Under the pieces are notes generated by a model. That model worked only from the letters and a program-made list of their open reading frames with translations. It made no database searches and was not told the DNA's origin. A DNA stretch of 34,506 nt from Aminivibrio sp. (GTDB lineage: Bacteria > Synergistota > Synergistia > Synergistales > Aminobacteriaceae), in contig NZ_JAESIH010000048.1 of assembly GCF_016756745.1 (NCBI RefSeq), positions 13,805-48,310 on the forward strand. The letters run 5' to 3'. Of this stretch, positions 1-34,506 are shown piece after piece (position 1 is the first letter of the stretch; each line of letters opens with the position of its first letter). A program made the position numbers and the translations under genes.

Positions 1-59
1 GATCCTCCCGTCGCTTCGCTCCTCAGGATGACAACAAAATCCCCGTTGGGGACGACTAG
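1..59. repeat. Partial copy of dispersed intergenic repeat
   Basis: The window opens inside a copy of the same repeat found at 9031-9347. Shared pieces are GATCCT, then CGCTTCGCTCCTCAGGATGACAAC-type sequence at about 11-34, then a CCGTTgGGGACGAC-like tail at 43-55. The left part lies outside the window. The copy sits directly after the flgL stop codon and supplies the terminator hairpin described separately. Confidence 0.75.
33..52 (-). terminator. Rho-independent terminator after flgL
   Basis: On the minus strand, 20 bases after the flgL TAG, there is a 5-bp stem TCCCC/GGGGA (52-48 with 44-40) with an AAC loop, followed by TTTTGTT. The stem is short but GC-only apart from one pair and the T-run is directly attached. 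It would end the flgM-flgN-flgK-flgL transcript. It lies inside the dispersed repeat. Confidence 0.6.
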
Positions 60-71
60 CCTGCGACTATT

Positions 72-3000
72 CTACCTCAAAAAGTCCACCAGGGTAGGCT
101 GGACGATCTTGGCAATGACGGCCAGGCTTGACTGGTAGACGGCCTGGGCCATGGCGAACTTGGTGCTGGTTTCGGCCATGTCGATGTCCGAGACCTTGCT
201 GTACAGATCGGTGATGTAGATGTTGTTCTGCTTGAAGCGGGCCTGGTTGTTCTGGTATCGATTGAGCAGCGCCCCCTGGGAGGTGCGGCACTTGAGCAGG
301 GTGTCGATGAACTGGTCGATCTGGCCGAGCATGATGTTGCTCAGGCCTTCCCTGTCCTCCGCCTTGACGGAGTTGACCAGGTTGTCCAGCACGCCGAAGA
401 AGTCCGTTTTCCGGTTGTCGGAGGCCGTCCGGACCACCACGTTCTGGTTGTACCGCGCCGAGGGGGACCCGGCGCGGGAGGGCATGGCCGTGACGGTGCC
501 GGTGAGGGCGCCCTGAGCGCTGCCGCTGACTTCGACGGAGTATCCCCGGGGGGAGGAGAGCACCAGGTAGCGGGCTCCCCCGTCGTCCGCGATGGCGGCC
601 TTGACGTCCCGGCCCTGGAAGCGGGCGTTGACTGCGGCGGCTACGTCCTCGATGTCGATGGCGCCGGAGTCGTTGCTGTCGAAGATGGCGTTCAGGTCGA
701 TTGTGTGGGAGTACCCGTCCACCGAGATGGTGAGCAGGTCGCCCGCCGCGGGCGCCCAGGCGGAGACGTCCGCGTCGCCCCGGAGGGCGTTGTCCGTCTG
801 CAGGACCGCCGAGGCCGCGTCCCCTTCCACGTCGTACATGGAGATCGGGGAGCCGTCACGGGCGGCGATGCTGATCAGGGCGTTCGATCCCGCCGCGGGA
901 AGCTCGGGGTCGAAGTAGTTCACGTCGAGCCAGCTTCCGGCCGCGCTTCGGATCTTGTCGGCGATGATTTTCGGCGTATCTCCGGCGGATACGGCCACGT
1001 CCACGGTCCGGCCGAAGGATTCGATGCGGATGGTGCCCGCGCCCGAAGTGCTGTCGTCCGGGATGGGGGCGCTGGTGATCCCTGAGGATATGCCCATCTG
1101 CACGGCCATGCCGGCGGTGTAGGACGGCGAGAATGATGGGTCGGAGATGGGGAGGTCCACTATCCGGAGGGATTCCCCGTTTTTGGCGTAGAGGGAGACC
1201 CGGCCCGCCGCCCCGTCGAGGACGGTGTACCCGAGGAGTTCTTCCCCCGCCGCATCGTTGACCTGCGTCACGATCTGTTCCATGACCTTCGCCTGGTCCA
1301 CCTTGGGGGGCGTGGATGACATGATGTCGTCGGGATAGAGCTTCACGGTGAAGTCTTCGCCCCCCACGGTGACCCGGACGAGGGCCGCCATGTTGGGGTC
1401 CACGCAGGGGATGGAGGGGAAGACGGTGTCGACGCCGGTGTCGTTCCTGCTCTGGACTGCCGTGGAAAAGCCCAGGTCCAGGGCGTATCCTGCGGTGTTC
1501 TTGTCGAAGACCACCAGGGGTTCGTTGGCCGTGGGGCGGAGGATGAGGCGCCTGGTCAGTTCCTCCAGGCTGCCGGAGGTGCCGAGGCCGGCTTCGGCGT
1601 GGTCTTCCTGCACCACCACTTCGAGCCAGTTGCCCGCCACCTGGCGGATGCGCTCCGCAAGTTCGTCGATGGTGAGGTTGACGCCGCCGTTGATCTTGAG
1701 TTCGGCTGAGTTCCGGCCGCTTTCGAACCGGAGGTGGAGGTCGTTCCCTATGGGGATGAGCTCCCCGTCGCCGAACTGGCGGCTCTTGAGGGAGGTTTCC
1801 ATGCCGATGAGGGAGGCAAAGTCGATGTGGCTGTGGTCCACGGGGCGCTCCTCTTCCGCCGATGTCACGGTAACCGTATCCTCGGCGGAAGAGGAGAAGA
1901 GTTCCCTGGCGGCCCCGGTAAGTTCCATGCTGAACTGCTTTCCCGGATCGGCGGCCGTGACGACGAGCCTGTCGCCGTCGGCGGAGACCCGGGCGGCGAT
2001 ACCGAGAACGGTGGTGAGTTTGCCCGCTATGGTGTCCAGGGTGTCCGTTCCGTCGACGGTAAAGGTGACGTCCTCGCCCTGCTGGAAGAACACCCGGATG
2101 GTACCGTCGGCGGGAGTCCACGCCGATGCGTCGAGGCCGAGGATGGTCTGGGGCTCCGGCACCCGGTCGGTGTCGGGCCACCCGGTCACCTGGATGGGTT
2201 CTCCCGTGTGGCTGGTGAAGACGAGCCGCTGGGTTCCGGCGTTCATGTCCTTCTCCACCGAGACGGAGAGCAGGCGGTCGGCGTCCCCCATGTTCAGGCT
2301 CTCGTTGATCAGCTCGGCGATCCGGTCGAGGGTGAGGCCGTTGAGTTCGCCGGAGTCACGGAACCGGTTGTAGTCGGTAAGGTCGTCGATGCCGTTGATG
2401 TTTTCGTCGGTCCAGTCTTCCGAGAGGCGGACCTTGACGCTCCGGCTGCCTACGGAGATCTGGAGAATTTCGTCCCGGCCCGTCCAGGCGAAGTCGAGGG
2501 GGATCTCCACGCTGGTGAGGGTGTTGGAGGCGTACTCCACCGGGAAGACCTCCCTCCCGTGGAAGGACACGTCGCCGATGACGCCCTTTTCCATTTCGTA
2601 GCTTACCTTGCCGGTGTTGCCGCTGTAGACGACATTTCCGGAGGCGTCCCGCTCGAAGGGGCGGACGCCGGTGGACAGGCCGGAGAGAAGGTACCTGCCC
2701 TCCACGGAGTAGTTGGCCGTGTTGCGGAGCTCTTCCTGGAGTTCGCTGATTTCCGCCGCGATGGCTTCGGTCTCGCCCGGACCGAGGGCGCCGTTGCCGG
2801 CATAGATGGTGAGCTCCCTGATGCGGTGGGCGATGTCCATCATCTGGTTGAAGGCCGTGTCGGTATTGGAGAGCCACGCGATGGCGTCGTCCTGGTTGCG
2901 GATGTACTGGCCGTTTTCCAGTATGGAGGTCTGGAGGGAAAGCTCCCGGACCACGTCTATGGGGTTGTCCGACGGGCGGGAATGCTTCTTGCCCGTGGCG

Positions 3001-3092
3001 AGCTGGTGCTGGTATTCGAGCAGCCGGGACAGGTTGTTGTGCATGTCCGACAGCATAAGGTTCTGGATCATGGGGTTGCTGACGCGCTGCAT
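72..3092 (-). CDS. flgL: Flagellar hook-filament junction protein FlgL, very large form
   Basis: FlgL (HAP3) joins the hook to the filament outside the cell. This one has 1006 residues against about 300 in well-known FlgL proteins. The flagellin-like N-terminal part (about 1-180, with LATGKKHSRPSDNP and LSNTDTAFNQMMDIA) and C-terminal helix (about 890-1006, ending NNIYITDLYSKVSDIDMAE...) are intact; the extra length is a central insert of about 700 residues built from roughly six diverged beta-rich modules, most with an IDxIAxxIN-like segment. Two loops in it look like EF-hands. The ATG at 3092 is chosen because GGGGAGGG sits 6 bases upstream and because family homology starts there; the frame stays open to 3179, inside flgK. 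flgK ends 13 bases upstream. Last gene of its operon. Confidence 0.93.
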   Translation of the reverse strand: MQRVSNPMIQNLMLSDMHNNLSRLLEYQHQLATGKKHSRPSDNPIDVVRELSLQTSILENGQYIRNQDDAIAWLSNTDTAFNQMMDIAHRIRELTIYAGNGALGPGETEAIAAEISELQEELRNTANYSVEGRYLLSGLSTGVRPFERDASGNVVYSGNTGKVSYEMEKGVIGDVSFHGREVFPVEYASNTLTSVEIPLDFAWTGRDEILQISVGSRSVKVRLSEDWTDENINGIDDLTDYNRFRDSGELNGLTLDRIAELINESLNMGDADRLLSVSVEKDMNAGTQRLVFTSHTGEPIQVTGWPDTDRVPEPQTILGLDASAWTPADGTIRVFFQQGEDVTFTVDGTDTLDTIAGKLTTVLGIAARVSADGDRLVVTAADPGKQFSMELTGAARELFSSSAEDTVTVTSAEEERPVDHSHIDFASLIGMETSLKSRQFGDGELIPIGNDLHLRFESGRNSAELKINGGVNLTIDELAERIRQVAGNWLEVVVQEDHAEAGLGTSGSLEELTRRLILRPTANEPLVVFDKNTAGYALDLGFSTAVQSRNDTGVDTVFPSIPCVDPNMAALVRVTVGGEDFTVKLYPDDIMSSTPPKVDQAKVMEQIVTQVNDAAGEELLGYTVLDGAAGRVSLYAKNGESLRIVDLPISDPSFSPSYTAGMAVQMGISSGITSAPIPDDSTSGAGTIRIESFGRTVDVAVSAGDTPKIIADKIRSAAGSWLDVNYFDPELPAAGSNALISIAARDGSPISMYDVEGDAASAVLQTDNALRGDADVSAWAPAAGDLLTISVDGYSHTIDLNAIFDSNDSGAIDIEDVAAAVNARFQGRDVKAAIADDGGARYLVLSSPRGYSVEVSGSAQGALTGTVTAMPSRAGSPSARYNQNVVVRTASDNRKTDFFGVLDNLVNSVKAEDREGLSNIMLGQIDQFIDTLLKCRTSQGALLNRYQNNQARFKQNNIYITDLYSKVSDIDMAETSTKFAMAQAVYQSSLAVIAKIVQPTLVDFLR

Positions 3093-3105
3093 GGTTCTCC
3101 CTCCC

Positions 3106-5598
3106 CTAGCGGCCCACGATGCCCATGCCGTTGATGATCCGGTCGAGCATCTCGTCCACGGTGGTGATGTACCTGGCAATGGCGTTGAAGGCCTGCTGGA
3201 ACTTGATGATGTCCATCATCTCTTCGTCGATGTTGACCCCCATGACCGACTGGCGCTGGTTGTTGATCTGGTTGATGAGGGCGTTCTGGTTTTTCAGCAT
3301 GGTGTTCGCCCGGTCGCCCTGGGCGCCGAGGCTCGCGATGAAGGACTCGTAGAACTCGTTGAAATCAGCGCTTCGGCCCTGGAGGACCTTGGTCTGCTTG
3401 AGCCGGGCCATGCGGAGGGCGTTGCTGCCGTCCCCGGAGCCGTTGGAGAAGCCGTGCCCGTCGCCCGATGCGGCGGCGATGAGGCTGCGGTCCTCGTCGA
3501 TCGCCCTGTTGATTTCAAGCAGCCGGCTTGCGCCGTACTGGACCGCTATGGGGTTGAAGTAGGCTGTTCCTGTGGTCGTTTCGCTCTCGCCCACTCCGTA
3601 GCCGCCGTAGTGAAGGGCGTTCATCTCCTTGACGAGGCCGTAGGCCATTTCGTCCAGGACGTCGAGGAAATCGAGGATGATGTCGTCCCGGGCCTCGAGG
3701 GCACCCCTGACGGCCCCTCCCTTGACGTGGTGGCGCACGGTGATGTCCGATTCGCCCACGGCCCGAAGTTCCATCCGTATGCCGGGAGAGACTTCCTCGA
3801 GGGTGCCCGCGGAGTAGTCGTTCAGGACGGGAACCCTTCGGGCGTTCCGCACCATGTTGCTCTCGGAAAGATAGAGCCTGCCGTCGAAGGTGAAGGCGGC
3901 GTCCCGGGCATATTCCCTGTAGTTCGTGCTGCCGTCGCCGTTGAGGAAGCCGAGGCGCTTCGCGATCTGGAGGCTGCCGTTTTTGTCCCCGAGGACGTTG
4001 ATGCGGTGGGCTTCGCCTGCCGCATTGCTTTCGAGGGTCAGGAAGTAGGTGTTGGTGGCGTCGTCGAGCTCGATGGACGCATGGAGCCAGTTCTCGGGCC
4101 TGGAGAGGCCGTTTGAGCCGTCGGAAAAGGCGCTGTTGATCTTGTTCTTTATGGTCTCCAGGGTATCCTCCTCCACCACTTCGATGGAAACGGAAGGAGC
4201 GGAGTTTTCCATGCCGAGGGCCGACACGAGGCCGCCCTTGGTGTCCGTTATGGAGAGAAGGTGGTTCAGGGCGCTGGAAAAGGTCATCTGGGTGCCCGCG
4301 CCGTTGAGGGTGACGCTGATCTCGCCGCCGAAACTTGTGGTAAGGAACCCCCGGAGGTCGGTGAGGGTAAGGTCGGAGGCGGCGGACGACGCGGTATTGA
4401 CGCCGTCGGAGAGATCCCACGTACCGGTTCCGGTGTTCCACGTCACGGAGATTTCTCGTTCGAAGGATCCGGCGGACACCCTGAAGGAGTGGCTTTCCCC
4501 GGGAATGCCGGCGGGGAGGGCTGTGCCCCCGGTCAGAACGGAGGAGACGGACCTGGTGCCCTGGCTTCCCACCTGGAGGGTGAAGGTGCCCCTGAGGTTG
4601 AGGGCCTCCGTCATGGTCTCGGGCTTGATCCGGTCGGGGCAGGCGGACTCGCCGTAGCCCACGGACCAGGCGGATTCGGAGGCGAGCCGCCGGACGTTCA
4701 CCGTGTGGATGGCCTCGGGCGCCCCCTGCTCGAGAGTGGCGAAGAGCACCGACGGGTCGGAGACGTGGTCGAAGAGGTTGTCCTCCACCTGCACGTCGAA
4801 GAAGCCGGTGTTTCCCGCCACGGGAACGGCGACAAGATGCCTGGTCTGGTCGCCCTGGACGAGGAGCTTGCCGCCGAGGTCGATTTTGAATTCCCCGTCC
4901 CCTTCGAGGCAGGGAGGATTTACCGTGATGTCGATGAGTTTCGAGAGCTTGTCCACCAGCAGGTCCCGCTTGTCCATGAGGTCGTTGGGGTTGCCCCCCA
5001 CGCCCTGGACCTGCTTTATGGTGGTGTTGATGCCGGCGATCTGGTCGATGAGGGTGTTGGCATCGTCCACCATGAGTTTTATGTCCCTGTTGAGGGCGGT
5101 GCGGTATTCGTCGTAGTTCCTGACGAGCTGGCCGAGGTAGACGGTGAGGTTCTTGGTCTTTTCCACCATGTCCTCCCGGACGGCGGAGTCGTCGGGCCTC
5201 TTGCTGAGTTCCTGGAGGCTCGACCAGTACGTGTCCAGGGCGGTTTTCAGTCCCTCCCCAGCAGGTTCGTTGACGTAGACTTCCACCGTGGAAAGGGCGT
5301 TCTGGATCTGTTCCCAGTATCCCTGGACGGTCATTTCTTCCCTGTACTGGATGTCGAGAAAGGCGTCCCGGAGGCGGACGATGGCGTCGATCTGCACGCC
5401 CGTGCCGACCTGCCCCGGAATGTCGGGCCTGTTGAAGGCCGGGTTGGCGAAGGGACTCGTGGTGGACGCCTCGACCCGCTGGCGGGAGTATCCCTCCACG
5501 TCGGCGTTGGAGATGTTGTGCCCGGCCGTTTCCATGCCGCGGCGGAAATAGTCCATGGCACGCCGTCCCATTTCAAGTCCGAAGAGACTGTTCCACAT
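3106..5598 (-). CDS. flgK: Flagellar hook-associated protein FlgK
   Basis: FlgK (HAP1) is the first junction protein placed on the hook tip. The start MWNSLFGLEMGRRAMDYF and the rod/hook-family motif GHNISNADVEGYSRQRV (about 26-42) identify it, and the C-terminal helix (about 765-830, with NIDEEMMDIIKFQQAFNAIARY) is the usual D0 region. At 830 residues it is longer than the common 450-650; the middle (about 330-560) carries beta-rich inserts, including one IN-motif-like segment (TLETIKNKINSAF). The ATG at 5598 has AGGAGG 10 bases upstream, and this ribosome site overlaps the flgN stop codon (TAGGAGG), which points to translational coupling. Confidence 0.95.
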   Translation of the reverse strand: MWNSLFGLEMGRRAMDYFRRGMETAGHNISNADVEGYSRQRVEASTTSPFANPAFNRPDIPGQVGTGVQIDAIVRLRDAFLDIQYREEMTVQGYWEQIQNALSTVEVYVNEPAGEGLKTALDTYWSSLQELSKRPDDSAVREDMVEKTKNLTVYLGQLVRNYDEYRTALNRDIKLMVDDANTLIDQIAGINTTIKQVQGVGGNPNDLMDKRDLLVDKLSKLIDITVNPPCLEGDGEFKIDLGGKLLVQGDQTRHLVAVPVAGNTGFFDVQVEDNLFDHVSDPSVLFATLEQGAPEAIHTVNVRRLASESAWSVGYGESACPDRIKPETMTEALNLRGTFTLQVGSQGTRSVSSVLTGGTALPAGIPGESHSFRVSAGSFEREISVTWNTGTGTWDLSDGVNTASSAASDLTLTDLRGFLTTSFGGEISVTLNGAGTQMTFSSALNHLLSITDTKGGLVSALGMENSAPSVSIEVVEEDTLETIKNKINSAFSDGSNGLSRPENWLHASIELDDATNTYFLTLESNAAGEAHRINVLGDKNGSLQIAKRLGFLNGDGSTNYREYARDAAFTFDGRLYLSESNMVRNARRVPVLNDYSAGTLEEVSPGIRMELRAVGESDITVRHHVKGGAVRGALEARDDIILDFLDVLDEMAYGLVKEMNALHYGGYGVGESETTTGTAYFNPIAVQYGASRLLEINRAIDEDRSLIAAASGDGHGFSNGSGDGSNALRMARLKQTKVLQGRSADFNEFYESFIASLGAQGDRANTMLKNQNALINQINNQRQSVMGVNIDEEMMDIIKFQQAFNAIARYITTVDEMLDRIINGMGIVGR

Positions 5599-5612
5599 GG
5601 CCGTTTGCCCTC

Positions 5613-6068
5613 CTAACCCCGAAAATCCACTCCCGGCCGGGAGGGGTATATTCCCTGAAGCCGTCTCCATTCGGCGATCATCATGCCGCCGAGGCGCTGG
5701 TTTTCATCCACAAGGCCCGCCAGAATCTGCATCTCCGACTGGAGCTTCCGGACGACGAGCTCCAACCCGGCGGCTGTTTGTTTCAGGGAGGCCGCGTCGT
5801 CCCCCCGGAGGCGTTCACAGATGGAGGAAACCTTGGGCTCGCAGCCGAGCTGGGCGGCCAGTTCCGACGCCATTTTGCCCCTCTGGTTTTCGAGGGCTTC
5901 GGCGGAAAAGCCGAGGTTCTGCAGCTCCCGGAAGAGGTCCTGTAATAATTCGAGGCGCCCGTTCTGGAGCGCCTCTCGTTGCTGTACGGTGACATCCGCA
6001 AGAGCCCGCAGCGTTTCTGCCTGCCGGGCAAGCACGGCGCCCAGGGCAGCGGGAGAAGCCACCGTCAT
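5613..6068 (-). CDS. flgN: FlgN-type flagellar export chaperone
   Basis: A 151-residue, mostly helical, charged protein without signal peptide. FlgN family proteins bind the C-termini of FlgK and FlgL in the cytoplasm and deliver them to the flagellar export gate; the position directly before flgK and after flgM is the usual one. Long helices are visible at about 8-60 and 90-135. The ATG at 6068 overlaps the flgM stop as ATGA, but AGGAGG is only 1 base from it; the GTG at 6062 (149 residues) has a 7-base spacing and may be the real start. Sequence conservation in this family is low, so the call leans on size, helix content and context. Confidence 0.82.
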   Translation of the reverse strand: MTVASPAALGAVLARQAETLRALADVTVQQREALQNGRLELLQDLFRELQNLGFSAEALENQRGKMASELAAQLGCEPKVSSICERLRGDDAASLKQTAAGLELVVRKLQSEMQILAGLVDENQRLGGMMIAEWRRLQGIYPSRPGVDFRG

Positions 6069-6352
6069 TCCTCCTCGTTCAGCAGGCCGGCGACGATGAG
6101 GCTGCGGGCGATCTTCTCGAGGTCGGGAGCGTAGGTCCCTTCCTGGATCTGCTTTCTGAAGCCTTCGACAAGGTCTTCGCGGACGTCGGGAATTTTCTTC
6201 AGCTCGGCGGAAACCTTTGAGAGTTCCACGGCGAAGGAGCTGAATTCCACACCGTCCCTGCCTCCCTCTCCGGATACCGACTGCCGGTTTTTCTTGATGT
6301 TGGTCTCGTTCACTGCTTTCGGTCCGTATACTCCAGGAATCTTCTCAATCAT
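6065..6352 (-). CDS. flgM: Anti-sigma-28 factor FlgM
   Basis: FlgM holds sigma-28 (FliA/SigD) inactive until the hook-basal body is complete and FlgM is exported. The protein is about 95 residues, with a low-complexity, disordered N-terminal half (VYGPKAVNETNIKKNRQS) and a C-terminal sigma-binding part (about 35-90: VELSKVSAELKKIPDVRED, IQEGTYAPDLEKIARSLI), as expected. The ATG at 6352 is chosen because GGTGAT is well spaced in front of it; a GTG at 6361 is also in frame without a ribosome site. It is the first gene after a sigma-28 promoter, so it is likely under autogenous control by its own target. Confidence 0.9.
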   Translation of the reverse strand: MIEKIPGVYGPKAVNETNIKKNRQSVSGEGGRDGVEFSSFAVELSKVSAELKKIPDVREDLVEGFRKQIQEGTYAPDLEKIARSLIVAGLLNEEE

Positions 6353-6394
6353 GTCGATCACCCCGTACAGGAGAAACTTTTCTCTTCACAATGG

Positions 6395-6422
6395 TTATCG
6401 GATAACAACCTTTCAGGCTTTA
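6395..6422 (-). promoter_or_regulatory. Sigma-28 (FliA/SigD) promoter of flgM-flgN-flgK-flgL
   Basis: On the minus strand TAAA (6422-6419) is followed after 16 bases by TCCGATAA (6402-6395). The known consensus is TAAA, 15 bases, GCCGATAA/T, so 11 of 12 conserved bases match with one extra spacer base. The -35 element lies inside the last codons of comF. The -10 is also part of a small palindrome, GTTATC-C-GATAAC. The flgM start codon is about 40 bases downstream. Confidence 0.75.
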
Positions 6423-7039
6423 GGGGCAATGGTCCACGCCAGGGCAAGAACCGCCCTTCCTCCTCCCCTGGCCACGGCTTCGGCGGCCCGGAGCAGGGTA
6501 GTTCCCGTGGTGGAGACGTCGTCCACGATCACGGCTTCCTTTCCCGCAAGCTCCTTTCCCCGGGGGAGGATGGCTCCGGCGGGCATCCGCCTCCGCTCCT
6601 CTTCCTCCAGGGATGTCTGGGCTGCCCGGAGGCCGTTCCACTGCAGGCCGTCCGCCACGGGCACGCCCCATTCCCGGGAAATACCCTCGGCGAGGGCCCG
6701 GGACTGGTTGTATCCCCTTCCGCTGTCGGCGTGGAGAGGTACGGGAACAAGGATATGGCAGGAGGGCTTCGGGAAGATCCTGCCGAGGGCGCGGCCCATG
6801 GCGACTCCGAGGGGACGGTTGCGGCCGTATTTGAGCTCAAGGACGAGGTCCCGGAGGACCCCTTCGTGGATTCCTCCCGCCTCGATGGTCAGGGGGCCGA
6901 GGTCCGCCGGCAGGGGCGGCGCCATCAGGGGAAGAAGACAGGTGACGCAGGCGGGCACACCGAGGGCCCCGCAGAAGGGGCAGGCGGACGGCCAGAGAAG
7001 ATGGGTTCCGAAGCGGAGAACCGCCTCAGGAATACTCAA
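6413..7039 (-). CDS. comF: ComF family phosphoribosyltransferase-like protein
   Basis: 208 residues with the two ComF hallmarks: an N-terminal four-cysteine zinc finger (C20, C23, C31, C34; CPFCG...CVTC) and a C-terminal phosphoribosyltransferase fold with the PRPP-binding loop VIVDDVSTTGTT (about 170-181) and the PVPLHADSGRGYNQS segment (about 99-113). ComF proteins help incoming single-stranded DNA during natural transformation in several bacteria; the biochemical reaction is not settled. The start is TTG at 7039 after GGAGG, overlapping the GNAT gene by 14 bases. comF next to flgM is also seen in Firmicutes, so the position is not random. Its 3' end contains the -35 of the flgM promoter. 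Confidence 0.9.
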   Translation of the reverse strand: MSIPEAVLRFGTHLLWPSACPFCGALGVPACVTCLLPLMAPPLPADLGPLTIEAGGIHEGVLRDLVLELKYGRNRPLGVAMGRALGRIFPKPSCHILVPVPLHADSGRGYNQSRALAEGISREWGVPVADGLQWNGLRAAQTSLEEEERRRMPAGAILPRGKELAGKEAVIVDDVSTTGTTLLRAAEAVARGGGRAVLALAWTIAPKA

Positions 7040-7445
7040 TGGGCCTCCGGAGAAGCATGAGCGCCCCTTCCTTCTGTACGAACCCGTTGGGGGTGAGGAA
7101 GGAAGCGAGTTCGCTTGTGTAGGTGATGATAAGGGGAATGTGCTTGATCGCCGGGTGGCCGAGGGCGTAATCCAGCAGCGAGGTGCCCACCTTCTTTCCC
7201 TGGTGGTCCGGGTGGACCATGATGTCCCAGAGGGAAGCCCGGTAGATGAAGTCGGTGAGTATCCGGCAGAAAGCCACGAGGAGGTCGTCGTGCCGGACGC
7301 TGAAGCACATGGAGGTACCTTCGAGCATCCGGGCGATGTCGTCCAGAGACCGGCTCTTTCCCCACCGGGTGAAGCGGTAGAGGTTCGCCAGCTCCTCCGG
7401 GGAGACGGCGTGCTTGCTGTCGTAAAAGAAGTACCCGCCGTTCAT
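7026..7445 (-). CDS. GNAT family N-acetyltransferase
   Basis: 139 residues with a GNAT fold: the acetyl-CoA-binding motif A is visible as IMVHPDHQGKKVGTSLLDYA (about 75-94), and a last strand with NGFVQKEGALMLLRR (about 119-133) closes the fold. The N-terminal helix region (SPEELANLYRFTRWGKSRSL) probably shapes the acceptor site. The acceptor substrate cannot be named from sequence. The ATG overlaps the stop of the preceding zinc-ribbon gene as ATGA, and the 3' end overlaps comF, so it is co-translated with both. Confidence 0.8.
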   Translation of the reverse strand: MNGGYFFYDSKHAVSPEELANLYRFTRWGKSRSLDDIARMLEGTSMCFSVRHDDLLVAFCRILTDFIYRASLWDIMVHPDHQGKKVGTSLLDYALGHPAIKHIPLIITYTSELASFLTPNGFVQKEGALMLLRRPIEYS

Positions 7446-7675
7446 GGCCTGTTCTCGTCACCATGGCGGCCGGCAAGGGCCATGCCGCACACTATTTTCC
7501 GCAGGTCGGTCTTCCGGGCGTCCGACGAGACGGGAAGCTGCACCACCTGGCCGGTGCCGCAGCACGGGCAGATCCAGGTAGTCCTCGCCATGCCGTCGGC
7601 GTCAGGGGTTCCCGCAATGACCTTCAATTCTCCGCAAACCTGGCACGCCACGATAAGTATTTTTTCAGCCTCCAT
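7442..7675 (-). CDS. Small zinc-ribbon protein of unknown function
   Basis: 77 residues with two CxxC knuckles, CQVC (C11, C14) and CPCC (C36, C39), about 21 residues apart, which is the spacing of a zinc ribbon. There is no signal peptide or membrane segment, and the C-terminal 30 residues are polar. I do not recognise a named family. It starts 3 bases after the DUF3084 gene stop and overlaps the GNAT gene, so it is a real member of this operon rather than a chance frame. A role as a small metal-binding or nucleic-acid-binding accessory is only a guess. Confidence 0.7.
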   Translation of the reverse strand: MEAEKILIVACQVCGELKVIAGTPDADGMARTTWICPCCGTGQVVQLPVSSDARKTDLRKIVCGMALAGRHGDENRP

Positions 7676-7678
7676 CCT

Positions 7679-8848
7679 TCACTGTTCCTCCGCCGGGCGA
7701 AGATTGAGTGTCACCCGGACGGGACCTTCCGTATATATGTCCTCCGCAGCCGTGACCTCCACCGTGAGCTTCGACTCCGCTTTCCTGATGGTTTCCACCG
7801 CCTCGAAAAAGGCCGTGGCGTCAAGGGCGCCGACCTTCCCGGTGACGGGGTCCGGCTTGATGGAATCCTGGACGGCCTTTCTGTTCACCATCCGCAGGAT
7901 GAGGTGGAGCTCGGCCTCGGCGTTCTCCCTGACCGCCCCGGGATCCACGGTCCGGACGTAGAGGACGTCGCCCTTCCGGTAGACGAGTTCGCTGTCGCTG
8001 ACCTCGTAGGTTATCTTTATATCCTCGCCGAACACGGCGTTGGCCTCCGCCACGGTCCGGACAAATTTGCGGGTCTGCTGTTCCGTGCAGGAGGCGATTT
8101 TTTCCATCTCCTTTTCGATGTCCACGGCGAGGACGATCTCGGAGGGGCTCAGACCCGTCCGGGCCGCGATGACGTATTCCGCCCGGCGCCGCAGATCCTG
8201 GAAGATCTGCTCAACCTCCGACCGGTCGCTCATGGGTTCCACCGCCATCTGGCCGAGGATCTCCTTGGCGAAGACCGCGATGCGGCCGCTTCGTATCTGG
8301 ATGAGGCCCTTCCGCAGCTCCTCCGCCTCGCGCCTGAGTTCCTCCACGGAGGCGCTGAGGACTTTTTTTTCCTCTTCGAGCTGGTCCCTCTCTTTCTGAG
8401 TGGTGGAAAGGCTCTGCCGGATTTCCTCGAGAAGAGGCTGGGCGGTGGCGAGTTCGTTCTGGACGGAGAGGAGTTTCTCCTCCTGCTCCTTGAGGCGCTT
8501 TTCGCTGTCCAGGAGGTTGATGGCCATGAGCTGGGATTCGCTCCGGCTTTCCTGGAGCTCCCTTGTGAGGGACTGGAGCTGTCCCCGGATGAATTTCATG
8601 CTGAAGAGGGCGGTGCGGACGTTTTCCGATATGACGGTCATGGTGATCAGGACGGCGATGGAGATGAACATTCCCGTGACGGCGGTGATGAGACGGCTGG
8701 TGTCCCGGGGCCGGAGCCCGAAGAGGGAGATCCGTTTTTTCCCTATGCGCATCCCGAGGACGTCGCCGAGGTACGCAAGAACGCCGCTGAGTACGATCAG
8801 CGTGAGTATGAGCCTCCAGTTCATGTCGGACCAGAGTTGAAGCTGCAT
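7679..8848 (-). CDS. DUF3084 family membrane-anchored coiled-coil protein
   Basis: 389 residues. Two membrane segments at about 11-31 and 52-72 flank a conserved basic loop with LGDVLGMRIGKKRISLFGL and RPRDTSRL, the signature of the DUF3084 family. A long charged coiled coil follows (about 85-200), then a mixed alpha/beta C-terminal domain (about 205-385). With the short N-terminus the coiled coil should extend into cytoplasm or periplasm; topology is not clear from sequence. Function is unknown in the family; a structural role at the envelope is a reasonable guess. ATG 8848 has GGGGAGGAT 4 bases before it. First gene of the DUF3084-zinc ribbon-GNAT-comF run. Confidence 0.85.
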   Translation of the reverse strand: MQLQLWSDMNWRLILTLIVLSGVLAYLGDVLGMRIGKKRISLFGLRPRDTSRLITAVTGMFISIAVLITMTVISENVRTALFSMKFIRGQLQSLTRELQESRSESQLMAINLLDSEKRLKEQEEKLLSVQNELATAQPLLEEIRQSLSTTQKERDQLEEEKKVLSASVEELRREAEELRKGLIQIRSGRIAVFAKEILGQMAVEPMSDRSEVEQIFQDLRRRAEYVIAARTGLSPSEIVLAVDIEKEMEKIASCTEQQTRKFVRTVAEANAVFGEDIKITYEVSDSELVYRKGDVLYVRTVDPGAVRENAEAELHLILRMVNRKAVQDSIKPDPVTGKVGALDATAFFEAVETIRKAESKLTVEVTAAEDIYTEGPVRVTLNLRPAEEQ

Positions 8849-8924
8849 GGCGATCCTCCCCGTCGTTCCGGCTTATCCGCTTTTCGGAGCAGGAGAGACC
8901 CCGAAATAAACGGACGATGTGCCT

Positions 8925-8953
8925 ATTATAGACGAGTCTCCCGGAATGGGCCA
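8925..8953 (-). promoter_or_regulatory. Possible promoter of the DUF3084-comF operon
   Basis: A perfect TATAAT (8930-8925, minus strand) lies 76 bases before the DUF3084 start codon. The hexamer 17 bases upstream, TGGCCC (8953-8948), matches TTGACA at only 3 of 6 bases, so this is a weak call based mainly on the -10 and on the position after a repeat-filled gap. Confidence 0.35.
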
Positions 8954-8974
8954 CGAATTTTCACCGATTTTTCA

Positions 8975-9019
8975 GGGGGAAGGGGCGAGATGGGGGCTTG
9001 GGGGCTTGGGGGCTTGGGG
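8975..9019 (+). repeat. G-rich tandem repeat (8-bp unit) with G-quadruplex potential
   Basis: Plus-strand G runs lie at 8975-8979, 8982-8985, 8992-8996, 9000-9004, 9008-9012 and 9016-9019. The last four are separated by CTT loops, giving an 8-bp unit GGGGGCTT repeated about 3.5 times. Four G-runs of at least four bases with 3-base loops is a textbook quadruplex motif. It sits 45-90 bases upstream of the possible DUF3084 promoter. Confidence 0.8.
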
Positions 9020-9030
9020 CGTGTGTTTTG

Positions 9031-9124
9031 TCATCCTGAGGAGCCGAAGGCGACGAAGGATCTCGGGGGGCAGCCTTAAAAAAACACGAGATCCTTCGGG
9101 CGAAGAGACGTACCCTCAGGATGA
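9031..9124. repeat. Dispersed inverted repeat, best copy
   Basis: Outer arms TCATCCTGAGG (9031-9041) and CCTCAGGATGA (9114-9124) are perfect 11-bp complements. Inner arms GAAGGATCTCG (9055-9065) and CGAGATCCTTC (9087-9097) are also perfect. The centre is 21 bases including seven A. The whole can fold as a long interrupted hairpin. Related sequence is at 1-59 and 9147-9347. Confidence 0.85.
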
Positions 9125-9146
9125 CAGAGTGACAGAAAACCGGGGC

Positions 9147-9286
9147 TCATCCTGAACGGAGCGATCGCGCTCCCATAGCATCCAGAGCGAAGCGGGGAAA
9201 GCATCCCCGAAGGGGAGAGATCTCGGGTTTTCGGGTTTCCGCTCTTCAGGATCAAGGACGGATCTTTCGCTTCGCTCAGGATGACA
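9147..9286. repeat. Degenerate second copy of the dispersed inverted repeat
   Basis: Arms TCATCCTGA (9147-9155) and TCAGGATGA (9276-9284) are perfect 9-bp complements; near the right arm GATCTTTCGCTTCGCTCAGG (9261-9280) is clearly the repeat core. The interior has drifted and includes partial cores such as GAGCGAAGCGGGG and AGATCTCGGG, plus a small CCCC-GAA-GGGG hairpin. It looks like nested or decayed insertions of the same repeat. Confidence 0.6.
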
Positions 9287-9347
9287 ACCAAAGCAGAGCT
9301 CCGTTCAGGATGACAACCAAAGCAGAGCTCCGTTCGGGACGACAAAA
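9276..9347. repeat. 29-bp tandem duplication with a third partial unit
   Basis: Positions 9276-9304 and 9305-9333 are identical 29-base units, starting TCAGGATGACAACCAAAGCA. A third, partial and diverged unit follows (TCGGGACGACAAAA, 9334-9347). The array ends 8 bases from the stop codon of the YkgJ-like gene, and its first unit contains the end of the inverted-repeat arm. Confidence 0.85.
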
Positions 9348-9355
9348 ACATGGCA

Positions 9356-9772
9356 TCAGAGGAGGTCCGGGAAGGGGCACGCCGCGATGGCCAGGGCAAT
9401 TTCTTCCGCCGAGTGGAATTCTCCGGAATTCATGCCGGGGCAGATCCGGGCCGCCTCGTCCCAGGCCTCCCGGGAGGCGAGGAGAACGGGCCAGAAGGGA
9501 AAGAGGCTGCACTGAAGGGGACGGACAGGATAGATCCGGCACAGGTTTGTTTCCCCGTCATGGAAGACGCATTCGCCCCCCTGTTTTTCCTTCAGGCTCG
9601 GGGCCCGCCACTTGCCGGTGACATAGCGGTTCCTGAACTCTTCGGTCCCGGCGCCGAGAAAGGCGGCCATGGCGGCCTCCTCTTCCGGGGTGAAATAGAT
9701 GGCTCCCGGTTCGCCCCGGCAACACCTGCCGCATTCGAGGCATGTGAACCGCAAGCCTTCTTCCCACCACAT
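9356..9772 (-). CDS. YkgJ family cysteine-cluster protein
   Basis: 138 residues with the YkgJ-type cysteine pattern: CLECGRCCRG at 11-20, C68 (GGECVFH), CRIYPVRPLQC at 78-88 and C111. This family is predicted to chelate zinc or an iron-sulfur cluster; no reaction is established. No signal peptide is visible, so it is probably cytoplasmic. The ATG lies directly before the flgJ stop region: flgJ ends TAG and the ATG follows at once. It is therefore the last cistron of the mreB-flg operon, although no flagellar role is known. The ribosome site (AAGGAAG, about 12 bases away) is mediocre. Confidence 0.85.
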   Translation of the reverse strand: MWWEEGLRFTCLECGRCCRGEPGAIYFTPEEEAAMAAFLGAGTEEFRNRYVTGKWRAPSLKEKQGGECVFHDGETNLCRIYPVRPLQCSLFPFWPVLLASREAWDEAARICPGMNSGEFHSAEEIALAIAACPFPDLL

Positions 9773-10117
9773 CTAGGAGAGACTTCCTTTCTCTTTTTCC
9801 TTTCCCTCCAGGTGAGGAACGAGGGATTCGTAGAGCATTTTCCACATGCCCGTACCGCCGCTGCGGGCAAGATATTCAGAGGACATTTCCACGGAGAGGT
9901 CTTCCAGGGGGCCGAAGGGCCGGTCCCGGTCCTCCCTTCCGCCGAACTTCCTGGCGTTGGAGACCATTTTTTTCCAGAGTTCCGCCAGGAGGATGGATTC
10001 GAACTCCTGGCAGGCATCACGGAGCCTTTCGTGCTCCTTTTTTGCCTTTACGTCGTCAGGCGCCTGCGACGGACGGGAGGAGAGGGTCGCCGCAGCGAGG
10101 GGGTGGAAGAGAGCCAC
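9773..10117 (-). CDS. flgJ: Flagellar rod assembly protein FlgJ, rod-binding domain only
   Basis: 114 residues matching only the N-terminal rod-binding domain of enterobacterial FlgJ: a helix with CQEFESILLAELWKKM (about 36-51) and a second with LSVEMSSEYLARSGGTGMWK (about 74-93). The peptidoglycan hydrolase domain found in E. coli FlgJ is absent, as in many bacteria that use a separate enzyme; none is in this window. The start is GTG at 10117, two bases after the flgI stop. In the cell it should act in the periplasm as rod cap or scaffold during rod growth. Confidence 0.87.
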   Translation of the reverse strand: MALFHPLAAATLSSRPSQAPDDVKAKKEHERLRDACQEFESILLAELWKKMVSNARKFGGREDRDRPFGPLEDLSVEMSSEYLARSGGTGMWKMLYESLVPHLEGKEKEKGSLS

Positions 10118-10119
10118 GG

Positions 10120-11235
10120 TTACATCACCACCAGTTCGCCGTGGAGCGCGCCTGCCTCTTTCACCGCCTGGAGGATTGCGATGACGTCCCTCGGGGAGGC
10201 CCCAACCGAGTTGAGGGCGTCCACCAGTTCCTTTACGGTGCTCGTGGAGTCGAGGGCGATGAGCTGGGCCGGGCTTTCCTGGGCCTGGATGTCGGTGCGG
10301 GGCTGAACGGCGGTCCGCCCGCGGCCGAATTGCTGGGGCTGGACCACTTCGGGGCTTTCTGTGACCTGGACGGTGAGGTTGCCGTGGGCCACGGCGACGG
10401 AGCTTATTTTCACGTCCCCGCCCATGACCACGGTTCCGGTCCGTTCGTTCACCGCCACCCTGGCAACGCTGTCGGGCCGGAGGGACAGTCCCTCGATCCG
10501 GGCGAGGAAAGCCGCCGGCGAGGATGCGTACTGGGGAGGCACGTTGACGGCCACCCGCCCGGCATCCACTGCCACGGCCACCGCGCCGAAGGCGCTGTTG
10601 ATGGCCCGGGCCATCCGGTCGGAGGTGGTGAAATCGGGGGCACGGAGCAGGAGGTTCACTTGCCTGCCCATTGTGGTGAAGTCGGTCCGGACGTCCCGTT
10701 CGACGATGGCGCCGCCGGGGACGCGCCCCACAGTGACCACGTTCTTCGACAACGAGCCCGCCGCGCCGCCTGCGGCGAATCCGCCCACCATGACGGGACC
10801 CTGGGCCACGGCATACACTCCTCCGTCTGCTCCCTTGAGGGGAACCTGGAGGAGGGTGCCGCCCTGGAGACTCTTGGCGTCGCCCATGGTGCTCACGGTG
10901 ACGTCGATCTTCTGCCCGGGCCTGGCGAAGGCGGGAAGGTCGGCTGTAATGGTGACCACCGCCACGTTCTTGCTCTTCACGGCCTTGTCGTTCAGGGTGA
11001 CCCCGAACTGGCTCATGAGATTCCGGATCATCTGGGTGGCCATGGTCCCCTTGTCGCCCGTGCCCTGAAGGCCCATGACGATGCCGACGCCCACGAGCTG
11101 GTTCGACCGCACGCCTTCCACGTCGGCGAGGTCCTTGATCCTCACGGTGGGGTGTATTTCGGCCCCCAATGCGGCCGGGGCCGCCAGGAGAAAGAAGAGT
11201 ACGGCCGCTGCGATTTTGTTTTTTATGTTCTTCAT
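10120..11235 (-). CDS. flgI: Flagellar P-ring protein FlgI
   Basis: 371 residues with a cleavable signal peptide (basic start, hydrophobic 8-22, cleavage near AALGAE). The mature protein carries highly conserved FlgI stretches such as VRSNQLVGVGIVMGLQGTGD (about 42-61) and KSKNVAVVTITADLPAFARP (about 87-106). It assembles as a ring in the peptidoglycan layer around the distal rod, with FlgA as chaperone, and acts as a bearing. The ATG has GGGAGGGG about 7 bases upstream, overlapping the flgH stop region. Its presence argues for a diderm envelope. Confidence 0.96.
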   Translation of the reverse strand: MKNIKNKIAAAVLFFLLAAPAALGAEIHPTVRIKDLADVEGVRSNQLVGVGIVMGLQGTGDKGTMATQMIRNLMSQFGVTLNDKAVKSKNVAVVTITADLPAFARPGQKIDVTVSTMGDAKSLQGGTLLQVPLKGADGGVYAVAQGPVMVGGFAAGGAAGSLSKNVVTVGRVPGGAIVERDVRTDFTTMGRQVNLLLRAPDFTTSDRMARAINSAFGAVAVAVDAGRVAVNVPPQYASSPAAFLARIEGLSLRPDSVARVAVNERTGTVVMGGDVKISSVAVAHGNLTVQVTESPEVVQPQQFGRGRTAVQPRTDIQAQESPAQLIALDSTSTVKELVDALNSVGASPRDVIAILQAVKEAGALHGELVVM

Positions 11236-11248
11236 GCCCTGCCCCTCC

Positions 11249-11827
11249 CTAGAAGATCGTCTGGAAGATCTGGGTCAGGATACCGGGCTTCTGGAGGCGG
11301 GTGAGCGCTCCCTTGCCCTTGATGCCGATCTCCGCGTTGGCGATCTTGTCGCTGGAAATCTGGTTGTAGCTGTCCACGTCCTGGGGACGGATGACCCCCA
11401 CCACCTGGAGCTGGAGGGTTTCCTCGTGGGTGGCGATGTCCCTGGTGCCCTCGATGACGAGGTTGCCGTTGGGTAAAATGTCGGTGACGAGACAGGTGAT
11501 CCGGCTCTGGGCAGTGTGGGTCCGTTCCGTGGATCCGTCGCCCTTCATGTCGCTCTTCGAGCTGAAGCCGAAGGCCTTGATGAAGTCGAAGATACCCACT
11601 CCGTCGGCTACGCTGCTGTCGTTCGATTTGGATACGTCCGTCTTCCCCTCGTCCTTGGTCCTGGTTCTCTCGTTCACCACCACGGTGACGATATCGCCCA
11701 CGCCGGTGGGCCGCCGGTCGCCCACCAAGTTGGACCGGTCGTCCCATAGGGAGCGGGCCGGGGCCGGGCCGGGGAACATCCCGGTCAGAAGAATCACCGC
11801 CGCTGCCGCAAGAAGTATCTTTTTCAC
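11249..11827 (-). CDS. flgH: Flagellar L-ring protein FlgH, apparently not a lipoprotein
   Basis: 192 residues with FlgH signatures: SLWDDRSNLVGDRRPTGVGD (about 26-45), VVVNERTRTKDEG and the C-terminal GVIRPQDVDSYNQISSDKIA (about 144-163). It should form the outer-membrane ring of the basal body. The signal peptide is clear (MKKILLAAAAVILLTGMF..., cleavage near APARS), but there is no cysteine near the cleavage site, so the usual lipid anchor is missing. The GTG start overlaps the flgA stop as GTGA and has GGAGGT 9 bases upstream. Confidence 0.94.
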   Translation of the reverse strand: MKKILLAAAAVILLTGMFPGPAPARSLWDDRSNLVGDRRPTGVGDIVTVVVNERTRTKDEGKTDVSKSNDSSVADGVGIFDFIKAFGFSSKSDMKGDGSTERTHTAQSRITCLVTDILPNGNLVIEGTRDIATHEETLQLQVVGVIRPQDVDSYNQISSDKIANAEIGIKGKGALTRLQKPGILTQIFQTIF

Positions 11828-12747
11828 TCTGTCTGCACCTCCACATGTCCGGGCGCTGTCGCCACCGCCTGGATGACCTTTCTGCTCTGCAGGTTCCGGA
11901 CCCGGATGGTATCTCCCTCACATCCGGCATCAAGGGCCTCTCCCCGGACTTCAATACGGAACCCCGTTTTTCTGACGGAGATGATCACGGGATCCCCTCT
12001 TTGAATTATCGGCGCTGAGGACAATAAGTTGAGGGCCACCGGCTCCCCGGCGGAAAGATTTCGCCGGACCACGGCGCCGAGGACTTCCTCCACCGACGAT
12101 GCCAGGGGAGTCGACCGGAGAACCCTGACCGTCCGGACCGTCACGTCGTCTCTGTCAAGAACCTTTCCCCGCTCCACGGGGCGGGCGGCCACCACGGCCG
12201 GGCGGCTCCAGGCCAGTCTCACCGCCAGGGAGCGCTCCGTTCCCGACCCGTCGTCGTATTTCAGCGTGACCGACCCGGTTCCCGGGGCGACGGAGGGCGG
12301 CCCGGCGGGAATTCCGGGAGGTACGGGGCCGATGGGTTCCGCCTCCACCTGCCATTTCCACCCTGAAAGCCTTTTGATGACCGCGGAGAGAGACTCGTCC
12401 AGGGAAACCGAAACTTCCGGGGGCATGATGAGCTTGAGCCGGATGCCCCCGATCCCCTGGTTTGTCATGGCGGCCAGGATGGCGTCCCGGGTGAGGATAC
12501 CGTTTCGGGGGACGGTGATTTTCACGGAACCCGCCTTCCGGACGAGGTCCGGGTCGCCGGTGAGAAGGGCCGCTTCGGAGAGGGGGAAGGGGTCGGAGGT
12601 TACGGCAGCGGTCGCCCCCATTTCCAGGACGAGGTCGGCGGCGGAAACTGGAGCGGCGGTAAAAGCCAGCAGGAAGACGGCGGCCAGGAGGTGAAAAAAA
12701 AGGCGGGATCGGAGAGCATCCCGCATTTCTTTCTTTTTCCCTTTCAC
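11824..12747 (-). CDS. flgA: Flagellar P-ring assembly chaperone FlgA
   Basis: 307 residues with a signal anchor or signal peptide at about 16-36 (RLFFHLLAAVFLLAFTAAPV), a variable middle, and a C-terminal SAF-like domain (about 185-305) containing ARPVERGKVLDRDDV and RRNLSAGEPVALNLL. FlgA binds FlgI in the periplasm and prevents its breakdown before ring assembly. The start is GTG at 12747 with AGAGGT before it; an in-frame ATG at 12726 is possible but would leave a shorter basic region. flgG ends 8 bases upstream. Confidence 0.93.
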   Translation of the reverse strand: MKGKKKEMRDALRSRLFFHLLAAVFLLAFTAAPVSAADLVLEMGATAAVTSDPFPLSEAALLTGDPDLVRKAGSVKITVPRNGILTRDAILAAMTNQGIGGIRLKLIMPPEVSVSLDESLSAVIKRLSGWKWQVEAEPIGPVPPGIPAGPPSVAPGTGSVTLKYDDGSGTERSLAVRLAWSRPAVVAARPVERGKVLDRDDVTVRTVRVLRSTPLASSVEEVLGAVVRRNLSAGEPVALNLLSSAPIIQRGDPVIISVRKTGFRIEVRGEALDAGCEGDTIRVRNLQSRKVIQAVATAPGHVEVQTE

Positions 12748-12755
12748 GGCGGCGG

Positions 12756-13544
12756 CTACCTCTTCAGGCCGTTGGCTATGCGGAGCAGTTCGTCCGCCGT
12801 CTGCACGCCCTTGGAGTTGGCCTCGTAGGCTCTCTGGGCAATGATGAGGGAGACCATTTCTTCCACCACCTGGACGTTGGACATTTCGAGGACTCCCTGG
12901 TGAAGCAGGCCGATGCCCTCGTCTCCGGGAAGGCCCTCGATGGGAGCACCGCTGGCGGGGGACTCGAGGAAGAGGTTCTTCCCCATGGCCCTCAATCCGC
13001 CGGGATTGACGAACCGGGTCAGCTCGATCTGGCCTATTTCCTCCGCTTCTTCCTGGCCGGCGATGCGCGCCGTGACGAGTCCCTCGGGGCTGATCATAAT
13101 CTCGGTGGCGTCCTCGGGGATGACGACGGCCGGTTCGAGAAGAAGGCCGTCCTCGTTGACCACCTGGCCGTCTGCGTCGACATTCCAGTTGCCCGCCCGG
13201 GTGTAGGCGATTTCACCGTCGGGAAGGAGCACCCGGAAGAACCCGTCTCCTTCGATGGTTACGTCCAGGGGCTGCTCGGTGACCTGGAGGTTTCCCTGGC
13301 CCATGTAGCGGGAGGTTCCCACCACCCGGGTTCCGAGCCCCACCTGGACGCCGTTGGGCACCATTGATGCGGGCTCCACGGGAGCGCCCGGCTCCCGGTT
13401 GATCTGGTACAGGAGATCGGCGAAGTCCGCCCGTTCTCTCTTGAATCCGGCGGTGTTCACGTTGGCCAGGTTGTTGGTCGTGACGTCCAGGTTGGTTTGC
13501 TGGGCGATCATTCCGCTTGCGCTTGTCCACAGGGATCTGAGCAT
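12756..13544 (-). CDS. flgG: Distal rod protein FlgG
   Basis: 262 residues, the normal FlgG length. The N-terminal rod motif TTNNLANVNTAGFKRERADF (about 22-41), the central GDGFFRVLLPDGEIAYTRAG (about 99-118) and the C-terminal NVQVVEEMVSLIIAQRAYEA (about 223-242) are all present. It is exported by the flagellar type III system, without a signal peptide, and forms the distal rod within the P and L rings whose genes follow. ATG 13544 has GGGAGGGAG in front. Confidence 0.96.
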   Translation of the reverse strand: MLRSLWTSASGMIAQQTNLDVTTNNLANVNTAGFKRERADFADLLYQINREPGAPVEPASMVPNGVQVGLGTRVVGTSRYMGQGNLQVTEQPLDVTIEGDGFFRVLLPDGEIAYTRAGNWNVDADGQVVNEDGLLLEPAVVIPEDATEIMISPEGLVTARIAGQEEAEEIGQIELTRFVNPGGLRAMGKNLFLESPASGAPIEGLPGDEGIGLLHQGVLEMSNVQVVEEMVSLIIAQRAYEANSKGVQTADELLRIANGLKR

Positions 13545-13560
13545 GAGATTCTCCCTCCCG

Positions 13561-14376
13561 CTAGCTGGTCCTGCCGAAGGACGTGATCAGCTTGCCTGTA
13601 AGTTCATCGTGGGTCATGAGGGTCTTGGACGACGCCTCGTAGGCCCTCTGGGCCTCCACCATCCGTACCATCTCCTCCACTACGTTGACGTTCGACATCT
13701 CCAGCGCCCCGGCCTCGAGCCGGATCCCCTCGGCCTCGAGAGGTGCCGGATTTCCTGAATTTTCCGTGGCGGCCAGGGTGGTCCGGCCCGCCTGGCGGAG
13801 GTAGGTAGGATTGGGAAAGGTCACCACCTGGAGCACGTCGATGACTTCCCCATCGGCCACGACCCGGCCTTCCCCGCTGATGGAGACTTTAGCCGCGTCG
13901 CCGAACTCCACCGGGCCGCCTTCGCCGAGCACGACCATCCCGTCATGGGTGACGAGCTGTCCCTCGGCGCTCCGCTGGAAATGGCCCGACCGGGTGTAGA
14001 AAAGGTTGCCCGCGCCGTCCTGAACGGTGAAATACCCCTCGCCCAGGATAGCGGCGTCGAGAGGGGCGTCGGTCACCTGGATGGCCCCCTCCTCGGTGCT
14101 CATGTAAGTTTCGGACATGACGTTCGCAAGGCTGAGATCGCCGATGAGGAACTTTCCCTTGAAGCCGAGCCTGAAGGGGGTGGCCACAAGCTTGACGGCA
14201 CCGTCTTCGGAAGGCTTTTCCACACGATCCATAAGCACATCGGGGAAGGACTTGTTGACGGGGATACGTTTTCTGAACCCCGATGAGCTGACGTTTGCCA
14301 GGTTGTTGGCCGTCACGTCGTGCATGGTTTCCTGCACGATCATGGCTGAAGCGGCCGCATAAAGGCCTCGGTGCAT
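13561..14376 (-). CDS. flgF: Rod protein FlgF (flagellar hook-basal body protein)
   Basis: 271 residues, paralogue of FlgG: MHRGLYAAASAMIVQETMHD at the start, TANNLANVSSSGFRKRIP (about 22-39), LGEGYFTVQDGAGNLFYTRS (about 108-127) and NVNVVEEMVRMVEAQRAYEA near the end. Next to FlgG and behind mreB this corresponds to the mbl-flhO-flhP layout of Bacillus subtilis; the protein could equally be called FlhO/FlgF-like. The frame is open upstream to 14544, but only the ATG at 14376 has a ribosome site (GGGAGGG) and homology. Confidence 0.92.
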   Translation of the reverse strand: MHRGLYAAASAMIVQETMHDVTANNLANVSSSGFRKRIPVNKSFPDVLMDRVEKPSEDGAVKLVATPFRLGFKGKFLIGDLSLANVMSETYMSTEEGAIQVTDAPLDAAILGEGYFTVQDGAGNLFYTRSGHFQRSAEGQLVTHDGMVVLGEGGPVEFGDAAKVSISGEGRVVADGEVIDVLQVVTFPNPTYLRQAGRTTLAATENSGNPAPLEAEGIRLEAGALEMSNVNVVEEMVRMVEAQRAYEASSKTLMTHDELTGKLITSFGRTS

Positions 14377-14461
14377 GAAATTTCCCTCCCGGTGGGGCTT
14401 GCAACGGAGGCGGGTCCGCCGATCCTTCCGGATCAATCCGTCCCCGCCCGACCGCCGGGGA
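14377..14461 (-). other. 85-bp mreB-flgF gap, no clear signal
   Basis: The gap contains GC-rich potential stems, among them GATCC-GGAA-GGATC, but no T-run and no recognisable sigma-28 or sigma-70 promoter. I read it as an untranslated spacer in a joint mreB-flg transcript. Confidence 0.4.
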
Positions 14462-15508
14462 TCAGAATTTCCGTCGTCTGCCCTTTCTTTTGTTGACGAG
14501 GATGCCGCTCCTTCCCAGGGCCTGGAGTTTGTCGATCTCGGCAAGGGCCTTGCCCGTGCCGAGGGCGACGCATTCCATGGGATCGTCCGCCGTAAAGCAG
14601 TTGATGCCCGTGTGCCTGGTAATGAGCTCAGGGAGGCCTCTCAGCAGCGAACCGCCGCCCGTGAGGACGATTCCCCTGTCTATTATATCGGCGGAGAGTT
14701 CCGGCGGCGTTAGCTCCAGAACGTTCCGAACTCCATCAATCAACGCCTGAACCATCTCGCCGATGGCCATGGAGACACTGGCGCTGGAGACCTCGATCTG
14801 CCTGGGAAGGCCCTGGACGAGGTCCCGCCCCTTGAGGACCATGACCGTTTCCTCTTCCTCCTGGAGACAGGTGCCGATCATGATCTTGAGGTTTTCGGCG
14901 GTCTGTTCGCCGATGGCCAGGCTGTACTGTTTGCGGAGGTAGCGCATGATGCCCTCGTCGAAACGGTCTCCGCCGATGCGGAGGGACTTGGACACCACGA
15001 TGCCTCCCAGGGAGATGACTGCGATATCGGTGGTCCCTCCGCCGATGTCCACCACCATTTTGCCCCGGGGCTCCTCCACGTTGAGATTGGCGCCGATGGC
15101 GGCGGCCATGGGTTCCTCGATGAGGTAGGCTTCCTTGGCCCCCACTTCCACGGCGGCCTCGAGGACCGCCCGGCGTTCAACGTCGGTGGCTCCCGACGGA
15201 ACGCAGATCATGACCCGGTTGCGGAAAAAGCGGCTGAAGCCCCGCTGGACGCGGCGCATGAAGTGGTGCAGCATGGCCTCCGTCATGGTGTAGTCGGCGA
15301 TGACGCCGTCCCGCAGCGGGCGGACCGACGTGATGTTTCCCGGCGTGCGGCCGACCATGTTCTTGGCCTCGTAGCCCACAGCGAGTATTTTCCCGGTATC
15401 AAGGTCCACGGCCACCACTGAGGGTTCCCGAAGGACGATACCCTTATTTTTCACATAAATAAGTACGGTTGCTGTTCCAAGGTCTATTCCTATATCCGTT
15501 CCGAACAC
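14462..15508 (-). CDS. mreB: Rod-shape-determining protein of the MreB/Mbl family
   Basis: 348 residues with the actin-like ATPase motifs: phosphate 1 IGIDLGTATVLIYVK (about 7-21), phosphate 2 VVDIGGGTTDIAVIS, connect regions, and adenosine motif GIVLTGGGSLLRGLPELI. It polymerises under the inner membrane and directs elongation-phase peptidoglycan synthesis. The last about 20 residues are very basic (NKRKGRRRKF), an extension beyond the usual end. The start is GTG at 15508 with AAGGAGGAA. No mreC or mreD follows; instead flagellar rod genes follow, as with mbl in Bacillus, so Mbl is the closer label. Confidence 0.93.
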   Translation of the reverse strand: MFGTDIGIDLGTATVLIYVKNKGIVLREPSVVAVDLDTGKILAVGYEAKNMVGRTPGNITSVRPLRDGVIADYTMTEAMLHHFMRRVQRGFSRFFRNRVMICVPSGATDVERRAVLEAAVEVGAKEAYLIEEPMAAAIGANLNVEEPRGKMVVDIGGGTTDIAVISLGGIVVSKSLRIGGDRFDEGIMRYLRKQYSLAIGEQTAENLKIMIGTCLQEEEETVMVLKGRDLVQGLPRQIEVSSASVSMAIGEMVQALIDGVRNVLELTPPELSADIIDRGIVLTGGGSLLRGLPELITRHTGINCFTADDPMECVALGTGKALAEIDKLQALGRSGILVNKRKGRRRKF

Positions 15509-15587
15509 GGCGTCTTCCTCCTTTGGACGACGAAAGGCATGTTTCGGGGCGTCCCCACGGCTCTCTTTTCCGGCGATGGAGCTCCGG

Positions 15588-15616
15588 ATTATATATAAAA
15601 CGACCGGTCTATTCTA
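15588..15616 (-). promoter_or_regulatory. Possible promoter of mreB-flgF-flgG-flgA-flgH-flgI-flgJ
   Basis: In the 100-bp truA-mreB gap a perfect TATAAT (15593-15588, minus strand) lies 79 bases before the mreB GTG. The hexamer 17 bases upstream is TAGAAT (15616-15611), 3 of 6 matches to TTGACA, and overlaps the end of truA. The AT-rich stretch TTTTATATATAAT stands out in a GC-rich background. Confidence 0.45.
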
Positions 15617-16376
15617 CCCTGTACGGGCCGAATGGGGTACCCTCCCCATAGCCCACTTTCCACAAGTACAATCCCTCGGCGGGAGCGGTCATGGCCGAGT
15701 TTTCCCTGGCCTGGCCCCCGAGAAGGCCCTTCAGCCATTCTACCGATTTTTTCCCCCGTCCGACGGCGTTCAGGTTGCCCGCCATGATGCGGACCATGTT
15801 GGTGAGAAAGGCATTTCCCCGGACGGTGAACACGGCGAGGCGGCCCTTTCTCGTGACCGAGGCCCGGTGGATGGTCCGGACCGTCCGCTCGGGGCATTCG
15901 GCCGTCTTGCAGAACGCCCGGAAATCATGATCCCCCTCGAAGAGGGCGCAGGCCTGCCGGACTTTCCCGAAATCCCAATGGAAACGGTTCCACCATACCC
16001 GCCCGTGGAGAAAGGGAGGCAGGGCGTTCCCGTGCCAGATGAAGAAGCGGTATTCTCTCCAGAGGGCGTGGCGCCTGGCGTCGAACCACGGCAGAACCCT
16101 GGCCGTCTCGAGGACGGCGATGTCCGGCGGCAGGCGGAAGTTGACCGCAAGGACGAGCTTGTCGGGCCGCCATTCCTTCTCCAGTTCAAAGGAGATCACC
16201 TGTCCGCAGGCATGAACTCCTGCGTCTGTGCGTCCTGCCGCCGTCACGGTGACGGGTTTTCCCTCGAGAACGGCGAGGCTTGTCTCGATTTTCTCCTGGA
16301 CGCCTGTGCCCATGGCCTGCCGCTGCCATCCCGAATATGCCGTACCCATGTAGCCGACCCGGGCCGCGTAGCGCAT
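15609..16376 (-). CDS. truA: tRNA pseudouridine(38-40) synthase TruA
   Basis: 255 residues. The catalytic aspartate is D51 in AAGRTDAGVHACGQV (about 47-61). The opening GYMGTAYSGWQRQ and the later RGNAFLTNMVRIMAGNL (about 200-216) are also family hallmarks. It converts uridine to pseudouridine at positions 38-40 of the anticodon arm in several tRNAs. The ATG at 16376 shares one base with the ecfT stop (TGATG); the frame is open farther upstream inside ecfT but without homology. Last gene of the ribosomal super-operon in this window. Confidence 0.95.
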   Translation of the reverse strand: MRYAARVGYMGTAYSGWQRQAMGTGVQEKIETSLAVLEGKPVTVTAAGRTDAGVHACGQVISFELEKEWRPDKLVLAVNFRLPPDIAVLETARVLPWFDARRHALWREYRFFIWHGNALPPFLHGRVWWNRFHWDFGKVRQACALFEGDHDFRAFCKTAECPERTVRTIHRASVTRKGRLAVFTVRGNAFLTNMVRIMAGNLNAVGRGKKSVEWLKGLLGGQARENSAMTAPAEGLYLWKVGYGEGTPFGPYRVE

Positions 16377-17185
16377 CAGGCAAGACTCCGGTCGATGAAA
16401 ACGAGGACAATGACCACGGCCGGAACCAGGAGAAGGGCTGCCGTATCGGCCGCCTTCCAGGCCAGGGGGTACATGCGGGTCCTGCCGGTTCCGCCCCGGT
16501 AGCACCTTGCTTCCATGGCCACGGCGAGGTCTTCCGCCCGCTGGAAGACGATGACGAACAGCGGGATGAGCACCGGAAGAAAGGCCTTCAGCCTCTTCCA
16601 CAGGCCGCCCCGGTCAAAGGAGGCTCCCCTGGCGAGCTGAGCTTTCATGATCCGGTCGGTTTCATCGAGGAGGGTCGGGATGAACCGGAGGGCGATGGTC
16701 ATCATCATGGCCAGTTCATGGGCGGGAAAGCCGAATCGGGCGAAGGGGGAAAAGAGCCTCTCCAGGCCGTCGGCCAGCTCCATGGGCCTGGTGGTCAGGG
16801 TGAGAAATGAGGCGAAGAGCACGAGGAAGAGCAGGCGGAGCCCCATGTAAACGGCCAGGACAACCCCCTCCCGGGATATGGTGACGATGCCGAGAGAGAC
16901 GAGGGGCGTCCCCGAAGTGAAAAAAATATGAATGGAGGCGGTGAAAAGTACCAGGATAAGGACGGGTTTCGCCGACCGCAGGACGAGCCGGAAGGGAAGG
17001 CGGGCCCCGGCGGTCAGGCACGCGAGAAGGATGCCCCACACGGAAAAGACGGCGGGATGCTTCGCGAGGAAAATGCCTGTTAACAGGACAAGGACGGCAA
17101 TGATCTTGCACCGCGGGTCGAGGCGGTGCACCGGGGATTCCGACGGGACGTACTGGCCGAAGGTGAGATGATTGAAGAATTTCAT
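16376..17185 (-). CDS. ecfT: ECF transporter membrane component EcfT
   Basis: 269 residues with about five hydrophobic segments (near 28-60, 72-92, 105-135, 145-165 and 248-266). Two coupling-helix motifs that contact the ATPases are visible: KAQLARGASF and AMEARCYRGGTGRTRM; the second has ARC in place of ARG, a variant I believe is common in this family. EcfT links the two ATPases to vitamin- or metal-binding S subunits, none of which is encoded here, so this is the shared (group II) energising module. The ATG overlaps the ecfA2 stop as ATGA and has GGGAGT in front. Confidence 0.94.
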   Translation of the reverse strand: MKFFNHLTFGQYVPSESPVHRLDPRCKIIAVLVLLTGIFLAKHPAVFSVWGILLACLTAGARLPFRLVLRSAKPVLILVLFTASIHIFFTSGTPLVSLGIVTISREGVVLAVYMGLRLLFLVLFASFLTLTTRPMELADGLERLFSPFARFGFPAHELAMMMTIALRFIPTLLDETDRIMKAQLARGASFDRGGLWKRLKAFLPVLIPLFVIVFQRAEDLAVAMEARCYRGGTGRTRMYPLAWKAADTAALLLVPAVVIVLVFIDRSLA

Positions 17186-18021
17186 TTCTGACTCCCGAAA
17201 AGGGCGGACTTGATTTCTTTCCAGTTCCAGGTGAGGGGGACATCTTTCCCCCGTTCCCGAAGGGCTGCGGAAAGGGCGGCGATCTCGGGCAGGCCGAGCC
17301 CCGTCACGGGGTGGGCGCCGAGGTGGGCCAGCACCGCGGCAGGAGTGTCGCAGACTGATTGGCGCCCGCCGTCCAGCACAAGGATGCGGTCGCTCATCCG
17401 GAGGGCGATGTCCAGGTCGTGGGTGACCAGCAGGATGCCCATTCCTTCGTTCCGGAGATCGGACAGCAGGCGGGTGAGTTCCTTTCTGGAAAAGGAGTCG
17501 AGCCCGGCGGTGGGTTCGTCGAGAACGAGGTAGTCCGGCCGGGAGGACAGGACGGAGGCGATGGCGGCCTTCCGTTTTTCTCCTCCAGAAAGGTGGAAAG
17601 GGCTTCTTCCGAGGCACCCCTCGTCAAGACCGACCTGGCCGGCGGCGGCGGCGACCCGTGCCGGGATGTCATCCTCGGGAACGCCCCAGTTGCGGGGTGC
17701 GAAGGCGAGTTCATCGCTGACCGTCTCGGCGAAGAGCTGCTGCTCGGGGTACTGGAAGACCAGGCCGACTTTCCGGCGAATTTCCCGGAGGCTCGGGTTT
17801 TTTTCCTTCACTTCCAGCCCGTCGATGAGAATCCTTCCCTCCATGGGCAGGAGAATGCCGTTGAGGTGCTGGGCGAGGGTCGATTTACCGCTTCCCGTAT
17901 GGCCTACCACGGAGAACCAGGTTCCTGCCGGAAACTCGAAGGAGATGTCCCGGAGGGCGCAGGTTTCGAGGGGGGTGCCCTGGTGGTAGGTGTGGCCGAG
18001 GCCGGATACGATTATTGACAT
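17182..18021 (-). CDS. ecfA2: ECF transporter ATPase EcfA2
   Basis: 279 residues. ABC ATPase motifs in order: Walker A GHTGSGKST, Q-loop VFQYPEQQLF, signature LSGGEKRKAAIA, Walker B YLVLDEPTAGLD, H-loop LVTHD. The FQYPEQQLFAETV segment is typical of EcfA2 (EcfA') proteins. It powers uptake of micronutrients such as vitamins together with EcfA1 and EcfT. The ATG at 18021 lies inside the end of ecfA1 (10-base overlap), with a poor ribosome site, so translation is probably coupled. Confidence 0.94.
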   Translation of the reverse strand: MSIIVSGLGHTYHQGTPLETCALRDISFEFPAGTWFSVVGHTGSGKSTLAQHLNGILLPMEGRILIDGLEVKEKNPSLREIRRKVGLVFQYPEQQLFAETVSDELAFAPRNWGVPEDDIPARVAAAAGQVGLDEGCLGRSPFHLSGGEKRKAAIASVLSSRPDYLVLDEPTAGLDSFSRKELTRLLSDLRNEGMGILLVTHDLDIALRMSDRILVLDGGRQSVCDTPAAVLAHLGAHPVTGLGLPEIAALSAALRERGKDVPLTWNWKEIKSALFGSQK

Positions 18022-18857
18022 AGTGCGTCGGCCATGGCCGCCACCGTCGGCACGGGGGGGACGGAACGCCCCTCTGCCCTGAGGTCGCGCCAGAAGGAAA
18101 CAAGGGGAGGAATGTCCAGTCCCCACTCACGGAAGGGAAGGTCGGAGAGGAAGAGATCGGGAACGGATCCTTCCCACGCGATCTCTCCCCGGTGCAGGAT
18201 GATCGCCCGGTCGCAGGAGAGAATTTCTTCGAGGCGGTGGGTGATGGAGACGATGGTCTTGCCCGAGGCGTGAAGGTTGCAGAGCACACGAAGGAGTTCC
18301 GCCCTCCCTGCGGGGTCGAGCATGGCCGTCGGCTCGTCGAGGACGAGGCACGGCGTGTCCATGGCGAGGGCCCCTGCGACGGCGAGACGCTGCTTTTCTC
18401 CTCCCGAGAGGGTGTAGGTGGGTTTTTTGCGCTTTTCGAGCAGCCCGGCGACCGAAAGGGCGACCTCCACCCGCTGGACGATTTCTTCGGGGGGGATTCC
18501 CTGGTTTTCCGGTCCGAAGGCAGCGTCTTCCTCCACCACGGTACCCACAATCTGGTTCTCGGGGTTCTGGAAGACCATGGCCACGGTGCTCCGGATGGGG
18601 AAGACGTTTTTCTCATCCCGGGTGGAAAGGCCGTATACAAGACAATCGCCCTGCGAGGGTACCAGCAGGGCGTTCAGGTGTTTCGCAAGGGTGGATTTGC
18701 CTGATCCGTTGCTTCCAAGCAGCGCCACCCACTCCCCCTCGTATATGGAAAGCGTCACGTTCCGGAGGGCGGGGCGGGCACAGCCGGAGCTGTCGGCCGC
18801 TCCTCCGGGATAGACGAAAGTCACATCCCGGAGTTCGCATACCGTTTTTCGGGGCAT
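18012..18857 (-). CDS. ecfA1: ECF transporter ATPase EcfA1
   Basis: 281 residues. Walker A GSNGSGKST, Q-loop MVFQNPENQIVGTVVEEDAA, signature LSGGEKQRLAVA, Walker B CLVLDEPTAMLD and H-loop SITH are complete. QNPENQ plus VEEDAAFGPEN is typical of EcfA1. The ATG at 18857 follows the rplQ stop by two bases; a TTG at 18863 would overlap that stop. Neither has a good ribosome site, which again suggests coupling to rplQ. The placement after rplQ is the same as in Firmicutes. Confidence 0.94.
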   Translation of the reverse strand: MPRKTVCELRDVTFVYPGGAADSSGCARPALRNVTLSIYEGEWVALLGSNGSGKSTLAKHLNALLVPSQGDCLVYGLSTRDEKNVFPIRSTVAMVFQNPENQIVGTVVEEDAAFGPENQGIPPEEIVQRVEVALSVAGLLEKRKKPTYTLSGGEKQRLAVAGALAMDTPCLVLDEPTAMLDPAGRAELLRVLCNLHASGKTIVSITHRLEEILSCDRAIILHRGEIAWEGSVPDLFLSDLPFREWGLDIPPLVSFWRDLRAEGRSVPPVPTVAAMADALCQ

Positions 18858-18859
18858 AA

Positions 18860-19213
18860 TCAATCGACCAGGGCTATAACCGCCATGGGGGAGCCGTCGC
18901 CGTGACGGTTCCCTGTCTTGATGATGCGGGTGTAGCCACCAGGCCGGCCGGCATACCGTTTTGCAAGGTCGTCAAAAAGTTTGATGGCGGCTTCCTTGTG
19001 GGCCATCTTGGACCGGACGATGCGCCGGTCGTGGACAGTGCCGCCCTTGGCCCGGGTAATGAGCCGCTCGGCGTACCGGCGGAGCTCCTTTGCCCGGGTG
19101 ACGGTGGTGGTGATGCTCTCTTCAATGAAAAGGCTGGCCGCCATGTTGGACAGCATGGCCCTTCTGTGGCTGCCATACCGGCCAAGCGTCCGGCTAACCA
19201 TACGATGTCTCAT
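18860..19213 (-). CDS. rplQ: Large-subunit ribosomal protein bL17
   Basis: 117 residues, usual bacterial length. It starts MRHRMVSRTLGRYGSHRRAM and contains the conserved TTTVTRAKELRRYAERLITR (about 36-55), which bind 23S rRNA near the exit tunnel. The ATG at 19213 has AAGGAGG about 12 bases upstream; the reading frame is open far into rpoA but unrelated there. Follows rpoA by 5 bases, as in most bacteria. Confidence 0.96.
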   Translation of the reverse strand: MRHRMVSRTLGRYGSHRRAMLSNMAASLFIEESITTTVTRAKELRRYAERLITRAKGGTVHDRRIVRSKMAHKEAAIKLFDDLAKRYAGRPGGYTRIIKTGNRHGDGSPMAVIALVD

Positions 19214-19218
19214 GGAAA

Positions 19219-20232
19219 TTAATCCTCCTTCGTTGACTTTGTTTCGCCCTTGTCGCCCGAAATGACGGCACCGAGCTTTTCCATTTTCTCTTCGATCTCC
19301 CGGAGGGAAATCTTGCCGAGGTTGCGGATCTTCAGCAGGTCTTCCTTGCTCTTGCTCATGAGATCGCCTATGGTATGAATTCCGCCCCTGAGGAGGCAGT
19401 TCTCGCTGCGGATCGAGAGCTCGAGGTCCCGAACAGGCCGGGAGAGATAATCGTCCTCCTCGCCGGACCGCTCCGAAGCCGTATCGGCTGCTCCCAGGGA
19501 AACGGGGGTATCCTGTTCGGCCCTTTCCTCGGGGTGCTTTTTCTCCATGTCCTCGACGAAATTCGCAAAGTACCCTTTCAGGATCTTCGACGCCTCGCAC
19601 ACGGTGGCCTCCGGTGAATGGACACCGTTGGTCCAGACCTCGAGCACGAGCCGCTCGTAGTCTGTCCGCTGGCCTACCCGGGCGGCTTCCACATTGTAGT
19701 TCACCTTCAGGACAGGTGAAAAGATGGCGTCCACCATGAGGGCGTCCACGGGAAGATAGGGGGGGCGAGGACGTTCCATGGAAGCGTACCCCACTCCCTG
19801 TTCCACGTAAATCTGCATGGAAAGCCTGGCGCCTTCTTCCATGGTGCAGATGGGTGCGTCGGGCCTGACGAACTCCACTTCGCTGTCGGGCTGGATGTCG
19901 GCGGCCGTCACGGTTCCCGCCCTCTCGACTTCCAGGTGGAGCACCCGTACTTCGCTGCTGAAGGAGCGCACCGGGACATGCTTGAGGTTCAGCAGAATCT
20001 CGATGACATCTTCCCTGACTCCGGGAATGGTGCTGAACTCATGGAGCACGCCGTCAATGCGGACCGACGATATGGCCGCTCCCCTGATCGAGGAAAGGAG
20101 AACCCTGCGGAGCGAATTACCAAGGGTAGCTCCATATCCACGCTCAAGGGGTTCGATAAGAACCTTCGCGAAGGTGGGATTGCTTTCCTCGATTCGGATT
20201 TCAGGCCGCATATGTTCCAAGGCTTCCAACAC
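19219..20232 (-). CDS. rpoA: RNA polymerase alpha subunit
   Basis: 337 residues at most. The N-terminal domain has EPLERGYGATLGNSLRRVLL (about 27-46), used for dimerisation and assembly of beta and beta prime; the C-terminal domain (about 265-330) has LELSIRSENCLLRGGIHTIG, with the R, N and C residues that contact UP-element DNA, and KIRNLGKISLREIEEKMEKL. A charged linker of about 25 residues (EERAEQDTP...) joins them. The start is uncertain: GTG 20232, TTG 20220 (behind AAAGGTG) and ATG 20211 are all in frame; homology begins around the last. Confidence 0.96.
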   Translation of the reverse strand: MLEALEHMRPEIRIEESNPTFAKVLIEPLERGYGATLGNSLRRVLLSSIRGAAISSVRIDGVLHEFSTIPGVREDVIEILLNLKHVPVRSFSSEVRVLHLEVERAGTVTAADIQPDSEVEFVRPDAPICTMEEGARLSMQIYVEQGVGYASMERPRPPYLPVDALMVDAIFSPVLKVNYNVEAARVGQRTDYERLVLEVWTNGVHSPEATVCEASKILKGYFANFVEDMEKKHPEERAEQDTPVSLGAADTASERSGEEDDYLSRPVRDLELSIRSENCLLRGGIHTIGDLMSKSKEDLLKIRNLGKISLREIEEKMEKLGAVISGDKGETKSTKED

Positions 20233-20243
20233 CTTTCACGCCA

Positions 20244-20879
20244 TTATCTGGCATAAAACTCGACGACGAGCTGTTCGGTCACGGGCGCATCAATCTGGTC
20301 ACGCGCGGGAAGCGCGATGATTTTTCCCTCGATCTTCTCGGAGTTGACCTCGAGCCACTGGGGCACGGTGCGGGCACCGGCGACTTCCGCGTTCTCCTTC
20401 AGAAGTGCGGTCTCGCGGCTCTTCTCGGTGGCGGCAACCACATCGCCGGCGCTGACCAGGAAGCTGGGGATGTCCACCCTTTTGCCGTTGACGAGAAAGT
20501 GCCCGTGAAGGACAAGCTGCCTGGCCTGCTTTCTGCTGGTGGCGAAGCCGAGACGGTAGACCACGTTGTCCAGCCTGCGCTCGAGAAGCTGCAGGAAATT
20601 GTGGCCGGTCTGGCCGGACATTTTGTTCGCGATCTCGTACATTCTGTGGAACTGCGCTTCGTTCATGCCGTAAAACCTGCGAAGCTTCTGCTTCTCCCGG
20701 AGCCGGATTCCGTACTCGCTGATCTTCGTCCGGGGGCGTCCCCGTTTCATCCTCGTGTTGGCTCCGGCCTCTTTTTTCGTAATGGCGCACTTCGCGGAAT
20801 AGCAGCGGTCGCCCTTCAGGAAGAGCTTGGTTCCCTCAGCCTTGCACTGACGGCACGAAGGCCCTATATATCTGCTCAT
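20244..20879 (-). CDS. rpsD: Small-subunit ribosomal protein uS4
   Basis: 211 residues. It is the zinc-binding form: C9, C12, C26 and C31 form a knuckle. The S4 RNA-binding motif RRLDNVVYRLGFATSRKQAR (about 101-120) is intact. uS4 is a primary 16S rRNA binder and in several bacteria represses its own operon (rpsM-rpsK-rpsD-rpoA) by binding the leader; the structured gap before rpmJ is a candidate site here. AAGGAGGG precedes the ATG. Confidence 0.97.
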   Translation of the reverse strand: MSRYIGPSCRQCKAEGTKLFLKGDRCYSAKCAITKKEAGANTRMKRGRPRTKISEYGIRLREKQKLRRFYGMNEAQFHRMYEIANKMSGQTGHNFLQLLERRLDNVVYRLGFATSRKQARQLVLHGHFLVNGKRVDIPSFLVSAGDVVAATEKSRETALLKENAEVAGARTVPQWLEVNSEKIEGKIIALPARDQIDAPVTEQLVVEFYAR

Positions 20880-20912
20880 AAGAAATAGATTCCCTCCTTG
20901 ACTGACCTTTTC

Positions 20913-21305
20913 CTACACTCTGCGCCGCTTCGGAGGACGGCAGCCGTTGTGAGGAATGGGGGTGGTGTCCTTTATCATGTTCACCTGGAGTCCTGCGGCC
21001 TGAAGAGACCGGATCGCCGATTCGCGGCCGGGACCGGGGCCCTTGACGACCACGTCGATCTCCTGGACGCCATGCTCCTGAACCGCTTTGGCGACTTGGC
21101 TCGCGGCAATCTGGGCGGCGAAGGGAGTGGATTTTCTGGTTCCCTTGAAGCCCACGTTTCCGCCGGAAGCCCATGCGAGTATGTTGCCGCCCTTGTCGCT
21201 CACGCAGACGATGGTATTGTTGAACGTAGAGTAGATGTGGGCGACACCGTAGCTGATATTCTTTCTTTCCTTGCGTTTCCCTTTACGGACCGTACGCTTG
21301 GCCAC
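20913..21305 (-). CDS. rpsK: Small-subunit ribosomal protein uS11
   Basis: 130 residues with the conserved core [20 protein letters not shown] (about 27-46) and the C-terminal [18 protein letters not shown] that reaches into the platform and mRNA exit region. It starts with GTG at 21305, nine bases after AAGGAGG. The lysine/arginine-rich first 15 residues are normal for the family. Confidence 0.97.
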
Positions 21306-21342
21306 TTAATCCAGCCTCCTTGTTTATCCTGGGTTCAGAAGG

Positions 21343-21720
21343 CTACTTCGTAGCCATCTTCTTGCCCGCGACAGTGCGCCGGGGCCCCTTGCGGGTGCGG
21401 GCATTGGTCTTGGTCTTCTGTCCGCGGACTGGAAGACCGAGCTTGTGACGCTGGCCCCTGTAGCAGCCTATGTCCATAAGCCGCTTGATGTTCATGGACA
21501 CTTCCCTGCGAAGGTCGCCTTCCACCTTGTGGTGATCCTCGATCTCCCTGCGGAGCTTCTGGGTCTCTTCCTCGGTGAGGTCCTTCACCCTGGTGTCCGG
21601 ATTCACTCCGGTGGCCTGGATGATCTTCTTCGAAGTGGGAAGGCCTATTCCAAAAATATAGGTCAACGCAATTTCCACACGCTTGTCTCTGGGTATGTCT
21701 ACTCCGGCGATTCGGGCCAT
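21343..21720 (-). CDS. rpsM: Small-subunit ribosomal protein uS13
   Basis: 125 residues. [20 protein letters not shown] at the start, a helix-hairpin-helix region ([15 protein letters not shown]) and the basic C-terminal tail [20 protein letters not shown] that touches the P-site tRNA and the central bridge to the 50S subunit. ATG 21720 lies 8 bases after the rpmJ stop, whose final codons AGG AGG form the ribosome site. Confidence 0.97.
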
Positions 21721-21728
21721 AGCCAGCC

Positions 21729-21854
21729 TTACCTCCTTGCACCCTGTCTCTGCTTATGGCGCGGATTCCTGCTGCAGATAATCCGCACGACACCCTTGCG
21801 CCGGATAACCCGGCAGAATTCGCACATCGGCTTGACCGAAGGTTTCACTTTCAT
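21729..21854 (-). CDS. rpmJ: Large-subunit ribosomal protein bL36, zinc form
   Basis: 41 residues, read directly from the sequence: starts [20 protein letters not shown] and ends with [13 protein letters not shown]. The zinc ligands C11, C14, C27 and H33 are all present, so this is the zinc-binding type, slightly longer than the common 37-38 residues. It caps the 23S rRNA fold at the L7/L12 stalk base. The two last arginine codons (AGG AGG) double as the ribosome site of rpsM. GAGGAG lies about 12 bases before the ATG. Confidence 0.96.
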
Positions 21855-21883
21855 CCAATCCACGCTCCTCTGGCAAAGAACTC

Positions 21884-21910
21884 AAAAACAGATGCCCTTC
21901 CGAGGGCTTC
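21884..21910 (-). terminator. Attenuator-like hairpin before rpmJ
   Basis: Minus strand: GCCCT-CGGA-AGGGC (21907-21894), flanked by GA/TC pairs after one mismatch, followed by TGTTTTTG (T-run 21888-21884). It lies 34 bases after the TATAAT and 30 bases before the rpmJ ATG. The stem is short, so partial termination or a regulated leader is more likely than a full stop; downstream genes are essential. Confidence 0.45.
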
Positions 21911-21940
21911 TGTACATACCGCATTTTCTCCAAGCTTAGA

Positions 21941-21946
21941 ATTATA
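21941..21946 (-). promoter_or_regulatory. Possible internal promoter (-10) of rpmJ-rpsM-rpsK-rpsD-rpoA-rplQ
   Basis: Perfect TATAAT in the only wide gap of the ribosomal cluster, 86 bases before the rpmJ start codon. The -35 region is poor: the hexamer 17 bases upstream is TTTTCT-like. There is no correctly spaced extended -10 TG. An internal alpha-operon promoter at this position would not be unusual. Confidence 0.4.
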
Positions 21947-21982
21947 CAGCAGTATCGGTCAGAAGAAAATACTTTTCCGTCG

Positions 21983-22014
21983 CCGGGTTCCGTTTTTTGC
22001 CGAAACTTTCCCGG
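21983..22014 (-). other. Stable hairpin downstream of infA
   Basis: Minus strand CCGGG (22014-22010), a four-base bulge AAAG, TTTCG (22005-22001), loop GCAAAAAA, CGGAA (21992-21988), CCCGG (21987-21983). Ten pairs with one G-T wobble. No T-run follows, so it is not a classical terminator; it could protect the infA mRNA end or be part of a protein-binding leader. Confidence 0.5.
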
Positions 22015-22031
22015 TCCTTCTGCGGTCCACT

Positions 22032-22253
22032 CTATTTATATCTATACACTATCCGGCCCCGTGCCAAGTCGTAGGAGGAGATCTCCACCAGGACCTTGTC
22101 GCCCGGGAGAATGCGGATGAAATGAAGCCGCATTTTTCCGGAAACATGGGCGAGAATCCTGTGCCCGTTGTCGAGTTCCACCCGGAACATGGCATTTGGG
22201 AGAGGTTCGATAACTTTCCCCCGTACTTCTAACACGTCGTCTTTGTTGGACAT
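22032..22253 (-). CDS. infA: Translation initiation factor IF-1
   Basis: 73 residues, an OB-fold protein with the typical [20 protein letters not shown] (about 10-29) and [20 protein letters not shown]. It binds the ribosomal A site during initiation with IF-2 and IF-3. The ATG at 22253 is chosen: GGGAGG is 12 bases away and the resulting length fits the family; the in-frame ATG at 22265 touches the same ribosome site with no spacing. A KOW protein gene ends 24 bases upstream. Confidence 0.95.
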
Positions 22254-22277
22254 GCGGTTTTTCATCCTCCCTGCTGT

Positions 22278-22574
22278 TCATTTCGATAAAAGGCCCGACA
22301 GAAGAGCCTGAAATCTTCCTGCGTCCATCCTTCCTTCCGACAGGATGCTGTGCGCGATTTCGTCAAGATACCATCCCGTGCGCTGCAGGTGGATCGTGTT
22401 TTTTGGCTTGGGTTTCGCGGGCGTGTATTTCCGCCCGTCCGCGAGGTATACCCTTCGCCCGTCCTCTGAAATTCCGACGATCACATACCATCTGCCGACA
22501 TCTTTTCCTTTACGGGATCGAACAACTTGACCGATTCTGCACAGGCTGCCGTCGGGAAGCTCATTCAGGCCCAT
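22278..22574 (-). CDS. KOW-domain putative RNA-binding protein
   Basis: 98 residues. The first half reads as a KOW/L14e-like SH3 barrel: IGQVVRSRKGKDVGRWYVIV (about 13-32), GISEDGRRVYLADGRKYTPA, then PKPKNTIHLQRTGW. A helical tail follows. Proteins of this type sit between map and infA in several Firmicutes and are annotated as ribosomal-protein-L14E-like; their role is not established, but association with the ribosome or rRNA is a fair guess. The ATG overlaps the map stop by 10 bases and lacks a good ribosome site. Confidence 0.8.
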   Translation of the reverse strand: MGLNELPDGSLCRIGQVVRSRKGKDVGRWYVIVGISEDGRRVYLADGRKYTPAKPKPKNTIHLQRTGWYLDEIAHSILSEGRMDAGRFQALLSGLLSK

Positions 22575-23341
22575 GTCCACGGAGTAAGAATTTCCGGCTC
22601 TCCATCTCGGATGAGAACCGATTTTTCGAAATGAGCGGCATCGGAGCCGTCCACCGTCATGACCACCCACTGGTCACGGCCGACTTCGACTTCTTCTGCG
22701 CCGGCCAACACCATAGGCTCGATGGCCAAAGTCATTCCCGCTTTGAGTGTTATTCCCCGTCCCGGACGCCCGTAGTTGGGTATCTGGGGCGGTTCGTGAA
22801 GACGGGAGCCTATTCCGTGCCCCGAGTAATCCCGTACGAGACCAAAGCCGTGAGGAGTGATGAAGCTCTCGACGGCATATCCGATGTCGCCCAGGGTTTT
22901 TCCGGCTTTCGCCACGGATATCGCCTTCTCAAGGCTTCCTCGGGTAACGTCGAGAAGCTTCCGTCGGACGGCATTCACCCGGCCGACGGGGTAGGTGCAG
23001 GCTGCGTCCCCAAAGTACCCGGAGTAGCAGGCGCCGACATCGATGCTGATGATGTCGCCTTCTTCAAGGCGGCGGTCTCTGCTCGGAATTCCATGAACCA
23101 CTTCCCTGTTAATGGAAGCGCACACGGCCCCGGGAAAGGGCGAAGGAATTCCGGGAACCCGGTATCCCTTGAAAGCGGGGGTCGCCCCGGCCTTAAGGAT
23201 GAGATCCTCGGCCGCCCGGTCAATCTCGGCGGTGGTCGTTCCGGGGCGAACTATCCCGCCGATCATGTCGAGCACGTCGGCAACAATCTTTCCCGCTTTC
23301 CGCATAAAAACAAGTTCCGGTTCTTTTTTCAGCGTTATCAT
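22565..23341 (-). CDS. map: Methionine aminopeptidase, type I
   Basis: 258 residues. All five metal ligands are visible: D101, D112, H175, E208 and E239, and H83 (VVHG) is the substrate-contacting histidine. There is no N-terminal SH3-like zinc extension, so this is the short type Ia enzyme of bacteria that removes the initiator methionine from nascent proteins. The ATG overlaps the adk stop as ATGA. The C-terminus (ILTPWTWA) is a few residues longer than the minimal enzyme. Confidence 0.96.
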   Translation of the reverse strand: MITLKKEPELVFMRKAGKIVADVLDMIGGIVRPGTTTAEIDRAAEDLILKAGATPAFKGYRVPGIPSPFPGAVCASINREVVHGIPSRDRRLEEGDIISIDVGACYSGYFGDAACTYPVGRVNAVRRKLLDVTRGSLEKAISVAKAGKTLGDIGYAVESFITPHGFGLVRDYSGHGIGSRLHEPPQIPNYGRPGRGITLKAGMTLAIEPMVLAGAEEVEVGRDQWVVMTVDGSDAAHFEKSVLIRDGEPEILTPWTWA

Positions 23342-23988
23342 TCCGTACCGCCGAATGCCGCTTCGAGTTCCTCGAGAAGTGAATGGCTGTTCCGTGCCGA
23401 GCGTAGCCTCACAAACATATTTTTCCCCTCGTAGTAGGATATCACCGGCGCGGTCTGGTCATAAAACACCTTCAGCCTTTTCCTTATGACTTCTTCACTG
23501 TCATCTTCCCGCTGGTAAAGTTCTCCGCCGCACTTCTCGCAACGGTCTCCCTTTGCCGACGGCCTGAACGCCACATTGTAGATCGCTCCGCAGGAGCGGC
23601 ATGTTCTGCGCCCCGAGAGGCGCTTGACCACTGTCTCTTCATCGACGTCAAGGAACACCACTCCGTCGAGGCTGAGATGCAAATCTTCCAGGATCTTCTC
23701 CAGGGCTTTCGCCTGGGGAACCGTCCGTGGAAAACCGTCGAGGATGAATCCCTTCTCGCAGTCGGGCTCCCGAAGCCTGTCCTCCATCATTGCGTTGACG
23801 ATGTCGTCCGGCACGAGCTTGCCCGCGTCCATGTAGTACCGCGCTTCCCTGCCCAACGGAGTGTTGTTCTTCACGTTTTCGCGAAAAATGTCCCCGGTGG
23901 AGATATGCGCTACAGAATATTTCTTGCTCATTTCCGCCGCGAGTGTTCCTTTACCTGCCCCTGGTGAGCCAAGAAGAATTATGCGCAT
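23338..23988 (-). CDS. adk: Adenylate kinase, long zinc-binding form
   Basis: 216 residues. It catalyses ATP + AMP to 2 ADP. The P-loop GSPGAGKGT is at 7-15, the AMP-binding DGFPRT at 84-89, and the LID domain carries four cysteines C130, C133, C150, C153 that bind zinc, as in Gram-positive and thermophile enzymes. Soluble and cytoplasmic. ATG 23988 has AAGGAGAAGG in front; secY ends 11 bases upstream, the common secY-adk-map order. Confidence 0.97.
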   Translation of the reverse strand: MRIILLGSPGAGKGTLAAEMSKKYSVAHISTGDIFRENVKNNTPLGREARYYMDAGKLVPDDIVNAMMEDRLREPDCEKGFILDGFPRTVPQAKALEKILEDLHLSLDGVVFLDVDEETVVKRLSGRRTCRSCGAIYNVAFRPSAKGDRCEKCGGELYQREDDSEEVIRKRLKVFYDQTAPVISYYEGKNMFVRLRSARNSHSLLEELEAAFGGTE

Positions 23989-23999
23989 TGTCCTTCTCC

Positions 24000-25292
24000 T
24001 TAAAAGCGAAGTAGTCCGCCGGCTTTGTCCTTGCGCTTGAGAATTCCCTCATAGTGCCGCATAAGCAGCTGCCCCTCAATCTGGTGAACAGTGTCGAGAG
24101 CAACGCCGACGACGATGAGTACCGCCGTTCCGCCGAAGTAGAAGCTGTTGATCCCCATGAACTGGGTCATGATGTTCGGAACGAGGGCCACCCCGGCGAG
24201 GAAAAACGCGCCGCCGAGAGTGATTCTGCTCATCACTTTCTCGATGTAATCCGACGTGGGCTTGCCCGGCCGGATTCCGAGAATGAAGCCGCCGTACTTC
24301 TTCATGTTGTTCGCCACGTCCGAAGGGTTGAACACCACGGCGGTGTAGAAGTAGGAGAAGAAGATGATGAGCGCCACGTATAAAATGGTATACACAAAAC
24401 TTCCCGGGGCGAAGATGTTCTGGAAGAACAGGGCGATGTCGCCAGAGAAGAACTTCGCCACAGAGTAGGGGAACAGGAGCACCGACGAGGCGAAAATGAT
24501 GGGGATGACCCCCGCCTGGTTGACCTTCAGGGGAATGAAGGTGCTCTGTCCGCCGTAGATCTTGTTGCCTACCACACGTTTCGCGTATTGCACGGGAAGC
24601 CGTCTCTGGCCTTCCTGCAACACGATGCATCCCGCAATGACGCCCACCATGAGCAAAAGGGCGAGAAAGAGGACGAGAGCGTTCATTTCGCCGAGCATGA
24701 GCATTTTCCAGCTCTGGATAACGGCCTCGGGAACCCTGGCCACGATACCGGCGAAAATAAGGAGCGAGATGCCGTTGCCGATACCGTGGTCGGAGATTTC
24801 CTCACCGAGCCACATGACGGCTATGGATCCCGCCGTGACTGTAGATACCACCACGATTCCGTCGAAAAGATGACCGCTGAAAATACCGAGACTGCGAAGC
24901 CAGAAGGTCATGCCCACCGCCTGAACCAGAGCGAAGAGGACGGCGGCGTAGCGCGTCCACTGGACGATCTTTTTTCTGCCGTCCTCTCCTTCCTTCTGCA
25001 TCTTTTCCAGTGTGGGGAAGATGACCACAAGCAGCTGCATGACGATGCTCGCGTTGATGTACGGGGCGACGCCGAGCGCGAAGATACTGAACCGCCTCAG
25101 CGCGCCGCCCGCGAATATGTCGAGAAAACCGAGAACTCCCCCGCCGTCGAACAGACGGGACATAGCCTCAGCGTCGATCCCGGGCGTCGGGACGTGGGCC
25201 CCCAAGCGGAAAACGAACAGCACACCGAGGGAGAAGAGTATTCTTCTTTTCAGGTCAGGCAGTCTGAAGGCATCCCGGAAGGAATCGATCAC
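24000..25292 (-). CDS. secY: Preprotein translocase subunit SecY
   Basis: 430 residues with about ten membrane segments. FRLGAHVPTPGID (about 28-40) near the plug and TM1-TM2, ALGVAPYINASIVMQLL (about 72-88) in TM2, and the cytoplasmic loops that bind SecA or the ribosome (EGQRRLPVQYAKR about 234-246, and the C4-C5 loop NNMKKYGGFILGIRPGKPT about 326-344) are present. It forms the SecYEG channel for export of proteins including FlgI and FlgH encoded nearby. The GTG start follows the rplO TGA directly, with GAGGTGA as ribosome site. Confidence 0.97.
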   Translation of the reverse strand: MIDSFRDAFRLPDLKRRILFSLGVLFVFRLGAHVPTPGIDAEAMSRLFDGGGVLGFLDIFAGGALRRFSIFALGVAPYINASIVMQLLVVIFPTLEKMQKEGEDGRKKIVQWTRYAAVLFALVQAVGMTFWLRSLGIFSGHLFDGIVVVSTVTAGSIAVMWLGEEISDHGIGNGISLLIFAGIVARVPEAVIQSWKMLMLGEMNALVLFLALLLMVGVIAGCIVLQEGQRRLPVQYAKRVVGNKIYGGQSTFIPLKVNQAGVIPIIFASSVLLFPYSVAKFFSGDIALFFQNIFAPGSFVYTILYVALIIFFSYFYTAVVFNPSDVANNMKKYGGFILGIRPGKPTSDYIEKVMSRITLGGAFFLAGVALVPNIMTQFMGINSFYFGGTAVLIVVGVALDTVHQIEGQLLMRHYEGILKRKDKAGGLLRF

Positions 25293-25742
25293 TCAGATCA
25301 CCTCGGCCTTCCCACCCGCTGCTTCGATCTTCGCTTTTGCCTGGGCGCTGAACGCCTGGGCCCGCACAGTAAGCGCCTTGTCAATTTCACCCGAGGCAAG
25401 TACTTTCACAGGGATGTTGTCCTTCTGGACGAGGCGCGCTGCATACATCTCGGAGAAGCCCACCGTCTCCCCCGCTTCAAACCTGGAGGCAAGGGATTCA
25501 ACGTTGACGATCTGGAATTCCTTGGCGAATCTCGCGTTGTTGAAACCCTTCTTGGGGATGCGGCGCATCATGGGCATCTGTCCGCCCTCGAAGCCCGGCC
25601 GTACTCCGCCGCCGCTCCTGGCCTTCTGTCCCTTGTTGCCCTTTCCCGCCGTTTTACCAGTTCCGCTTCCGATACCCTGACCGAGCCTTTTCTTGCTCTT
25701 GCTCCTGGCGCCGGGTGCAGGGCTCAGTTCATGCAAGCTCAT
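25293..25742 (-). CDS. rplO: Large-subunit ribosomal protein uL15
   Basis: 149 residues. [20 protein letters not shown] followed by the glycine-rich [20 protein letters not shown], and a globular C-terminal half. The ATG at 25742 has GGGAGGG 7 bases upstream and matches the family start; the frame is open to 25775. It overlaps the 3' end of rpmD by 14 bases. Confidence 0.96.
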
Positions 25743-25941
25743 GGAGTGTCCCTCCCTCATTCTCCACGGCAACACATTCCACCAAGTGGCTGACCTTGTT
25801 GACCATGCCGCGGATCTGGGGAGTGTCGTCGTGTTCTACTGTCTGGTTGAGTTTGGTGAGGCCAAGGGCACGGACGGTCCGCTTCTGGACCTCGGGCCTG
25901 CCGATGGAACTCCTCTTCCAAGTGATTCTAAGCTTCGCCAT
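25729..25941 (-). CDS. rpmD: Large-subunit ribosomal protein uL30
   Basis: 70 residues, slightly longer than the usual 58-61. [20 protein letters not shown] (about 3-22) and [20 protein letters not shown] (about 27-46) are the family core. The extra C-terminal residues (GGTLHELA) are encoded across the start of rplO, a 14-base overlap. TAGGAGG precedes the ATG. Confidence 0.95.
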
Positions 25942-25952
25942 GAGAATGCCTC

Positions 25953-26465
25953 CTACTCCGCCGCGGCTTCGGGGGTTTTCTTGCCCCTGAGCCGAAGAAT
26001 TTCGTCGGGGGTCCGCATCTCTTCGAGAGCCTGCATGGTCGCCCAGGCCACGTTGATTGCATTGGAGGTCCGGCCGATGACCTTGGTCACCACGTCCTTC
26101 ACTCCGCCGAGCTCCATGATGGCCCGAACTACTCCGCCTGCGATAACTCCCGTTCCGGGAACGGCGGGCTTGAGAAGCACCGATGCCGCTCCGAATTCAC
26201 CGTTCACCGGGTGAGGAATGGTGTTCCCGATCCTCTTGAGCTCCACGAGGTTCTTGCCGGCCTTGTCGATACCCTTCCGGACAGCCTCGGATATTTCCTT
26301 GGCCTTGCCCATGCCGACTCCTACGTACCGGTCACCGTCGCCGACCACAACGAGGACGCTGAACTTGAAGCGCTTGCCGCCCTTGACAACCTTGCTGACC
26401 CGGTTGATGGCCACGACGCGCTCGGTAAGTTCCATCCCCTTGGCATCTATCTTTTTCCTGATCAT
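25953..26465 (-). CDS. rpsE: Small-subunit ribosomal protein uS5
   Basis: 170 residues. The double-stranded-RNA-like N-terminal domain with [20 protein letters not shown] (about 15-34) and the C-terminal fold with [20 protein letters not shown] (about 105-124) are complete. uS5 lines the mRNA entry side and affects decoding accuracy. GGGGAGG stands 8 bases before the ATG. Confidence 0.97.
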
Positions 26466-26480
26466 CCTCTGTGCCTCCCC

Positions 26481-26846
26481 TTAGAACTTCAGGCCGGCTT
26501 CGCGGGCGGACTCCGCCAGAGCCTTTACCTTGCCGTGGAACATATGCCCGCCCCTGTCAAAGACCACCGACGTGATGCCCTTGGCGAGAGCGCGTTCAGC
26601 AGCAATTTTCCCGACTGCCTTGGCGGCTTCCATATTGCACGTTCCGGCGAGGGCGCTCCTTACGGCCGGTTCCACCGTGGAGGCTGCCGCAAGGGTATGT
26701 CCGGCTTCATCATCGATGAACTGGACATAGATATGGGAGAGGCTGTGGAAAACAGCCATTCTGGGCTTGGCGGCCGTGCCGGACACCTGTTTGCGAAGCC
26801 TGGCGTGACGAATTTCGCGCATGACGCTTCTGCTTTTCATTTTCAT
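26481..26846 (-). CDS. rplR: Large-subunit ribosomal protein uL18
   Basis: 121 residues with a basic N-terminal helix ([20 protein letters not shown]) and the 5S rRNA-binding fold including [20 protein letters not shown] and the C-terminal [20 protein letters not shown]. It binds 5S rRNA together with uL5, encoded four genes upstream. AGGTGA precedes the ATG. Confidence 0.96.
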
Positions 26847-26862
26847 GTCAATTCACCTCAGA

Positions 26863-27402
26863 TTACTTGGCGCCGGTCTTTCCGGCCTTGCGGATTATCC
26901 GCTCGCCGGCATACCGGATTCCCTTGCCCTGGTAGGGTTCGGGAGAGCGGAAACCGCGAATGATCGCCGCAACCTGGCCCACCGCCTGCTTGTCAATTCC
27001 CGCCACGGAAAGTTTCGTGGGACCGTCGACGGCGATGTCTATTCCCGCGGGAGCTTCGTACTCCACGGGGTTGGAATAGCCGAGGTTCAGAATGAGCTTT
27101 TTCCCCTGCATCTGGGCGCGGTATCCCACGCCGACGATTTCGAGGTCCTTCTTGAATCCGGCGGTCACCCCGGTCACCATGTTGGCGATGAGGGCCCTCA
27201 TCATTCCGTGAAAGGACTTGGTCTGCTTCTGCTCGTTCTGCCGGGAGACGACGACGTGTCCGTCCTCAACGGCGATCTCGATCCCGGGTACCGTGGGAGT
27301 CGAAAGCTTTCCCTTGGGTCCCTGGACGGTCACGGCGCCGTCGTTGACGGCAATGCTCACTCCCGGCCCAAGGGGGATGATTTTTCGTCCGATTCGAGAC
27401 AT
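26863..27402 (-). CDS. rplF: Large-subunit ribosomal protein uL6
   Basis: 179 residues, two related alpha/beta domains. Starts MSRIGRKIIPLGPGVSIAVN; the C-terminal domain carries the signature EPYQGKGIRYAGERIIRKAG (about 155-174) that binds 23S rRNA near the sarcin-ricin loop and factor-binding site. rpsH ends 16 bases upstream. Confidence 0.97.
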   Translation of the reverse strand: MSRIGRKIIPLGPGVSIAVNDGAVTVQGPKGKLSTPTVPGIEIAVEDGHVVVSRQNEQKQTKSFHGMMRALIANMVTGVTAGFKKDLEIVGVGYRAQMQGKKLILNLGYSNPVEYEAPAGIDIAVDGPTKLSVAGIDKQAVGQVAAIIRGFRSPEPYQGKGIRYAGERIIRKAGKTGAK

Positions 27403-27418
27403 CTAGTGCACCCCCACT

Positions 27419-27823
27419 TTACCAGACATAGCAGAGAACTTCGCCGCCCAGGCCGAGCTGCGTCGCTTCCGTGTCCGTCTTGAGGCCCTGGGATGTAGAA
27501 ATGACCGCGATTCCAAGCCCGCCCATGACCTTGGGAAGATCGGCATGGCCGACGTAGATTCTCCTGCCGGGCTTGCTGATTCTGCGAAGCCCCTGAATGA
27601 CCCGCTCCCGGTTGGGACCGTAGGAGAGGAAAAGCCTGATGGAACCGTAAGGCTTTTTCGGGTCGCTGACAACCTTGTAGTTCTTGATGTAGCCCGCTTC
27701 CTTGAGAATCCGGGCGATTTCCATCTTGATTTTGCTTGAAGGCACATCGACGCTCTCATGGAAAACCATGTTCGCGTTCCTGATGCGCGCAAGCATATCC
27801 GCTATCGGATCGGTAACGTACAT
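27419..27823 (-). CDS. rpsH: Small-subunit ribosomal protein uS8
   Basis: 134 residues. [20 protein letters not shown] at the start and [20 protein letters not shown] near the end are the RNA-binding signatures; uS8 binds helix 21 of 16S rRNA. In E. coli it also represses the spc operon; no equivalent mRNA structure could be established here by eye. Confidence 0.97.
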
Positions 27824-27851
27824 TCCTCGTAACCCCCTTCAGTCCACTCTG

Positions 27852-28037
27852 CTACCAGCTAGACTTCACTACGCCGGGTATTTTTCCCTCGCGAGCGAGC
27901 TTTCTGAAGCAGCACCGGCACATGTTGAATCGTCTCATGTATCCGTGAACACGGCCGCAGAGCGGGCACCTGTTATACTTTCTCACCGCGAATTTCGGGG
28001 GCTGCGTAGTCTTGTACTTTATTGCCTTTCTTGCCAT
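27852..28037 (-). CDS. rpsN: Small-subunit ribosomal protein uS14, zinc form
   Basis: 61 residues, the short zinc-binding (type Z) form, with four cysteines in CPLCG (C24, C27) and CRCC (C40, C43). It binds the 3' head domain of 16S rRNA. The longer zinc-free form is not in this window. The sequence [20 protein letters not shown] opens the protein as in Firmicutes. Confidence 0.96.
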
Positions 28038-28055
28038 CTCGAAAATCCCCCTTTC

Positions 28056-28598
28056 TTACCGGTTGAAGGGCATTCCCAGCTCGCGAAGCAGAGCATGGGC
28101 TTCCTCATCCGTTTTCGCGGACGTTACGATCGACACGTTCATCCCGCGCGGGCGGATGACCTTGTCATAGTTGATCTCCGGAAAAATGAGCTGCTCCCGA
28201 AGGCCGAGGTTGTAGTTGCCCCTGCCGTCGAATCCCCGCCGCGACACACCCTGGAAGTCCTTGATGCTCGGAAGGGCGAGGGAAATAAGCCTGTCAAGGA
28301 ATTCCCACATACGGGCTCCCCGAAGGGTGACGGTGCAGGCTACGGGCATTCCCTGGCGGACCTTGAAGCCTGCCACGGACTTCTTCGCCCTCTTGAGAAG
28401 GGGACGCTGCCCGGTGATGGCCGTGAGCTCCGCCATGGAGACATCCATGTACTTGATGTCGACCTTTGCCTCGCCCACCCCGATGTTCACCACGATCTTC
28501 CTGAGGCGGGGGATCTCCATGACGTTCTTGTAGCTGAATTCCTTCGCAAGATTGCCTGCGACTTCGTTTTTATATTTCTCGAGAAAACGAGGGGTCAT
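28056..28598 (-). CDS. rplE: Large-subunit ribosomal protein uL5
   Basis: 180 residues. The core IPRLRKIVVNIGVGEAKVDI (about 29-48), the loop GRGNYNLGLREQLIFPEINY (about 126-145) and the C-terminal TSAKTDEEAHALLRELGMPF are typical. It binds 5S rRNA and contacts the P-site tRNA and the small subunit. Confidence 0.97.
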   Translation of the reverse strand: MTPRFLEKYKNEVAGNLAKEFSYKNVMEIPRLRKIVVNIGVGEAKVDIKYMDVSMAELTAITGQRPLLKRAKKSVAGFKVRQGMPVACTVTLRGARMWEFLDRLISLALPSIKDFQGVSRRGFDGRGNYNLGLREQLIFPEINYDKVIRPRGMNVSIVTSAKTDEEAHALLRELGMPFNR

Positions 28599-28613
28599 GG
28601 CGCACTCTCCTCC

Positions 28614-28940
28614 TTACACCTGGTCCACGATTTCGCCGCATGCCTTGCACAGGCGGACCTTTTTCCCGCTGTCAAGGTAGCCGCGACCAACGCGGGTAGC
28701 AGCGCCGCAAGAGGGGCACACGAGCATGACCTTGCAGGCGTAGATCGGCCCTTCCTGTTTCACAATACCGGACTTGGGGTTCTTCTGGGAGGGCTTCACA
28801 TGTTTCGTTGCCATGTTGACGCCCTCGATCACCAGGAGGTCCCTGTCGGGAATCGAGCGGAGAATTTTCCCCTCTTTCCCCTTGTCTTTTCCGGAGATGA
28901 CCCGGACCCGGTCACCTTTTTTCAGTCTCATCTTGCCCAT
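28614..28940 (-). CDS. rplX: Large-subunit ribosomal protein uL24, zinc form
   Basis: 108 residues with the KOW motif KKGDRVRVISGKDKGKEGKI (about 7-26) near the N-terminus and two CxxC pairs in the C-terminal half (CPSCG, CKACG). E. coli and Bacillus uL24 lack these cysteines, while Thermus-type proteins have them. It is one of the first proteins to bind 23S rRNA in assembly. The ATG at 28940 (GGAGGG, 9 bases away) is chosen over the open frame to 28964. Confidence 0.95.
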   Translation of the reverse strand: MGKMRLKKGDRVRVISGKDKGKEGKILRSIPDRDLLVIEGVNMATKHVKPSQKNPKSGIVKQEGPIYACKVMLVCPSCGAATRVGRGYLDSGKKVRLCKACGEIVDQV

Positions 28941-28956
28941 AGTCCATTGCCCTCCG

Positions 28957-29325
28957 TTACACAACTTCCGGGGCGAGGGAGAGGATGCGCATGTATTTCT
29001 TCGCTCTCAGTTCCCGTCCCACCGGCCCGAAGATTCGGGTTCCCTTGGGGTCACCGTTGTTGTCGATGATCACCGCGGCGTTGTCGTCAAAGCGGACGTA
29101 CGAACCGTCGGCCCTTCGGATTTCCTTCTTTGTCCGGACGATGACCGCCTTGACCACCGATCCCTTCGCGATATTGCTGTTGGGAATGGCCTCGCGGACG
29201 GACGCCACGATCACGTCGCCGATGGTGCCGAACCTTCTCTTGCTTCCGCCGAGAACCTGGATGCAGAAAAGCTTCTTCGCACCGGAGTTGTCAGCCACAT
29301 TGAGAACAGTCGTCAACTGAATCAT
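28957..29325 (-). CDS. rplN: Large-subunit ribosomal protein uL14
   Basis: 122 residues, the standard length. [20 protein letters not shown] at the start and [20 protein letters not shown] (about 55-74) are highly conserved. It forms the inter-subunit bridge region with bL19 and is the binding site for the silencing factor RsfS in other bacteria. GGGGAGG precedes the ATG. Confidence 0.97.
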
Positions 29326-29328
29326 GGC

Positions 29329-29625
29329 TTATGCCTCCCCGCCGTTCTCCTCGACCGAGTCGAACACGGGCGCACGCCGGACGATCTCGAGAAGGGTCCA
29401 TCTCTTCGTTTTGCTCAGGGGCCGTGATTCACCGATGGTCACAAGGTCCCCCATCCTGCATTCGTTGTTTTCATCGTGGGCGGTGTATTTCTTCGCCCTG
29501 ATGATCCTCTTTCCGTAGAGGGGATGTTCGTCATACCGCGTTACCCGGACGACCACGGTCTTGTCCATCTTGTCGCTGACGACCGTTCCGGTCCGGACCT
29601 TGCGGTGAGGTTTCCGCTCTTCCAT
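29329..29625 (-). CDS. rpsQ: Small-subunit ribosomal protein uS17
   Basis: 98 residues; the OB-fold core [20 protein letters not shown] (about 12-31), [20 protein letters not shown] and [20 protein letters not shown] are complete. A short acidic tail ([10 protein letters not shown]) extends beyond the usual end. AGGAGG precedes the ATG and the rpmC stop lies within that ribosome site. Confidence 0.97.
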
Positions 29626-29631
29626 TCGGGG

Positions 29632-29847
29632 CTACCTCCTTCCGGCGGACTGCTCGCCGGCCATCTGTTTCTCTCGGACAACCGTCAGTACCCTGGCGAT
29701 CGTCTTCTTCACAGCTTTTATCCTGCCTGTGTTCTGAAGCTGTCCTATGGCGTTCTGGAACCGCAGGTTGAACAGCTCTTCCTTGTACTGCCTGTGCTTC
29801 TCGTTCAGTTCTTCGATCGTAAGATCGCGCAGATTCTTGGCTTCCAT
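29632..29847 (-). CDS. rpmC: Large-subunit ribosomal protein uL29
   Basis: 71 residues, two antiparallel helices: LRDLTIEELNEKHRQYKEEL and FNLRFQNAIGQLQNTGRIKA, then a basic third segment. It sits at the tunnel exit where trigger factor and SRP dock together with uL23. The ATG at 29847 has GGTGA at 6 bases; the ATG at 29853, which overlaps the rplP stop as ATGA, is the alternative and adds two residues. Confidence 0.94.
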   Translation of the reverse strand: MEAKNLRDLTIEELNEKHRQYKEELFNLRFQNAIGQLQNTGRIKAVKKTIARVLTVVREKQMAGEQSAGRR

Positions 29848-29849
29848 GT

Positions 29850-30272
29850 TCATTCACCACCAAAACCTTCTCGGGCGACAATCCGCACCTTGACAGGCAA
29901 CTTGTGAGAGGCTGTGCGGAAAGCTTCCTCTACGACCTCTTTCGGAACTCCGGCGATCTCGAAAAGTATACGGCCCCTCTTCACAGGAGCGACCCAGAAC
30001 TCCGGAGATCCCTTTCCCTTACCCATTCGGGTTTCGAGAGGCTTCTTGGTGAAGGGGTGATCGGGGAAAATCCGGATCCAGATCTTTCCGCCCTTCTTCA
30101 TCTTTCTCGAAATGGCCACACGAGTGGCTTCTATCTGGCGGGCGGTAATCCAGGCGCAGTCAAGGCTCTGAAGCCCGTACTCGCCGAAGGCCACCGTGGC
30201 CCCGCCCTTGGCCCGTCCCTTGAGGGGACGACGGAAAGGTTTGCGGTATTTTACCCTGCTCGGCATCAGCAT
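29850..30272 (-). CDS. rplP: Large-subunit ribosomal protein uL16
   Basis: 140 residues. [20 protein letters not shown] at the start, the conserved [20 protein letters not shown] (about 41-60) and [20 protein letters not shown] (about 81-100). It organises the A-site tRNA elbow region of the large subunit. rpsC ends 6 bases upstream. Confidence 0.97.
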
Positions 30273-30278
30273 AGTGCG

Positions 30279-30947
30279 CTACCCCCTTTTCCGGGACTGT
30301 CGGGGCGCCTGGGCGGGACGCTCGTTTTCCTTGTCCCTGTAAATCCAGACCTTGACTCCGATGACTCCGTACATGGTGCGGGCCTCGGCAAACCCGTAAT
30401 CGATGTCGGCGCGGATGGTGGAGAGCGGAAGCTGCCCCTCGTTGTACCATTCCGTCCGGGCGATTTCCGCTCCGCCGAGACGGCCGGCGGTGGAAATCTT
30501 GATTCCCTTGGCTCCGCCCTTCATGGCACGGAAGATGGACTGCTTCATCGCCCTCCGGAAGGAAACCCTTCTCTCGAGAGCGGAGGCGACGCCCACTGCC
30601 ACGAGCTGAGCCTCCACGTCCGGGTTTTTGATCTCCTGGACGTTGATCATGATCTTGGCGCCGGTTTTGGCCTGAAGGTCGTCTTTCATGACCTGAATCT
30701 CGGCCCCGCCCCGTCCGATCACTACACCGGGCCGGGAGGTCCAAACCGTGAAACGGATGACATTGCCGACCCTTTCTATTTCAATACGGGAAATGCCCGC
30801 ATGCTCCCACTTCTTCGCGATGTACTTCCGAAGCGCGATGTCCTCGTGAAGATTCTTCGCATAATCCTTACCGCCTGCATACCACTTGGACTCCCATTCT
30901 TTGACGACTCCAAGACGGAATCCGATTGGGTGAACTTTCTGTCCCAC
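30279..30947 (-). CDS. rpsC: Small-subunit ribosomal protein uS3
   Basis: 222 residues. The KH domain with RPGVVIGRGGAEIQVMKDDL (about 72-91) and the C-terminal GRLGGAEIARTEWYNEGQLP (about 155-174) are intact. uS3 lines the mRNA entry tunnel and takes part in unwinding. The start is GTG at 30947 after AAGGAGGGGG. Confidence 0.97.
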   Translation of the reverse strand: MGQKVHPIGFRLGVVKEWESKWYAGGKDYAKNLHEDIALRKYIAKKWEHAGISRIEIERVGNVIRFTVWTSRPGVVIGRGGAEIQVMKDDLQAKTGAKIMINVQEIKNPDVEAQLVAVGVASALERRVSFRRAMKQSIFRAMKGGAKGIKISTAGRLGGAEIARTEWYNEGQLPLSTIRADIDYGFAEARTMYGVIGVKVWIYRDKENERPAQAPRQSRKRG

Positions 30948-30960
30948 GAGTTCCCCCTCC

Positions 30961-31293
30961 TTAACGTTCTGCCACTGTGACAGTCACGTGGCTTGTACGG
31001 TGGTAGTAGGGGTGCGCCCTACCCATCGACACAGGGCGGAAGCGCTTCATCTTCGGCCCCTGATCCGCCGTAGCTGCTACGACCCGCAGTTTGTCCGTAT
31101 CCATACCGAAATTGTGTTCGGCGTTGGCCACGGCGCTCTGCAACACTTTACCGACGAGTTTGGCGGATTTCTGCGGGCTGAACCGGAGGGCCACAAGGGC
31201 GTCTCCGACTTTCTTCCCCCGAATGAGAGCCAGCACCCGACGAACCTTTATCGGTGAAACCCGTACCTGTCTGGCAACGGCTTTCGCTTCCAT
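30961..31293 (-). CDS. rplV: Large-subunit ribosomal protein uL22
   Basis: 110 residues. VSPIKVRRVLALIRGKKVGD (about 12-31) and the hairpin end KRFRPVSMGRAHPYYHRTSH (about 82-101), which reaches into the nascent peptide tunnel. Start choice: four consecutive in-frame start codons GTG ATG GTG ATG; AAGGAG is 8 bases before the last ATG (31293), which is preferred over 31302. Confidence 0.95.
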   Translation of the reverse strand: MEAKAVARQVRVSPIKVRRVLALIRGKKVGDALVALRFSPQKSAKLVGKVLQSAVANAEHNFGMDTDKLRVVAATADQGPKMKRFRPVSMGRAHPYYHRTSHVTVTVAER

Positions 31294-31305
31294 CACCATC
31301 ACTCC

Positions 31306-31587
31306 TTACCTCGCTCTTGAGGAGCGCTCCTGCCCCGCATGTCCGCCGAACTTGCGGGTGGGGGCAAATTCCCCAAGTTTGTGACCAACCATATTTTCGC
31401 TGATGTAGATGGGGATGTGGATCCTGCCGTTGTGCACCGCGATGGTGTGACCGATCATGGGCGGCACGATGGTGGACCTCCTGGACCAGGTCTTGAGCAC
31501 TTTCTTCGCGGTCCCTTCGTTCATGTCCTCCACCTTGCGGAGCAGCTTCTGGTCCACATAGGGCCCCTTCTTTCTGGAACGAGCCAT
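31306..31587 (-). CDS. rpsS: Small-subunit ribosomal protein uS19
   Basis: 93 residues. [20 protein letters not shown] and the core [20 protein letters not shown] (about 36-55), then [20 protein letters not shown]. It sits in the 30S head and bridges to the large subunit with uS13. Normal length and order. Confidence 0.97.
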
Positions 31588-31599
31588 CTTAGTCCCTCC

Positions 31600-32427
31600 T
31601 TACTTCTCGTAACGGCGCCGGACGATAAGTCTATCGGACGGCTTGTTTTTCCGGGTGCGGTATCCCTTTGCGGGTGTTCCCCAGGGAGAAACAGGGTGCT
31701 TGTGGGACTTGCTCCGTCCCTCACCGCCGCCCATGGGATGGTCGACAGGGTTCATGACCATACCGCGAACCATTGGACGTCTGCCCAGCCAACGGGTCTT
31801 CCCGGCCTTGCCGAGGGACACGTTCTCGTAATCTTCGTTTCCTACCTGGCCGATGGTGGCCATGCATTCCTGCAGGATGAGCCGGAGCTCACCGCTGGGC
31901 ATACGGAGGTAAGCGTACTTGCCCTCTTTTGCCATGATCTGGGCCGAGGTGCCTGCCGCGCGGACAAGCTTTCCCCCCCTGCCGGGCTCGAGCTCGAGGT
32001 TGTGGACCATGGTGCCCACGGGAATATCCCTGAGTTTCAGGGCGTTGCCGGGCCTGATGTCAGATTCGGGACCGGCGACGACGGTGTCGCCGACCTTGAG
32101 ATCCTTGGGAGCCAGGATATACCGCTTCTCGCCGTCAAGATAATGGACGAGGGCGATGCGGGCGTTCCTGTTCGGATCGTACTCGATGGCGGCAATTTTT
32201 CCGGGCACGGACAGCTTGTTCCTCTTGAAGTCGATGACCCGGTACAGCCTGCGTGCGCCGCCGCCCCGGTGACGCATGGTGATCCTGCCGCGGTTGTTCC
32301 TGCCGCCCTTCTTGTGAAGGGGCTCGAGGAGGGAACGTTCCGGATCCTTCCTGGTCAGATCGTCGTTCTTCTGGACGGTCATGAACCTGCGGCCGGGAGT
32401 ATAGGGCTTGAACTGTTTGATTGCCAT
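31600..32427 (-). CDS. rplB: Large-subunit ribosomal protein uL2
   Basis: 275 residues. [20 protein letters not shown] at the start and the peptidyl-transferase-proximal region [20 protein letters not shown] (about 226-245), which includes the conserved histidine of the family. ATG 32427 is chosen by homology and by AAGGAGAAGG upstream; the frame is open to 32496 inside rplW. Confidence 0.97.
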
Positions 32428-32449
32428 TGCTGATTCCTTCTCCTTCCCG

Positions 32450-32746
32450 CTAGATGCTCGCGCCTTCGAAGAACTCGATGCGCTCGCCCTTGGCAAGACT
32501 GACGATCGCTTTTTTCCACGACCGGGTCTTTCCCTGGAAAGCGCCCATTCTCTTCGGCTTGCCGTGAACGGACAGCACGTTCACGTTCTTTACCTTCACT
32601 TTGAAGATCTCCTCGATGGCCCTCCGGATCTGGATCTTGTTCGCGGAAGGATGGACTTCAAAAGTGTACTTGTTCATCTCCATGAGACGGCTGCTCTTCT
32701 CGGTGATAACCGGGCGGATGATGATATCGTGAGCGATGAGGTTCAT
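32450..32746 (-). CDS. rplW: Large-subunit ribosomal protein uL23
   Basis: 98 residues. [20 protein letters not shown] (about 6-25) and [20 protein letters not shown] (about 27-46) match the family. It forms the docking site at the tunnel exit for trigger factor and SRP. The ATG overlaps the rplD stop as ATGA, with GAGGAGGTG upstream. Confidence 0.97.
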
Positions 32747-33366
32747 CCGACATACACCTCCTCGAGCCTGCTGACAACCTCGGGGGTCATCACGAGGGTT
32801 CCCGCGTTGAGAAGATCATACACGTTGATGTTGCCCATGTTGATCACCTTTGCTCCGGGAACGTTCCGGGCGGACTTCGCCACGGTCTCGTTGCTCTCGG
32901 GAAGGACGATCAGGGGCTTTCTGGCGTTGACCGCCGAAAAGAAGGCGATCATTTCCTTCGTCGAAGGCCTGGAAAGATCGAAAGACTGAACCACCGTCAT
33001 GAGTTCGTCCCGGACCTTCAGTGAAAGAGCACTGCGTATCGCAAGACGGCGGACCTTCTTGTTCACCTTCTGGCTGTAGTCCCTGGGCTTCGGCGCATGG
33101 GTCACGCCGCCTCCTGTCCAGAGGGGCGAACGGGTGCTTCCGTGACGGGCCCGTCCGGTTTTCTTCTGTCTCCATGGCTTCTTTCCGCCGCCTCTCACTT
33201 CGCCTCTGGTCTTCGCGGACTGGGTTCCCCGTCTGCGGTTGGCGAGTTGCGCGACAACTACCTGGTGCATGGCGGGAACATGGACGGGGGCGCCGAAGAC
33301 TTCATCGGCAAGCTGCATCTCCCCTATCGGTTCTCCCTGGAATGATACGAGTTTCAGGGTAGGCAT
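32743..33366 (-). CDS. rplD: Large-subunit ribosomal protein uL4
   Basis: 207 residues. The long tunnel-reaching loop contains [20 protein letters not shown] (about 44-63) and [20 protein letters not shown] (about 65-84). In E. coli uL4 also represses the S10 operon; the leader needed for that would lie before rpsJ or tuf and is not visible in this window. Confidence 0.97.
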
Positions 33367-33393
33367 TGTACTTCCGGCCTCCTTCTTGGCCGA

Positions 33394-34020
33394 CTAGCCT
33401 TTCTTGAAAAGGGTGACCAGGCTGTTTTTCGCGCCGGGTACCGCACCCTTGACAAGAAGAAGGTTATTGTCGGTGTCCACTGCTACGACAGTGAGGTTCT
33501 TTACCGTTACTTTCTCACTGCCCATTCTTCCGGGCATTCTCTTGCCCTTGAAAACACGGCCGGGGTAGCTGCTGGCTCCGCTGGAGCCGCCCCGCCGGTG
33601 AACCACGGAAGCGCCATGGCTGGAATTCGATCCGCCGAAGTGGTACTTCTTCATGACTCCGGCGAAGCCCTTACCCTTGCTGATTCCCGACACGTTCACC
33701 GTCTCGCCCTCGGAGAAAAGGGATACGTTGATCTCTTGGCCGACGGAATACCCGTCGAGAACGTCAACCCGGAACTCCCGGAGGGTGTCCCGCGGCTCCA
33801 CATCGGACTTCTCGAAGAGACCCCGGCGGGACTTGTTCAATTTCTTCGGGTTGACTTTTCCGAACCCGAGAACGAGGGCGCTGTATCCGTCCTTGTCGGG
33901 GGTCTTCATATCCACCACAGGGCACGGGCCGGCCTGGATCACCGTGACTGCCACCGCCTGGCCCTGATCGTTGTATATCTGGGCCATTCCGAGTTTCTTA
34001 CCCAGAATACCGATGCTCAT
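33394..34020 (-). CDS. rplC: Large-subunit ribosomal protein uL3
   Basis: 208 residues. SIGILGKKLGMAQIYNDQGQ opens the protein; FGGSNSSHGASVVHRRGGSS (about 127-146) and FKGKRMPGRMGSEKVTVKNL (about 157-176) are the conserved central loop near the peptidyl transferase centre. Early assembly protein of the 50S subunit. Confidence 0.97.
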   Translation of the reverse strand: MSIGILGKKLGMAQIYNDQGQAVAVTVIQAGPCPVVDMKTPDKDGYSALVLGFGKVNPKKLNKSRRGLFEKSDVEPRDTLREFRVDVLDGYSVGQEINVSLFSEGETVNVSGISKGKGFAGVMKKYHFGGSNSSHGASVVHRRGGSSGASSYPGRVFKGKRMPGRMGSEKVTVKNLTVVAVDTDNNLLLVKGAVPGAKNSLVTLFKKG

Positions 34021-34053
34021 TGCACTCCAACTCCTTTCAGCTCAGAGCTTCCC

Positions 34054-34359
34054 CTACAATTTGATCTGGATGTCTACTCCAGAAGGAAGGTTCAGCTGCA
34101 TAAGCGCGTCCATCGTCTTCTGCGTCGGGTTGATGATGTCGATGAGGCGCTTATGTGTCCTGGTTTCAAACTGTTCGCGCGCATCCTTGTCCTTGTGGGG
34201 GGACTTAAGGATTGTAACCTTGTTGATCTCGGTCGGAAGGGGAATCGGCCCGGATACCTTGGCGCCGCTCCTGTCCGCCGTTTCGGCGATCTGGGAGGCG
34301 GAGCTGTCGAGAACCCTGTGGTCGAAGGCCTTCAGCCGGATGCGTATTTTCTTTGCCAC
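34054..34359 (-). CDS. rpsJ: Small-subunit ribosomal protein uS10
   Basis: 101 residues. [20 protein letters not shown] (about 3-22) and the loop [20 protein letters not shown] (about 37-56) are diagnostic. Besides its ribosomal role it is known as NusE, which joins NusB in antitermination complexes. The start is GTG at 34359 after GAGGGGGAA; tuf ends 20 bases upstream, so both are on one transcript. Confidence 0.97.
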
Positions 34360-34379
34360 TGTCTATTCCCCCTCTGGGG

Positions 34380-34506
34380 TTATTCAAGAATCTCGGTGAC
34401 GACGCCGGCGCCGACCGTATGGCCGCCTTCGCGCACCGCAAAACGAAGACCCGGATCCATGGCGATAGGCACGATCAGGTCCACTTCAAACGTCGCATTG
34501 TCTCCC
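34380..34506 (-). CDS. tuf: Elongation factor Tu, C-terminal end (cut by the window edge)
   Basis: The last 41 codons of EF-Tu are visible, reading [20 protein letters not shown], then [20 protein letters not shown] and a final E before TAA at 34382-34380. This is domain 3, the end of the protein that delivers aminoacyl-tRNA to the ribosome. The rest lies beyond the window. tuf-rpsJ is the standard str-S10 junction. Confidence 0.96.

Follow-up and report, generated by a model that had tools for sequence, protein, structure and literature searches.

The window, the whole stretch of 34,506 nucleotides that was analysed, carries the flagellar genes flgN, flgK and flgL in that order on its minus strand, and the last of these encodes a giant junction protein. 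The features are listed below, where modules U1 to U6 were each delimited by profile self-comparison, comparison of unit pairs, an AlphaFold2 model and an outgroup profile.

72..3092, minus strand: flgL, giant hook-filament junction protein, 1006 aa (TIGR02550, 236.6 bits against a cut-off of 127.2; frame and start)
2538..3092, minus strand: FlgL N-terminal D0/D1 core, residues 1-185 (Flagellin_N; long helices in the AlphaFold2 model)
2151..2525, minus strand: module U1, residues 190-314
2346..2414, minus strand: U1 loop, residues 227-249, a possible metal site proposed from the 62-row FlgL alignment
1812..2150, minus strand: module U2, residues 315-427, helix 352-360
1449..1811, minus strand: module U3, residues 428-548, helix 475-486
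1098..1448, minus strand: module U4, residues 549-665, helix 600-615
777..1097, minus strand: module U5, residues 666-772, helix 707-718
447..776, minus strand: module U6, residues 773-882, helix 814-824
645..680, minus strand: EF-hand-like acidic loop DSNDSGAIDIED in U6, residues 805-816, before the helix (strict pattern)
75..431, minus strand: FlgL C-terminal D1/D0 core, residues 888-1006 (Flagellin_C; model helices)
3106..5598, minus strand: flgK, first junction protein, 830 aa (TIGR02492, 331.5 bits)
4126..4164, minus strand: IN-like helix TLETIKNKINSAF in FlgK, residues 479-491 (position; weak module match)
5613..6068, minus strand: flgN, export chaperone gene (PF05130, 42.5 bits against a cut-off of 30.5)

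The flgL frame is unbroken, with an ATG at 3092, 13 bases past the flgK stop, and its own stop at 72-74. The TIGR02550 (FlgL) match to the protein is split into two stretches, the better one at residues 3-185, and the termini match Flagellin_N at residues 5-141 (2e-21) and Flagellin_C at residues 924-1005 (1e-6), which bears out the claim of the first-pass annotation that the FlgL ends are intact and flagellin-like. Solved FlgL structures are the top VIA rows for the FlgL model, with Z scores of 20-24. Three named loci match the protein. Two belong to metagenome genomes of Synergistaceae, at 92% and 72% identity, and the third to a distant Eubacterium (31%); the order sampled here is presumably Synergistales. 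An assembly or frameshift artefact was ruled out, since the flgL frame has no interruption and its organisation recurs in 61 complete FlgLs of the order. The annotation had placed an insert at 504-2504, and its conversion of these positions to residues 197-863 is right, but the insert is actually wider, occupying approximately residues 186-887, or about 700 residues between the flagellin-like ends.

A profile of the insert was built from an alignment of 62 FlgLs of the order (61 complete and one cut at its 5′ end), which were gathered by a six-frame search followed by fetching of the region; starts were set at the nearest methionine, and a few rows (e.g. L011 and L081) may therefore miss N-terminal residues. 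Comparison of the insert profile with itself in hhalign resulted in off-diagonal scores of 203, 168 and 123, with the register held over up to 378 columns, far above the maximum of 27.7 over 30 column-shuffled profiles; the reversed profile reached 35.7. When the units were compared with each other, all 30 ordered pairs scored at least 21.0, whereas 180 shuffled comparisons peaked at 19.0. U3-U5 is the highest-scoring pair (107-116), and U1-U5, U5-U6, U3-U6 and U2-U4 barely exceed the shuffled maximum. The five helix segments quoted in the first-pass annotation were located at residues 253-266, 352-364, 473-487, 707-719 and 814-826, and a sixth that it had left unquoted, VDQAKVMEQIVTQVNDAAG, lies at residues 598-616 in unit 4. 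AlphaFold2, run with the 62-row alignment (mean pLDDT 83.8, pTM 0.74), predicted six like units. Every unit follows the order strand-strand-helix-strand-strand-strand, which reproduces the secondary-structure order read from the letters; in U1 the elements are strands 208-214 and 217-223, helix 255-264, and strands 275-282, 287-294 and 300-306. These results confirm that the insert repeats one small fold in diverged form, in the order usually six times, as the annotation's roughly six diverged beta-modules had anticipated.

Five genomes from the same phylum but outside the order encode FlgLs of 402-404 aa (L050-L054) with one outer module. These proteins match TIGR02550 over the full length, 1-387, and their outer part, judged from its letters, has two strand-like stretches, a helix-like stretch and further strand-like stretches, with IADRIN within the helix-like stretch of four of the five. 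A profile of this outgroup module matched the giant insert at six separate places, exactly U1-U6, with scores of 37-61 (U4 lowest, at 37-38), while the next-best score was 12.3 and 100 shuffles gave at most 24.9. The unit HMMs run against the five outgroup FlgLs returned one weak match each, of 9-14 bits. Ordinary FlgL, as represented by TIGR02550 and these five proteins, shares its ends and the position of the module with the protein in the window, but has one module where the latter has six.

The fold search with an isolated unit was made with U5, which when predicted alone kept the same elements at a pLDDT of 88.2. Its best VIA matches were to domain D2 of FliD, from E. coli (5h5w; Z 10.6 over 102 residues, 3.6 A), C. 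jejuni (10.2) and P. aeruginosa (9.4), followed by a Vibrio flagellin (9.1) and C. jejuni FlgK (8.8), and FliD entries make up 15 of the first 17 rows (Z 7.3-10.6). Foldseek with U5 also placed the same FliDs first, yet weakly, with E 1e-3 at best. A profile of 83 module sequences searched against solved structures matched C. jejuni FliD at E values of 6e-9 and 1e-8 and H. pylori FliD at 4e-5; designed proteins equal P. aeruginosa FliD in E value (0.0017), and only the first three FliD rows are clear. Kinship with ubiquitin or NEDD8 was set aside, because the likeness covers one hairpin and helix (~30 residues), with poly-ubiquitin chains highest, and reflects a shared small fold. Phage tail proteins (phiTE, Mu and T7-like) also match U5 at Z 4-7, mostly below the FliD rows, and may indicate just a widespread arrangement or a broader family built on the U5-type fold.

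The Flagellin_IN motif is commonly present as repeats, and the repetition of that type found here comprises six units. Flagellin_IN scored 15.2 bits on the window FlgL at residues 340-383 (U2), which is under the Pfam cut-off of 22.7. Matches at E up to 1 were obtained in 24 of 32 relatives (best 9e-16), and among the ten relatives detailed, three had matches above the cut-off, in U2 once and in U6 twice, with up to 41.7 bits. Weaker matches among these ten fall in U1, U2, U5 and U6, with a single relative lacking any match. Because the window FlgL itself scores under the cut-off, assignment to the IN family is drawn from its relatives and the fold. Taken with the self-comparison, the Pfam matches in relatives, the predicted fold and the likeness to FliD D2 support the proposed resemblance to the flagellin IN motif, and with it the identification of the FlgL units as IN-motif modules like the one that makes up D2 in the FliD cap. 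The D2 domain of FliD (HAP2; PF07196) has the same module by the predicted fold of U5 and by sequence profile. FliD of the same genome, a cap protein, carries two such modules, whereas the junction protein FlgL carries six in series.

Across the phylum, 185 genomes were searched with TIGR02550, of which 131 matched, 110 of them above the cut-off. All 61 complete FlgLs of the order that we examined, from part of the matching genomes, span 886-1397 aa and hold at least five of the six modules, compared with 402-404 aa in the five proteins from outside the order. A census of the 61 with per-unit profiles found five units without U2 in three proteins (L019, L080 and L088), exactly six units in all 28 FlgLs of 966-1054 aa, and U1-U6, mostly plus extra material, in the other 30. 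All six positions are kept in order in 58 of the 61 and none has gone back to one module, with the number of modules in the order varying from 5 to about 8. Where tested, the extra material is modular: one clade has two units between U1 and U2, a second has two extra units between U2 and U3, and in a third the U5-U6 pair is repeated (169.6 to U5 and 135.0 to U6), these scores for extra modules having been obtained without a shuffle control. Gain of modules solely in pairs was not upheld, since three lineages gained two each, yet counts of five and seven exist. A tree built from the FlgL ends recovers the order as one group (support 100), and the architectures, labelled by hand from the census and the extra-module comparison, need at least 10 changes, with U2 lost twice. 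Fourteen shorter frames of the order were re-examined, and 13 of them reach a contig end by frame length and coordinates. The fourteenth, the FlgL frame of G095, is broken, and its two pieces hold U1-U6 and both ends; the TIGR02550-matching frames of G004, G020 and G033 lie at contig ends.

The first-pass annotation had also called the size of the protein unusual. This holds against the Salmonella FlgL of 317 aa, with "unusual" relative to all bacteria judged from family-model lengths and the literature. It does not hold within the order, where such a size is the norm, and for Campylobacter FlgLs of 750-950 aa are already in print according to the accessible portion of one report (PMC5691160). 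Among the best matches in literature searched largely outside subscription journals, we found no paper on the giant FlgL of the order.

We considered the age of the modules with a tree of 79 columns that included eight six-module FlgLs out of the 62, together with the outgroup module and modules of FliD. Each position from U1 to U6 forms its own group, with a support of 71 for U5 and 89-99 for the others, and the tree requires 8 label changes, the least possible. U3 pairs with U5 (93) and U1 with U4 (89). The grouping by position indicates that the six are older than the separation of these lineages and were not homogenised, and we suggest that all six modules were probably in place before the sampled lineages diverged. 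Internal duplication within FlgL would be the simplest reading of where the copies came from. The outgroup module scores 72 with a FliD module against 60 at best with a FlgL module, and the module tree gives no supported link of the FlgL modules to either the outgroup or the FliD modules; a module may have been recruited from FliD into FlgL.

Conservation was calculated for 32 collinear FlgLs of the 62 rows (483 pairs), with the long forms left out. Mean pairwise identity is 43% in the insert and 56% in the ends, and by unit it falls from U1 (52%), the best conserved, through U3 (44%), U5 (44%), U4 (41%) and U6 (40%) to U2 (34%), the most variable module. Compared with six relatives, the insert has a dN/dS of 0.145-0.247, with single units up to 0.37 and with an insert dS that exceeds 1 for four of these relatives, and the core values are 0.095-0.158 for the N-terminal part and 0.094-0.237 for the C-terminal part. 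We conclude that the insert evolves faster than the ends, yet is not hypervariable and is under purifying selection, which speaks against a fast-changing antigen. As to the altered junction stiffness or adhesion that the annotation had proposed, the same constraint leans toward a structural role for the insert.

Two acidic loops lie before the helices of U1 and U6. In the U1 loop, W227, D229, D240 and E249 show no change in any of the 62 rows, and the loop is a possible metal site. The U6 loop follows a strict EF-hand-like pattern that occurs in 22 of the 62 FlgLs of the order (19 in U6 and three in U1) against 1.4% of shuffled sequences, a comparison that ignores kinship, and many FlgLs of the order are without the U6 acidic loop. 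The EF-hand_5 family is listed for seven of 32 members, with a best E of 8e-4. Calcium binding by the U6 loop may be suggested from this pattern.

The reading that we prefer, with a probability of roughly 0.55, is that this is an ordinary FlgL whose single D2 IN domain became six before the sampled members of the order diverged, and that the modules form a structural collar and not a variable antigen. FlgN serves FlgK and FlgL in other bacteria, and here FlgL would be exported unfolded with FlgN. The D0/D1 ends would form the usual ring of 11 subunits between FlgK and flagellin, and the six modules of each subunit would stick out to surround the junction with a thick collar, ~66 small domains in all, for a mass of some 73.5 kDa per subunit and ~0.8 MDa in total. 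Such a collar could pack against its neighbours, FlgK and the first flagellin layer, would thereby stiffen and shield the joint of the flexible hook with the rigid filament, and might shape the seat where the FliD cap starts. As far as the accessible text of one study goes, 11 FlgL subunits per junction with an exposed D2 are described in Salmonella and C. jejuni, and for C. jejuni the proposal is made that the bulky D2 of this protein obstructs a FliD domain at the cap, or constrains the cap (PMC12221982). Because of that proposal, an effect of the collar on cap start is plausible in the order by analogy. No fixed collar geometry would be required, since module number varies and U2 was lost twice. 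A more specific version, in which the ~66 IN modules form a metal-stabilised collar and the U1 and U6 loops lock the chain to the D1 core in the presence of calcium after export, leaving the junction soft during secretion and rigid outside, appears quite improbable to us.

Neutral expansion would account for the same array if D2 was duplicated by recombination and export tolerated the result, with the modules kept mainly since partial loss misfolds the protein. The variable number of modules and the double loss of U2 on the tree agree with such a history, as do gains that differ in place by lineage (between U1 and U2, between U2 and U3, or as a repeated U5-U6 pair), but the retention of all six positions in order by 58 of the 61 complete FlgLs, with none of the 61 reverted to one, and the four U1 loop residues invariant in every row argue otherwise, and we regard it as somewhat unlikely. 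We think it unlikely that the modules serve as an adhesin or binding surface, showing many beta-domains to hosts, other cells or substrates. The insert is large and would be surface-exposed, and both the EF-hand-like loops and the sialic-acid-like sugar locus by the flagellin gene are compatible with a surface role; against this, the insert is conserved across the 32 collinear FlgLs with a whole-insert dN/dS below 0.25, and the best fold matches of U5, the unit searched alone, are flagellar cap and filament domains.

It could also be that FlgL grew to fit an enlarged partner, either a thick outer layer of flagellin or a bigger FlgK. FlgL and FlgK lengths correlate with a Spearman coefficient of 0.87 (n=60), or 0.83 inside the order (n=55), where the FlgK lengths mostly come from open frames and may be overestimated, and the genome's own flagellin has 773 aa. 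When kinship was allowed for, however, coupled growth of FlgK and FlgL came down to only two well-supported independent pairs, one each way. Flagellin frames already reach 761-841 aa in four of the five genomes whose FlgL has one module, on which basis growth of FlgL driven by growth of flagellin was rejected; the fifth genome (G040) has flagellin frames of 412 and 293 aa, which may be cut. We therefore judge an enlarged partner to be a very unlikely cause of the insert. Flagellin-like frames of 247-259 aa were also seen alongside the 761-841 aa flagellin frames at four loci outside the order (L205, L207, L208 and L211).

A small adaptor is the common picture of FlgL, and in this order the greater part of the protein by mass is a conserved outer array. 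A large FlgL as such is known; what is new is a chain of IN modules, usually six, that is both old and conserved. Campylobacter FlgL (PDB 9gsx), likewise a junction protein with an enlarged exposed D2, is the top Foldseek match of the whole model (E 2e-15), but it is smaller than the FlgL in the window, and the VIA superposition spans 292 residues, roughly what the two ends amount to. At E up to 10 the module profile gave no match to the C. jejuni FlgL chain among solved structures, and the enlargement of that protein may thus consist of other domains. Giant flagellins are a further parallel from the flagellin family, with an internally duplicated outer domain, and differ in being the filament protein and in carrying two copies of another region in place of six modules; as described in the accessible text, these giants have duplicated DE regions, Synergistetes are among the phyla named, and FlgL sequences were filtered out of the survey (PMC6248924). 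It was asked there, again in the accessible text, whether duplicated outer domains are separate beads or split domains (PMC6248924). The prediction that U5 folds alone bears on that question and favours discrete beads over split domains. The natural series from one module outside the order to between five and about eight inside also offers a way to probe the role of the exposed part of the junction.

FlgK, which had been said to contain a shorter version of the IN motif, does have the IN-like helix with a module match of 9.8 bits, and similarly weak matches were found in 28 of 29 FlgK loci scanned (9-21.5 bits). FlgK frames of ~990-1040 aa occur at L145-L149, L151 and L152, mostly with a long FlgL, and part of these proteins weakly resembles U3 (40.0) and U6 (34.6) in a comparison made without a shuffle control; they may have gained IN modules too. 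Tandem flgK-like genes lie beside a long flgL in six genomes (G147, G150, G158, G162, G163 and G164; same order, one family), and a second flgK-like copy is partly visible in G144 and G157.

The same contig carries, outside the window, fliW, a gene of the Pfam MptE-like family, the 773-aa flagellin gene and genes of a sialic-acid-like sugar pathway. The MptE-like gene beside flagellin presumably encodes a Maf-like protein. Genes for NeuB, a UDP-GlcNAc 2-epimerase, a DegT aminotransferase and a dehydratase adjoin the flagellin and MptE-like genes (L157:790-5228), and on their annotation they likely form a sialic-acid-like flagellin glycosylation locus. Still outside the window, between flgL and fliW (L157:12897-13533), we also found a gene with a nucleotidyltransferase domain (52.1 bits) and another that weakly resembles HepT (21.2 bits, under its cut-off of 23.5); the two are perhaps a HepT-MNT toxin-antitoxin pair.
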